Shown piece by piece: positions 1-64,000 of a DNA stretch of 64,000 nt. A model generated the notes under the pieces. That model searched no databases, was not told where the DNA came from, and was given only the letters and a program-made list of their open reading frames with translations. The DNA is from Sphagnum magellanicum (lineage: Eukaryota; Streptophyta; Sphagnopsida; Sphagnales; Sphagnaceae): assembly GCA_021904315.1 (NCBI GenBank), contig CM038919.1:1240001-1304000 (forward strand), read 5' to 3'. A program made the translations under genes and the position numbers. Position 1 is the first letter of the stretch; each line of letters starts with the position of its first letter.

Positions 1-140
1 GCCTAAACTTATACATACTTAAATTATTATACTTAATATATCTACATAGGCTATGTATAATAATATTATGTGCCTCTAGTATTAAGGTTAACCACATGCT
101 AACTACTTATGCTAACCTAAACTAACCTAAGTTAAAATAA

Positions 141-510
141 CCATGGCTAAACTAACCTAGGCTGAATAAATTAAAAGTTAAACTAACCATGACTAAATTA
201 AATTAGGCTAAAACTAACCATGGCTAAATTTATTAGGCTAAATTAATTATGGCTAAATTAAGTTAGGCCAAACTAATTATGGTTAAATTAAGTTAGACTA
301 AATTATTTATGGCTAAAATAAATTAAGCTAAATTAAATTAACATGGAATAAATATGGCTAAATGAAATTAAACCAAACCAATTATGGCTAAATTAAGTTT
401 GGCTAAAATATTTATGGCTAAAGTAAATTAAACTAAAACTAACAATGGCTATATTAATTATGTCTAAATTAAAATGTACTAAATTAAATTAAACTAAACT
501 AAACCATGGT
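141..510. repeat. Degenerate ~29-bp tandem repeat
   Basis: About ten imperfect units built on 'atggctaaattaagttagg' with spacing mostly 29-31 bp. It lies inside the CACTA-like element and belongs to its AT-rich core. No coding potential. Confidence 0.6.
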
Positions 511-1004
511 TTAAGTATATATTACAAGTTTTTAAATTTTATTTGTCAAATATATTTAAATATTTATTTTGGCAAGTAAAACTATTTTATTTTATTTTAT
601 TTGGAATTGTTTTCAGAAAATTTAAATTTGATTAAACAAAAAAATTATTCAGAATCAATTAATATGATAATATTATAATTTATTATAATTATTCATAATT
701 ATCAATAAATTTTTATTATAATTATAATGATAATCAATTATATATATAATATCAATAGGTATTATATATTTAAATTCTATTATTTATGTTAAAATATTAA
801 TGTAAATAGGCTACACAAATTAACCTCCAAGTACACAAACATCTTAAGCTAATTACTAGTTTGAACTGTATAATAATGTTAAAATCATATTTTCATTGAG
901 TATTTATAATTATTAAAAATATTCTACAATCATTTTTGAAGTGCAAAAAAAGAAGGAGTAATGAAAAATTAACAAGAAGAATAAGTTTTCCAAGTTACAA
1001 AACG

Positions 1005-1340
1005 TTTTTTTTTTTTTTTCTTTGGACCCCTCCTACTTTCAAACCTCATAACTTTCTTATTTCTTATTCATTTAAAACGATTTAAAATGATATAGGAGCG
1101 CCATCTAAAGTTCTACAAATTATGTTTGAACTTTAATAGCAAAAAAACAACATAAAAGGGACTTTCTGGGTGTTTAAGAATCGGCCTTTGTAGTGCTAAA
1201 TGGTTTTTATTCTGAGTTTTTGACCCCTTTTACTTTGGGGGGCCATAACTTTCTCATTTTTAATTTGTTTTTCACAATTTTTAGTGTGTTAGATGCGCCA
1301 AGAGGAGGGCTTCAAGTTTTGTTTGGACACCAGAAGTAAA
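1005..1340. repeat. Two decayed ~190-bp direct repeats
   Basis: The block 'cctactttcaaacctcataactttctta' (from about 1029) recurs in altered form from about 1225 ('ttactttggggggccataact'). Both are preceded by a poly-T/'gacccct' stretch and followed by a 'gcgcca' motif. Old duplicated sequence inside the CACTA-like unit, without recognisable coding content. Confidence 0.35.
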
Positions 1341-2269
1341 AAAACCCTCCCATGGCTGCTATACTTAATACATTAGTTGGATCTAATGTGCAACTAAATT
1401 GGTTCATGAAGTTTGCAATGGAATTTTTTATCCCATATCCTTTGGCTTCCAATTCTATTTGGCTCAGTATATAACTAGGAGCAATAACTTTATTGTAACC
1501 AAACACCAAATGCCATTGGGGATGAGTAAATAAATAAAGCTTGACCTCTATAAAATGGTTAATTTTAAAAATGAAATTGGATTGTTTTAATTTTACCTAT
1601 ATAGCCTAAACCTAGCTATGTTCAACCTACTTACATACATAAATAAACCTACTTATCTAATAGGGTTAATAATTACCTACCTACTTAGGCACACGTGTCA
1701 ACATCTTATTGGCCAAAAAATGGACGATTTAAATTTCATCAATTAATATTTAAAAATTTTTAAAAATAGGTAGGCCTTAATTGCCACGTGTCATCATATA
1801 ATTTGTGTTTAAAAATGACACATGTCAAATGGTCAATGAACGTTCCATGGTGTGCCACGTGTCATCATCTCAATGGCATTAAAGTAATTTTTAAAACTAA
1901 ATATTTAATTACAAAATAAAAGTACACGTGTTCGCATACAATTGGGTTAGCTAATTAACATGTAATGCAATGTGAACGCAGCCCCTGTAGTTGCATGCAG
2001 TCGCACGACCAACTGCTAGTATAGAGTATGGGTGAATGAAACCGTATAACCCAACCGTATGTACTTGTATTATACGACTGTTGCATGTAACTACAAATTT
2101 CATGCAACTTGTCTTAGGCAACTGGGCGAATTTCCAGTTGCATGTGTCGCATGCAACTGAAAACCAGTTGCATAAGATGGTTGCAAAATGCCAAATTTCT
2201 AGTAGTGGAGCCTGTAACGTTTTTAGCCTATAATGTCGCAAGCTGCAGCACTGCGAGCTTATAGCCCAG

Positions 2270-2394
2270 GAGCTTGCAACGCTTGTAGCGCTAAGAGCTT
2301 GCAACACTTGTAGCGCCAAGAGCTTGCAACGCTTGTAGCGCCAAGAGCTTGCAACGCTTGCATCGCCAAGAGCTTGCAATGCTTGCAACGCTGT
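2270..2394. repeat. 25-bp minisatellite, five units
   Basis: Five head-to-tail 25-bp units starting at 2270, 2295, 2320, 2345 and 2370, each built on 'gagcttgcaacgcttgtagc', with a degenerate half unit near 2254. It is more GC-rich than its surroundings. It sits between the CACTA-like end and the Gypsy gag region, so it probably belongs to the Gypsy 5' LTR or leader. Confidence 0.85.
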
Positions 2395-2671
2395 AACACC
2401 ATGTTGCCGTCAGCCATTGCCGCGGAGCTCACGGGTGTTCTGTGGTGCCATGACCTCCAACGTCACGTCCAATTTTCGTCTGTCCACGGACTTTTGTTGG
2501 ACTGTTATACTGTGTCCTGCATTCTGCCCATCTTACGTTTTACGTTTTGCATCCTGCGTTTTGCCGTCATGTCGTTTCATTCGACATCCATTCGTCATCA
2601 TTCATTCCCATGGACACATCGTATTCTTCAAATTGTACATTGTGTTAGAACTTTGTAGTTAGTTCTCTGTA

Positions 2672-4015
2672 TTGTTACAAAATTTTGTGGCATGGGACAA
2701 CACCATGTCCTTAGACGATGAAAGCACTACCACTCAGCTAGAGCCCAGGTATCAACTACGAAATAACACACAATCCTTTGAGCCGATTTCTTTAAGCTCA
2801 CGATCTTCACAACAGTACCATCAAGTGTCTACAACACCACCGTCATCAAATACAACTCCTACCAAGAATTCAAGTTCAGGTTGCACTACATCAATGGTAC
2901 ATCAGAGTCCATTTGGAGGGGCTCATCAGTGGGGTATGCCTATTGCCGCACCTACTTTCACACGATCATCGTATATTGCATTGTAAGTTGTGACCTCAAC
3001 ACCCATATACATCATGGAGGTCAGTAGTTCCTTTGGGTGAATTGAGAAGTTCAGCGGAAGGCTAGGTACTATTTCTTTGAAAGAGTTCAAAGCAATTTTG
3101 TCAACTGTGGTTTGTGAATTAGAACTCAAGTATGGCACTAATTACACCAAGGTGTTTGCATTCAAACAATTAGCCCGTTATGTGCACTATGAGGCATTGG
3201 ATGTTTATGAACAACATTCTGCAAGGATTTTGGGCGTCACCCAGATTCCCAATCTAGCTTACACCATAGCCATCGCCATCGCCTCTCAAGCTGCATTGCA
3301 AGTTGCAATTGCACATCATGGGACTGTGCCCAATAATCCAAACCTGGTACCTACCTCAGTAAACCTTTCTTCACAACAACTCATTGCTACTACTACAAAC
3401 ATTCCTCCCACCACCGATGCACCAACTTTTATTAATCCAGTGGGGGAATTCTTTTGAGTTTTTGAGCTAGAATTTTTAGTCAAAAGTTCTGAAAATTTTT
3501 TGTAGCTTGCCACCTTTTTTCGGCAGAAGGATGAAACCCTCAAGATGTTCAATAGGAGGCTTCTCAAACTCAAAGAGGATACCTAAAGCATCACAGACCT
3601 GGAAGCTACCCATCGGTATTTTCGTTCCTTGGAAGGTACTCCAACACTCCATGCACAAGTTTTGTAATGGGTTTTTGCAGAATTTGGAAACTCATATGCT
3701 TTACTACATGTGTACAACATTTTCGAAAAGCTAGAACTAGCTCATGCACACTATGAAGCTAGTACTATGAGGCCTCCATCACGTTCAAGGCCTTAGCCAA
3801 CACCAGTTGCACCAACTAGATCATCACATTCTTCTTCAAGGACTAAAATGATGCACTCGGTTACACCCATCCTACCTTCTTGCAACTACTGTGGCAATCC
3901 TGCCCACAAAGCTAATGAATGCAACATTCCTTCTGAGGATCTCTTTTGTGATTATTGTGGGAAAGAAAGACATCATAAATCAGTATGTTTTGCCAAGTTC
4001 CCAGAACGAAAGTAA
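2672..4015 (+). mobile_element. Gag region of the methyltransferase Gypsy element
   Basis: The translated region starts with a polar Ser/Thr/Gln-rich segment, continues with a capsid-like helical part (about 3040-3300) and ends with two zinc-knuckle-like Cys clusters near 3870-4000 ('CNYCGNPAHKANEC', then 'CDYCGKERHHKSVC'). Such knuckles bind nucleic acid in retrotransposon nucleocapsids. The solo LTR insertion follows about 90 bp downstream. Fossil. Confidence 0.75.
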
Positions 4016-4102
4016 CTCCGATTACAACGACAAAATCTGCTAACATCTTCTGCTATCCGTCAACCAAAAGCCAAGGCACTTCAGCCTTCCACTTAGGCTT
4101 TG

Positions 4103-5100
4103 TGACGCACTCCCAACTCCTTAAAGGGCTCAAATGTGAGCCCAAGTAGAAAATAGCGGAAAAGGAGGAGTCGGAGCACGCTCCTTAGCTCACAACCCTT
4201 TAAGGGGTAGAGGGGCGGGTTGGAGCTCCGGGATGGGACTAGGAAGAGTTGACAAGCTTGAGTCACTCACATGGGCCTGCACACAACCCACACAAAGTGG
4301 TTAGTGCAAAGTTGGAGCACCCTTGGTGCTAGGACGAGTCACGGGCAACACGGACACACAAGACTCACCACGGCCCGGACTTGGGGGAAGCCACCACTTT
4401 CCCCCTTATAGTATACTCTGTGACTCTCCACGGAGCCCACATCCAAATGGCTATTTTTCCCGGGACTCTCGAATGGGAGTCCCGAAATCGCGCCAAATGG
4501 GACTCTTGGGGCTTTGGAGCCCCATAACTTTGCGAGCAAACCTTCGATCGCAATGCGGTCTAAAACAAAGTTGTAGCTCTCGTCGAGAGCTTTCCAACAC
4601 TGTGTTGCACTCTTGAATCGGACGTCGGGAAGAGGTCGATTCCCGACTTTTAGTTGTTGGGAGTCAAATTGGCAGTTCGACTCCCGGCCCTTCTTTTGGC
4701 CATAACTTGTGTTTCAGATGTCCAAATGAGCAATGCGAGCCCATTTTAGACATCTACGCTCCAGGAGCTTTCCAATGATATAAAGAACGCCACAAGCCAT
4801 TGAGGTTTGACCCTTGCAATTGCTCTTTGAAGTTTTAGGAGTCCACCGGGACTCCATCTCCCCAAATGGGAGTTGCCTTGGGAGTGTGAGTGTTCACTCC
4901 CTCACACTCCCTCACACATTCTAACACTCCCGGGAGTATGTGATGTGACTCCCGGGCTTCCTCTTGCCTTAGCTCCCGGGCTTCCTCTTGGCCCACACTC
5001 TTGCAATGCCTTTGCCTTGATTCCCGGGCTTCCTTCCTCTTGGCCCGCAACCTTGCAACCCCTTAGCCTTGGTCGCGAGCCCAAAGCTAGGGTTGCGACA
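4103..5100 (+). mobile_element. Solo LTR, copy 1, with perfect 5-bp target duplication
   Basis: A 998-bp unit starting TGACGCACTCCC and ending GGTTGCGACA, flanked on both sides by CTTTG (4098-4102 and 5101-5105). TG...CA ends plus a 5-bp duplication are LTR-retrotransposon hallmarks. No internal domain is attached, so it is a solo LTR left by LTR-LTR recombination. It sits in the gag/linker region of the older Gypsy element. Homologous to 36703-37522 and, inverted, 29206-30110. Its last part has three copies of a 'CCCGGGCTTCCTCTTG' unit, which explains its greater length. Short open frames inside it are not genes. Confidence 0.92.
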
Positions 5101-6129
5101 CTTTGCCCACCAAGGGTAATTCCAACAAGAATGCTAAAAAGAAGGATCACAATGTTGACAAGAGGGAGGTGCTTCAAGCCCATGTAATTCAAGTTCAGAC
5201 TCTACAAAATGAACTCAAATAATTGAGGGCCCAATTTGCTAATTTAAAAGGCAAGTCCTCCCAACCAACTAGTCATGCCCAACCTGTACAAGATTTAGGA
5301 TCACGTGAGGGACCTCCTAGGTTATTCTATGGCCTCCCACATGATGCCATGGTTGGGGAGTATGTTCTTTCCACTCCACACAATTCTAGTCTCACACCAG
5401 AATTTGCTACTTCTTTTTGCCTTTCCTATGTCACAACACAAGAGGTTAATGTGGCACCCAAAGTTTCTGCCACTAGGCAGGTAATTCAGACTAATGGATT
5501 CGCATCTGGTTCAAGTCCTATTACCAGGGTTAGAGGAGCGTGAGTAATCATGCCACAATATTTTTGTCCTCTCAACACGGAAGAAGAACGCAACTTGTTG
5601 GCGAGGGGGGAGGAGACTACTACACCACAAGTTGTTAGGGCATCAAATTCCCGTGTCCCAGGAGTACATGTACATCAAGAAAACACATAATTTTCCATTG
5701 ATCAGCTTATGGAATGCCAACTTCAAATGCATGAAGTGGTGCAAAAGCTTGTGAGCACACCATTGTTTAGTTTTCAAGATTTGAAGCTAAGCACTAGGGA
5801 CATAATTGAAGTCCTAGAGGATACCCTGAACACTACATTAGGTCTTCTACCAATCCATGATCCACATGCTACAGAGGTCCCATCTAACACCTTAGAGAGA
5901 CATTCGATTGGCTCACGTGTTGTAGATGGCATTTATAATCTGGTCACTAGTTTTAGCATGGCAAAACTAGTGGGTTTTCCTACTTCTGATTTTACATTCA
6001 CATATCAGAAAGGAATTAAGAACACCTCGCTAGTGGATTTGCTACTCAGCAAAGGTGTTGTGGATAGCCATTTTCTCCACAAAGTCTCTCACTCATTTTT
6101 GAAGGTGGTGCCTAGTGAGAAAACTTCCA

Positions 6130-6260
6130 TCGCCACCGGAGTTGCCATTGTCGACAATACTGGGTCAGCAATCCAAGTGGGAGGACATACACCCATAGTG
6201 GTATTTCTTGACACAAGTGCCCAACTAGTGATTCTTGGAGTTTAATTCGCTAAGAAGATG
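6130..6260 (+). mobile_element. Aspartic protease segment of the Gypsy element
   Basis: Translation reads 'VVFLDTSAQLVILGV', matching the retropepsin active-site context (hydrophobic-hydrophobic-D-T/S-x-A followed by a hydrophobic strand ending in G). It lies between gag and the methyltransferase domain, as expected for Gypsy order. Fossil. Confidence 0.7.
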
Positions 6261-6769
6261 GGCATGTTTGACTCCAAACTACGGAAATCTATGTGGCAGA
6301 TTCGCACCGCTAATGGGAGCATAGAGGAGGTACTTGGGGAAAGCTCAGATTTGATTGCATGTAACTTCAATGAAGGTACAGATTAGGAGCTTTGCTTATA
6401 GGTCAAGTGTTTAATCACCAATGCCACCAGTTATGATGTGCTCATTGGGCAAGAAGCCTTGTTTCCACTTGGTTTCACAATTGATAACTGGTTCGAACAT
6501 ACATACTACCAAATGGATTGGGAGACTGATGGCCACCACCTGGGATACATACCCCTTGATTTACATGGGAACCATAGTCCTATGGTTCACCATTATATGC
6601 TCAAGGAAGCACACACCATTTCCTATATCCAACAAGATAGCCATGAGTGGATAGAGGGAGATGAAGAAGAGATAGCTTACACTCAAGCTACTAAAAGCTT
6701 GAGAGTGGTTCCTACTAACATTCAACATGGACTAGAGGTTTTGCAAAGGTTCTGTAGCCCACAAGCCCT

Positions 6770-7850
6770 TGGTCAAAGCTTTGTTTAGTTTTGAGAACAT
6801 GGAGAGCCATGGCGAACCGATTAAACCATTACTTCGTCAACTAATCACCTTGATACCACCTAAGGAAGGGATTACATTATTAGAGCTCTTTGGTGGTATT
6901 GGTACAAGTCTCGAAGCCTTATTACAGTCAGGGATGGTGGTTCGAAGGTATTTCTACATAGACATTGATCTTATTGCAAGGCAAGTGGCAACATAAAAAA
7001 TGAGGGAGTTCACAACAAGATTTCCACAACAGTTTACAACCACCGCATGGAAGGTTAGTTTCACATTTTTGCCCTTTGACATGTAACTAATTCAGAAGAA
7101 ACATATGGAATTATTTGGCCCCATTGACCTCATCATTTCAGGTTGGGAGTGTCAAGGATTTTCAACGGCTGGATTTGGAGAAGGCTTGAGTGACACAAAA
7201 TTTAATCTTTTCACGGACATGATATGACTGATCACATGGGCTCAATCCATTTCTCCTACACTTGGTTATGTAATTGAAAACACCCCTTCTCAGCTTGATC
7301 AGAGGGAGAAAGTCCAAGAGCACTACACATTGGTCAAACATTACCTTGGAGAGTTGCTCTTACTTGATGTGGCACAATGCAGTTCCTATGCCCACCAGCT
7401 GCACAACTGGTGGACCAACTTGGCACCACTCTTAGTTCTGCAGCTAGCTTTGAAATACACTATCAGAGACCCCAACCTACAGGTTTCTCACATATTGGAT
7501 GATCAAAGTTCTTGCCAACTAGTTATAAGATAAGAGAAACCTCCTTGGTTTTTTGCGAACACAATAGGAAAACCAAAATGTGCTTGGCCCACCTTTGTCT
7601 CTTTCCCAGGAGCACATGCCTTTCAAGGAGATGTACCAAGCCTGGTGTATCATCATGTTTCAGCCACTTGGGATGAACCAAGCCTAGAAGAAAAAAAAAG
7701 GGCTATGGGGTTCCAAGTTGGCACTACTAATCACACTAAGGTGACTAGATTGGAGCGTAACGCTCTACTGGGGAAAGGCATGGACCTGAATTCCTTTACA
7801 TGGTTGTTGGTAACTTGTGTAGTCTTTCAAATGTACACAACACTTGTAGT
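6770..7850 (+). mobile_element. Cytosine-5 DNA methyltransferase domain inside the Gypsy pol region
   Basis: Conserved C5-methyltransferase blocks appear in canonical order. Motif I, SAM binding: 'LLELFGGIGTSLEALLQSGM' (about 6880-6940), followed by 'YFYIDIDLIARQVA'. Motif IV, catalytic cysteine region: 'DLIISGWECQGFSTAGFG' (about 7120-7180). Motif VI: 'GYVIENTPSQ' (about 7265-7295). A motif VIII-like segment near 7390 ('SYAHQLHNWW'). Motif IX/X-like C-terminus: 'EPSLEEKKRAMGF' and 'LLGKGMDLNSFTWLL' (about 7675-7810). Such enzymes transfer a methyl group from S-adenosylmethionine to C5 of cytosine in DNA. The domain lies between protease and RT in one coding direction, so it was part of the element's polyprotein. 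Now a fossil with several breaks. The motif set is too complete and ordered to be chance. Confidence 0.87.
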
Positions 7851-8034
7851 TCTCATGATGCAACCACATGGCACCTCGACTAAGTACACTTGCTTATTTT
7901 CAACACTTTACATTTCACTCTTAGTGTTGGGGGGGAAAGAGGTACCATGTAATTTGACTCAAGTTGTGTTTAATACACCTAGAGGTACATTAGCTTCTGG
8001 AAAAATAATTACAACCTTTTACGAATCTACATAG

Positions 8035-8860
8035 TTGGATAGTGGTGAACCGAATACACCAAGTTCTTCAAACACACTTTCCAACTCCATTCCATGTGTT
8101 TCCAACTACCCATTCGTTATGGGGAACCAACTCACCAAGAAGGAGAGAGACCAGGTCACAGACTTGTTAATTAAATATGAAAATGTGTTCGCATTCTCAA
8201 TGAAAGACTTAGGTAGGTGTAAGACCATGCAATTCTCTATAGACCTTACAGATGAGACACCCGTCTATCGAAGGAGGCATAGGTTGAGCAAGCATGAGTG
8301 GGAACTAGTAGATGAAAGATGCAAAGAGCTCCATGAGGCTGGTCTCATTCAGCCATCGAAATCTGATTTCGCAGACACTATAGTAATACCAGCAAAGAAA
8401 GATTCAACTGGATTATGGACTGAGAAAAGGATGTGCGGGGATTATAAGCCTTTGAACCTAATTACACCTCAAGATAGGTACCCTATGCCCATCCCTGAAT
8501 AATTGTTTGATAGCATTGGAGATTTAAACATTTTCGCAATTGTGGATCTAAGGCAAGGTTTCAACCAGCTTGTGCTTACTGTGAAGGATCGCAAGAAAAT
8601 GACATTCCATGGAAGCAACAAGTTGTGGGAATGGCTTGTGATGCCCTTTGGATTGAAGAATTCACCTGTTTTCTTTTAGCAAGTTATGGACCAGGTTCTC
8701 GAAGGGGTAGATTTCTTGAAGTGCTACATAGATGACGTCTTAGTGCATGGCAAGGGACTCCTGCAGCATTTGGCTCATCTTGAAGAATTATTCAAGAGGC
8801 TCCACAAAGTCAATATGAAGGTCCATCTTAAAGAGTGTGAGTTTGTTGTCATTTCAATAA
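8035..8860 (+). mobile_element. Reverse transcriptase of the Gypsy element
   Basis: The translation shows the Gypsy RT lead-in ('YRRRHRLSKHEWELVDERC', 'MCGDYKPLN', 'RYPMPIPE'), a middle palm segment (about 8520-8680) and the catalytic 'YIDDVLVHG' box near 8725. These are RT motifs in usual order, directly downstream of the methyltransferase domain. Fossil. Confidence 0.92.
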
Positions 8861-9049
8861 TCTACCTTGGACATAGAATTTTACCAAATGGTATTATGGC
8901 TCATTGGGCCAAAGTAGTAGCCATTTTGGAAATGCCCAATCCTACTAATGTTCACACATTGAGGAGTTTCATCGGATTATGTAATTACTATAGATTTATG
9001 TCCAAGACTTCAGTACTATTGTTCATCCTCTCTATGCATTGTTAAAAAA

Positions 9050-9500
9050 AGATGTTGCTTGGACATGGAGTGATGAGGCTTAGGAAGCTTTCAACACACT
9101 TAAGGAAAAACTTTCAAAATTCCCCATTCTGAAAAGACTTGATTTCAACAAGGTCTTCATTCTACACACCGATTAGAGTGCTCTTGGTATTAGAGCTATT
9201 CTTGGCCAAATTGATGAAGAAGGCAAGGAATATGTTATCGCCTATGCATCTTGAAGTAACAACAAGGTTGAGAGTAACTACTTTTCATACGAGGGGGAAT
9301 GCCTTGTTGTTGTATGGGCCGTTATACATTTCAGGCCCTATCTTTATGGCACCAATTTCACTTTGTATATCGACCACCAGCCTATCAAGTGGTTGATGAC
9401 CAATGATAAACATACTGGTAAGTTAGTTCGTTGGGCGCTTATATTTCAAGAGTATGAATTCAAGGTTATTCACCGACCTGGTATTACACATCAGAATGCA
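9050..9500 (+). mobile_element. RNase H region of the Gypsy element
   Basis: Sequence after RT encodes RNase H-like blocks, including 'YIDHQPIKWLMTN' (about 9365-9405) and 'GKLVRWALIFQEYEFKVIH', the segment that precedes the integrase linker in Gypsy elements. Fossil. Confidence 0.8.
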
Positions 9501-9739
9501 AATACCATGTCATGGAGACCTCTCACTACCTCTGAAGATTTTTCAGAAGCCAGGCAAGATTTTGACCAGATTCCAAAAATACATGTATCTGATGCATCTA
9601 ATTATCTTGCACTACTGCAATGTAACCTGGTTGAACATCCCATTATGGATATATGGGAGGACTTGGACACTCTGAGGTTTCTTCAACATGGGGAATACCT
9701 TCCCCAAGTTACATCAAGTTTGCAAGATCGCGTACAATA

Positions 9740-10200
9740 ACGATCCAAACGCTATTCATGGAAAGACAATCACCTCATCTGATGTTTACCACAAGGCGAC
9801 AAAGTGGTTCCATCACCACATGAACGCCCTAGTCTTATTCAAAAGGTATACTCAAGGCTTGGACATTTTGGAGTTAAGCGTACTTATAGCCTTCTTGCTC
9901 CTCATTACCATTAGAGAGGTATGTATGTTCAAGTTTGAGACATCATTGCTAGGTGTGAACAATGTGATAGAGTGAGAACTTTTTTCTCTTCTCGATAGCT
10001 CACGCTTTCTCCACTCCCTATTTAGGGCATGTTCTATTGTTGGTCATGTGATTTAGTTAGAGAGTTACCACAAACCTCCAAGGGTAATGTTTACATCATG
10101 ATTATGATTGAGCATTTTTCAAAGTGGGTTGTATACATGAGAATTTCATCTCAGCCTCCTCTTGTGCATTGTATATATATTTGTGCGTGCATCTCTTTTT
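9740..10200 (+). mobile_element. Partial integrase of the Gypsy element
   Basis: The stretch encodes an HHCC zinc-binding-like segment (about 9910-9975) and the start of the catalytic core ('MIMIEHFSKWV', about 10100-10130). Recognisable integrase sequence then fades, so the element is truncated on its right side before any 3' LTR. Fossil. Confidence 0.7.
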
Positions 10201-10312
10201 GGTTGATTAGTTTATACCTTTGACTGACTTTAGTCTTTTTGTTAGTAAAGTTTATTACGGATTTACACCCTTATGACACCGTACGTCACGACACTACACG
10301 TCACGACAACAC

Positions 10313-10762
10313 CAATGTTGGGTGGTTATTTGGTTTGGTATATTAAAATCCTTGATTTTGGTTCAAGTTACTTATAATTGAGTTTAATTTTTGAACTAGA
10401 ATTGGAACCAAGTTTAAAGCCATATTTGGTTTCAAAATTGAAATTAAAATCCAAACTTGAATCTAAAACTAGATTTTGATTTTTTGAAAAAAAGAAATTT
10501 GAGGAAAAATGGTTTGGAATTGGGGGTTAACTAATATTTACTACCAATTTTGAACTAAGTTGTTTGAAACTACAAGCAAGTCTAATTTCCAAAACCAAAC
10601 TTGGAATCAAAATTTAAATTATTATTTTTCAAGAACTAAACCAAAATCGGACTTTATGTTCCATTCTTTTGTGGAATTGTAATCATAATTAGGTTCAATT
10701 AAAATTGTTTTAAAGAACCGAAACTAAAAGTTTTTTTTAGAAAGCAAGAATCACCCAACACC
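10313..10762. mobile_element. Decayed hAT-type MITE
   Basis: Left end CAATGTTGGGTGGTTA and right end TCACCCAACACC form an inverted pair closely resembling the ends of the MITE at 17176-17854. The interior is rich in 'gaactagaattggaacc'-type words, as in that copy. No clean 8-bp duplication flanks it, but the 9-mer ATTTACACC occurs at 10261-10269 and 10764-10772, so its left boundary may be disturbed by about 43 extra bases. Confidence 0.5.
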
Positions 10763-10772
10763 AATTTACACC

Positions 10773-12520
10773 TCCATGATGTAGATGTTATAATTCACAA
10801 GATCTTCATCCACGAGTGAATTGTCATAATGCAATTTATTTCATTAGATTTGAATATACATTTCATGTAATTAAAAATTTAAGTAAATTTAATCAAATTC
10901 CTAGTAACATTTTTATGATGGGAATCCTTGCCCTGCATTTGATGGATGTTTGTGGAATGTGCAATCATAAACAAATGTTACATAAACAAAATATGACTTT
11001 TTCTAAGTGAAATATGTTGATAAAACTCAAACAAAGTGTCCTTTTGGATTCACCCAATTACCGTTTACTTGTAGAATCAGCTCTCCATGACCCATTAAGT
11101 AATATAGAAATGAACAATTAATGATTCAATATGGATGCATTAAGGAAAAATTATAGAATATATAGTTTAACTATCTCTTTGATTAGAAAGGGTTATTTGT
11201 GCAGGATGATGAATTTGTTTTAGTTCCAATGTGTCAAATAGACTCATTAAAGTGTTTTTTAAGATTTTTAGTAGTGTCGGCAAATACTAACTTTGACACC
11301 AAATATCCATTTAGTTATTAAAGCATGTATATAACTTCATAATTGGTGAAAATGATTTTTGAAATACCAAGGTTAAATTCATAGCTTGTGATTTCCAAAA
11401 AAATTATAATATATACTAGCCCTTGTCACTATATTCAAGATTTTTTAATTTTTGATTTTCATACCCATACTCAACCCATAGTTAAAATTGGCATGGGGTA
11501 TTAAAAAATTACCTTTATGTCCACCTTTTTTACAGGTTTAAAATAAGGTAACCTTTAATGTAGAGAAAGTTTTAAGTTGTAGTTTAACCATTAAGTTTCT
11601 AGGTTAAGGGGTTTTTTTTTCAAATAGTCACTAATCACAAAACCTTCAAAATTATTTTGTTGATGGCAATTGAAAAGGTTTGCAAAGGGTTTGAAATTAT
11701 GTTGTAACATTGCCCCCTTTTTTTCAAATTGCAAAATCTACAACAGAAGCCAATTTTTAATGTGAGCTTGGAACTAATAATGGAATGTGTTGTTGTTGTG
11801 TGCCACATCAATGTTGGAGATTTCTAACAATTGAACAAACTTGTAGATTTTTGCAAATAAAAGAAGGTATGCTTTTTAGATTACATTGTTTTTCAACTTC
11901 TAGTCGAATCTTAAGGATTTTGGTTTCTTCATAGTTTTTGTGTTTTGGTGTTTCATAGAGAAATTCAAGAGAACATCTTTGTAGTTTTTTGTTTTTAACT
12001 TTATGTTTCAATTCATTGAGTTGTTAAAGCTAACTTGTACTCTTTGCTCTTTGAAGGGTTTAGGGTGAATGCTTTGGATTATTTTGTCATGCATTATTGT
12101 TTGTCAAGAAGCTTCATAACTTTAACCCTTTGAAATTGGAAAGAAAGATTTTTTTTGTGCTTGCAGGTGGTCTAAGTCTTGCATTTGACAAAAGAGTTAT
12201 TATCTATGATGTTAGTGTTTTCTTTGAAATCAACGACTTGCATCAAAAGGTTTCCATTGTGGTCTATGGTGCTCATCACTTTCACCACTATTTAAGTTAT
12301 GTGCTACAAAAAACACATGTTTTAAAATCACATGACAAAAAATTCAAGAATTGAGTTGCATGTTAAAAAATTTAATGTTGTTGCTCCTTCACAAGCATTT
12401 GTAGGATGTGGTTCTTGTGGTAGTATTGAAAATTTATGCCCATTAATAAAGGCCCACAATAGCTTATAGAGGTTGTTGGTGGTGATGGTGATGGGGCTTA
12501 AGGTTTGAGTTGCACATAGG
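10773..12520. other. AT-rich stretch without identified genes
   Basis: Only short open frames without family resemblance and long A/T runs. I see no RNA gene or element ends. Probably old decayed repeat DNA leading into the hAT remnant. Confidence 0.5.
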
Positions 12521-12529
12521 GGAGTTAAA

Positions 12530-15480
12530 GAAACAAAAGGTTATTTGGAAACCTTACAATTAAAATTCACCTTCATGGGCTTTCCATAAGGTGAACAATC
12601 ATCAACTTATAAGTCTTGATCATGATTGGATTATGAAATACATCACTTGCTATAACAATGTGATTAGCATGTAGATTTTGGCTTTGCACATTAGATGTTA
12701 CAAGGGGTTGATTGCTTATCATAAGGTAAATGGCCTAACAACCATGAAAAATGACCTTGATGTGGAGCATAAAGCCATTTATGTGAAATATTCAAAAGAG
12801 GCATTCAAGCATTCTAAGGGTCCACTTAAATGAACATCAACTACTAAAAGGACACTTGTTATACAAAATGCCATCTCGAGGTTTTCTCTTCCATAAATCC
12901 TTTTTAAAAGAACCTGAAACACAAAAGGAATTTCTAGAGGACTTAATGTTTTTTATGATCAAAGGATATATGTCATTAAGGACTATAAAGTCCATTTGGT
13001 TACATTATTTGCATACATGTTGTGTGCTAGGGTTATCTGTCCATTTTAGATAGTCTTTGAGGAAGAAATTATACCTTCCTTAGTGTTGAAAACACTGCAA
13101 ACCATGTGTAACCTACTTTAAATGGATGTCTTTTAACCACTTGCACCTTTGACCTTCAGATGTCAAAAGTTGCACATGATATGTTCACCATTGTGCTAGA
13201 TTTCTTGTTCAATATTTAGGAGTCAAAACATGTTTTCAATTGGGCTATTTGGGGCAATTAATACATTTGGGTCGAAACACACTCAAAGGAGCCACAAGTG
13301 TTATTTTACATTAGGATTACATGTTTGTTTTCCCCAAAATAACTTTTTCATACACATGATTTTTTGAATGATTTTTTTTGCAACTTGTTATGGAAAATGA
13401 TTAAAATTTCCCAAAAAAGTCAAAAACATTCTTAATAATTTGAATAAATATGAATTTGTAAAAATGTATAAATTCCTTGTAGATTCTATGTTTTGTCTTG
13501 AAAAATAATGATAATTTAATGTCATACCAAAAAGTGTTTATTTTAAAATATTGAATTTAATGTAATATAAAAGAATTTTTTTCTATACATCATGTACATT
13601 ATACCCCACTTATATGTGGTAAAACACTTTTGAAGTTTTCAAGTTTTGAATTTTCAAATGTACATACTTTTGAATTTTCAAAGTTTTAGAATTCCACATT
13701 TTAAAAATTGTGAATGTTTTTTTAGGTTGTTTAATAGGTTATTATCATCTCATATTTCTTATCATCAATTTACTTTTAGTATATTAGTCTTTTGAAATCT
13801 TTTGTAAAAATGTCCTTTTTTGATGACAAAAATTTTCACTTTCAAAAATCTTTAACTAAATCAAAACCTGAAAAAATCGTGACAATATTTGACATTCAAT
13901 GCCCTTTGTGGCTCTTTTGATTGTGTTTTGACCCATTTGGTATAAATATGGCTATCAAACTATGGTAGTTACTTGACTAGTGTTCCTTCATTCAAAAATT
14001 TGTGGCTTATGTAAAGGACAAAGGAGCCAATTTGGCTATTTGTGGTGTAATTAAAAAATTTATGGTCTCATGCAATAACTTGGGCATGTTTAAGCCATTG
14101 GATAGGTCTTGTTTCAATCACGCTTTATTTAAAGTTTTCCAATACATTACTATTAATGAAATTTTTTCTTGAAGCTTGAAGTATGCCTTAAAAAAGTTAA
14201 ATTAGTTTGACATTCAAAAATGTATTGCTTGCCCCAAAAAATTAGGCTGGGCTTAGCAAGCTTGGGACCAAACTTATGTGCATTCTAGATTAAGGTTTAG
14301 AAAATTGACCATGTTGGTGAAAACAATTGTTAATATTCTTCCTTCTTGAAGTCTTTTTGAATTTTGGTAAATTTGTCATCCACGTGGTTCACTATCTTTT
14401 GAATTTGTGAAACACCATTATTCTTTTTTAATATTGTGTTTGCAAGCTAGGTGTTTTTCTTCCTAAATGCGCATACATTTCAAACAACCATTACATTATG
14501 TTATAATTGGCAAAATGTGGCATTACAAAGCAAGGTGCTTTTTCCAAGGACTTGGGTAGTTGTTGAAGTTGTGGTCAAAGTTTTATTGTGACTAGATGTG
14601 TTTTGAACTAGTGCTATGGGCATTGGCTCCATGGGGATGCTTTGTAGTTCATTATTGTGACATGTCAAGATCTTAAACAATAGTTGGTAATTCAGGTTAT
14701 TCCCAATAGTTTGGTTGACCGAGAAGCAAATCTTTTTTTTTTAAAATTGAAGAAATGATGGTGAAAATGAAATAGGAAGTGTTGGTAATCATTTAATCTT
14801 TCATCTCCTTTTGAATTGTTTTCAAAAGAAAAGAATGGCATAACATTCAGTGATGATGTTGGATCCCAAGTTTAAAAACATGTGTCTTATTATTAGTAGT
14901 TATGTGGGATTGAAGAGGCCAACAATTTTGGTCGTTGAATATGATGAACAATTGTTGCGAAATGTTACAAGCTATTGATGCCTATTGTAATTGAAGAACA
15001 TCAAATGGAAAGCATTATAAATGACTATGATGATATTTTTCACAACATCCCAACAATTTAAAACAAATTGTGTCAAGGGAACTTAATGGCTTTTAACATT
15101 ATCCTATTGATGCATGTTGCAAATGTGCCTTGAATTGATGGCACATAAGGCATAAGTTTCTCACAATTGTAATGTTGGCAAGACAATTTCTTGGCATTTT
15201 GGCAAGCCAAATGTAGACTAAATAGATTTCTTCCATGGTTGGGCTTTTCACCACATTTCATCACTGTCATCTTCATATTGACCATGTAGACTAATTGATA
15301 TTTTTTAGCAAAAATTGGTCGAATGACCCACGTATTGGATACATCATGCATGGAGCCCACTACATTTGGAAATGCTTGTGAAATTGAGTCAATTTTGATA
15401 GAATAGCTAGATGCCAAGTTCAAGGATGAGGTCAAACATGAAGAATTTCAATGTTTGTGAGCCACTTTCTATCGTGATGT
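12530..15480 (+). pseudogene. Decayed BED/hAT transposase
   Basis: Translated fragments follow the order of a hAT-superfamily transposase. A zinc-finger-like N-terminus lies at about 12680-12840 ('RCYKGLIAYHKVNGLTTM'). The segment 'EFLEDLMFFMIKGYMSLRTI' is near 12930-12990, 'TCTFDLQMSKVAHDMF' near 13141-13190, 'VSCNNLGMFKPLDRSCFNHA' near 14070-14125, and 'MMLDPKFKNMCLI' near 14855-14890. The C-terminal dimerisation region is at about 15080-15440. Transposase of this family cuts and pastes DNA between terminal inverted repeats. Here it is riddled with stops and frame changes and cannot be functional. Termini were not found. The remnant at 43960-44880 is related. Family assignment rests on my recollection of hAT proteins. 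Confidence 0.6.
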
Positions 15481-15489
15481 GATTTGATA

Positions 15490-16634
15490 TTTTCATAGCA
15501 ATTTTGTTGTTTTTTGTAATGTGTAGGTATTTGTGACTTCTAATCATGATATGCAATTGAAGACATGTTCATTTGGTGTTTGTATTGATGCAATGATAAA
15601 CACATTTTTGTTATGATATGCATTATGCGTTGGGCACATGTTTTGCCATATTGATAGGTAGATTATATGAGGTCCTTGAAAATGATGATTATGCCAAATG
15701 TCAAGGTTCTTATCAAGAAGACTTGTGAGAGCATGATTTTTGCATGAACATTTGTGATTGTAAAATAATCGAGGTGATTTGGGTTTTTGGAACCTTGAAT
15801 AAGGTTTGACAATATTACATCTAATTCATTAGGACCTCTTTACTTTCATCTCTTTAATAATATTGTGCAACATAGTTGTGAAGGTAATTCCACAAAAATA
15901 CAAATGATTTATGTATTCATTTTTTCAACTATTGAAGTTCATTAAAGTTCAATGCTTTTTTTTTTTGTGATTTCGAATTGCAAAGTCTATAGATTGTCAA
16001 AAGCATTGTTTTAATACAATGCCAATATGTGTTTATATGAGGATTTGTTTTCTCTTTCTAATTAAACCCTTTCACCTTGACACTATGTAGATCCATATAT
16101 AACACATTTAACGAAAATGAAAATTTAGGCAAAAAAATTATTTAAAAAAAACTTGGAGCATTCTATTTGAAGGACTATAAATATCAAAAGAATTGGCCAA
16201 ATACTAGTTTCTAAATTTGGAATTTGGTGAAACCCATTAGGTTGTTGTCAATTGATATTCAATAAAAACCCACCCCTTATACTTTGCAACACAAGTTTTG
16301 AAACACCTTAACTCGATATAAGTCAAAGACCTCAAACGAGTTGTTCTGAAGTTGAAAAATGAACAAAAGACTTAGCCCCAAAGGGTCTTTGAACAATCCC
16401 TTAAAATTTACTAAATAGACCCACCACATATTAGAAAAATCAAATACTTGGACAACATAAGTCTTTTAGGGTGATTTAAATAGGTCTTGATTTTAATTAA
16501 ACCCATGTATTTGTATGGGGACCAGTTCTAAAAATTGAAAAAAAGGATTCAAATTGTTGCATTGGAATTATATTGCATTGTAAGTTGTAACCCTAATTAA
16601 TGCCAAATATAATTCATGTGTGGGTTTGAACTAA
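15490..16634. other. AT-rich stretch without identified genes
   Basis: No open frame, element end or RNA gene that I can support. Long A/T runs. Confidence 0.5.
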
Positions 16635-16894
16635 GGGCTGCTTTAGACTAGGAGTCAGGGCTGAAAAAAACTTGGGGCCAACTTTGAGCATTTTTGGCTT
16701 ATTGTTTGGCCCCAAGTTACTAATAAATGCTAGAATATTGGCCTCAAGCGTTGCAAATTGGCTTCCCAAATTGGATGGTATCCTTTGTTCAGCCTTGGGG
16801 CCAAGACAAGGCCATAAAGTTCAGAATTTACTAGTAACTTGGGGCAGATTGAAAATATTTTTTCTATTTCTGCCTTGACTCTTAGTGTAAAGCC
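16635..16894. mobile_element. 260-bp inverted-repeat element (MITE-like)
   Basis: The left end 'gggctgctttagactaggag' (16635 on) is matched in inverted orientation by the right end 'tgccttgactcttagtgtaa' (to 16894), an imperfect terminal inverted repeat of about 30 bp. Inside is a second nested inverted pair around 'ttggggcca...ttggccccaa'. No clear target duplication. The overlapping short open frames are by-products of this structure. Confidence 0.55.
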
Positions 16895-17175
16895 TTTGTG
16901 ACTCATTTCAACTTTTGCACCAATAGGAATGCTTGATTTGAGTTGAACCTTGGCCCTAAACCCTAAACCCTTCACTCCAACTTGTGTGAAGTGGGTTCTA
17001 AGGTTGAACATTTCCAAATCTTGTGCCATGGGATGAGGGCATAGGTAGGGTTTAGGGTTTATGGGGATCCTTTAAATGATAATGAAATGCCTTTGAGTCT
17101 AGTTCATCATAGCCTCTTTCTTTCCCTCAAGTTTTTTTTTTTGTTGGCTTCAAAAGCACTAAAAAAGGTGCAAAC

Positions 17176-17854
17176 CAGTGTTGGGTGGTTACCCAAGTTG
17201 AAGAGTTAGAACCACCAGTTCTGGTTAGGAAAACCCAAAAATCCTAATGGGGTCTGATTTTGGATCCAGTTGTAGCATCAAAATTGGGTTTGTAACTGGA
17301 CCCAGTTGTACAAGTGGAACTGGAACTGGACTTTTTAAAAGAAAATTGGGGAAAGAAAAAGATTAGAACCAGGGTCTAACTGGAAGTTAATTGCTGGTTT
17401 TGGACTGGGTTAGCTGTAACTAGACCAGAACCAGGTCTGATTTCCAGAACTGGAACTGGAACCTCAATTAATTGTCTTCAAGAATTGAACCCAGGGTTCC
17501 ATTTTTGTGTGGAACTGGAACCAAAACAGTCTATATTCTTAAAGAACTAAAACCAGAGGTTCTTCATAAAAGTCAGCCCAATAATATATCTTTTTTAATG
17601 GTGAAATTAGAAATTAGAAACTCAAAAAAAGAAGCAATTTTGGAGGTTTTAAGTCACTTGAAGTGAGAAAAATAAGTGCAAAAATTTGCTAGATTTGTAT
17701 GCTTGGTTTTCATTGTATAATAAAAAAATATGCAAGGATGATTAAATATTTGAGCTTTTATTTCTGGTTTATATAGCCATATTTGGCTAAATCTTCCTAG
17801 AGATGATCACCATTTTGGCTACAAACAAAAAATCACTGCCACCCAACAACACTG
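17176..17854. mobile_element. hAT-type MITE with perfect 8-bp target duplication
   Basis: A 679-bp element beginning CAGTGTTGGGTGG and ending CCACCCAACAACACTG, flanked by the identical octamer GTGCAAAC (17168-17175 and 17855-17862). CAGTG-type ends with 8-bp duplications are the mark of the hAT superfamily. It encodes no transposase and would depend on one elsewhere. The left half is full of short 'aactggaac'/'accagttct' words. Confidence 0.9.
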
Positions 17855-17862
17855 GTGCAAAC

Positions 17863-18450
17863 ATGAATGAATGAAGTGAATCCAACTCACAATTGACCAC
17901 AAAATAGTGGTGGGGGATTAGCACTTCAAAGAGATGTAACCCTGGAAAAATGAAAGAGTATTATGGTACATAATGGCCATTTACCAAAATACCCTAATAG
18001 TGCACCACAAGTCAATGCTCCACCAATCTAAACATGTAGTAGCCCTTTAACCTACATGTCACCTGTTCAACAAATCCCCATTCATATATTATTGTAGGTA
18101 TTGCTATGTTCTATTCTTCAGGCATTATTGTAGCATTTTTTTCTTAGGTGGGATATGCACCTATTTGTTAGCTCAAATGTTTTTTTTTGCCATTGTCAGT
18201 TTTATTGAATCAATGACTAAGTTACGTGTTTGAAATTTGAACCGTCAACTACAAAACTGGTTATGTTGTGAAACACAGGCCTTGGTAGAACCCATTACCG
18301 CTTAACGGCATGATTGTTCACCTAACCAGGCTTGCTGCATTCTTGCGTGGAATGGGCATTACCATAGTACTTCATTATGCGAACAAAAATTGTACTTACC
18401 TTGATTGTGGCTTCCTTATTGGTGTCTTCAATTTTTGGTGTCTTCGTGAT
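17863..18450. other. Intergenic stretch, nothing identified
   Basis: No supported gene or element ends between the MITE and the next inverted-repeat element. Confidence 0.5.
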
Positions 18451-18937
18451 AGCATCTCCACCAATGCTCAGTATGTGGCTCTTGGATGAGGTTCATTAGT
18501 AAATCCACTCCAAGAATGCTGGGACCCTGGAACAAACCACATACCCATGGAGGATCCCTGGAAGAGTGTAAAAAATCACAGACAAATTGCTCCATGTTTC
18601 TGATTGGCTAGATAGTTTGATTGGTCCCAGTGGGTTGCTATTACTAGTCTCCCACCTACTTGCAGTCCCAGTTTCAGTTTTATGGGTGGGGTTGGAAAAA
18701 AAGTCAGTAACTAAAACTTGGATGTCAGAAATATGTTTTTATGGGTTGCTCCCTGTTTCTGATTGGCTAGATAGTTTGATTGGTCCCTGTGGGTTGCCAT
18801 TACTAGTCTCCCACCTACTTGCAGTCCCAGTTTCAGTTTTATGGGTGGGGTTGGAAAAAAAAATCAGTAACTAAAACTTGGATGTGAGAAATATGTTGTT
18901 GCAGGGTTCTCTAGTACTGAGTGCAGGTGGAGATGCT
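18451..18937. mobile_element. Inverted-repeat element enclosing a duplicated unit
   Basis: The left end 'agcatctccaccaatgctca' and the right end 'gtgcaggtggagatgct' are inverted copies, giving a terminal inverted repeat of about 24 bp ending in AGCATCTCC, a common plant MITE-like terminus. Most of the interior is two head-to-tail copies of a 159-bp unit. A clear target duplication is not visible, so the superfamily is left open. Confidence 0.6.
18587..18905. repeat. Two tandem 159-bp units, nearly identical
   Basis: The units start at 18587 and 18746 and differ at only a few positions, far fewer than other repeats here, so the duplication is comparatively young. Each copy holds 'tgattggctagatagtttga' and 'cagtttcagttttatgggtg'. 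The open frame running through both copies is a by-product. Confidence 0.9.
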
Positions 18938-18949
18938 CTAATAAAGTGT

Positions 18950-19240
18950 TAAAAATTAACATCGATCTTGACGTACCGGGTGCGGAGAGATTCTTGTAGA
19001 AATCGACGTCACTTTGTGTACGGAGTCAACAATTTGGACAATGTTAGAATATGCATGAAAATTCATTTGTCTGCCTACTTCCTCATTTGATCTGCGTTCG
19101 AGGAGTGCGCAGTCGTAGATTGTTCGTTAACCCGATTTCTTGTATGCCAAATAAGTCAATAAAACCTGCACGACGCCTTAGTGCAATCAAGTCAGCGATC
19201 CCGTGCCGGCAAGTGCCGGCAAGTAGTGGATAAGTCAGTC
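18950..19240. other. CpG-rich orphan patch
   Basis: About 290 bp with many CpG dinucleotides ('gacgtaccgggtgcggag', 'gcgatcccgtgccggcaag') in an otherwise CpG-poor neighbourhood. It includes a short direct repeat 'gtgccggcaagtgccggcaa' at about 19202-19221. No gene is recognised. It may be a decayed promoter or exon, or a recent insertion. Confidence 0.45.
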
Positions 19241-20103
19241 CCACACTTAGATGGTTCTTGGAATAATAATACGGTAATGCCTTTATCATGCCTTTGTCTT
19301 TTTGTCGAATATTTATTTATTTATTTATTTATCATTTTTTTACTCCGACCGTAACCATAACAATTTCCTAAAATTCTGGCACAATTTGAAAGACTTGGGT
19401 CATTATATAGACGAGGAATAAACAAAATAACCATGTACAAAATATACAACAATAGAATTTCTAGAACTTCTGTCACTATGATTAGCTAATTTTGAAAAAA
19501 CTTAGCATTTACTGAAAATAATTTAATTATTACTAGAATGATAATGTATTACAAGAAATCACAACAAGAAGGAAAATGTAAAGAAAACACAAATTAAAGG
19601 TCAACTAAATTAATTAATTCAATTTTCCTTGAAAACATGCAATCTGCAAAGTCAATAAGGATTTTTCAAGTTCAACAACCAACATAAAAAAACAAATCAA
19701 AAGTCAGAATGGGCTTTGATCCATGAGAGTACCTAAAAAACCTAAACCCTAACATGGGTGGTTTTTATTTTTCAATTTTTGTTATAGCATCAATTTTTTG
19801 GTGATAATCCCAATAAGGATTAAATGCTAAACATGTCCAAACAATAGATTCATGATGACAAATTTCGGAAAGAGTCAAAATAGGGTGATAATTTTTCACC
19901 AAATTATTATTTTGTTTTTGGGGACAATTACTCCTTAAAGTCTACAACAACATAATCTTTTTTTGGAAAAAAAAAATCATCAAATGGAAAAAAAATCTAC
20001 CACTAAAAAAAACATTGGGTGGAGTTGTGGTTTTTTTTTTTCCCCCACTCTTAATTTGTCTATCTTTTCTTGTGAAACTCACCTTGCCACCATTATATTG
20101 TGG
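19241..20103. other. AT-rich intergenic stretch
   Basis: Contains an (ATTT)n run near 19311-19332 and poly-A/poly-T tracts near 19960-20040. No gene seen. Confidence 0.5.
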
Positions 20104-20720
20104 GTTGGTCTCCCAAAGTGCCAAGCATTTTAGGGGTTAACTTTTCTTTTTTCTTCTTCTTAAAAAGTAAGTGGACACTAGATTTTCTAGAAGGTATCTT
20201 TCCCCCATTTGCTTTCCCCCAGATGAAGAAGGTAGTGCATGTCTTCATTCTCTCTTCACTTATCTTATCCTTCTCAAAAACAAGAGACTCTGAGCAATTT
20301 TTTTGGTGAGTTGACCTCCAAAAGATTAGGGGTTAAGCTTTTCTCTTTTCCCTTCTCAAACTTTTGGTGCAATAAATAAATGAGCAACACTAAAGGGTAA
20401 TTTGTCATTTGCTTTCCTCAACTGAAGAAGGTTGTGTCTCTCTTTTTCCTCTTGATTTGTCTTATATCTATCTCAAACTGGGATTCTGACCAATTGTACT
20501 ATGAGTTGACCTCCAAAAGATAGATACCTGGCGTTCTAGGGGTTTTTTTATTTTTCTCTCTTTCCTCTTCTTAAACTTTTGCAAAAAATTAAGTGGACAC
20601 GAGAGCGTACTTTTTAGGCGATTAGGGGTTTTGTTTTGTTTTTTTCTTCTTAAACTTTTGGTGCAAGAAGTAAGTCGGCACTAAGTAGAGAGTACTTTTC
20701 ATTTTGCTCCCCCCTTTGCC
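20104..20720. repeat. Decayed ~200-bp tandem repeat
   Basis: The sequence 'gttgacctccaaaag...aggggtt', a pyrimidine tract, 'cttctcaaacttttggtgca', and 'tttgctttcc...gaagaaggt' recur in the same order from about 20104, 20310 and 20505, with a partial unit from about 20617. The pyrimidine-rich spacers vary in length. No coding content. Confidence 0.7.
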
Positions 20721-21904
20721 CGTAAAACAAACATCAGCTAGCCTACACAACTCTTTGCTTTTGGTTTTTTGAGTTGGAACAATGGATAGGATCCCTTGCT
20801 TGCACGGAAGGAGAGCTCGATACAACTCTTTGACATCATCATACCTTTTGACAATAACGCCACCGTTGTGGACCTTGTTGCATGGTATGTGAGAACCTTA
20901 GCACTTTCTCTACCCAATTAGAGGGCGGGAAGCCACACAAAAAAACATTTGTCAAAGGCACGGATCTGACCATAAAATGCTCTCACCTGGACCTTGAGTT
21001 TGTGTAAGCATGAGCTTGTGTGTTTGTAAGCAGTTATGTAGATTAACAATATTCACTAGTAGTTTCAACGGCTGCCGGCAGGGCAACCCGTGTTCAAGCT
21101 TTACAGCTAACTTACCCCCAACATTTTGTCTTTGAGCCATGGGGGAGAACAATTTGTCAGACTCCGAGTTTCACAACAATAGACAAATCAATTAGAGGAA
21201 AAAACAAAGAAAATAAAAAAGGCAGGCCACCCACCACCACCACCTTCTACATCTGGATTTTGGATTCCAACTTGGGGTAGCTTTGGTGTGTGGACCCACT
21301 TACCCTTTAAACTTAGCTTGAAGTCAGGATCTAAGTTCCAGGGTCCAATGAATAGAGCAATCCCATTGGTTGAGAGGCCATAGATTGGACCCACGGTCTT
21401 CAAATGAGGGTTGGAGACCTAAACTTGGTGGCAAATCAAGGCTAAACCTACACATGGCACCATTTTAAAGGAGAAAGTCAATTGGTTCATACTCAAAAGA
21501 AGAGCTCAAGGAAGAGAGAGAGCTCATGATTTGGAGAATCAAAATGCAAGCTAGGGTTGAAGGCAAGTTCCAATCTCGAGGATTGAATTTGCTTCAAATG
21601 AGTCCAAATTGGTTCTTAGGAATTTGGACCCTTGGACACCCATCTAAAGCGGGCCTTATAATACTACTACTACAAACAGTTTTTTGTTTGTTCAACTAGA
21701 CATAAGCAAGTTTTTATCAACATCACACGGCAATCGGGATTTTTTGACTTTTGATCAACATTCCATGTTTCCATTACTCTTAGCACATTTAAATTTCTTA
21801 ACACATCTTTCCGTATGGTAGTACGATCCAGAGATTCTGTCCCCTAACAACAGCTCTCGATTGGGTTTGTTCAGCTAGGTGCACTCACACTCACCTCACA
21901 ACAA
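20721..21904. other. Upstream intergenic region of the oxygenase gene
   Basis: No gene recognised. The stretch is slightly richer in GC than the repeat regions to the left. Short open frames on the minus strand (for example 20952-21152) resemble nothing I know. Confidence 0.4.
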
Positions 21905-21929
21905 GATTTGGTCAATCATTGACCAAATC
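21905..21929. promoter_or_regulatory. Inverted W-box palindrome
   Basis: A 25-bp near-perfect palindrome, 'gatttggtcaat' then c then 'attgaccaaatc', carrying TTGACC on both strands. TTGAC(C/T) is the core bound by WRKY factors. It lies about 340 bp upstream of the TATA box of the oxygenase gene. Further TTGACT cores occur near 21738 and (minus strand) 21942. Function is inferred from motif only. Confidence 0.4.
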
Positions 21930-22018
21930 CAAGAGTTACGCAAGTCAAAGTGTGAATCGTTGTCGTAGAGCGACACCTATCATTTTTTCATGGGGAACAT
22001 GTGTTCTTTAAAACTCTC

Positions 22019-22231
22019 TACAAAGTTCCCCAGAGTTCCTAACAATGATTACGTACATACTTTCAACCCAATTTTATCCCTCTAATGGAAAGTGCTTGTC
22101 CATGCAACAAGAAACAAAGGTCGCCATTTCATTTCAGTGGCTTTTCCACTAGGCTACTACTGTGATCCCAATTAGCCTACATGGCTGCTGTGATCGCAGC
22201 CGCCGTCTAATGGCAAGAGACCCTTGGATTG
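22019..22231. repeat. Gene-associated dispersed repeat (copy upstream of oxygenase)
   Basis: Homologous along its length to the repeat in expansin intron 2. Shared words in order include 'cagagttcctaacaatgatt', 'acatacttt', 'ggaaag', 'cagtggctttt', 'gctgtgat' and 'ctaatggcaagagaccct'. It ends 37 bp before the TATA box, so part of the promoter may derive from it. No TIR or target duplication is defined. Confidence 0.65.
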
Positions 22232-22267
22232 TCCACTTGGCTTCATGCCACAAGGAATAAAGCAAGC

Positions 22268-22275
22268 TATAAAAA
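22268..22275 (+). promoter_or_regulatory. TATA box of the oxygenase gene
   Basis: TATAAAAA in the context 'gcaagctataaaaaggagcc'. It predicts transcription starting near 22300 and a leader of about 600 bases before the ATG at 22901. The leader contains a CT-rich microsatellite at about 22558-22594. Confidence 0.6.
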
Positions 22276-22557
22276 GGAGCCATGAGGCATTAGTAGTACT
22301 GCAGCTCAGACATTCGAGAGTAGCATAAGCTTGAGTATACTCGAGCTTGGCATGATTTGCAATTCTCTAGTCTACTAAGTTTCCATAACTTGAAGCATCT
22401 GAATTAGCACACCACCACCTGTTTGTGTTCCATTGACCTTCCTCCAAGAGGCGGCTTGAGAATAGTTTCTAGAATTTTGGGTTTGATTGATCAGATTCAG
22501 AGATCGTAGTGCAGCTGCCTAGATCCTCTTAGTTTTCTGTGCATCTGGTGTGTCTAG

Positions 22558-22594
22558 AGAGACTCTCTCTCTGTCTCTCTGTCTCTCTCTCTGG
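22558..22594 (+). repeat. CT-rich microsatellite in the oxygenase leader
   Basis: Alternating CT with a few GT interruptions. Pyrimidine tracts are frequent in plant 5' leaders and may influence transcription or translation; that role is an inference. Confidence 0.7.
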
Positions 22595-22900
22595 AGTGTT
22601 GTACTTAAATTTTTAGCTATTCTTGTTGCAAAATTTTGTGGCCCACTTTTCTTCAGTCATTTTATTTTAGTGCATATTCTTCAATCGAGTGCACATTGCA
22701 CAAAGTAGTCTAGTAGGTGACATTTTGTAAGTCTTATTTGAAAGACTTTCTTTCAGTCTGTGATTGAGCATTTTAAACTCCTGAAATTCATTTCCTCTGT
22801 TACGAGTGATTGAAAATTTTGTCTTCAAATCTGTCAGTGGCAGTTGGGCTTAGCTAGATTGTAGCTTCATTTTGCTCTGCAACAAGAAACAAATCATACC

Positions 22901-24418
22901 ATGTCTTCAACTGTGAGTGAAAATCCTGAGCACTGTGGTGACAAGGGAAGTTCTCCATCCTCACATGAGCTTGAGCTGGATATGAGTCTACAGATCCCTG
23001 TCTTTGATATGGAGGATCTGAGAAGAAGAAGAAGCAGCAGCAGCAGCAATGGGCACTGTAAGCTGGGATCTCAATTGTCAACTGCAAAAGAGGAATTGCT
23101 GAAAGCATGCAAAGAATGGGGAACTTTCCATATCGTCAATCATGCAATTCCCATGGAGGTCATCGAGAGATATCAGGCACTAATGATGAAGATCTTCTCT
23201 CTTCCTTTGGAGCACAAGCTGAAAGCTAAAAGATCACAATTCTCGGTGTTTGGATACGAATACAGACAAAATGCAGGCCCTCTTGACATTTTCCAAATTG
23301 GAGATCAAGATGCCATCATCCATTACTATGCCCGCAAATTCTTTCCAGATTCTTGCCCTTCTGAATTTTGGTAAAATTTCTCACTTTTCCTCAGATTATG
23401 CCCAGAAAAACAACCTTGCACACAATAATTCTAGGGCTTCTCTCATTCACCATCAATTCTAGTGTTTTTTTCACTCTCATTTGATCAACTTTCTCACATT
23501 CTTTGGTAAAGTCTTATTGAATGTTGTTTTTTTTTCTCGGGTGCGGTGGGCTTATAAATATTGTTGCCTCTTGTTGATACACATGCAGTGCCACTATCAA
23601 GGAGTGCAAGGAGGCTTTATGCAAACTTTCTATTGAACTATTAGACATTGTGATCGAAGGTTTGGGGATTAATCCCGATGACTTTGATGTCTACAAGAGG
23701 GATATGCAAGCAGTCCTTCGAGCAAATTACTACCACCGAACCGATAGTCAAGAGCAAGTGATTGGACTCACACCCCACATGGATGGAGGTTTCATTACTC
23801 TCTTGCTTCAAGATGATGTTGCTGGGTTGGAAGTAATGAAAGATGGAGAATGGTTTTGTGTTAAGCCTGAAAGGAATGCAATTTGCGTCCATTTTGGCGA
23901 TATGTTGGAGGTAAAACTCATCATGCATCATTCATCCCATATACACATTGCCTACTTAGTCGCTAACATTCTTAATTTGTTATATGGAGTGTACATGATC
24001 AATCTCTTCTTTATTTTCAATTATTGAAGTTGTTCAAATACATTACCCTAACCCTAAAACCTCTTTATCATCATATGTGAGTCCTTTAGCACACAAGACC
24101 AATGATTCCCATTTTGTTGTTGTTGTTGTTGTGTTTTGGGTACAATAGGTGTTCACAAATGGGCATCTCAAGAGTGTACAACACCGAAGTCTTGCACCCA
24201 CAACAAAGCCCCGACTTTCAATTGGATACTTTCTCATTCCTTTGGACACAGTGGTGATATCTGCAGCACCCGAATTTGTTGATGCAAAGTCGAACCCTCC
24301 CATGTTCAGGCCATTCAAATGGCTTGAGTATATGGAGTTGCACCGATATCTTAGGTCGGGATTAAAAGGGGTTTTCCGACCTAACCCAAGTTCACTCTTG
24401 TTTTTTCAAAGCAGCTGA
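22901..24418 (+). CDS. 2-oxoglutarate/Fe(II)-dependent oxygenase, plant DOXC type
   Basis: Three exons: 22901-23370, 23589-23910 and 24149-24418, with GT...AG introns of 218 and 238 bp and frame kept across both joins; 353 residues. The N-terminal DIOX_N region starts at the 'IPVFDME' strand (about residue 31), with 'CKEWGTFHIVNHAIP' following. The catalytic C-terminal jelly-roll has 'NYY' (203-205), the iron triad H220-x-D222 ('TPHMDGG') and H276 ('SVQHRS'), and the co-substrate binding R286-x-S288 ('RLSIGYF'). All key residues are present, so the enzyme is probably active, coupling 2-oxoglutarate decarboxylation to oxidation of a small molecule in the cytosol. Relatives include gibberellin, auxin and flavonoid oxidases; the substrate cannot be read from sequence. 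An AGA/AGC trinucleotide run near residues 40-51 gives an Arg then Ser stretch, unusual for the family. TATA box and leader lie upstream. First ATG in frame used. Confidence 0.92.
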
Positions 24419-26500
24419 GTTTTAGTGTTCTACTTACATGAGAAGTCAATCATTGTTGGCTTATTTTTTTGGGTGCTTTGTTATATGTCCACATAGAGTG
24501 GATAAACTTACCCTTATATACTAGTAGGAAAGTGTTTTTCTTTGTCTTTTTCAATTTTGCAGTGTAGCTCTAGTGTTGATCATTCATTAAGAAAATTTAG
24601 CCAATTTTGGCTCTAAAAAAAATATGAAAGTAATTTTTTTGAAGGCAACCTTTGATATTGTTGGTATTCACCAATGGTTTTTGTTTTTCTCCCCCAATTT
24701 TCTTAAAAAAACCTACTGAGAAACTGTTGCCAAAACCAAAATCTGACTTGAAATGAGACAAATTATTTTCAAATTTGAAAAGTCCTATCAAAATTTGTTG
24801 ATCCTTCCTCCCCCCCAACCCCCCCACAACAAAAAGGGGATATGAAACAGAAATAATTTAAATTTTAGTACCTGAAATTTTGCACCAAAAAGAAGGCTCG
24901 TACTACCAGAACCTGATGTAGAATCTGGTGATTTTAAAAATTATTTTTGCAATTTGGCAATTCAAAAACCCAAAAGAAACTCATATTTTTCATTTATGAA
25001 AAAAAATCACCAATAAAGGAGTAATTATTTAAAGGATGTTATTATGGTAAAACATGATTCAGTGAAGAAAATGAGCATTGAGCAGCAGTGAAGGTGCAGT
25101 AGGTAAGGCAAATCTAAAATCAGGGGTGAAATTTTATAGGGACCAACCTTTTCCTTTATCAAGTTGTGCAATTTTGATTTGATCCCCAATTTTGGCAAAC
25201 CTAAGGTTTAGCCTAGTAGCCCAACTTTGGGGTACTCTATGAGTAACTTTAATATATCTTTACAACTTCTTTTGCTCAACCTGTTTGCATTGTTCCATAA
25301 AGTGAATTTCTTCAAGAACAACTTCTTTTCAAACACCCTTTGGCTCATGCATGGATGTGAACTTTGGACCATTTCAACTATACTTTTCCTTGCAATGTGC
25401 CACATTTTTGTGGGGGTGACTGGAATGAAAAGTTTTGGTTATGAAGATATTGTATTCAAAACAAAAACCAAAAAAAAAACAGAGCTTTGAGGGAAGAGAA
25501 GAAATACCTTTGACAAGGTCAAAAAGCTTATTATAGAAAGTTTAGTCTTTTCTTTTAAGGGCAATATAGTTTTCCATAAAGTCAGGAAAACACAGCACCA
25601 AAACCCTGAGTTTGGTCCAAAACCGGGTGAGATTTTTAAAAAACCTGCAAAACAATACATTGGGATTCACTGGGGGGTGAAACTCAGAAAAGCACCATTT
25701 TTTGGTTGTAAACTGAGTTTCATCCTATTTTGACCCCCTCTTTCATTGTTCCTGAGCCCCTACACTGCCGCTACATATATTTTCACTGCTCCTACTTGTA
25801 CAACTACTATAAATAGTCTCGAACCGTGTGCATTAAATGCTGAGTTTCAGTATTTCATACCCACATTTAACAAGGTGTGTTGTACACAATGGCCCTGCCA
25901 TTAATTTAATATCAACAATTGATATTGTATGACGAATTGCTCATAGCTAGGGGAAATTTTTTAAATGAAAATATTTTAATGTACATCATCATGTCGTGGT
26001 AAATGAAAAAATGTCATGATTTGTTTTTCATTTTTTAACATCACATTCGTCACAAGGAAGCTAAAAGGATCTCACATTAAATGATGACATGTTCTAGGAA
26101 CCTATCTAAACATTTAAAAAATTGTTGCCAAACCAAAACCAATAGAAAAATGTTCCAACACGATATTAATTTTTTTGCAAATTTAATGACTTTTTTCCCC
26201 AAACAAAATAGTGATAAAAAATTTCCTTTTCATATATATTTTTCACATTTGTGCAAAATTTCAAACCAAAAAAAAAATGGTTATCACATGTGTATTTGAA
26301 ATTTTTCAATCACATTGTCACATTTTGAAAGAATTACATGAATTTTAGTGTATGATGAGTGCCATAACCATTTTTGAAACAAATAGTTTCACATTTAATT
26401 TTGTAGATTATGAATTGGTGACAAAGTCAATTGAGGCTAGGTGCACATTTGAGGAGGTGGGAGAGAAAACAAAATATCAAAAGATGAATGTGAATTTTTC
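24419..26500. other. Downstream intergenic region
   Basis: Follows the oxygenase stop codon. No canonical AATAAA close to the stop was recognised. The rest is AT-rich with short spurious open frames and no identifiable gene. Confidence 0.5.
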
Positions 26501-27026
26501 ACAACCAAATGAGAATGAATCATCTCACCTAGTTTCTAGGAGGCAAAATCCCTTGAAGCTACCATATACTCTATAATGATTCTCAACACAATATCCATGC
26601 CTGCCTCACAAGGCAGGGCCAATAAAATTTCCTTACTTTGCGGACCTCATCAAAGAGGGGATGGGGGGGTGAAAGGAGGCCCAAAAACAGGGTGAAGACA
26701 GAGTGACTTTAGGGAAAACCCTCATAATCTACTGGATCCCCATTTCATGTAGAACTTTGAGTGTAAGACTTGACATAGCAAAATCTGGTTGGATGAGCTT
26801 GGCTCTTATACCCAATGGAGCAAATTCCCTCCTACTTGCACTTTAGTGTTGTGAGAGAAATAAAACAGAGGCTGTAACAAAAGAGTGTAATTTATCTCCT
26901 TACAATTTCTCACTCCAGATTTAAATGCACCCTTTGCAGAGCTTTTCTTTACACAACAATTGAAATTCCAAAATCAAATGTACAAGGTTTCCAAACCCAC
27001 TGAATGATTCATTCTCATTTGGTTGT
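26501..27026. repeat. 526-bp unit bounded by a perfect 23-bp inverted repeat
   Basis: The arms at 26501-26523 ('acaaccaaatgagaatgaat' plus cat) and 27004-27026 are exact reverse complements. No inverted homology continues inward and there is no obvious target duplication. The spacer has a small hairpin 'ctgcctcacaaggcag' near 26603 and no coding content. It could be a foldback or MITE-like element whose insertion site has decayed. Confidence 0.6.
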
Positions 27027-28329
27027 AAACCCTAAACCTTTTTTCATTCTCATTCTTTAAACCCTAAATCCTTTTTTTTCCCAGCACTAAATTGTTTGTT
27101 TGATCTTGCTGTTAAGATGTTGCAATTGATGAATGAGAAAAGTTTCACATTTCAACACAATTTGAACCAATGTTGTTTGGTTCTTGATTTTTGAAAGGAA
27201 CCTTTGTTTTCAGTTTAGTTGAGTTCAATTCAGTTTGGTTTTTTTTTTTCTTTGACTTTTTTTTATAGAACATTCAGTGTGGTTTTGAGAACAGTTTTCT
27301 GGATTTTAAATACCTCCTGAGCAAAACATTTTCCAAAAGATTTGGAGCTTAGTCTAGTTTGAGACCATTTTAGGTTTCATCTATTACATTGCACCCAATG
27401 ATTTTTCTAACATATTTTGTCATCAATTTTATAAATGATTGGAATTTTTTCTAGTGTAAATTCAACTAATTTTATTATTTTTGGGGAAATTAGCCAGAAT
27501 TTTGACATTATAAACCTAACCCTAATTGCACCCAAGTAAAACTAAAAGTCATTTGTAATAATAGTTTTGTTCAGTTAATGCACAATGCCCAAAAATAAAA
27601 GATTTTTTGTTAATTGTTTTGTATAACCAATTAAAACTAATAACTTGCTTTAAAATCAATTCTTGGATATTTCCCTTTTAAAGAACTTGTATTTATATAG
27701 CTACAAAATGTGACCTATTTAAAAAAGGACAAAAGCTCAATCCAAGTTCAAATTTCAGTTTCAACAAAAGGTTAATTGCATAGTCTTAATCCTAATTAGA
27801 TTCCAAGAAAATTCTTAATTTTCAATTTCAATGTACTCTAGAATGAACACTTGATCCACACTAGTTTGAACTAGTGTTGGCAAGTTTTTAGATTTTAACA
27901 AATTAATGTCTAGGTTATAGGTCAAGTTCTAGGGTTTTTGGATTGGAGGTTCTAAATTTCCTTGGAACTACCATTCAAACCTAATCAAAGAACTAGCCCA
28001 TTTTTAAAATTCTCTCTAATACTAGTGGTGACTCCTTTGAGATGAAATAAATCCTATGTATAGGCAAATAGGAAAACAAGTGATCAAAATAGGTAAATAG
28101 ATGGTTTATACATAGTTAAGAGTTCATTCACACTTATTGTTAGGGCCTATATTGTTAATAACACTAGTAGTAGGCTTAGATTATGCACCCCCCTAACACT
28201 TGTTGAGATTTTGTGTAGCTTGCTCGAGGGGTCGATTTCCTTGTATGTATTGAATTGTTTGCTATTAAGAAATTTATTGTTTTTAAAAAATTTCTTGCAT
28301 TTGTGTATGTTGTCAATGTTGTGTATATG
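27027..28329. other. AT-rich stretch without identified genes
   Basis: Contains short 'aaaccctaaa' telomere-like words near 27028 and 27058, too short to mean anything. No gene or element ends supported. Confidence 0.5.
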
Positions 28330-28764
28330 ATTAGCATGAAATGGCTAACAAGTTTAGAAGATGGTGTGGGTTTCCTTCAATTCAAGGACCCATAGATGGG
28401 ATTCAAGGAAATTTTTTGGTTCCGTATGGTTAGGAGCAAAAGAAAAAGCTAGCCTTGAAAGCTTTATGTTTTTTTTTGGTACATGGCAAATTATATTGTC
28501 AAGGTCAAGACCAAGTTTTGAAGTATTGTTTTCATGATTTGGAAATCCTTACAGTGTTCTAGAAAATGCATGAAGGAGTTAGTGGTGGGCATTTTTCATT
28601 TGAAATCATAGTTTGTAAGATCTTGGATTTGAAATATTGGGGGCCAACAATGCACAAGGATGTTTTTCAATATTGTCAAGCTTGTGACAATTGTCATTGA
28701 ATGGGGAATTTAATGCAAAACAACATAACAAAACTGGTAATTTCATTTCTAGCAAAAGCTTTTG

Positions 28765-29205
28765 TTAAGGGGTGAAATTGCAGCTCTTGATCATTATTGT
28801 TCTCCAAGGGGTAAGACCAAGCATTAAGGCTAATACCTTGTTACTCCACAAACAAAAGTCTACCTTCATTAACTTATTTTATTATAACTACTCAAGTAGT
28901 AAGTAAGATGTCATATAAGTGGAAATCATGAAAATAAGGGTCTATTATCTAAGACCAAACCTACACTCATCTCAATTTTCTAATTTAGGGAGTAAAGGGT
29001 ATAACATAGAAAGGGCAAGGTGAGAAAGAAAGGAACCTGAAATTAGTTATTATCTTTGGGTTTGTAATATTTTCAACATTCCCAAATATTGTTTAAGGGG
29101 TTTATAAACCCTTCTAACATTACTATTCCTCCCTTCACCATGCCTACAAGTTCTCTAGTGGTTTTCCCTACCACCTATAACTTTCGAAGTCCTTCCTATG
29201 CACTT
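28765..29205. other. Unassigned sequence between integrase piece and solo LTR
   Basis: No domain recognised. It lies within the material inserted into the integrase region and may belong to the element that later received the inverted solo LTR. Confidence 0.4.
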
Positions 29206-30110
29206 TATCACGACCCTTGCCTTGGGCTCGTGACAAAGGTGAGGGCTTGCAAAGGTGCGAATCAAAAGTGAAGCTTGGGAGTCACATTTTATGCTCCCGA
29301 GAGTGCAGGAGGGTGTGAGGGAATGAACCCACACACTCCAAAGTGGGCTCTCACTTTGGGAGTTGGAGTCTTAATGGACTTTTGAATCTTCAAAAAACAA
29401 TTGTAAGGGTCAAAACCTTTTTTTTGGAAGAGTTTTTTATACCATTGAAAAGTTCTTGAAACGTAAATGTCTAAAATTAGGCCCACGCATCACATTTGAG
29501 TACTTAAAACACAAGTTATGGCCGAAAGAAGGGCCAAGGATCAAAGTGTCAATTTGACTCCTGACCACTAAAAATTGGGAATTGCCCCAATTTACTTACC
29601 TGCAAGTGGTTTATTACTTAGTGCCACATATTGTTGGAATGCTCTCAATGAGAGTTCTAACTTTACTTTAGACCTCATTTCAATTGGATGCCTACATAAA
29701 AAATTATGGACCTCTAAAGTCACGAAAGTCCCAACTTGGGAATCCCCGGACAAAATGACATTTGAATGTAGCCCCATGGCTAATCACAAATAATACTGTA
29801 AGCGAGAAGGTGGTGGCTTCCCCGAAGTCCGGGCCATGGTGAGTCTTGTGAGTTCGTGTATGCCCGTGGTTCATCTATGCACCAAAAATGTTCCAATTAT
29901 ACACTAACCAACTTGTTGTTTGGTTTGTGCAAGTTCATGTGAACAATTGACTCGTTTGTCACTTGTCCTAGTCCCCATCCTGGAGCTCTAACACACCCCT
30001 CTACCTCCAAAGGGTTACAAGTTAAGGAGCGTACTTCAATTCCTTTTCCTACCATTGTTTTCACCTTTGGACTCATAGTTGAATTTATCAAGGAGTTTGG
30101 GGGTGCATCA
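29206..30110 (-). mobile_element. Solo LTR, copy 3 (inverted, most decayed)
   Basis: About 905 bp aligning in inverted orientation to the 998-bp solo LTR at 4103-5100, ending on the right with '...ggggtgcatca', the counterpart of the TGACGCACTCCC start. The left end 'tatcacgaccc' corresponds to TGTCGCAACCC with CpG/TpG decay. Flanks 'cactt' and 'cattc' could be an eroded 5-bp duplication but differ at two positions. CpG loss marks it as the oldest of the three copies. Confidence 0.8.
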
Positions 30111-30133
30111 CATTCTATTGTCTACAATCAATT

Positions 30134-31680
30134 CACTAGAAGAAATTTGAGAATCAAAGATTAGATTTGCAATTCATTCATAGTTGTAATGGACAAATGT
30201 GATTAAAAATAATTTAGTCACTTAAAACAAGTGCCACAAAATAGTTAGTTGCAAAAGACATGACAAAGTTGAAAGTGTAATTGCAAACTTTATGATTAGG
30301 CTATAAATTTTTCATCCATTGCCATGGATGATCCTTAATATGATGTGGAACCCTAATTTGCAATTACATTTATGACTACATTTGGGATAGTCACATGTTA
30401 CCAAATGTGCCATTGGTGGGTGGTTAGGATTTAACCATGCCATGTGGTAATTTTAAAAACCAATGGCCATAAAACATGTGCCAATTTTCCATTTGTTCAA
30501 AAAAGGTATAATATAATTACAATAATTAAATATAATAATTATAGTAATTATTATATTAATACTACAAAAATTAGATATTACATTTTAAATAAATAATATA
30601 ATATAATTCAATTCAATTCAATATTATAATTACATTAATTAATTATTATAATTACGTAATTATAATCTATCCTAAGCTAAACTATAGTAGGTAACCCATT
30701 TAAAGTTAGGATAAGGTAGAATAGGTAATTTAATATAGGCCAAGTAGGTAGGTAGGATCCTGTTTATTTTGTTGGGGAGAAGCCTTTTGATTAGCTCATC
30801 CCAAATGGCACATGCACTATGTTTATAACACATACCATGAGTTCAGTCCATTTTTTCACCTATTTATATACTTTAAAAGTGTGAAGTTATAGACAAAAGA
30901 TATGGGATAAATTCTAATGAAAGGGAAACACTACAACACTACAACATTATCACATCCTTTGTCTCATACAAAAACATTATCACATATCTAGACACTAAAA
31001 TATTTATTATTTTTCAAAAATATTTACTACCTATCCTACTTACTACCTACTTCCTACAAACTAACTTACCATATCAATTAATTAATTAATATAAAAACAC
31101 TATGACAAATCCACACAATAAAATACCTATTATTTAACTTAACTACTTACCATTTACTACCTACTACCTATTATCTAGTCTACTAATTAATGACCTAGCC
31201 TACCAACTACCTACTTAGTTTACCTAACCTAATGAGGTCTAACTTTCATAACCTAACAACCTATTAATTACACTTAATAAACAAACTTACCATAACCTAT
31301 AGACAACTTAAGCCAATTAATTAAATATGCAAGCTAGGTTAGGCTACAATGTACATAGGCCTATTTAGTTTAACGTAACCTATTACGCTTATCTAGCTTA
31401 ATTTACCAACTAGGTTATAATAGCCTTTTTTAAGTTGGATGACATTGTTCACTTTTCATTTACATTTTCAATGAAAATCATATTAGTCATCAGTTATAGT
31501 CGCATCTACAACTAAAATTTGGTTCAACCCTTCCTATAATCACAAATGCAACTACAATAAGTTACAACTACATAGACAAGTAAGACTAACACATTGCTAG
31601 TCATAAAATAAGTTAGTTTTAACACTAGTCGCATAGTAGTTGCAAAAATATGATTAGAATGGACAACATTTCTTTTAGTG
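30134..31680. mobile_element. CACTA-like non-autonomous element, both ends visible
   Basis: 1547 bp. Left end CACTAGAAGAAATT, right end the reverse complement of CACTAAAAGAAATG: 12 of 14 terminal bases match. Flanking triplets are att and gtt, a possible 3-bp duplication with one change. Subterminal 'gttgcaa' and 'catgtgg' words flank an AT-rich 'cctaacctactta' core, as in the unit ending at 2207. No transposase is present, so it would need a helper element. Confidence 0.65.
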
Positions 31681-32309
31681 GTTGTTATCCCTTTGTAGTT
31701 CTTACCTATTGCCTACCATAGTGCCTTTTAGCCTATGGGAGGTAACTTGTTGGTCTGTTATTTTTTATTTCCACCACCATAGACTAATTGCTACCCTCCT
31801 ATGGCGGCCAATAACTTAAGGCTCTAGAAACTACTTAGTGGTCAGCCTTTTACTTTCTATCCTAAAATAAATGCAAAGATATTAGCTTAATGAAAAATCC
31901 TACTTTTATCACCTAAACAATTCTACTTTCCACATTTGATAGAACATCAACGTAACATAAGAAATTCGAGTCCTTCAACCATCTTCCATTAAAATCACAC
32001 ATAAAATACATATTTATTTCTTTGTTTTTCTCTTCCACTCTCCAAGTGATTGGAGAGTGGGGGAGAAGGATGAAGAAAGAAGTATGGACTTTGTGTGTGA
32101 TTGACCCCTAGAAAATAGGGCCCTTATCCTAATCCCTTCCTAGAAATCTCCTACATGATTGGGTGGATTACCTCCAACCATTCATCAACCCGAATTACTT
32201 AATCTCAAGTTAACTTGGCCCCTTGGGTAAGGGACAATAAGTCTACCACTAGTAACTAGTAGTCATTATGAGGCCTATGGAATTAATTAGTCTAGAGATT
32301 TCTACTCAT
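31681..32309. other. Unassigned sequence right of the CACTA-like element
   Basis: No domain or element end recognised before integrase core sequence resumes near 32310. Includes an inverted pair 'cactctccaagtgattggagagtg' near 32036-32059 that could form a small hairpin. Confidence 0.4.
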
Positions 32310-33849
32310 TAATAACATTCATGAAATGGGGATTATATTTTGCCATCCCAATCAAACCCATAAGTAGGTATATCAGAAACAAGTATATTTTGGTAGCCAC
32401 TAACTATGCCAGCAAATGGGTGGAAATAAAGGCATTGTGCACCAATACAATGGTTGTGACAGCAAAAGTCATTTATGAATTCATTTTCACACGGTTTGGT
32501 TGTCTTTTTACTTTGGTAAATGTTTAGGGCATTCATTTTTTTAACGATGCCATTGAGATTCTTACAAACCATTTTCTGTTGTGACATACGACCTTGACCA
32601 TTTATTACCCATAAGGTAATGGATAGCTAGAATCCACCAACAAAGTCATTGGTTCATTGTTTATTAAATTGGTGAATGAAAATTGCACCAATTGGAATGA
32701 GCACCTACACACGGTTTTGTATGTTTATTATATAACATTCAAAGTAACCACTAAACACACACCATTTTAGCTAGTTTATGGCCTTTACCCTTTGATGCCA
32801 ACAAAATACATGCTGCCCATGAGTAATTCACATCCCAACTGAGACTTCTGTCCTACATGTATCCTAACTAGTTACATGGTAGAATTTTAGCACTTGGATG
32901 AAACTTGCCAAGAGGTAGGAAATCAGACAGGTACAAGGCAATGGAACATAACATTATGGGTTCAACAAAACCACAAAATTAAGAATTTCTCTATGGGGGA
33001 CACAATTTTTGGGTTTTTAAAGGGTAGAAATGAACACACCGAAAAGTTCAAAAAACGGTGGTTTGGCTTGTATAAAATATAATATTATTTCCCCAACGAC
33101 ATTGTATTATTCGTCAACATTGATAAGTTCGAACCAAATCCCATTTTGGTGAACATCAACAAGCTCAAACCTTACTGACTAGAAGCTACCATTGAAGGGG
33201 GAGGATAGCACAAAGAGGACCCAGAGAACAAAAAAGACTTAGAATAGAAGGAGGATTCAAGAAAAGATTTTCAAGATGATTCTATAGAAAATCAAATTAA
33301 ACTAAAAACCATAATCAACTGAAAAAATTTGGTTGTTAACATTGGAAAATTGGTATACATAAATACCAAACTGGAAATGATTATCAATATAATGAATTTT
33401 AGTAGGGACCCACCAAAAAGTTGGAATTCCACCAAAAGAAACTTTTTAAATAAAGTTATTGGAAATTTCAATTCAACAATTAATTTCAATTTGGAATTAG
33501 CTAGGAAATTTTTGGTGTGGAATACCTTATAAAAGATTCCACCCCATAATCTGCTAGGGTAGATTTTAAACTTTTTTATTTAAAATTGGCACAGACTGAT
33601 TTTGGTATAAAATCCACATAGGAAGATTCCATCCCAAAATTGCTAATGGAAGATTTTGTAATTGATGTAATCATGATTGATTGTGTTTTCATCCAAACCA
33701 ACACCAAAAGGATAGGAGTTCATTTGTACTTTTGAAATGATTTTTGCAATTGGCACTAAGTTTAATTACCTAAACTTCAATATAAAAGAAGGAATTATTC
33801 ACTCAGGTTTTCCTCTTTCTCTAGTATTTTCATGTTATAAAAATTCTTA

Positions 33850-36800
33850 CTAATTAATTATTGGTGAAAATGAAGGGAAACATCTACAAGGAGATGATAA
33901 AAAAGATGAAGAGGAGAGAAAGTTTAAAATTAGAACCAAGTGGTAGTTAAACTGCACTAGAATTCGAACATGAGGACAAAAAGAGAGAGGAAATGGTAAT
34001 GATTCTTTCAAGTAGAGGAAAGATCATTCTTTTGGAGATGGAGAAGTTCTAACAATGGATTGTTGGAAGAGATGTAGAGTGGGCTCAACACATAGACATT
34101 TTTAATTTGTTGGGTGTATAGTTGGGTCTAATCTAGCCACTGGTGAAGGAATTTTTGCAAGCCATCACCCAGTTCAATCCGAAAATTATATAATCAATTG
34201 TGTAAGGAGTTCCAATTTTCATAACTGAAAAGACAATGGCTAAAATTTTCAACCTACCGGAAATAGGAATTAGCAAATTATTGCCCAAGCCGACCAAGGA
34301 GAAGGAAAAAGAAAAAGAGGTAGCCATTTACTGAAAAATCACTCCATTGGAGGCATTGGTTGATTGTTTGGAAGGTTTCCCTTCTCAAGGGAATGTATGT
34401 AGCCAAATTACTGGCATTGATTTAAGTAATCTAGTTGAAGGGCAATCGACAAGTCACCTATGTGGCAAAGAAGTTGATGAATTTTACGGTGTTGGCCAAA
34501 CAAAAGGTGAAGGTGAAGTGGTTTGTTGTAGGTTTCAACAACCTTTACAGCAAGTTACAAAATTTATTTTCATCAACAAAACCCAACATATGGAAAAATA
34601 ACATTGAATTCGAAATTGCCAAATGTTAAACATATTGCTCCAAAATTAGTTTTTGGTAGACCCTACACTCATGCTACCAGAATCAAATGAGGAAGAGGAA
34701 GGTGCTAATAGATTGGTCCAACCATGCTGTAAAGAGCCACACATGCCCCCTTAAACCATTACTTTATTCTTAGAATGTTTTAATACTTCTTCCAAAAAAC
34801 ATTAAATTTTTTTTAGAAAATCTTAATATTATTATGTTAAGGTGTATATTTTAAAAATTCCAAAATATGTCATCAAGAAATATTTTCAAAGTGCTTTTAG
34901 TGTCCAAATTACTTTTAAGTTACTTTTATGCAACATTGCTATAGGCATATGCTACAAAATGCAATGGTTACAAGAGGTTAAAAGTCTTTTTACATATTTT
35001 TCATTCATTAAACTAATGAATGAAAAATACGCATAAAAACTTTTAAACTGTTAAGTCCAAATTTTTATGATATGTACATAATGTATTCACAATAACATTT
35101 TATTAAAAAATATTTTATTATTATTATTATTATTTTTACAATCCAAAGTTCAAAAAATTAAGTAATGGATATGACTATTAATGGTACATGTTAGTATGAT
35201 TGTACCTAGAGCAATATTAGAACCTCAGGCTATAGGAAGTATTAGAATTTTGAGAGTGCATTTTCAACACACACCCATTGAACTCAATGAGTAGATGGAA
35301 GACATCAAAGAAGTCAGTGGGATGAGTACCCAACCAGAAACCTCAAGGCAATTGGAAATTTTAGTGACATTATTACCAATGTTGAGGTCTTGAAATTTGG
35401 GCTAGCTTCATCCCTACAATCCTATATTGTCGTTTGGAAGTGCACTTTGGTGGAATGGTCACTGGAAGTGTCAAATCCACAGAAGAAAGGCATAATGTGA
35501 AATCTAAATCTAGTTCGAACTGAACAAATTTCTGATGTAAGACTTCAACTAGAACTGCATCCAATGTTTATAGGTATTCAAACCCTTATAAATGTTTCTA
35601 GTTAGTTGCATAGACGTTTGGAGGAAAGGCAATTTTGGTAAGACATATACCAAAATTAAATACTCCATTAAAATACTTTTCTAGTGGAAACATTTGCACA
35701 TAATTCAAGCAAGGCAGCTAAAGACTGCCACCCCCTTAATATTTCATTTTTGGTATGGGGTGAATTTTTCCTCCACTGATCAAAACCGAAAATGTCCTAA
35801 CTCCTTTGGTTCTATCTTCATTGAAGACTTTGGAAGACCATTTATTTTGGTCGAAAGAGTTCGCCCAAATGGTGGGAAACATCTAAATAACTTTTCAATT
35901 GGCCATAATAAAAAAAGGATGCTGTAGAGAAAACATTGTAGAAGAACCTACAAGAGGCATGGATTGAAAGGCTAGTTGCTATAGCTACAAAAGCCCAACC
36001 AACAGGATGCTCTTACCATATAACATTTGTAGACCAAGCTGCAGAACTTGGAAGGCATGAGGAAGAGGGTTTAGGAGTTGGAAATTGCAAATTCCAACTA
36101 CTAAAATGAAGTACTGGATTTCCACAAATGCCTTATCAAAAATGGTAAGAAATTGGGCTCCATCGATTTAGAATGGGCTAAGCTCAAAGATGCTATGGAA
36201 CAAGAGCAGGCTAATTGAAAGGTGATGGAGTAGTTTCTAACCTTATCAAAAAATTACTTATTTTCACAAAAGGGAAGGTATAACGGTTGGAATGGCAAAA
36301 TGAGTCACTTATTGAAACCATGCAGAAGTAGCAACTATAGTTATAGTAGTCAATTGAAATTTTTTTGTTGTAACAAAATTTGGAGGAGGTTTAACAAATT
36401 CATGGTGTGATTTAGGAGGAATTAGATTTTTTAGCAAAGGAAACGAAGGCGTTGAAGCAAAGGGTGGAGCTTGTAAACTTTTACCACCATTGGATGGAAA
36501 AATTTAACAATTTAAAGATGGAACATGCCTTTATGAAAGCAAAACTTTTGATTTATCAAAGAAAAGTAAAAGAAGTCAAGTCGAATAGTGGGAGCTATAT
36601 AATGAACAAGTTGGCGAATTTATTTGGGAGATATTTGAGCCCCACTAGAAAGATGAAAAATTGTATCAACTGCATTTAAAAACCTATCGATGAATGGTGC
36701 CATGACGCACTCCCAAGTCCCTTGTTGAACCCACTTGAGGGTCCAAATATGTAGAGTTGTGGAAAGTTGGGACTTGAGGGTCATTCCCGACTTCCGGCAC

Positions 36801-37690
36801 TAAAAGGGGGTAGAAGGGCGTGCTAGAAGTCCTGGGATTAAACTAGAAAGAGGGACTAGATTATCAAGCTCAAATCTGCATCCAAAACCAACCACAAGAG
36901 GGTTAGTTAGCATTCGGGAACACCCTTGGGTGTTGGGACAAGCCACGGGCACTTTGACACACAAGACTCACAACGGCCCGGACTCAGGGGAAGCCACCAC
37001 CTTCCCCCATATAGTATACTCTGCAGCTCTCCGCCGAGGCTACATCCAAATGGCTCTTTTTCCCGGGACTCCCAAGTTAGAGTCCCGAAATTGTCCCAGG
37101 TTGGAGTCCCGGGACTTTGGACGCTCATAGCTCCTCGCCCCAAACTCGGATCGGGACGAGGTTTGAACCAAAGTTGTAGCTCTCGTTGAGAGCTTTGTAA
37201 CGCCGTGTCACACTCCTTGAGGCGACGTCAGGAAGAGGTCGATTCCTGACGTTTAGTGGTCGGGAGTCAAACTGGCAGTTTGACTCCTGGCCCTTCTTTT
37301 GCCCATAACTTGGGCTGCAGATGTCCAAATGGCCCATGAGAGTCCATTTTGGGCATCTACGCTTCAAGACCTTTTCATTGATATAAGGAACGCACCAAGG
37401 CAAGGAGATTTGACCCCTCAAATCGTCTTCTGAATTTTTGGGAGTCTCGGAGGACTCCATTTTCCCACTTTTGGGAGTGTGAGTTGCATTCTCACACTTA
37501 GCCCCAAAGTGGGGTTGCAACATGCCACATCTAATGATGCTGCCTTTCGATTCCAGCAAAGCACAAACCCATTCCGGATCTGCATCCCTATTCAATATGC
37601 ATGGAAATGAGGAACAAAGTGAAAGTGAGAAGATGGAAGTGGGTTCAATAGTCACACCGAAAGTGCAACCTATTGAATCGAAATAATTTC
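33850..37690 (+). mobile_element. Coding-like region downstream of the second Gypsy integrase (fossil)
   Basis: After an interval of about 650 bp, long stretches keep a coding look on the plus strand: an acidic/basic start (about 33870-33990), a segment 'VKEFLQAITQFNPK' (about 34140-34180), a Gly/Cys-containing segment (about 34347-34560), and helical Lys/Glu-rich segments (about 36430-36680). It resumes after the solo LTR at 36703-37522 and ends near 37687. Some plant Gypsy lineages carry an extra ORF after integrase (env-like or of unknown role); this could be such an ORF or the gag of a neighbouring element. It is broken many times. No family recognised. Confidence 0.45.
36703..37522 (+). 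mobile_element. Solo LTR, copy 2, with perfect 5-bp target duplication
   Basis: 820 bp from TGACGCACTCCC to GGGGTTGCAACA, flanked on both sides by TGCCA (36698-36702 and 37523-37527). Homologous to 4103-5100 and 29206-30110. It lacks the repeated CCCGGGCTTCC units of copy 1. It is inserted in the coding-like region downstream of the second Gypsy integrase, so it is younger than that element. Confidence 0.92.
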
Positions 37691-40600
37691 TAGTAATGGG
37701 ATTTTTTCCAATATTGTAGACAATTTTGACAAAGCCAAAGGTGCTATAATCATTCCAGCTTCTATGCTTGAAAAATTATAACTATTTCTAGTGGAATAGC
37801 TAATTTGATGTTTTTCAACACAACAGTCAAAGACAAGCGTTCCAATCCAATGGTCGAATCCCATATTGAGGAAAGGATTTTGATTCTGGTATAATCTAAA
37901 TCAACTGCTGTCCTTGCTGCCACTACATTAAGTTTTATTACTGCAACATAAGATTTAGGGCTAAATGTTAGGGTAGGATTATGGAAGATTACGATTATGG
38001 AATAATAGTGTAAAGAATGTAAATATGAGGACATAATCCCAATTAGAAAGGGGGATAATATTGAAGGTAGATTTTATCAAAACTAGTATGTTACCAATAT
38101 TTTATTGGAACTAATTTTCCTTACCAAATTTATTCTATTGAAAACCTTTCACCAAAACTGATTTATATTATTGGTTTATATTATGTATATTTAGGAATGA
38201 TTTTTTTAGGATTGTGCTAACTGTTTATTCCATCATTTCTAACTTCTTTCTTTTAGGTACTTAAAACTTCGTCCCTTTGTGGACTATGTAGGAGAATTTT
38301 TTTTGAAGAAAAATTACTTTTTTTTGCCATGTGTAGATTGTTCCTTTATAGGTTTGGAGTATTTTAATTATTTGTATGGAAGTATTCTTCCTTGCATGTT
38401 TGCTTCAAGTTTGTTTTTGCAGAATGGTTATGAGGTTGCGTTATTGAGATTCAACAATCCCTTTTGTGTTGAAGTTTTTTGATTACCTAAGGAAAATAAT
38501 AAGGTTTTTCTTCTGCTTCCTTATTTTATTTCTTTCAAAATTTGATAATTCACCTAATGGCCTTAATAATGAGTGTTGAAGAATTTTTTATAAAATATTT
38601 AATTTAATAAATTGAATTTTGGTTTTAGTAAAATACTTTTGAACTTTAACACCAAAAAATCAGTTTTATAAAACATTAATTTAATAAGGATTTTTTTAAT
38701 AAAAAGATTTTGATGGGAAAAAAAATGAAATGATGATAACCTACCATCAACATATTAAAAACATTCATAATTTAAAAATCAATGTGGTATTTGAAAATTT
38801 CAAAAATTCAAAATATAATTTTAAAATGTTCAAACTTCAAAAAATCATTTGCTAGATGTAAATGGGTCATAATGTGTATGACATATGAACAAAATTGTGA
38901 CTTATGATACAAAACATTAAAGTTTAAATTAATTATCATATTTTAGTATGATTGAAATTATGATCATTTTTCAAGGCGAAATGTAGAATTTAACAAAATT
39001 TGTACACTATTAAAAAATTCATATATATTCAAAAAAATTTAACCCAAATCATATAATTTATTGGGGGAATTATAAATATATTTCAAAACATGTTTCAAAA
39101 AAATCCTCTTTATAAACTAGTCAAAATGTTCACAAAAGGTTCATTTGTGATTCTTTTGTCACCATTGGCCCATTTGATTGTGATTGCACCCAAGTGCACT
39201 TCAAAATATTATTTGTGACTACAATTTTGGGGGACCAAAGTAGTGTGCTTTTACTTGCCAAGAATGTTTAGGAAGAATATTACATAAAGATTTAACTTTA
39301 TACCTATGAGGATAATGGAATCTTTTGTGACTTTAAGTGAGTTCAATCACCATGTTTATTGTTTGAATGCCATTCAATATGTTTTGGAATGGTTTCACTC
39401 AACATGCAATCACTCTATTTTGAAATGGTTCAATTCAACATTGAAGTTAAGGTCAAAAATTGCATGATACCACCCACTTGCCATCCACTTTGTTCATGGT
39501 TCTTCATTCATTGCAACCTTGTGAATACCTTCAACCTTTACAATTTTGTGTTGAGTGTTTTCCTTGTGTTAAAGTTTCCTCTATTTATGAAAGTCACGGG
39601 TTCAAAACTGGTGTCATTTATTGGTAATGGCATTAACCAAATTCATTTGGGTTGTGTTTATCACAATATTTTTTGATTCAAGTGAAGTGTTCTAATTGCT
39701 TTTGTAACAAGTCTTGTTGGATCTTTTGATCACCTTTCTTCCATAAGAAGGGTTGTTTCATGCATTCAATCAATTGAATCAACCAACATTGAACTTCTTT
39801 AAATTTCAATTACATCTACCATGAATTTGTCAGCTACAAAGTAGGATAGTTTAACACACATGTTCCCAATTGATCACCCTAATTTGTTGGTTGAAACATT
39901 GGAGTTGTTAGAATCGTTGGTATTGTAAATTGTTAGATGGGTTGTGAACTTGGATGTTTTAAGAGTTGGGTTGTGGATTCAAATGTGGTTGGGTGTGATG
40001 TGAATTTGGGCATTGTTGCAGGGCTTGTGGTGATGCATTTGCAAATCATGTTCATAATTCAATGGTTTCATCATTACATTGTTTGAATTTGATTGTCAAA
40101 TCTCATAGTGGTTTTTAGACATTGTCCATTTCATTCATGAAATCTTTCACATGAGGTGGTTGGTATATTGGTTTGCTATTTGGTAATTTTTCATTATTTC
40201 ATACACATCCCTTGGTCAAGTTGTTGCAAAAAATGTACTGTAGCTTTATCTTGAATGTTCATAGACTAATACTCCTTGTTATAACCCATGCCGACATGTG
40301 GTTGGAAATTTGCTTGACATTGCCATTAAGTGCTCCCCACTTGTTTTTCTAAGGAGGCTAGTTTAGTTTAGATGACCATGTAACTTGCTTTCATTACATA
40401 AGGATTAATCTTTTTTCATTTAGTGATTATAATTTCAAGTAGGTCATGTAGATTTATTTGGTTGAGCACAACAAAATATTAGTACTTTTTTACTTGAATG
40501 AACATAATGATTTTTTCAGTTCCCAATTCAACTAATGAGATTTATTGGAAAATTTTCCATTACTAAATCCTATGAATTTTTGGCTTGAAAAGTTGGAGCT

Positions 40601-41377
40601 TTTTTCATCTTCAATCCCCTTTTTAATCTTCTTATTGGATTTTGCAACTTGGTAGCCAAGAAGAGATCTTACAAAAATTGAATTGTTATTTTTTTGTTTT
40701 CAATTTTTAAATTGTATGTTCTTATTCATGTTGTGTGTTTATGTAGGTAGTGAAATGTAATTGAATTTGCTGAAGTTGACATTGAAGCTTGAATTGAATC
40801 TATCTTTAATGGATAAAAGTACAAGAAATAAAAGACTGATGGATTAGCTTATCGTGATTTCTTTCTTTCACTGAAATTGGAAAGCTTGGTGTCAAGGAGT
40901 TCCAAATTGATCTTTTGCAACCATAGAATTGTAATAGGCGTCCTATATAGAAATGAAACAAATGCCTTAATTGAAGCATATAATAAATAGTTTAACAATA
41001 GATTCAAAGACACATTTGTGTTGCAAATGAAATTTATAGAACATACTCTTACACATATTCTACACCTCTTGTTTGCATGTGAATTTTTACATTTTTTCTA
41101 AAGGTGGGAGGTTTTTAACATTGAATTATGCGCCCCTTTGTAGTAATTTTACATAACATTGGGGATTTCATTGCAAATTTATGTTTTCATGAAGATTAGA
41201 TGTTAGAAAATTTTCTCTTAATATTTAATTAATATTCACTACCAACAAGGATGCCACCTTTGTTTTTGTGGTAGCTTCCATCTCATATGTGAATGTAAAG
41301 TTTGTAGTTGTAACATCAACTTACCACTCATTTATCATTAATAATATGGGTAAATGGCATATATGGGTTGTTTCCAC
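37691..41377. other. Long AT-rich stretch without identified genes
   Basis: No supported gene. The segment ending near 39256 ('tttgtgactacaatttt...gtgtgctttta') resembles the right end of the MITE at 41639-42258 and may be a remnant of the same family. The 105-residue open frame at 39359-39676 matches nothing I know. Confidence 0.5.
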
Positions 41378-41461
41378 TACCCACCTACCAACAACCCACA
41401 AGTGTTTTTAACAAGTGAATTATTAGTTCACTTGTACAAGTTGTTAATAGGTAGGTGGTAA
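41378..41461. repeat. Imperfect hairpin
   Basis: The left arm 'cccacctaccaacaac...acaagtg' and right arm 'cacttgtacaagttgttaat...aggtaggtggt' are inverted copies with small gaps, so the DNA or RNA could fold into a stem of about 30 bp. It lies 180 bp left of a MITE and may be the remains of a foldback element. Confidence 0.55.
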
Positions 41462-41638
41462 AATAAGCAATTATTGAGCTAACACCATGGTTAACTACAA
41501 AATTGAAACCCAAAATAAAACTATTTTCAGACTACTTACCATCTATCCTTTGTGGTGAATTTTTCCCTTACTTATTTATGATACTGCCCACTTACATAGG
41601 TTGTTATTCAATGTTACCTAGGTAGTGTAATAAGTAGG

Positions 41639-42258
41639 GGGTGAAAGCACACTACAATGGTACATTTTGGGTAAGAAAATGTACTCGTTTTTTTACTACA
41701 TTTTGTATTATTTTGGGGCTAGATTTTTTTTCATTTCATTAGTGTTTTGAGAAACACTAAAAATGAATTTTTGACACAAAACCTCCCTCACAATTTTTGT
41801 TATCTTTCAAATGATAGTGCTTTTTCAAAAAAAATTATGTATTCACACATTTATGCTTGTTTGAATGAAAAACCTCATCTAGATGTTTTTTGTGAAATCA
41901 CATGAGTGGAACTTTTCATATATAATTAAAATCAGACAATGAATTTACATGTAATATATGATTGAGTACTTCATCAAGTTTGGTAATCATTTGAATGGTT
42001 TTTGAAGTAGATTTGCACTTTGCAGTATATTGGTATGATTACAATTTTTTCATTAATATACTTTTCAATCATTTGATATCAATTTTGGAGTGGGATTATT
42101 TTTTACAATCTTATTCTTTGGGTTTTGAACTACCTTCTTCCAAGTATTATTTGTAAAAAAAAGTTTCAATATAAACTTGGTAGAAGTTCAAATACATGCA
42201 TTTTCAAAAAATAGTATTTGTGACAACAATCTTTGACCACCACAATGTGTTTTCACCC
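41639..42258. mobile_element. 620-bp MITE with TAGG target duplication
   Basis: The ends GGGTGAAAGCACACTACAAT and (reverse complement of the right end) GGGTGAAAACACATTGTG form a terminal inverted repeat of about 20 bp with few mismatches. TAGG flanks both sides (41635-41638 and 42259-42262). No coding content. Another GGGTGAAAGCA word at about 43031 and the right-end-like sequence near 39256 suggest more copies in the window. Superfamily not assigned, since a 4-bp duplication does not decide it. Confidence 0.65.
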
Positions 42259-42359
42259 TAGGATTCAATAAATTTTGAAAATTTTAAAACAATTGATAGG
42301 TTTCTTGGAAGAACCAATGTTTTAACGTACATTTTTTGAAGTTCTATATAATTAAGATC

Positions 42360-43595
42360 CTAGTGTTTAATTTAGCCTAACCTAACATAGTTAGTTAATT
42401 AGTAGTTGTTGGTTAACATATAGTTTGTAACTAGATTGCAACTAAAAACTTATCCCATATATATTTTGTATTTGTTTTCAAGTTTTGAAACTATATAAGT
42501 GCACTAGAACATTGAAAATATATAAAGAACATTAAAAACCAAGTGCCATTTGGGATGAACCAATCAATTAGGCTGGACCTTTAAAGGTTCAATTTTTGAA
42601 ATAAAATAGGATTTAAAAACCTAACCTACTTTCTAGCCTAGGCTTGCTTAGCTAGCTACTTAGCTTAAACCTACCTACCTATGCTAGGTAGGTAGGCTAG
42701 GTTAAGTAGATAAAAAAATAGGCCAACTTATAAACCTACTTATATTAATTTGCAACACAAACTTGTGATTGTTTTGTTGATGGCAATTAAATTCAATATT
42801 CATTAATTTGAGCAAAAAATACATAAAACTTTAAAGGTACATAACAAATTACCTATCTTTGGTTTGTAAAACCCATTTGTGTGTACATATGTTGGGCATG
42901 TCACAACACTAAAACATGTCTTTCATGACTAAGACATTTTCCTGCTATGTCTTAATATAGGACCGTGTAGTCATATATGTCCATTAATCATATACTTTTA
43001 GTCATCTTTGTCACTACATTATGACTATATGAGGGTGAAAGCATGGTAAAATATACAAAAAAAGTTGCCGAAAAAATATCCTAGGTAAATACATAGGTAT
43101 GTAAGTTTAAAAACCTACTAACTTACATACCTATGATTATGTATGACTATTTAGCTACCAAAAAAATATTTATTTTTTAAAAATAAAATTAATATGCCAT
43201 GTGGCAATTTTGATTGTGCCATGTGTCACAATTTTGGACCATCATTAATAATCATAATGGATGATGGAAATCAATATTTAGAAAAAAAAAATAAAATTAT
43301 ATGTTAAAATCTTCTTAGTGCCATGTGTCATAATTTAATAGATGGATCACAATTAATGATGTCAACATGACATCATGGGTGTAGTTATGGAGTTGCATAG
43401 TAGTTGAAAATGAGTTGTTTTGAAAGAGTTGCAATTCAGTTGCAATGAGTTGCACCATATGTAATGAGTTGCAATTCTGCAATTCATGGTCCATTAGCAT
43501 TCACAACATATAAATACAACGAGTTACAAGTGGTCATTGTAACTCAAAAATTGAATTGCAAGGCTAGTTGTAGAAGGCCCCTTTTTTTCATAGTG
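42360..43595. mobile_element. CACTA-like element, right end
   Basis: Ends at 43595 in '...ccctttttttcatagtg', i.e. terminus CACTATGAAAAAAAGGG. Going left there is a 'gagttgcaatgagttgc' block (43390-43560), 'gccatgtgtcacaatttt' blocks (43190-43330) and a 'cctaacctacctacc' core (42360-42720), the same order as in the element ending at 2207. The left end is uncertain: CACTACATTATG at 43012 is preceded by tgt, matching the tgt after 43595, but this would leave out the core. Confidence 0.45.
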
Positions 43596-43959
43596 TGTGA
43601 AGTTTTAGGTTGGATGAAAGGTTTTAGGGTACTTTTTTTGGCCATGCTTTCTTTTAAACATGCTACTATGTCACAATTAATGACAAAATTTGTAAAATTT
43701 TGAAATTTTTTTCAATCAAATTTGCATGATAAAATTTTAAATTTTTTATAACTTGCTTCAACAAACTTAAGAAAAGTAGATGAAAATTCCAAAACAAAGC
43801 TTGAGGAGATTTTAATCTTCACCCCAAAAAACTAAACATTTTAGTGAAAACAAAGTAAAATTTAATCTTTTACAATTTGATTTTTTGTATTTGAATTTTC
43901 TTTATTTGGATTAGTTGAAAATAATGAAATTGCACTTATAATTTTGGTTGTAGGTTTGT
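43596..43959. other. Short unassigned AT-rich stretch
   Basis: Lies between the CACTA-like end and the hAT remnant. It may be the decayed N-terminal part or an intron of that transposase; nothing specific is recognisable. Confidence 0.4.
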
Positions 43960-44880
43960 TCGCAAAATCATTATGTTCCAAGAGGCTCTACAACTCAAAG
44001 ATGTTATTATCCTTTTGCAAAATAACAAACAAAATATTGTCAAAATCAATAGAAGAATGCTACTTCTTTTTATTTCACAAATTTTAAAAATAATTGTGGA
44101 TTCTTTTGCTTTTGTTGTGAGTGCTTGTGATTTGAATCAATCTAGTAGCCATTGGTTACTTTTTAATGCATTGTAGTTTGCCATTACTATGTTTTTAAAA
44201 TTTGGGGAATAAGTTACAAACCCATTAGGCCAAGTCAATTTGATTGATGACAATTTTGGGGTTAGTCTTAAATTGGTTTTGTTTGCTTTCAACATCAAAA
44301 AGGAAGTTTGGGGTGTTTTGGAATCTTTAAAAAAAGATATGAAAAAAAAACTCACAACATGTTTTTTATGCTAGAGCTGAGGTTTAAAAGCATTCATTAA
44401 TATATGTTTTTAAGTGATTGTGAGGAAGGTGTGAATCTTGTTGAGGAATATGATGAATGATTCTTATATAATATGCTTTTGAAATGCCATCATTATTTAC
44501 ATACAATGGAAAAATTTGAAGTTGGATATGTAGAGCAAGTAGTTGATGAAGATTTTCATTTGGATATTTTTGAACAAATTGTCAACATAAGTGAAACCAT
44601 GTTTCATACTATTGATTTTTTGGCCCACCAAATCCTAAGCATCATAAAATCACAATTGAATTATTTTTAATGTGCATTCTTACAAACCTAAGGAATTGTC
44701 ATTTACAATTGAATAATTTTAAAAAATCAACTTTTGTGAGTGTCAAGTGATCCTAAAGTTAATTGAAAATCACCTTCCAATATGTGGAGTTAATTGAAAA
44801 GGATCTAAATTGAGAGGAAGAGTAAGAAGAGTTTGAAATTTCATTTGAATGGGGTGAAGTTGTGAACATCTAAAAATTTG
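43960..44880 (+). pseudogene. Partial hAT transposase remnant
   Basis: Translated pieces match the middle and C-terminal part of the same kind of transposase as 12530-15480: 'VVSACDLNQSSSHWLLFNAL' (about 44115-44175), 'LFAFNIKKEVWGVLESLKKD' (about 44277-44338), 'LLKCHHYLHTMEKFEVGYVE' (about 44474-44533), and a dimerisation-like end with 'FLAHQILSIIKSQLN' (about 44620-44665) and a Glu-rich tail (to about 44880). The N-terminal zinc finger and catalytic start are missing, and stops and frame changes interrupt the rest. Not functional. Confidence 0.58.
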
Positions 44881-44889
44881 TTGGAAGAA

Positions 44890-45769
44890 ATAAGATTATA
44901 TATTTTTCACTTTTTGTTATTTTAATCTTTTATTGGGAAATTTTTGTAATTTTTATTGATAAAATTTCGTGTTAAAAAAAAATCAAGCTTTTGACAATTG
45001 GTATGTGAAAACCAGCTGATATGAAATGTGTGTGAGAATTGGCACTTTGGGAACTGGGCAAAATTGTTTTTCTCAAAATTTTGAAACCTTGCACAAGTCT
45101 CTTGCAGGCGAAAAAAATAAAAGAAAAACCTATGGCTAGTCTTACATTCTCTTCTAAAACTCAGACATAACAGATTTCAGAAAAACCAGAGAATCGCCCA
45201 TCACTGAAAAATTCTTTGATTTGTTTCAGAATTGATGATTCAAGGTTGTTTGTTTGATTTTATGAGAGTCCCCAATCAAGGGTCCATATACCCAACCTTA
45301 ACCTGCCAGTTCTTTTCTTTGGGTGCTGAAAGAGAGAGAGAGAGAGAACTGCCCCACAAGTAATTAGATTAGTGTTGATCAGTTTCAGCATCTTGACTGG
45401 TTATTCAAGTGCAATCTCTGAATTGGGTCTCTAGTATGGAATACCTAGACTACATTCATTGACCATATGGGAACATTGGGACTGGAATCAGACTTGAACC
45501 CTAGAACCAACAATACCATAGCCCCTTGCCCAAGTACCCAAGATGTGTAGGCAGTGTGTTAGCTAAGGTGCCCAGGTGGGCATGGGCCACAAATTTTCGG
45601 GCTGCCCTGCCCGATGAAATGGTTTAACCTCTTGGGACATATTGCCTATGTTGCTTCCATGCAACATGAGTTATAACTTATGAGTTATGATATGACCAAC
45701 ATGGGTGGCAAACACTAGATCTAAGTTGCCCTCGCAACAAGCACAGGTTTTTTTTGGGTTTTTGTTTTC
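44890..45769. other. Intergenic stretch, possibly the body of a Helitron-like element
   Basis: No gene recognised. A (GA)n microsatellite lies at about 45330-45347. GC-rich words ('gcccaggtgggcatgggcc', 'cgggctgccctgcccga') near 45565-45620 may belong to the Helitron-like element whose 3' end is at 46170. Confidence 0.4.
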
Positions 45770-45773
45770 TGTG

Positions 45774-46125
45774 TCAGTTAAATTGCTCGGACCCTTTTTT
45801 TTTTTTTTTTTTTGAGGTTTTGTTTTCTTTTTCAGTTAAATTGCCCGGACCTTTTTTTTTTTTTTTTGGGTTTTGTTTTCTGTGTTAGTTAAATTGCCCG
45901 GACCTTTGTTTTTTTTTTGGGGTTTTGTTTTCTGTGTGTGTCAGTTAAATTGCCCGGACCTTTTTTTTTTTGGGTTTTTGTTTTCTGTGTGTGTCAGTTA
46001 AATTGCCCGGACCTTTTTTTTTTTGGGTTTTGTTTTCTGTGTCAGTTAAACTGCCCGGACCTTTTTTTTTTTTTTTTTGATGGATTTTGTTTTCTGTGTC
46101 GGTTAAACTGCCCGGACCTTTTGTT
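45774..46125. repeat. ~54-bp minisatellite with long poly-T tracts, seven units
   Basis: The anchor 'ttaaattgcccggacc' occurs seven times (cores at 45785, 45843, 45896, 45952, 46005, 46053, 46110) at 48-58 bp spacing. Each is followed by a run of 9-21 T and then 'gggttttgttttctgtgt'. Length variation comes mainly from the T runs and a GT dinucleotide insertion. The Phe/Cys-rich open frame across it is an artefact. Confidence 0.92.
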
Positions 46126-46170
46126 TTTTTTTTTGCTCGACGGGTGCATTATGCACCGGGTTCACACTAG
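46110..46170 (+). mobile_element. Helitron-like 3' terminus
   Basis: A short palindrome 'ggtgcattatgcacc' (46143-46157) is followed nine bases later by CTAG (46167-46170) and then T. Plant Helitrons end in a hairpin about 10 bases before CTRR and insert between A and T, so the layout fits. The minisatellite directly upstream fits a non-autonomous copy. No Rep/helicase gene and no TC-type 5' end were identified. Confidence 0.6.
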
Positions 46171-46849
46171 TCATAATAATTATTGTAGACTACAATCTAA
46201 ATAATTTCACTTTTAGAGATTCATATTGACAAAATTTTCATAGTGAACCATTCTAGATCATGATACATTAATAATTTGAAAAACTAGAAACTAATTGATG
46301 ATGTTTTGAAAGAAATATAAATATTCGTTTGTCAATGTGGAAGCTGACTCTAGGCTATGATAATATTATTCAAGATGTGTGGGTGGGTCAATGTGAGTGA
46401 AATTAGTGTAAGGTGAAGTCTTAAGGTAGGGACATGATAAAAATGCTAATATTGGACACTCCCCATATCACCTTGTCCTAGGCCCTGTACTCTACAACTT
46501 TACCCTAACTATCACTACCATTGACAAGCTCACAAATCTTGCATAATTTTGCTTGTGAAATATGTCTTCCACTTGTGGCCATTACTAATGGAATAGCACA
46601 AAGCTAAAGTTATCATGAACTGAAAACATAGATAGATCACATGACATAGGAGGTGGAGGTTTCGTACAGCTACTCTCCTGAAGAGTGGTAGGGATCTTAC
46701 TCCTATAAGGAGGCAAAATTTCCCCACACCACTCTCAAGGATTAGACATAATATTACATCTTCTCTCCTCAGTGGAAAGATCATGGCTGCATATGCCCAG
46801 GTCTTTCCAAGTTCTTTATAAAAATGGATCTGGGTATATAGATGATGAT
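46171..46849. other. Intergenic stretch, nothing identified
   Basis: AT-rich, no supported gene or element ends. Confidence 0.45.
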
Positions 46850-48640
46850 CTGCACGCATGGGACAAGGCGGGAGGAGGAGTAGGAGGAGAAGGAGTGCGC
46901 GGTTCAGGATCCGAGGTAATTAACCAAGAATACCTTTATTGCACTACTATCTATTCCGGGATTTCGAAAGTTGTTCTGTTTTGTGGGAGTGGGTGGGGCT
47001 GGAGGGAGGACGGGGTGGTGGGCTTGGCGGCCATACAGGAGGAGGAGAGGGTTCCAAGCGGTGCGCAAAAGGAACCGCCACGCAGCCACCGGAACTACCC
47101 TAACTTCCGGCGCCCAACTCGACCGTATTCCTCGTTTTGTGCGGGCACCATTTTGTGCGAATGTATGCAGGCGGGATGAGTGATGCATTGACTTTTGAGA
47201 ACAAAATTACTAACTGGTCGGCAAACTCGGCATACTACTTGGGTATCATTAATGATTCAATTCTTCTTAGCGGTCTAATCCCCAACAACACTCATGCAGC
47301 AGCTTTCGCTTGACTTCCACCGTGGGGGTTTTTTCCTTCCGATTTTGTGATGTTGCCAAACAGGCGATCATCCACTAGAAGATTAAAGCTAAAGATTCGC
47401 GCTGATCCACTAGAGATTCACTAAAAGAATTTGGCTACAGACCAGGTATGAAAGTAAATTTCTTAAACAAATTTTCACATTTTTGGCTCCATGCTAGAAC
47501 CTTGTGAGAGAAATAAATTGTCAAAAAAAATTGTTGAAATCTCTGGCGACTAGGAAACCCCCAAAAAACCACAATATTTTCAGCCATTTTGAGGAAATTA
47601 GCTAAATTTGGCCACGGAAAAAACACGCTCACGACCCCAGCTGAGAGCACCCCAACTTCCCGCTCATGCCCGCGAGATTCATCAGGTGCAGATCATGTCA
47701 ATTCATCAGCAGGGCGGGCTGGAGAATTTTTACTTCTGCATCTAGCGGCAAGGAAATCCGAAACTACATTGGGGTCAATGGCTCATCATGTCAGCTGGTT
47801 TCTTTCCGAAGTGCACATGTTCATTCACGAGCACAATGTACTCATGATCTTTGGTTCAGCATCTTAATTTGTTTGTTGTTGTTTTTTGCCCTGGCTATGA
47901 ATTCTACAGAAGAAATGGAAATATATGTAGAGAATATATGATTGTCAATGACATATTTTCACTGTTACATATCCTAGTATTTCCTGTTCCATGTACTCCA
48001 ACTGCCATATTAATTATTGAGATCGGGCTGATCAGGAATTTAGAGACTAGATCATTTTGCATTTCTAAATTGGGTCTATCATTAGATACATTGGTCTCAA
48101 CTTGGGGTCTTAAGTTTACAGTTTACTGGACAGTTAGTTTCCTCTGAGTTGACCTTAGGCTGATCTCAACAAATTTCTTACTTTCTGCCGGACTAGAGGC
48201 TCAGGAATCATGTACATTAGGGATGAGAATGCTACAAGAATGTCAAACTGGAAAGGCCAGTACTACTACTGTCGTTCAGTTTCATCGTGTTGTTACAGCA
48301 AATAGTAAGGAGTAGGTAGCATTGGCGATTCAGGGCAGTGCAAGCGGCCGGCGCTGCACATGGTAACCAGTTTTCTAACTTGGGCTCCCGTTATCACCGC
48401 TTCTGCTTCTAATTCTTCTTCAGCAGCTCCTCGTGAGTCGCAGGGAAAGGTTGTTCTTGTCCCTAGCCTTCCGGAAGTTCCCTTCGAATGCTCGGCCCAT
48501 TGAGACTTTGATATAACTACCCTTTTTAGATCAGTCAGTCTGGACCGAATCCCTTTATCAGCGCTGACACCCGCTGACATCCTTACTGCATTCACGGGCA
48601 TTGATGATCTCATGAACTGATCATCTGCAGGTCGCTGGAT
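46850..48640. other. CpG-rich region upstream of the expansin gene
   Basis: Base composition rises and CpG becomes common ('gtgcgcggttcaggatccg', 'ttccggcgcccaactcgacc', 'gcggccggcgctgcac'). The 106-codon minus-strand frame at 48293-48613 and the frames at 46772-47188 lack recognisable domains. The region may hold the expansin promoter and decayed gene sequence; its composition fits a hypomethylated gene-rich island. Confidence 0.45.
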
Positions 48641-48647
48641 TCATCGA

Positions 48648-48654
48648 TATATAT
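48648..48654 (+). promoter_or_regulatory. Possible TATA box of the expansin gene
   Basis: TATATAT in 'catcgatatatatgtag', 155 bp upstream of the start codon. Position and sequence fit; no other element was used. Confidence 0.4.
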
Positions 48655-48809
48655 GTAGATCCACAAGCTGTTTTGATCGAACCAGCAATTTTGCATTCAG
48701 CTCGATCAGGATCTGATGTGTTTTTGGTAAAGTGTATTAGTATCATAAGATGTGGTGAAAACAGGCAATCAATATATATTGTTTCCAGGGTTTTGTAATT
48801 GTGAAGAGA

Positions 48810-50354
48810 ATGGCGCGGACGTTCATCGCATTCCTAAGAGCAGTTTGCAGTGCGTACTCGATGATGGTACTAGTATTTGTGTTTTTGCCAGCAATCGCCA
48901 GTGGCGCGGTACTAGACACGGGGCCCTGGGAGCAAGCGCATGCTACATTCTATGGCGGTAGCGACGCCTCTGGAACAATGGGTATGTAGCTGATCTTATA
49001 CTACCATCTGACGTGATCTGCAGCTCTCGACGATGATGTTAGAATCTTCTTATGCTGATTAGATGATGATGACCTGATCTCATGTCTACATCTGGTTTTC
49101 TGGAATCCTGCAGGTGGTGCGTGTGGATATGGGAATCTATACACTGAAGGATACGGCACCAACACAGCAGCCTTGAGCACCGTCCTGTTCAACAACGGAG
49201 TCAGTTGTGGAGCTTGCTTCGAGCTCCAATGCTACGGGAGCAAATGGTGCTTGTCTTCCTATAAAGCCGTCACCATCACTGCCACCAACTTCTGTCCACC
49301 CAACCTCGCGGAACCCAGCGATAACGGAGGATGGTGCAATGTCCCTAGACCTCACTTCGACATGGCCATGCCTGCTTTCCTGCAGATGGCGCAGTATGTC
49401 GGCGGCATTGTCCCTGTCAACTACAGAAGGTAGGTCTATCGTTTGTTTCTTCGGACATCCTTCCATTAGGCTGCTGTTATCACAACACATCTTTCCGTTA
49501 ATTAATTTGTTCCAGTTACCTGCAACTCGCAAATGGAAAGCACCTCAGTCCATCTAGCAAGAAACAAAGCCCTTTGTCAGTGGCTTTCCATTAGACTGCT
49601 GTGATCAAAGCACACTGTGTGTAAACAAACCCCTATGTCAGTGGCTTTCCATTGGGTTGCTTGCTGTGATAAGAACACACCGTCCGTGTGTCCGGGTTCT
49701 CAGAGTTCCTAGCATTGATTAACTACATACTTTTAACACATGTGCAACTCTCAACTGGAAAGCACCTCAGTCCATCTAGCAAGATTCAAAGCCCTTTGTC
49801 AGTGGCTTTCCATTAGACTGCTGTGATCAAAGCACACTGTGTGTAAACAAACCCCTATGTCAGTGGCTTTCCATTGGGTTGCTTGCTGTGATAGGAGCAC
49901 ATGGTTCGTGTGTACCTGTGATCACAGCAGCCTAATGAAAAGAGACCCTTTTAGTCTGACGAACATTCACGAATTCTGTGGCAGCTGATAGACGATTGTA
50001 GTACATAAATTTGACGATCGTTGTACATGTATGCTTCTTTGCAGGGTTCCATGCATCAAGAGTGGAGGGATCCGGTTCACCATCAATGGGAATCCCTGGT
50101 TCGACTTGGTACTGGTGACCAACGTGGCTGGCGCCGGAGACGTGACGGCGGTTTCCATCCGGGGGGGAACAGGTGCGTGGATTCAGATGACACGCAATTG
50201 GGGTCAGAACTGGCAATCCGGCGCTAACTTGGTGGGCAAGCCCTTGTCGTTCATCGTCACCACCAGCGACGGCCGACATGTGGTGTCCACAAATGCCGCC
50301 CCATCCAACTGGAAATTCGGACAAACGTTCGAAGGCTCTCAATTCTCCGTCTAA
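48810..50354 (+). CDS. EXPA: Alpha-expansin
   Basis: Three exons: 48810-48981, 49114-49429 and 50045-50354, with GT...AG introns of 132 and 615 bp and frame kept; 265 residues, usual for the family. Residues 1 to about 32 are a signal peptide with a hydrophobic core ([12 protein letters not shown]), so the protein is secreted to the cell wall. The mature start '[11 protein letters not shown]' leads into the six-stranded double-psi barrel with the expected cysteines, 'GGACGYGN' (58-65) and the HFD motif (138-140, '[11 protein letters not shown]'). The C-terminal cellulose-binding domain (about 175-265) has the conserved Trp residues ('[16 protein letters not shown]'). 'CGACFELQC' and 'NFCPPN' place it in the alpha group. 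Expansins loosen walls at acid pH without hydrolysis during growth. The gene looks intact. Intron 2 contains a duplicated dispersed repeat. The ATG was chosen because the signal peptide follows directly. Confidence 0.96.
49522..49965. repeat. 222-bp tandem duplication in expansin intron 2
   Basis: Two near-identical units start at 49522 and 49744 ('gcaactc...ctggaaagcacctcag'). Each has two internal copies of 'gtcagtggctttccatt' followed by 'gctgtgat'. The array ends in 'gatcacagcagcctaatgaa'. The same repeat family lies upstream of the oxygenase gene (22019-22231), and a short piece ('tttccattgcgcaattgtga') sits after the expansin stop codon at about 50378. Confidence 0.9.
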
Positions 50355-53300
50355 CGTCTAATCTCTAAGGCTCTCTTTCCATTGCGCAATTGTGATCACA
50401 GCTATACACACACTGCTCCTGATCAGATCAGACAGATCAGACTCGATCATCAAATTAGCAAACTACTAAGCAACCCCAGGTATCGAGATTAATGGATCGA
50501 GATTAAACCGACAGATCCATCAAAACCATGTGTTAATCTACTACTCATACTCTCTAATCATACTTTCTGCATAGCCTACGACTCCACAGAATGAGATCTT
50601 TACTCAAACTGTGTAGCCGTTTACATGATGCAAACAACTAATGTAGTATAGTTAGCAACTAAAAATGCTTCTTATTATTAAGTATGCAAAATGCAGAGGC
50701 TTGCAGGATTAGTTAATCAGTTAGTAAGCCCGCACGAATGCATATTTACATATAAGCCGGATCCTTTCGTTAATTACGTGATTAGTAGTGCGATGCTGGC
50801 TACCTAGAAGTATAATATATTAAGAAGATTTTGTTAATTTTCAGCTTTTGGATTCTGTGGTGATTTGATAAGACATGCACCCGCTCCTCTAGCTCCTCCA
50901 TAATAGATGGAATTATGGCTCAGATTATGTATTTCTAAAGTTTAATTAAGCTTTCTTCATGGGGATTATTATTATAGTTTGTTGGCTTCTCCTGTAAGGA
51001 ACAGTTTTAAATTTGTTTTGTTTTGTTTATTTTTTCCATTGTGGTGGGGGGTAGGTGGATTCACAGTCTTTCACAAGAGGAATGAGCCAAATGTATGTTC
51101 TCTTAAGATCAAATGTGAAGAATGCACATGTCTACAAGTTCAAATTACCAGCAAAAAAGTTCAAAAGCAGAACCTTGTGACTTTTTGGTGATTCAATTTT
51201 GAATTTTTCTTTTCTACTTCCAAGTGTTGAACTGGTTGGAATGAATTTTGTGAGTTTGTTGGAACACACTGTCTGTTTTAGAGCTTGTCACCCCAGTTTA
51301 AAACTTAGTACTAGGGGCAAAGCTGCCATTTGCTGACAAGCCAATTGCTTATGGTTTATGCAATTGAAATGTTGCCTACGAATTCACTGCAGTTCCCAAA
51401 CTTCCAAAATTTGTATGACACACTCTTTTTCACAAATTGCACAACTCTTGTATTGAATTGAATTGAAACCTTTTGTCACCAAAAATGGAGGTGTTGCACA
51501 GTTCCTAAGACTGTTTCTTACTGAACACTCTTTTCCTGCAGCTGTACAAGCTGAGCAGCTCTCTATGCACTTCTGATGTAACAAAACAAACTTAATCTTC
51601 AGCTTCTTGAAGATGGACCATTAACCTTGGCATACAACTTCACAGCATACACCACTTTGAAATTTTTTCAATAAATTTTGTAATGCTGCCTTATAACACC
51701 AGTCTAATTTTGTCACAATTTTGATAGATTTGGGTGAATGTATGGTTGAGTGGTTTATAAACAAGTCCATAACAAGTTTTTTTTGAGTGATCAAATGGAT
51801 ATAGTTGGCACTTGGTAATATCCAAGATTTTAATATTGTAATCTTTGATTACCAAATCCTCACCCATTAGTGAAACCTCTTAAGCCTATGTCAAAATCTA
51901 TATAAAATGTTGTTGAACTCATTTTTTTTGTATAGTGAATGTCACTTGAAAATCTTAAAATGTCTTGGTTTGTTCAAGAGCATATAGAAAATATTGTCCT
52001 GAATGCAGGTTTTTGTGTAATTTATGGAACAAACTACCATGTACAATGTAATGCTAGGTGTTTTTTAATGATAACTTGAAATTGTAATAATATAATATGC
52101 AACAGGCATCATAAAAATGTTGAGATAAATTCATAGTAATTATGAATATATTAAGTGGTATTTTGGTAGTATTGTAAAAACATCAAATTCATGTCCTGCA
52201 AAACAAATATCTCATACATGTAAGAAAATGTTATGTTTAGAATTTATTTGTTTGAAGAATAATTGGTGCATTTTCATCAATATCCATTACATGCATCTTT
52301 TGATCAATTTTTAGGCCCATCCATTAATAATAACTATGCAAACTTGTGTATTTGGATCCTTTTGAAATTGTCGAAAATTGTTCACATAAGAAAATGTCTT
52401 ATTTTATTAAAAATGATATGATCAATTTTGAAAGTGTTAACAAAGAAGTATTTTAGTGCCAGCTTAATGTTTACACTATTAGCAAACATGTCTTTCTTTA
52501 CTTGTCTTTGTTGATTAAAATAGTCAAAGTTTTAGTCGACAAAAACAATTCAAAAAAGACATGTTTTTTACAAGTAATTATATTTGAAATTAATTCTCTT
52601 AAATTTATGGTCATATGGCTTATAAAGGGGTCTTATATTAATTTTTCAAAATACCCATGAAATATGATTTTTTTTCATAATATAAAGAATTTTGATATAT
52701 TTGAACCTAAAGTGGGTTCAATAATGTCACATGTCATAGGGTTTGAATGTTTGAAGATCTTGACACGTAGAAATTGTGCAATTTATATGTTTCAATAGAA
52801 AGGTTGGTGGAAATGTGTAAATTTTTTTAATAACATTTCAAGAATACTAAAAAACTATGATACCACATAAAAATATATACTCACACAAACTAAGACCCAA
52901 ATTCCAATTGAATGAAAGCCAAAATAAAGATTTTAAAAACATGTTCATTAAACACAAATTTTTTTGGGAAACCAAAAATTTGACATAAATTAAAAGGACT
53001 TTCAAAAATAGAGTCCAATTTCAAAAAAAATTGAGTTACAATTTAGTTAAGTTTTTAAAAAATAATTATTTGACACTTGATTTTTATTAAATTTTCATAT
53101 TTCAAGGCAAACAATTTAGAGTGGAATTTAATATGAATTCTTCTATTTATTAACAACCTAGTTAATTAACTAATCCATAGTTTTGAGTTTCAAAAGTTCA
53201 CTACTAACAATAATGCATTATTTTTAAAATAATTTTACAAATGCATTCATTATTAAGATGTTAATGTACTACCAATTATTAATTGACAAATTTAAAATTA

Positions 53301-54690
53301 TGTTATTCACCAAAAATATCTAAATGCAATTCACCTTATAAAAATGACCATTGTGACACAAAAAGTGAATCACTCAACCATGCATTCACCTGTCATATCA
53401 TTCATTTAATTTTGTAACACAAAAATTTGATATCCCATTCAGTTTATAACAATTTTGAAAATGATAATAAATAACAATTTATATTTCATATTGCGTGACC
53501 TTTTTTACTCATCCAATTCTTGTTTCATATCTCAAATGGTGTTTTGTAACAAAATGATACATTGTTCTTGTCATATTGTTAAAATAGTTTTGCCCCAAAA
53601 CTTTTCTAACAATTTTTTTCTTAATTGTTTATGTTATATATGCACAAACATGACATAGGAGAAATGGGACAATAGTCATTGCATTACAAAACACCAAGCA
53701 AAATATGAAACAAGAACAAGATGAGAAAGAAAGAAATGTCACACACTTGACTACTGAAAAAATGCTATCACAATAGTCTTGCAAATGGGTGAATGCATGA
53801 ATGAATGGACAAATTTCAATGTTACAGTGTAATTTTTTATATTAAAATGGTTTATTAAGTAAATTTACCATGTTATATTGATTTTGAAACTTCAATGACA
53901 TTGATTTAATATTTTTTATTTTAATATTACTAATCATTACATAATTTAGAAAAAGTTTCAAAAATGTAACAATCATGTTTATTTTCCTTAAGGTTTTTGG
54001 TCAAGAACACAAGTTTAAAACATGGTTTTTTTTTTCCTTGGGAAATAATTTTGCAAGGTACCTTTTACGATAATTTTTTTGATTTTTAAAAATAATTAAT
54101 TGAATAAGTATAATTTAGTCATGAATTTCCAAAATTTAAGAACATGATTATGAAATAGGCCATTAAAATTAAGATTTTTTTTTTTTAATATTTTCATTTC
54201 TTTTATTAAAACACTTTAGACCATATACTTTGGCATGCAATAGATAAAAATGACAACATATATATTTATAATTGTGAAAACATTTGAGGGAAAGAGGTCA
54301 AGAATATTATTTATCAATTTTACCACTCAAGGAATTCCTTGAAATGATTATTAATGCTAACACCTATGGACTATTAATGCAATTTTGCAACACACATTTT
54401 ATGATGTTCCATTAAGTCTTTTTCTTTTTAAAATTCAAATAAAATTGACAATAAATTATATTTGGTATTCTATGAAATTTTATTCAGGTTTTTATTGAAT
54501 ATGTCAAGTTTGTCAATGTCCATCTTTGGAGGGACATCCTTGGGATGTCTTGTCAACTCGCTACACATCTTGAATATGGCATCCTTAATATTTTAGGTTC
54601 AGGGTACATCCCTTTTAGGCTTGGGCAATGTTAAGGATGACTAAGAGAAAATTCTAAGAGACGTTAGGATTTTATTTTGCAAGTGATAGG
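50355..54690. other. Expansin 3' flank and long AT-rich stretch
   Basis: The first few hundred bases are probably 3' UTR and include a fragment of the intron-2 repeat (about 50376-50410). Beyond about 51000 the DNA is AT-rich with only spurious open frames; no gene, RNA gene or element end is supported. Confidence 0.5.
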
Positions 54691-54699
54691 GATGATGGA

Positions 54700-55010
54700 A
54701 AAACATTAAGGGATTTTGAACATCATTGATAAAACTCTTGGGGGATGTTGAGAATTATTGGGGGATTTTGAACAATGTCAAAAAAAACATTGAGGGATTT
54801 TGAGTTGTGTTGGGAAAATTCTGAGATTTTGTTTTCAATGATGGGGAGACCTAGGGGATAACATTGGTGTTGGGAAAATACCTTGGGGGGCTCTAAATAG
54901 TGTTGAAAAAATGTTGAGGAGACATTGAACAAGATCAACAATGGTTAAATAATGTTGGTAACATGTTGTGGGACACCAAACACCATTGAGAAAATATTGA
55001 AAAAAAGGTA
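54700..55010. repeat. Degenerate short tandem repeat
   Basis: Words such as 'cattgagggattttgaa', 'gttgggaaaat' and 'gttgaaaaaatgttgagg' recur at irregular 25-45 bp spacing. Old, poorly conserved array with no coding content. Confidence 0.5.
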
Positions 55011-57075
55011 AGTTTGAACCTTAGTTAAATGATTATTTTATTTGGGGTAAAAGAAAAAAATTGGTAGGGATAGTAGGAGGGACTCTAAGGACATCTTGGG
55101 ACTTTTCTAAGCCTAGGGATGTCCATTTTGGCAACCTTACTATATGTTGTTTCATATTTCACATGGTGTCTATTGTGCAATGTGGAAGATTATTTCAAAT
55201 ATTTTCTATTTTCTTTCACAAATATGTTTTCTTTAAGATTTTTTTTTTTTGAAAAGTAATGTCAAGTTGTCAATGTATGAAATTTTTAGTCTTATATGAA
55301 ATGTGTGGAGAACCTTAAGTAATGTAAGGTTCAAGATTCTTTTTGATATTGCATTTTGATATATGGAAAAATTAGATCTTTAAAAGATGCATCCACACTT
55401 TTATAGATGTACAAAGTATATTCTTTTACCAAAAAAAAGGAAATCATACTACATAGGCTTCACATGTTTTTCCAAAAATGTTTTTGGCACAAATCACTTT
55501 ACAAATCTATTGAATTTACAAAGTTATTGATAAAATGATATTGCCTTGCAACAAAAGGTTGTCATGCAATCTACACAAAAAGGGAAGGTGTGTTCTTACT
55601 AATTTCAAGTGCATTGTTGATTTTCATGTGAAAGTTTGAAATCTAACTTAGAGTAAACATTTGTGGGGACTACTTGCTATGCATAGATACATCCATAAAA
55701 CATGGTTACTTGCTTAAATGTTCATAAAATTTGTGAGGTGATTGGAAAGTTCATGATGGATTATTTTATTTTATTTTTATGTTGGATAGCCATGGGATGA
55801 TGTATTATTATTGAAAATAATGGGGCAAATAAACAAAAAGTCTTATCCAAGCTTGATGTTATTTGTTTACATATTAATTAGTTCATAGAAGCTCATTTAG
55901 GGTTGGGTGTAGATTAGTTGGTAACTAGCTAGTTGTTCCTTAATTTTGTATATTTAATATTTTGGGAAAAAAATCACAAACGGATTTTTTTAATACATTT
56001 TTTTTTCAAAATATTGGAATATATATAATACTAAAATATTGAAATCAACCTAACAAATTAAAAATACTCAAAGGCATTTTGAAAAAAATTGCAAATAATT
56101 CTTAAAAATTTTAACAAAAAAATTTGTTGAAAAGACATGTAAATAGATTGGAAAAGATTTGAACATGACATATTTTTGAAAAAAAAAATTTTAAAACCCC
56201 TTAACATAATAATATAATGAAATTTTGAAAAATTTTGAAAAAACGTTTTAAAAAGTTTGTCCACAATTTTTCCAAATAAGCAATAAATAAATAGTCACCT
56301 AAAGGGGCACCTAAAGGGGCACCTTTGGCTCATTATAATGTGCTTGACCATTTTTTGCATTTTTCCAAAAAATCAAGCAATATTTCCTATGAAAACACTT
56401 TTTGGAAGGGAACACCATTCAACAACATGAATGCATGGCAAAACATTTCAACCATACATTTTTCACAAACTACATAAGCAATTAATTCTTCACAACCAAC
56501 AATTTAGTTACATTTGATAATACCTCGAGTCAATACAGACCTTGATTGAAACTAATAAAAGCAATTATAGACAATTGCCAAAGGTCCTTACAACAAAAAT
56601 ATCCCAAATGTGGCATTATGAATGTCAATGTTCCTTTTAAGGCAATACTCAAAATTGAACAAAATTATGCCCTTACAAAATTTTGTTAACAACAAATTTG
56701 CCAAAACAAAAAGTTTTTACCAAAAAAAAAGTACCATACTTTGTAACATTTAAAATTTGCAAAAAGTAAGGTGGTTATAGACTATAAGCTAATTTCCATG
56801 TCACATTTTCCTTCACAATTTCTTTATTGAATTGTTCATGAAAATAATGAAAATGGATTTTCATGTCTTCCATACTATATGATCATCTACCTACATGGGG
56901 CCAGAGTGAATTGATCTAAGTTTTTGCAAAATGGATGTAACCCCCACCCATGAATGCACCAATGGATGGACAATGATTAATTTTTTTTAAAATCCATTAG
57001 ATTGATGTCCTTGTGTTAACCACCATGATTAACAATATGACCTTTTCTGGGGTTGACCTTTTTGGTCCTTAAATT
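55011..57075. other. AT-rich stretch without identified genes
   Basis: Nothing beyond short spurious frames. 'cacctaaaggggcacctaaaggggcacct' near 56297 is a tiny tandem duplication. Confidence 0.5.
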
Positions 57076-57094
57076 TTCTTATGGGTGATATTTT

Positions 57095-57310
57095 CTTTCA
57101 ACTAACATCACTCACCTACTTGCTGGGTATACCCTTCAAGCTACTTACCTATTCATCCACATACCTACCAACCAAAAATGACTTACCATCTCCCCTTCAT
57201 TTGCTTGCCTACCTACCCAAAAGCACCTATTATGTCCCCTCCCACCTACCTACTTACCTCCACACCTATCTACTTACATCATGGCCCCACTTACTTCACT
57301 ACTCATTAGT
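57095..57310. repeat. Low-complexity 'cctacctacttac' stretch
   Basis: Pyrimidine-biased stretch of repeating 'cctac', 'ctacctac' and 'cttac' words. The 106-residue Leu/Tyr/Thr/Pro-rich frame across it is an artefact of this composition. Confidence 0.6.
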
Positions 57311-58748
57311 TAACGCAATCATAGCCATCAAAGATGATGCAGAAACAAAATCACATGTAGGTATTGCAAAAAACTTTTCAATGTCTCTTAACAAATATTG
57401 AAAACCCAAATGAAAATATGAAGTTAATATTGGATGTGGGTATTGGTCTTGCAATCAATTTTACAACCTCCATTTTCACAGTCCATTTAATGGGCAGATG
57501 CATGGATGAGTGGCTCACTTTCGTGACATTTTTTTTGTTTTTGCAGTACCTTTCTTGTTTCAATGCCTCTTAACACAAAATATATTGTTTAATTTTCTAA
57601 TTGGGACTTTTTTTTAAATTAAAAACTTGATTATGAAAAAATATGTATAATTTTCTTTTGAAAAAAATATGCCCACTTTTTACTATGGACTTTTGAAATT
57701 GAAAATTTGGGAGTGGTCAATTTGGTGGAATGTTTTTAAAACATGATTTTGATATAGATTTTTAATCCAAAAGATTTAGAGTGACTAAGTATGTTATATA
57801 TTGTAACATTATGAAATCATATTCGAAAACTTTATTTCAAAAAGTTTAACCATCTCATAGTATTGGACTTTTTTGTGATTAGAATTAGCCCCGATTTTCA
57901 TAAGTCCATAGTAGTCTTGATTTGCATTGGTTTTGAACTTTTTTCACAACAAAGCCCATGTTTTTGAAATGTTTACTTGGGCATTCACTCAAAGTGACTT
58001 TATTGGGCTTCCTTCATGAATTTTCAAAAGGCATCCACCTAGAAGGTGACTTCATCACCTAAAGCTATGATGACAACACACCCTATATCATTTTAAGGTT
58101 TGAAGTTGTTTCTAGAGGGAAGATGTGCCTCGATTGTTGACACTTGCAAAGTTGTGGCCATTTTAAGGAGCTCTAACAAGATAGATGACCCATTTTGGAA
58201 GGAAGATAGGCATTGGTTGCAAGAAATTGCAACATCGCATCTACTTCAAAAAAATTTACAAAGGAAGACAACTCGTAATGATGGTAGCTTGCAAACCTAC
58301 ATTTCTTTCAAGTTTTTTTTTAATAGATGGTTGCAATAACTTTGTTGAGATCTGCCATGGTTTTGTTCCATATGATCTTTTTTAAGTTCATGATCTTAGA
58401 TTGTTTGGGCCTTTGTCATTCTTCTTTGGATTTAAAATTTGTTCATGTTTTTGGGGTTTCTTTAATTTCCTTGTGTAATAAAATGTTTAGTTTTTGTCTT
58501 TAAAAACTATCCATAGATTATTTCATTATGATGTATAGAATTTTAAAAATACCCTAAAACCTTTGGGATCATGTTCATCATGTTCTTTCTATTTGTAGCA
58601 AGTGTTTGAAGTTCATCAAATATCCTTTCAAACTTGTGATGTCACTTAGAGAAGGCACGGTTGCATGTTGATGGAGAAGATGGTTATGCCATCTTGTTTG
58701 TTTGTGCCCTTGTCCTTTCAACATGCGTGACCTTATCCTTGCTCTTTC
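57311..58748. other. Unassigned stretch upstream of the unnamed coding unit
   Basis: Mostly AT-rich. The 79-residue frame at 58100-58339 ('DPFWKEDRHWLQEIATSHLL') looks more protein-like than its neighbours and might be a remnant of an upstream exon, but I do not recognise it. Confidence 0.35.
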
Positions 58749-59983
58749 ATGTGGTTGGCCATGGGTAACAATAGAGATAAGCAAAGACATTTGGGAGTGT
58801 TCAGGGGTGGTTCATCAAATAAGGCGAAGGCTATAGAACATCAAAGGGTGTCTTGCGTTCAACAAAGAATAGCAATAGAATTGAATATAGTTGTTGAGAA
58901 TGTTGAAGAATGTGTACTAAATCATGACATCAAAAGGGCGACTCAAATTATAGTTCGAACTATTGCTTTAAACTTGGCACCCTATTCTAGTGTTGTTGCA
59001 AGAGAAGCAATGATTCAAGGGGTTTGTGCTGACCAAATTGTGAAGTATGTTATTCCAAACATTATTAAATCTTCCAAGGATGTAATTGCAAAGGGAGACT
59101 TCCTATCTGGTTTGGTTCAATCTCTATCAGAGGTCAAATTGCCAAACACTGTAAAAAAATTAACTACAAAGCATGCCATCTTAACAACCCTTATCAATTC
59201 TAGTTCAAACACCTCTATTTGGCCAAAAGCTCGGATGTTGAAAATGCATCCAAAAAATGTGGCCATGGTTTTTCACTTCAATAATTGATGAGTAACTCAG
59301 ATGGGTTTCTTTGGTCATTGTCCATATGAAAGAGAAGATTAGATATGTTGGTTCCTGAAACTAAAGTAACGGTTTTATCTTGGTGGGCTTCAAAAACACA
59401 TATGAATCCAAACATAAAAGAGGTGGTGAGGAGAAGATTAGCACCAAAGGTGTATGAAGAAAAGCCAACATAATATCTCATGGAAACACAGGTTTGTTTC
59501 ATCACATAATTTTTCTATTTGATGTTTTATTTTGTTTGTAATTGATTGATCATGTGTTGTTCCAAAACAATGGGTTTAGGTCATTGTGAATGATTGTAAG
59601 ATCAAATGTTATGAGTGATTCAAATTTTTGGATTTTAGATAAGATCTATAATTTTACGTAGTGATTTTGAGGTCAAATGGGTTTAGGGTTTCAAATTTTT
59701 GGATTTTAGATGGGATCTATAGTTCTATGGTGGAATGGTGCTCAAATTGCAAATTTGTAGTTCTGCATTCAAATTGCTTTGAGCATAGTTCCATGAATTA
59801 TGTTCAAATTGTAGATCTATCTTTCTATTGTGGAATTGTGCTCAAAGACCTTGAAAGGGAATTTCAAACTTCAATTGAGTTCTTGTTCACAAATAGCCCA
59901 GAACCTTGTGAGCCTTATATTGTTTAAACACACCTATGCATTGTTTTGTACTATTGCTTTAATGTTGGATTTTATGCAGTGCA

Positions 59984-60480
59984 TTGATGACTCACAAGGA
60001 TTGACATTGAACAATTTTTCCGTTTGTGAAGTTGAAAAGGATTGATACATGTTTGTTTTTTAAGCTTTCTAACTACTGAGGACTCTAAGTGTGTTGTTGG
60101 TGAATTATTTTAACATTTGTGAATTCAAAGGGCTAGTGCATGTTTATTTGTGAAGCATTGTGGATTGTTGAGGATTCCAAATGTCTTATTGGTGAGTAAT
60201 TTTGACATTTGTGAATTCACAAGGAATGATTTGCATGTTTTTATGAAGCATTGTGGACAATTGAGGACTCCAATTATGTTGTCGGTGATTAATTTTGACA
60301 TTTGTGAACTTATAAGGAATGATGCATGTCTATGTGAAGCATTGTGGACAATTGAGGACTCCAACTGTGTCGATGGTGACTAATTTTGACATCTATGAAG
60401 TCAAAAGGACTAATGCACGTTTATTTGTGAAGCATAGTGGACTGCTAAGGATTCCAAGTGTCTTGGTGGTGAGTAAATTT
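59984..60480. repeat. ~92-bp tandem array, about five to six units
   Basis: Anchors 'gaggactc/gaggattcc' lie at 60081, 60173, 60266, 60357 and 60450 (spacings 91-93), with a more decayed unit from about 59987. Each unit carries 'taattttgacatttgtgaa', 'gaatgatgcatg' and 'gaagcattgtgga'. Units differ by roughly 15-25 percent by eye. Lies within the putative intron. Confidence 0.88.
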
Positions 60481-60509
60481 AACCTATATAACAAATCAAA
60501 GGTGATTCC

Positions 60510-62260
60510 CAGTGACAATTTTTGGATTTTGATATATGTAATCACTATAATAACTAATGGTGGTGGTATATTAAAAGACTTGGGAATGTTGAACTAAATT
60601 TTAATGAGTCATTAGAATTTCTGAATTAATTGTGAGTTCATATAGCCTTTGCATGGCTATCTTTTGTCAACTATAACGTTTGTTATTTTTGTTAACAATA
60701 TGTCTTTAAGCCTCATTGAATTCCTATTGATGTCTTTTTGGGTTCTATGATTTCCATGTGTTGTTGCTCCTATTTTGCAAATTAAATTGAATTACTAAAT
60801 TTTTGATCTAATACTTATGTTTGAACTTGTATATATGGTGGAGGTTTTAGAAAGGTTATTGACTTCAAGTTAGTCATCAAACATTTATGAACTAATTGTG
60901 AAGTTAAGTTATTTTTTCATCTCTCTCTTCACTGTTTTTTTTTATATGAATATCACATTTGTTTCGTTTTGTGTTTGATCTTTTCTGTCATAATTTGATC
61001 ATGTTCAATATTGCCTAAATGTCTTGTTAATTATATTTCATTGGAATCTTTCAAACAAATGTATTTTGGCAATTATCATGTATGTTCTATGATTGTCTTC
61101 TAGCAAATGTGACATTTTTTTTATGATATTGAGTAAGTTGTTTGAATATTTAGTTGTGTTGTATTTTCAATTTTGCGTTGATATTTTCCAATTTCAATTG
61201 ACCATGCGAGTGTTAGTGCTCTTGATTTATTAATTAATTTGCTTCAATGGTGGGCTAGTGATATAATGTTTCTAAGTTAACCTATACACATGGTGGAGAT
61301 TTTGGAAAAAATACTGACATTTAGTGAGTCATCAAGGTTTTTGAATTCATTGTGAATTCAAGTGCATTTTTCAAATTATTAGTCTTCCAATTATTGTAAA
61401 TTTATTTTAATGACTTTGGGTATACATCCATCTAGTTTTGTGATTATCTATTAATATGATTATGTGGTTGTTGGTTCTCCCAAGTTGTTAATTAACTTAT
61501 TTTGGTGGGTTTAAAATATGATTATGCTACCAGAACCTATACATATGGTAGAGATTATGGAAAGGTTATTGTTTTTAGTGGGTCAATAGGGTGTTGAACT
61601 TAGTATGAAGTTCAAATTAGATTTATTTTCATGGTTGTCTCCCAGCTCAATTACAATTCTATTTCATGATCTCACATTAGTAAATATATTTTTTCAATTA
61701 TGCCATGTTCCTTCAATTTCATTTGATCAGTATTGGGTTTATACTAGACTTGCATTATGATTGTCTAATTCATTTGATCTCAAGGAACTTGATCAATTTA
61801 TATGTTTTCAAATCTTATGTTAACTTCATTCTAGAATTTCATTTGTTGAACACTAACTACTAATAGACTTCATGTATTGTTAATTGTTGTAGATTGACGT
61901 GGCTACTTGGATCAACTAATTTACAACACTCCATTCCATTGTGAGTCTTTGTCAATTTTCATGGTTATATTCCATGCTAGTTGTAATGGTATTTCAAGGA
62001 TCTTGCATACATGGAACTCAAATTCTAGGACTCTTGGTTTTGAGTTTCAATGAAACATTACTTGGTTTTTAAACTATGTGACTTTAGGTAAACCCTACAC
62101 CTACTTAACTATAATGGTATTTCTATCATGCCCTACAAACATTTTGGGTATTCTCTTAATGCTATTGACTTTTAGTGAATAATAACAATTTTTGGAAAGG
62201 TTAGTGACATTCAGTAAAAAATCATTACAAAAAATTAAAATCAATGTGAAATTCACTTGG
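60510..62260. repeat. Decayed long direct repeats
   Basis: A motif chain 'tacatatggtggagatttt', 'ggaaaggttattgac', 'gtgagtcatcaa', then 'gaatt.attgtgaattcaa' recurs around 60540, 60835, 61285, 61545 and 62190. Spacing is irregular (about 260-650 bp) because of insertions or losses. It suggests an ancient tandem amplification next to the 92-bp array. Confidence 0.45.
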
Positions 62261-64000
62261 TTATTTTTCCACAATTGTCTTCTTATTCAATTGTGAGTTT
62301 ATTTCAGTTATCAAGAATATATTTTTCAGTTTTGTGTTCATCTATTCCTAGTTTAATTAAACTTATCATCTATCAATTATATAATGGGACCCACGATTGG
62401 AGTTTTGGTGTTGAGGTCAACTACACTGAAGACACGTTTACCTTTAATGTAGTTTATTCCAACACCAATACATTAAACATTGTATAAACAATGTTGTCAA
62501 ATTTAACTACATAGAACCATCTGATAGTTCAAAATCAATGTTGCTGAACTGAAACTTGATGAGGTTACAATTGAAAGTATTTTCATTAAGAAGGTAATGC
62601 CTTGAGCTTTCATCCCATCAACACAGGCATTGCCAACAATATCAATAATGAAAGAAGCTTAAATATCCAAATCAAGGGAATTAGAAGCAAATAAAAACAA
62701 GGTTTCAATAGTCATGGACATGGTCAGGTACTGACCATCAATGTGCATTTACTTATAGAATAGTTGTTGACCATGGAAGGTTATTTTGACCATGGTCAAA
62801 TTTTACAAGATCCCAATTCCCCCTACAAATATTCAATATTGCCAGGAACTTGTTAATAGAATTGAACTTGAAGACAAAAAGGTACTAAATGGATATTTGT
62901 AAAGGATTGGAGTATGTATAGACCTGTTCAACTTTTATGATTATCTTCTAGTCGAAATGTAGTGGTCGAAATGTAGTGGTGTATGATCTTGAATATACCT
63001 TATTTGAGTTTATGTCCATCTCCTTCCAAGCTAATTCGATCATGGCCAAAATTGGGGTTCCTATTTGGTTGGTTTTGATTTTTTGGGTTTATGGTGGGTT
63101 GGTGAAACCATGTTTTTGATATATAGCATGGGCATTTTTTGGAACATTTCTATAGTTTCAGTGGGTCATTGATCCAATAGTTGAGAACATGATGAATCAT
63201 CAGTGTTATGTTCATAAGCTTTGGAATTTGTTGATTTCCTCATTTTCAAAGATTAAAGGTGTTATTTAGTCTAATTAGTCTAATACTTCTAATCTAGACT
63301 TTACTAAAATTATACATTTGAAGTGGAATGTACTTTAGTTTAAAGATGCAAGAAGGTACATTTGTCAAGTTGCACATTTGTCAAGTTTGCAAAGTTTTTG
63401 CATGCACTTGGAACAAGCAAGATTTGGTATAACTTAGTGGACCAATAACTTGAGTTGTGATTTGACTATCTTGGTAGGACTCCTCATATGAATTATTTAT
63501 TTTCATCTTTTCGTCAAGAGCTCTTTTTAGTTATGCATCATGTAATTGTGCTTGTTCCTATGCATTTGGTAGCTGAATTGAATCAATCCATATCTTGTTC
63601 CATTATTCTAATTTAAAAGTTGGGCATGGTGATGAAGGTGGAATTTTTTTTATGTTTCTAGAAAGCACATCCATCTATGATTATAAGATAAGTGAACATT
63701 TGATTCATTACATTCATTTTGGGTTAAGAAAATGAAGGAATGCAATGTATGTTGTTGCATTTATCATGTAGAACTGGAGGAGTTGAAAGTTGTCATGGCA
63801 TCTATCCTGGGTTGATTACATTGTGGAAAACTATAATTTGTCCCAAGGACCCCCATTTAGAACGACATGCCTTGGATTGTGTCTTTGGGAAATGTGAAAA
63901 TTGTGGCATGGAGAACTTGGCAATTTGTCCAAGTAAGGAGGATGGATCATCATTTACCCTAATATCTTGGAAACATTTCAATATGGAAACCATTGTAATT

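Follow-up and report, generated by a model that had tools for sequence, protein, structure and literature searches.

Retrotransposons that encode their own C5 cytosine DNA methyltransferase (MTase) were described by de Mendoza et al. (2018; PMC5890265), whose accessible text presents SymbioDIRS-Dnmt3 and SymbioLINE-Dnmt from Symbiodinium and KnitGypsy-Dnmt3 from Klebsormidium nitens; these are the dinoflagellate and charophyte cases to which a sequence-only reading of the DNA studied here had pointed. KnitGypsy-Dnmt3 carries an unrearranged MTase related to Dnmt3 in its Gypsy Pol, combines Gypsy domains with repeats as in DIRS (Fig. 4 legend), and has an MTase under selection (Ka/Ks <0.2). The SymbioDIRS elements have the A-coding-B-A-B repeats of the DIRS type. 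According to the same accessible text, two SymbioDIRS MTases gave CG methylation in yeast, and the authors proposed that cDNA is methylated; the KnitGypsy MTase gave no methylation, a result that they called inconclusive because DNMT3B failed too. Plant chromoviruses, in the accessible part of a survey (PMC6317226), carry a chromodomain, which reads chromatin, at the C-terminal end of their integrase. As to land plants, an opinion article (PMC6338049) states in its accessible part that land plants, such as tracheophytes, lack MTase-bearing transposons, and in the accessible text of PMC12344493 the only cases cited are the earlier ones from streptophytes and dinoflagellates. No MTase-bearing retrotransposon of a land plant was found in the open-licence literature, including the accessible text of PMC5890265, PMC12344493, PMC6338049, PMC6317226, PMC10952607, PMC9289625 and PMC9946827, which is weak evidence of absence.

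The window, by which we mean the whole stretch of 64,000 nucleotides that was analysed (C13:1240001-1304000), belongs to a Sphagnum magellanicum genome of 438,994,042 bases in 31 contigs. MIR166, which we take to mark land plants, gave four matches above the Rfam gathering score in this genome and none in 14 control genomes. This points to a land-plant host and supports the land-plant occurrence raised in the sequence-only reading. The window also contains tandem or near-tandem repeats at 101-517 (AT-rich, with a 15/30-base step), 18587-18900, 45748-46135, 49521-49913 and 60008-60489, and, at 22865-24027 (+), open frames that by eye resemble exons of a 2-oxoglutarate-dependent oxygenase gene.

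An own-genome search with the MTase of a relative copy (L009) as query located a C5 cytosine MTase domain at 6865-7815 (+) of the window (C13:1246865-1247815; frame 5602+3n), matched over query 1-317. It lies in a decayed copy of a Ty3/Gypsy element, family 1, that was traced by blastn with copies L012 and L017 over 2381-10308 (+); its 5' limit is uncertain, no A repeat having been detected, and its 3' limit is the end of the B repeat, CACGACA, at 10308. Upstream of the domain, the protease active-site stretch VVFLDTSAQLV was read in frame 2 at 6198-6230 (+) by translation, the protease domain itself being detected in L009. Downstream, and in the same frame 3 as the MTase, are remains of the reverse transcriptase (RT) at 8038-9042 (+), with stops at 8500 and 8677 and an RVT_1 match of 2.7e-08 in 8680-9042. 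RNase H follows, again in frame 2, at 9255-9737 (+; RT_RNaseH, 2.1e-19), and then remains reaching the integrase core at 9741-10131 (+; 5' limit approximate). The alignment to L012 ends there at L012 base 7444 and resumes in the terminal B repeat at 10132-10308 (+), which is 86.7% identical to B2 and 85.5% to B1 of L012. A deletion thus joins the integrase core to the B repeat, and the remainder of the integrase, the PHD finger and the repeat that should follow are gone. Inserted into the gag part is a TG..CA block of 998 bp (4103-5100, no strand assigned), which appeared as a gap in the alignment to L012 and has CTTTG on both sides (4098-4102 and 5101-5105); it probably represents a solo LTR of another element. 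Blocks similar to it, each of ~0.7-1 kb and 70-76% identical, occur at 29270-30112 (-) and 36807-37498 (+). CG depletion did not mark out the element, with values of 0.28 inside it and 0.29 in the rest of the window.

With stops written as X, the window MTase matched PF00145 at 3.6e-06 and 27.1 bits, above the curated cut-off of 22, and the stop-free piece 7087-7224 alone reached 25 bits (1.6e-05); Pfam gave no match for the protease or the first MTase pieces of this copy when they were searched in isolation. Among solved structures, DNMT3A was the nearest to the window copy (7.6e-05). Motifs I to X occur in canonical order, including motif IV, IISGWECQGFS, at 7132-7164 (+), in which Glu precedes the catalytic-type Cys. 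The claim of the sequence-only reading, a C5 MTase with ordered motifs between the protease and RT of a Ty3/Gypsy element in one coding direction, thus stood, as did its expected PF00145 match. That reading did not mention that the MTase has four in-frame stops (6994, 7084, 7225 and 7531) and no longer has its motif VIII arginines (HQLHNWW), nor the gag insertion and the 3' deletion. Judged from its sequence, the window copy is dead and would be unable to make an intact enzyme.

The L009 MTase query returned at least 126 matches in the 439-Mb genome (125 scored of 1056 first-look candidates); identities of the listed matches to L009 ran from 100% down to 79%, with the window copy at 87%, and among the matches listed 10/126 spanned query 1-317 without a stop. 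With an E-value limit of 1e-3, PF00145 was matched at least 124 times across the whole genome, in frames of up to 2379 aa (387 candidates, of which 123 were scored). Some of these matches are host genes: three loci (L028-L030) with DRM-type exons and one (L031) with a MET1/DNMT1-like exon, the types being assigned by eye. L009 has a natural, uninterrupted frame of 2379 aa in the order protease, MTase, RT, RNase H, integrase and PHD finger, as determined with Pfam on five overlapping pieces, which matched an aspartyl protease (5e-07), PF00145 (3.5e-09), RVT_1, RNase H, Integrase_H2C2, rve and a C-terminal PHD finger (5.9e-12). The Ty3/Gypsy succession of protease, RT, RNase H and DDE integrase was found in the five pieces of L009, and its RNase H-integrase part in L025, a copy of a second family. 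Tyrosine recombinase (PF00589) was absent from the scanned pieces of L009, L025 and the metagenomic relative L047, in which rve was present instead.

The copies have an unusual repeat arrangement. L012 consists of A1 (130-440), the coding part, B1 (8347-8524), a GC dinucleotide, A2 (8527-8837) and B2 (8838-9015). The element ends are TGTCATG and CGACA (TG..CA), and from these end sequences and the order of A and B in L012 the inner B1-GC-A2 junction can be read as two outer ends fused back to back. Among 17 family-1 tails, nine had B1-A2-B2, seven had a single B, and L032 was rearranged after A2; L025 has the same A-coding-B-A-B plan with a spacer ahead of B2, so that the DIRS-type plan was found in 9/17 family-1 copies and in L025. 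Tail structures differ among copies in other ways also, with an inverted A piece after the B repeat of L020 (~8652-8927) and an inverted piece of the coding part after A2 of L032 (~9358-9484). All four copies in which both outer ends were read are flanked by a 4-bp duplication: CAGC in L012, ATAT in L024, GGTT in L019 (a single-B form) and TTTC in L025. This count leaves aside L032, whose 3' end is rearranged, L026, L027 and copies running beyond the fetched stretch. The TG..CA ends and the 4-bp duplications of these four copies agree with the Ty3/Gypsy standard, but the repeats are of the form A-coding-B-A-B or A-coding-B rather than two plain LTRs. A DIRS-like repeat plan is here served by a predicted DDE integrase.

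Family 2 comprises four places with 95-100% identity, found in a search that scored 120 of 1122 candidates. Beyond it, the same search gave at least 20 matches at 59-65% identity, 19 of the 20 with stops, and, by our own count, at least 19 further matches at 39-52% away from the family-1 places, which suggests older, mostly broken subfamilies. Between family 1 (L009) and family 2 (L025), identity was 35% in the protease, 42% in the MTase, 48% in RT, 70% in RNase H, 60% in integrase and 31% in the PHD finger. A scan of prokaryote genomes matched 26 stretches, with four relatives of which one was close, contig CADCWO010000201.1 (L035/L047). This contig of 9285 bases is filed under the 'Synechococcales cyanobacterium AVDCRST_MAG81' bin, AVDCRST presumably standing for desert soil crust, and closes on itself through an exact overlap of 127 bp. 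MTase, RT, RNase H, integrase and PHD finger are all present on it. Pfam scores for a protease (20.9 of 24.3 bits) and a zinc knuckle (17.1 of 20.8 bits) stayed below the cut-offs, but the protease aligned to that of family 1 with 39% identity (1.4e-27). L047 is nearer to family 2 (RT 67.5%, MTase 50%) than to family 1 (RT 50%, MTase 45%), and the domain order is common to both families and this 9.3-kb contig. We read it as a putative eukaryotic element in a contaminated bin of a public bacterial genome, and as a second occurrence of the lineage. Viral contigs yielded one distant MTase only, on one contig found twice, and a tblastn search of phages yielded 87 weak records, the 20 listed ones being 22-28% identical and none of the 87 reaching 80% query coverage.

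In the three family-2 copies that were read (L025, L026 and L027), MTase and RT share one frame and are parted by TAG-CAA-CTA, whose 15-base flanks are the same in all three; the separator in L047 is TAG-CAA-TCA. In both, UAG and all six following bases fit UAG-CARYYA, which in the accessible text of PMC4132726 is the readthrough context of TMV and other plant viruses and which, as a type, is mentioned for a retrotransposon in that of PMC3441728. At equal base use, CARYYA would follow a stop by chance in 1 of 512 cases; the near-identical family-2 copies were counted as one case and L047 as an independent one. A search with the TAG spelled out gave four places, three exact and one, the fourth family-2 place, with a single mismatch. 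L025 and L026 are not intact because of further stops in the Pol frame. The context is absent from family 1, in which L009 has a sense codon at that place. The TAG at 8032 of the window was considered as a leaky stop and ruled out, because TTG GAT follows it and the corresponding codon of L009 is a sense codon.

The explanation that we favour, with somewhat better than even confidence, is a land-plant Ty3/Gypsy lineage whose Pol has a PHD finger behind the integrase and, between protease and RT, a Dnmt3-like MTase that would mark the element's own cDNA. In its favour are the open frame of L009, the at least 126 MTase matches with ten full-length stop-free ones, the pN/pS of the MTase beside those of RT, integrase and PHD finger, the invariant catalytic motifs, the DNMT3A match, the PHD finger in all fetched copies and L047, the leaky-stop contexts, the repeats with their 4-bp duplications, and the CG methylation by SymbioDIRS MTases in yeast. 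The MTase would travel inside the particle and methylate the new cDNA around integration, the PHD finger would tie the integrase to the histone H3 tail, and the new copy would enter chromatin with a host-like mark already on it, so as to be tolerated and not sensed as foreign. With the leaky stop of family 2 and L047, most chains would end after the MTase, mostly without integrase and PHD finger, and the MTase would therefore be made at a Gag-like and not a Pol-like dose. The context in these two favours an MTase supplied at Gag dose in the particle. That cDNA is where the MTase acts is a part of this explanation to which we give slightly less than even confidence, and points against the explanation as a whole come from family 1, which lacks Pro before the catalytic Cys, has ENT for ENV and has no leaky stop, as well as from the failure of the KnitGypsy MTase to methylate in yeast, from the similar pN/pS of dead copies, and from a CG depletion no stronger in the element than around it. 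More tentatively, and on balance doubtfully, a streptophyte Gypsy lineage may have been kept from algae to mosses that combines a writer, the C5 MTase at Gag-like dose through a leaky UAG, with a reader, the PHD finger on the integrase, and inserts copies that are methylated from birth.

A different site of action would be the insertion site, or host DNA in trans, where an MTase guided by the PHD finger would seed heterochromatin round new copies and would not act on cDNA. The PHD finger was present in 17/17 fetched family-1 copies (L009-L024 and L032; that of L017 has a stop) and 3/3 family-2 copies (L025-L027), that is, in 20/20 fetched copies, and in contig L047. Its nearest solved relatives were KMT2D, KMT2C, KDM5-type proteins and WSTF, with ATXR5 lower down, and that these closest fingers are histone readers fits such guidance, as does the presence of MTase and integrase on one chain in family 1 (L009). 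With the leaky stop of family 2 and L047, however, integrase and PHD finger would be missing from most MTase chains, and we regard this site of action as rather unlikely.

The origin of the MTase is a separate question. A profile of 11 open MTases (eight of family 1 and three of family 2) matched DNMT3A best among solved structures (1.1e-15), followed by DNMT3B and 3C, DRM, HhaI and HaeIII, with 60.7 bits for DNMT3A, 38.6 for DRM and 30.1 for HhaI; AlphaFold2 on the same alignment gave an unusable model (mean pLDDT 46.4). The motif order of the element MTase, I to X, is unlike the rearranged order of plant DRM. In the tree placement that the sequence-only reading had called for, the element MTases split off from the rest with SH-aLRT/ultrafast bootstrap values of 61.6/69 (10 sequences) and 94.5/94 (13 sequences), DNMT3A with DRM (84/81) and the bacterial enzymes both falling outside them; these small trees left the tie to DNMT3 open. 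Family 2 and L047 were joined weakly (45.8/55 with 10 sequences and 71.5/66 with 13). Descent from a Dcm-type enzyme of bacteria or viruses, rather than from a host Dnmt3, is compatible with these trees, and the sole NCBIfam match was dcm, below its cut-off. The profile scores and the DNMT3-like motif VIII, AHRxRxxWxNL, argue against such descent, which we consider improbable. The bacterial sequences were picked by the motif GWPCQG, and their likeness at that motif is therefore a selection effect.

The enzyme motifs bear on whether the domain methylates DNA at all. PF00145 matched 11/11 open relatives (best 6.5e-14), and motif I FGGI, the motif IV Cys, E-N of motif VI, AHRxR and WWTNLAP were identical in all 11 aligned MTases. 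Family 1 has WECQGFS and ENT, with Glu and Thr in the places where family 2 and L047, with WPCQGHS and ENV, have kept the motif IV Pro and the motif VI Val. Glu-Cys was found in 21/21 family-1 sequences, dead ones included, which bears out the suggestion that WECQGFS is a feature of this subfamily. Pooled pairwise pN/pS among open copies, with a codon bootstrap and pairs that are not independent, was 0.23 for the MTase (95% 0.15-0.35; 9/21 sequences open), 0.30 for RT (13/20), 0.33 for RNase H (14/18), 0.19 for integrase (9/18), 0.13 for the PHD finger (16/17), 0.37 for the protease (11/20) and 0.57 for part of gag (9/19). Copies with stops gave 0.40 for the MTase (n=5), 0.31 for RT (n=4) and 0.26 for integrase (n=4); as the values of dead copies are similar, the ratios mainly reflect the selection that acted on the lineage before a copy was inserted. 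By these ratios the MTase is under selection, with a pN/pS like that of RT and integrase. The domain might be kept, above all in family 1, to methylate RNA, to bind nucleic acids or to serve a structural purpose. The Glu-Cys and ENT of family 1 would suit such a role, as would the silence of the KnitGypsy MTase in yeast, and RNA methylation is raised for the LINE type in the accessible text of PMC5890265. Set against this are the catalytic Cys, E-N and AHRxR, invariant in 11/11, and the PC and ENV retained by family 2 and L047; we judge a role other than DNA methylation unlikely. Lastly, a host MTase gene flanked by separate insertions of unrelated Gypsy pieces, which the sequence-only reading had named as the outcome that would overturn it and with which the stops and frame changes of the window copy alone would be compatible, has a negligible probability, being refuted by the single open frame over all domains in L009 and opposed by the at least 126 MTase matches in the genome and by the host DRM exons (L028-L030), in which, by eye, late motifs lie ahead of motif I, as they do not in the element.

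Compared with known systems, the favoured lineage is of a general kind already known, since a Pol-borne Dnmt3 with DIRS-like repeats was published for Klebsormidium in 2018. No land-plant case, PHD finger, leaky-stop context or Glu-Cys active site in such an element was found in the accessible text of the open-licence literature searched. What the moss genome adds is many MTase-bearing elements in one land plant with an enzyme under selection, and in addition a leaky-stop context and a PHD finger, both open to ordinary assays, that bear on the site of action of the MTase, which is called unclear in the accessible text of PMC5890265. Compared by description only, the moss elements differ from KnitGypsy-Dnmt3 in their land-plant host, at least two families, at least 126 MTase matches, the leaky UAG of family 2 and the Glu-Cys of family 1, and also in their PHD finger, the term 'PHD' being absent from the accessible text of PMC5890265. 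The Symbiodinium elements share with them a retrotransposon-encoded C5 MTase but belong to the DIRS (tyrosine recombinase) and LINE types, whereas the moss element has a DDE integrase and 4-bp duplications. Relative to plant chromoviruses, a PHD finger takes the place of the chromodomain; neither 'PHD' nor 'methyltransferase' occurs in the accessible text of the survey PMC6317226. The putative readthrough signal has the same stop and six following bases as that of tobamoviruses and differs in lying between the MTase and RT of a Gypsy element.
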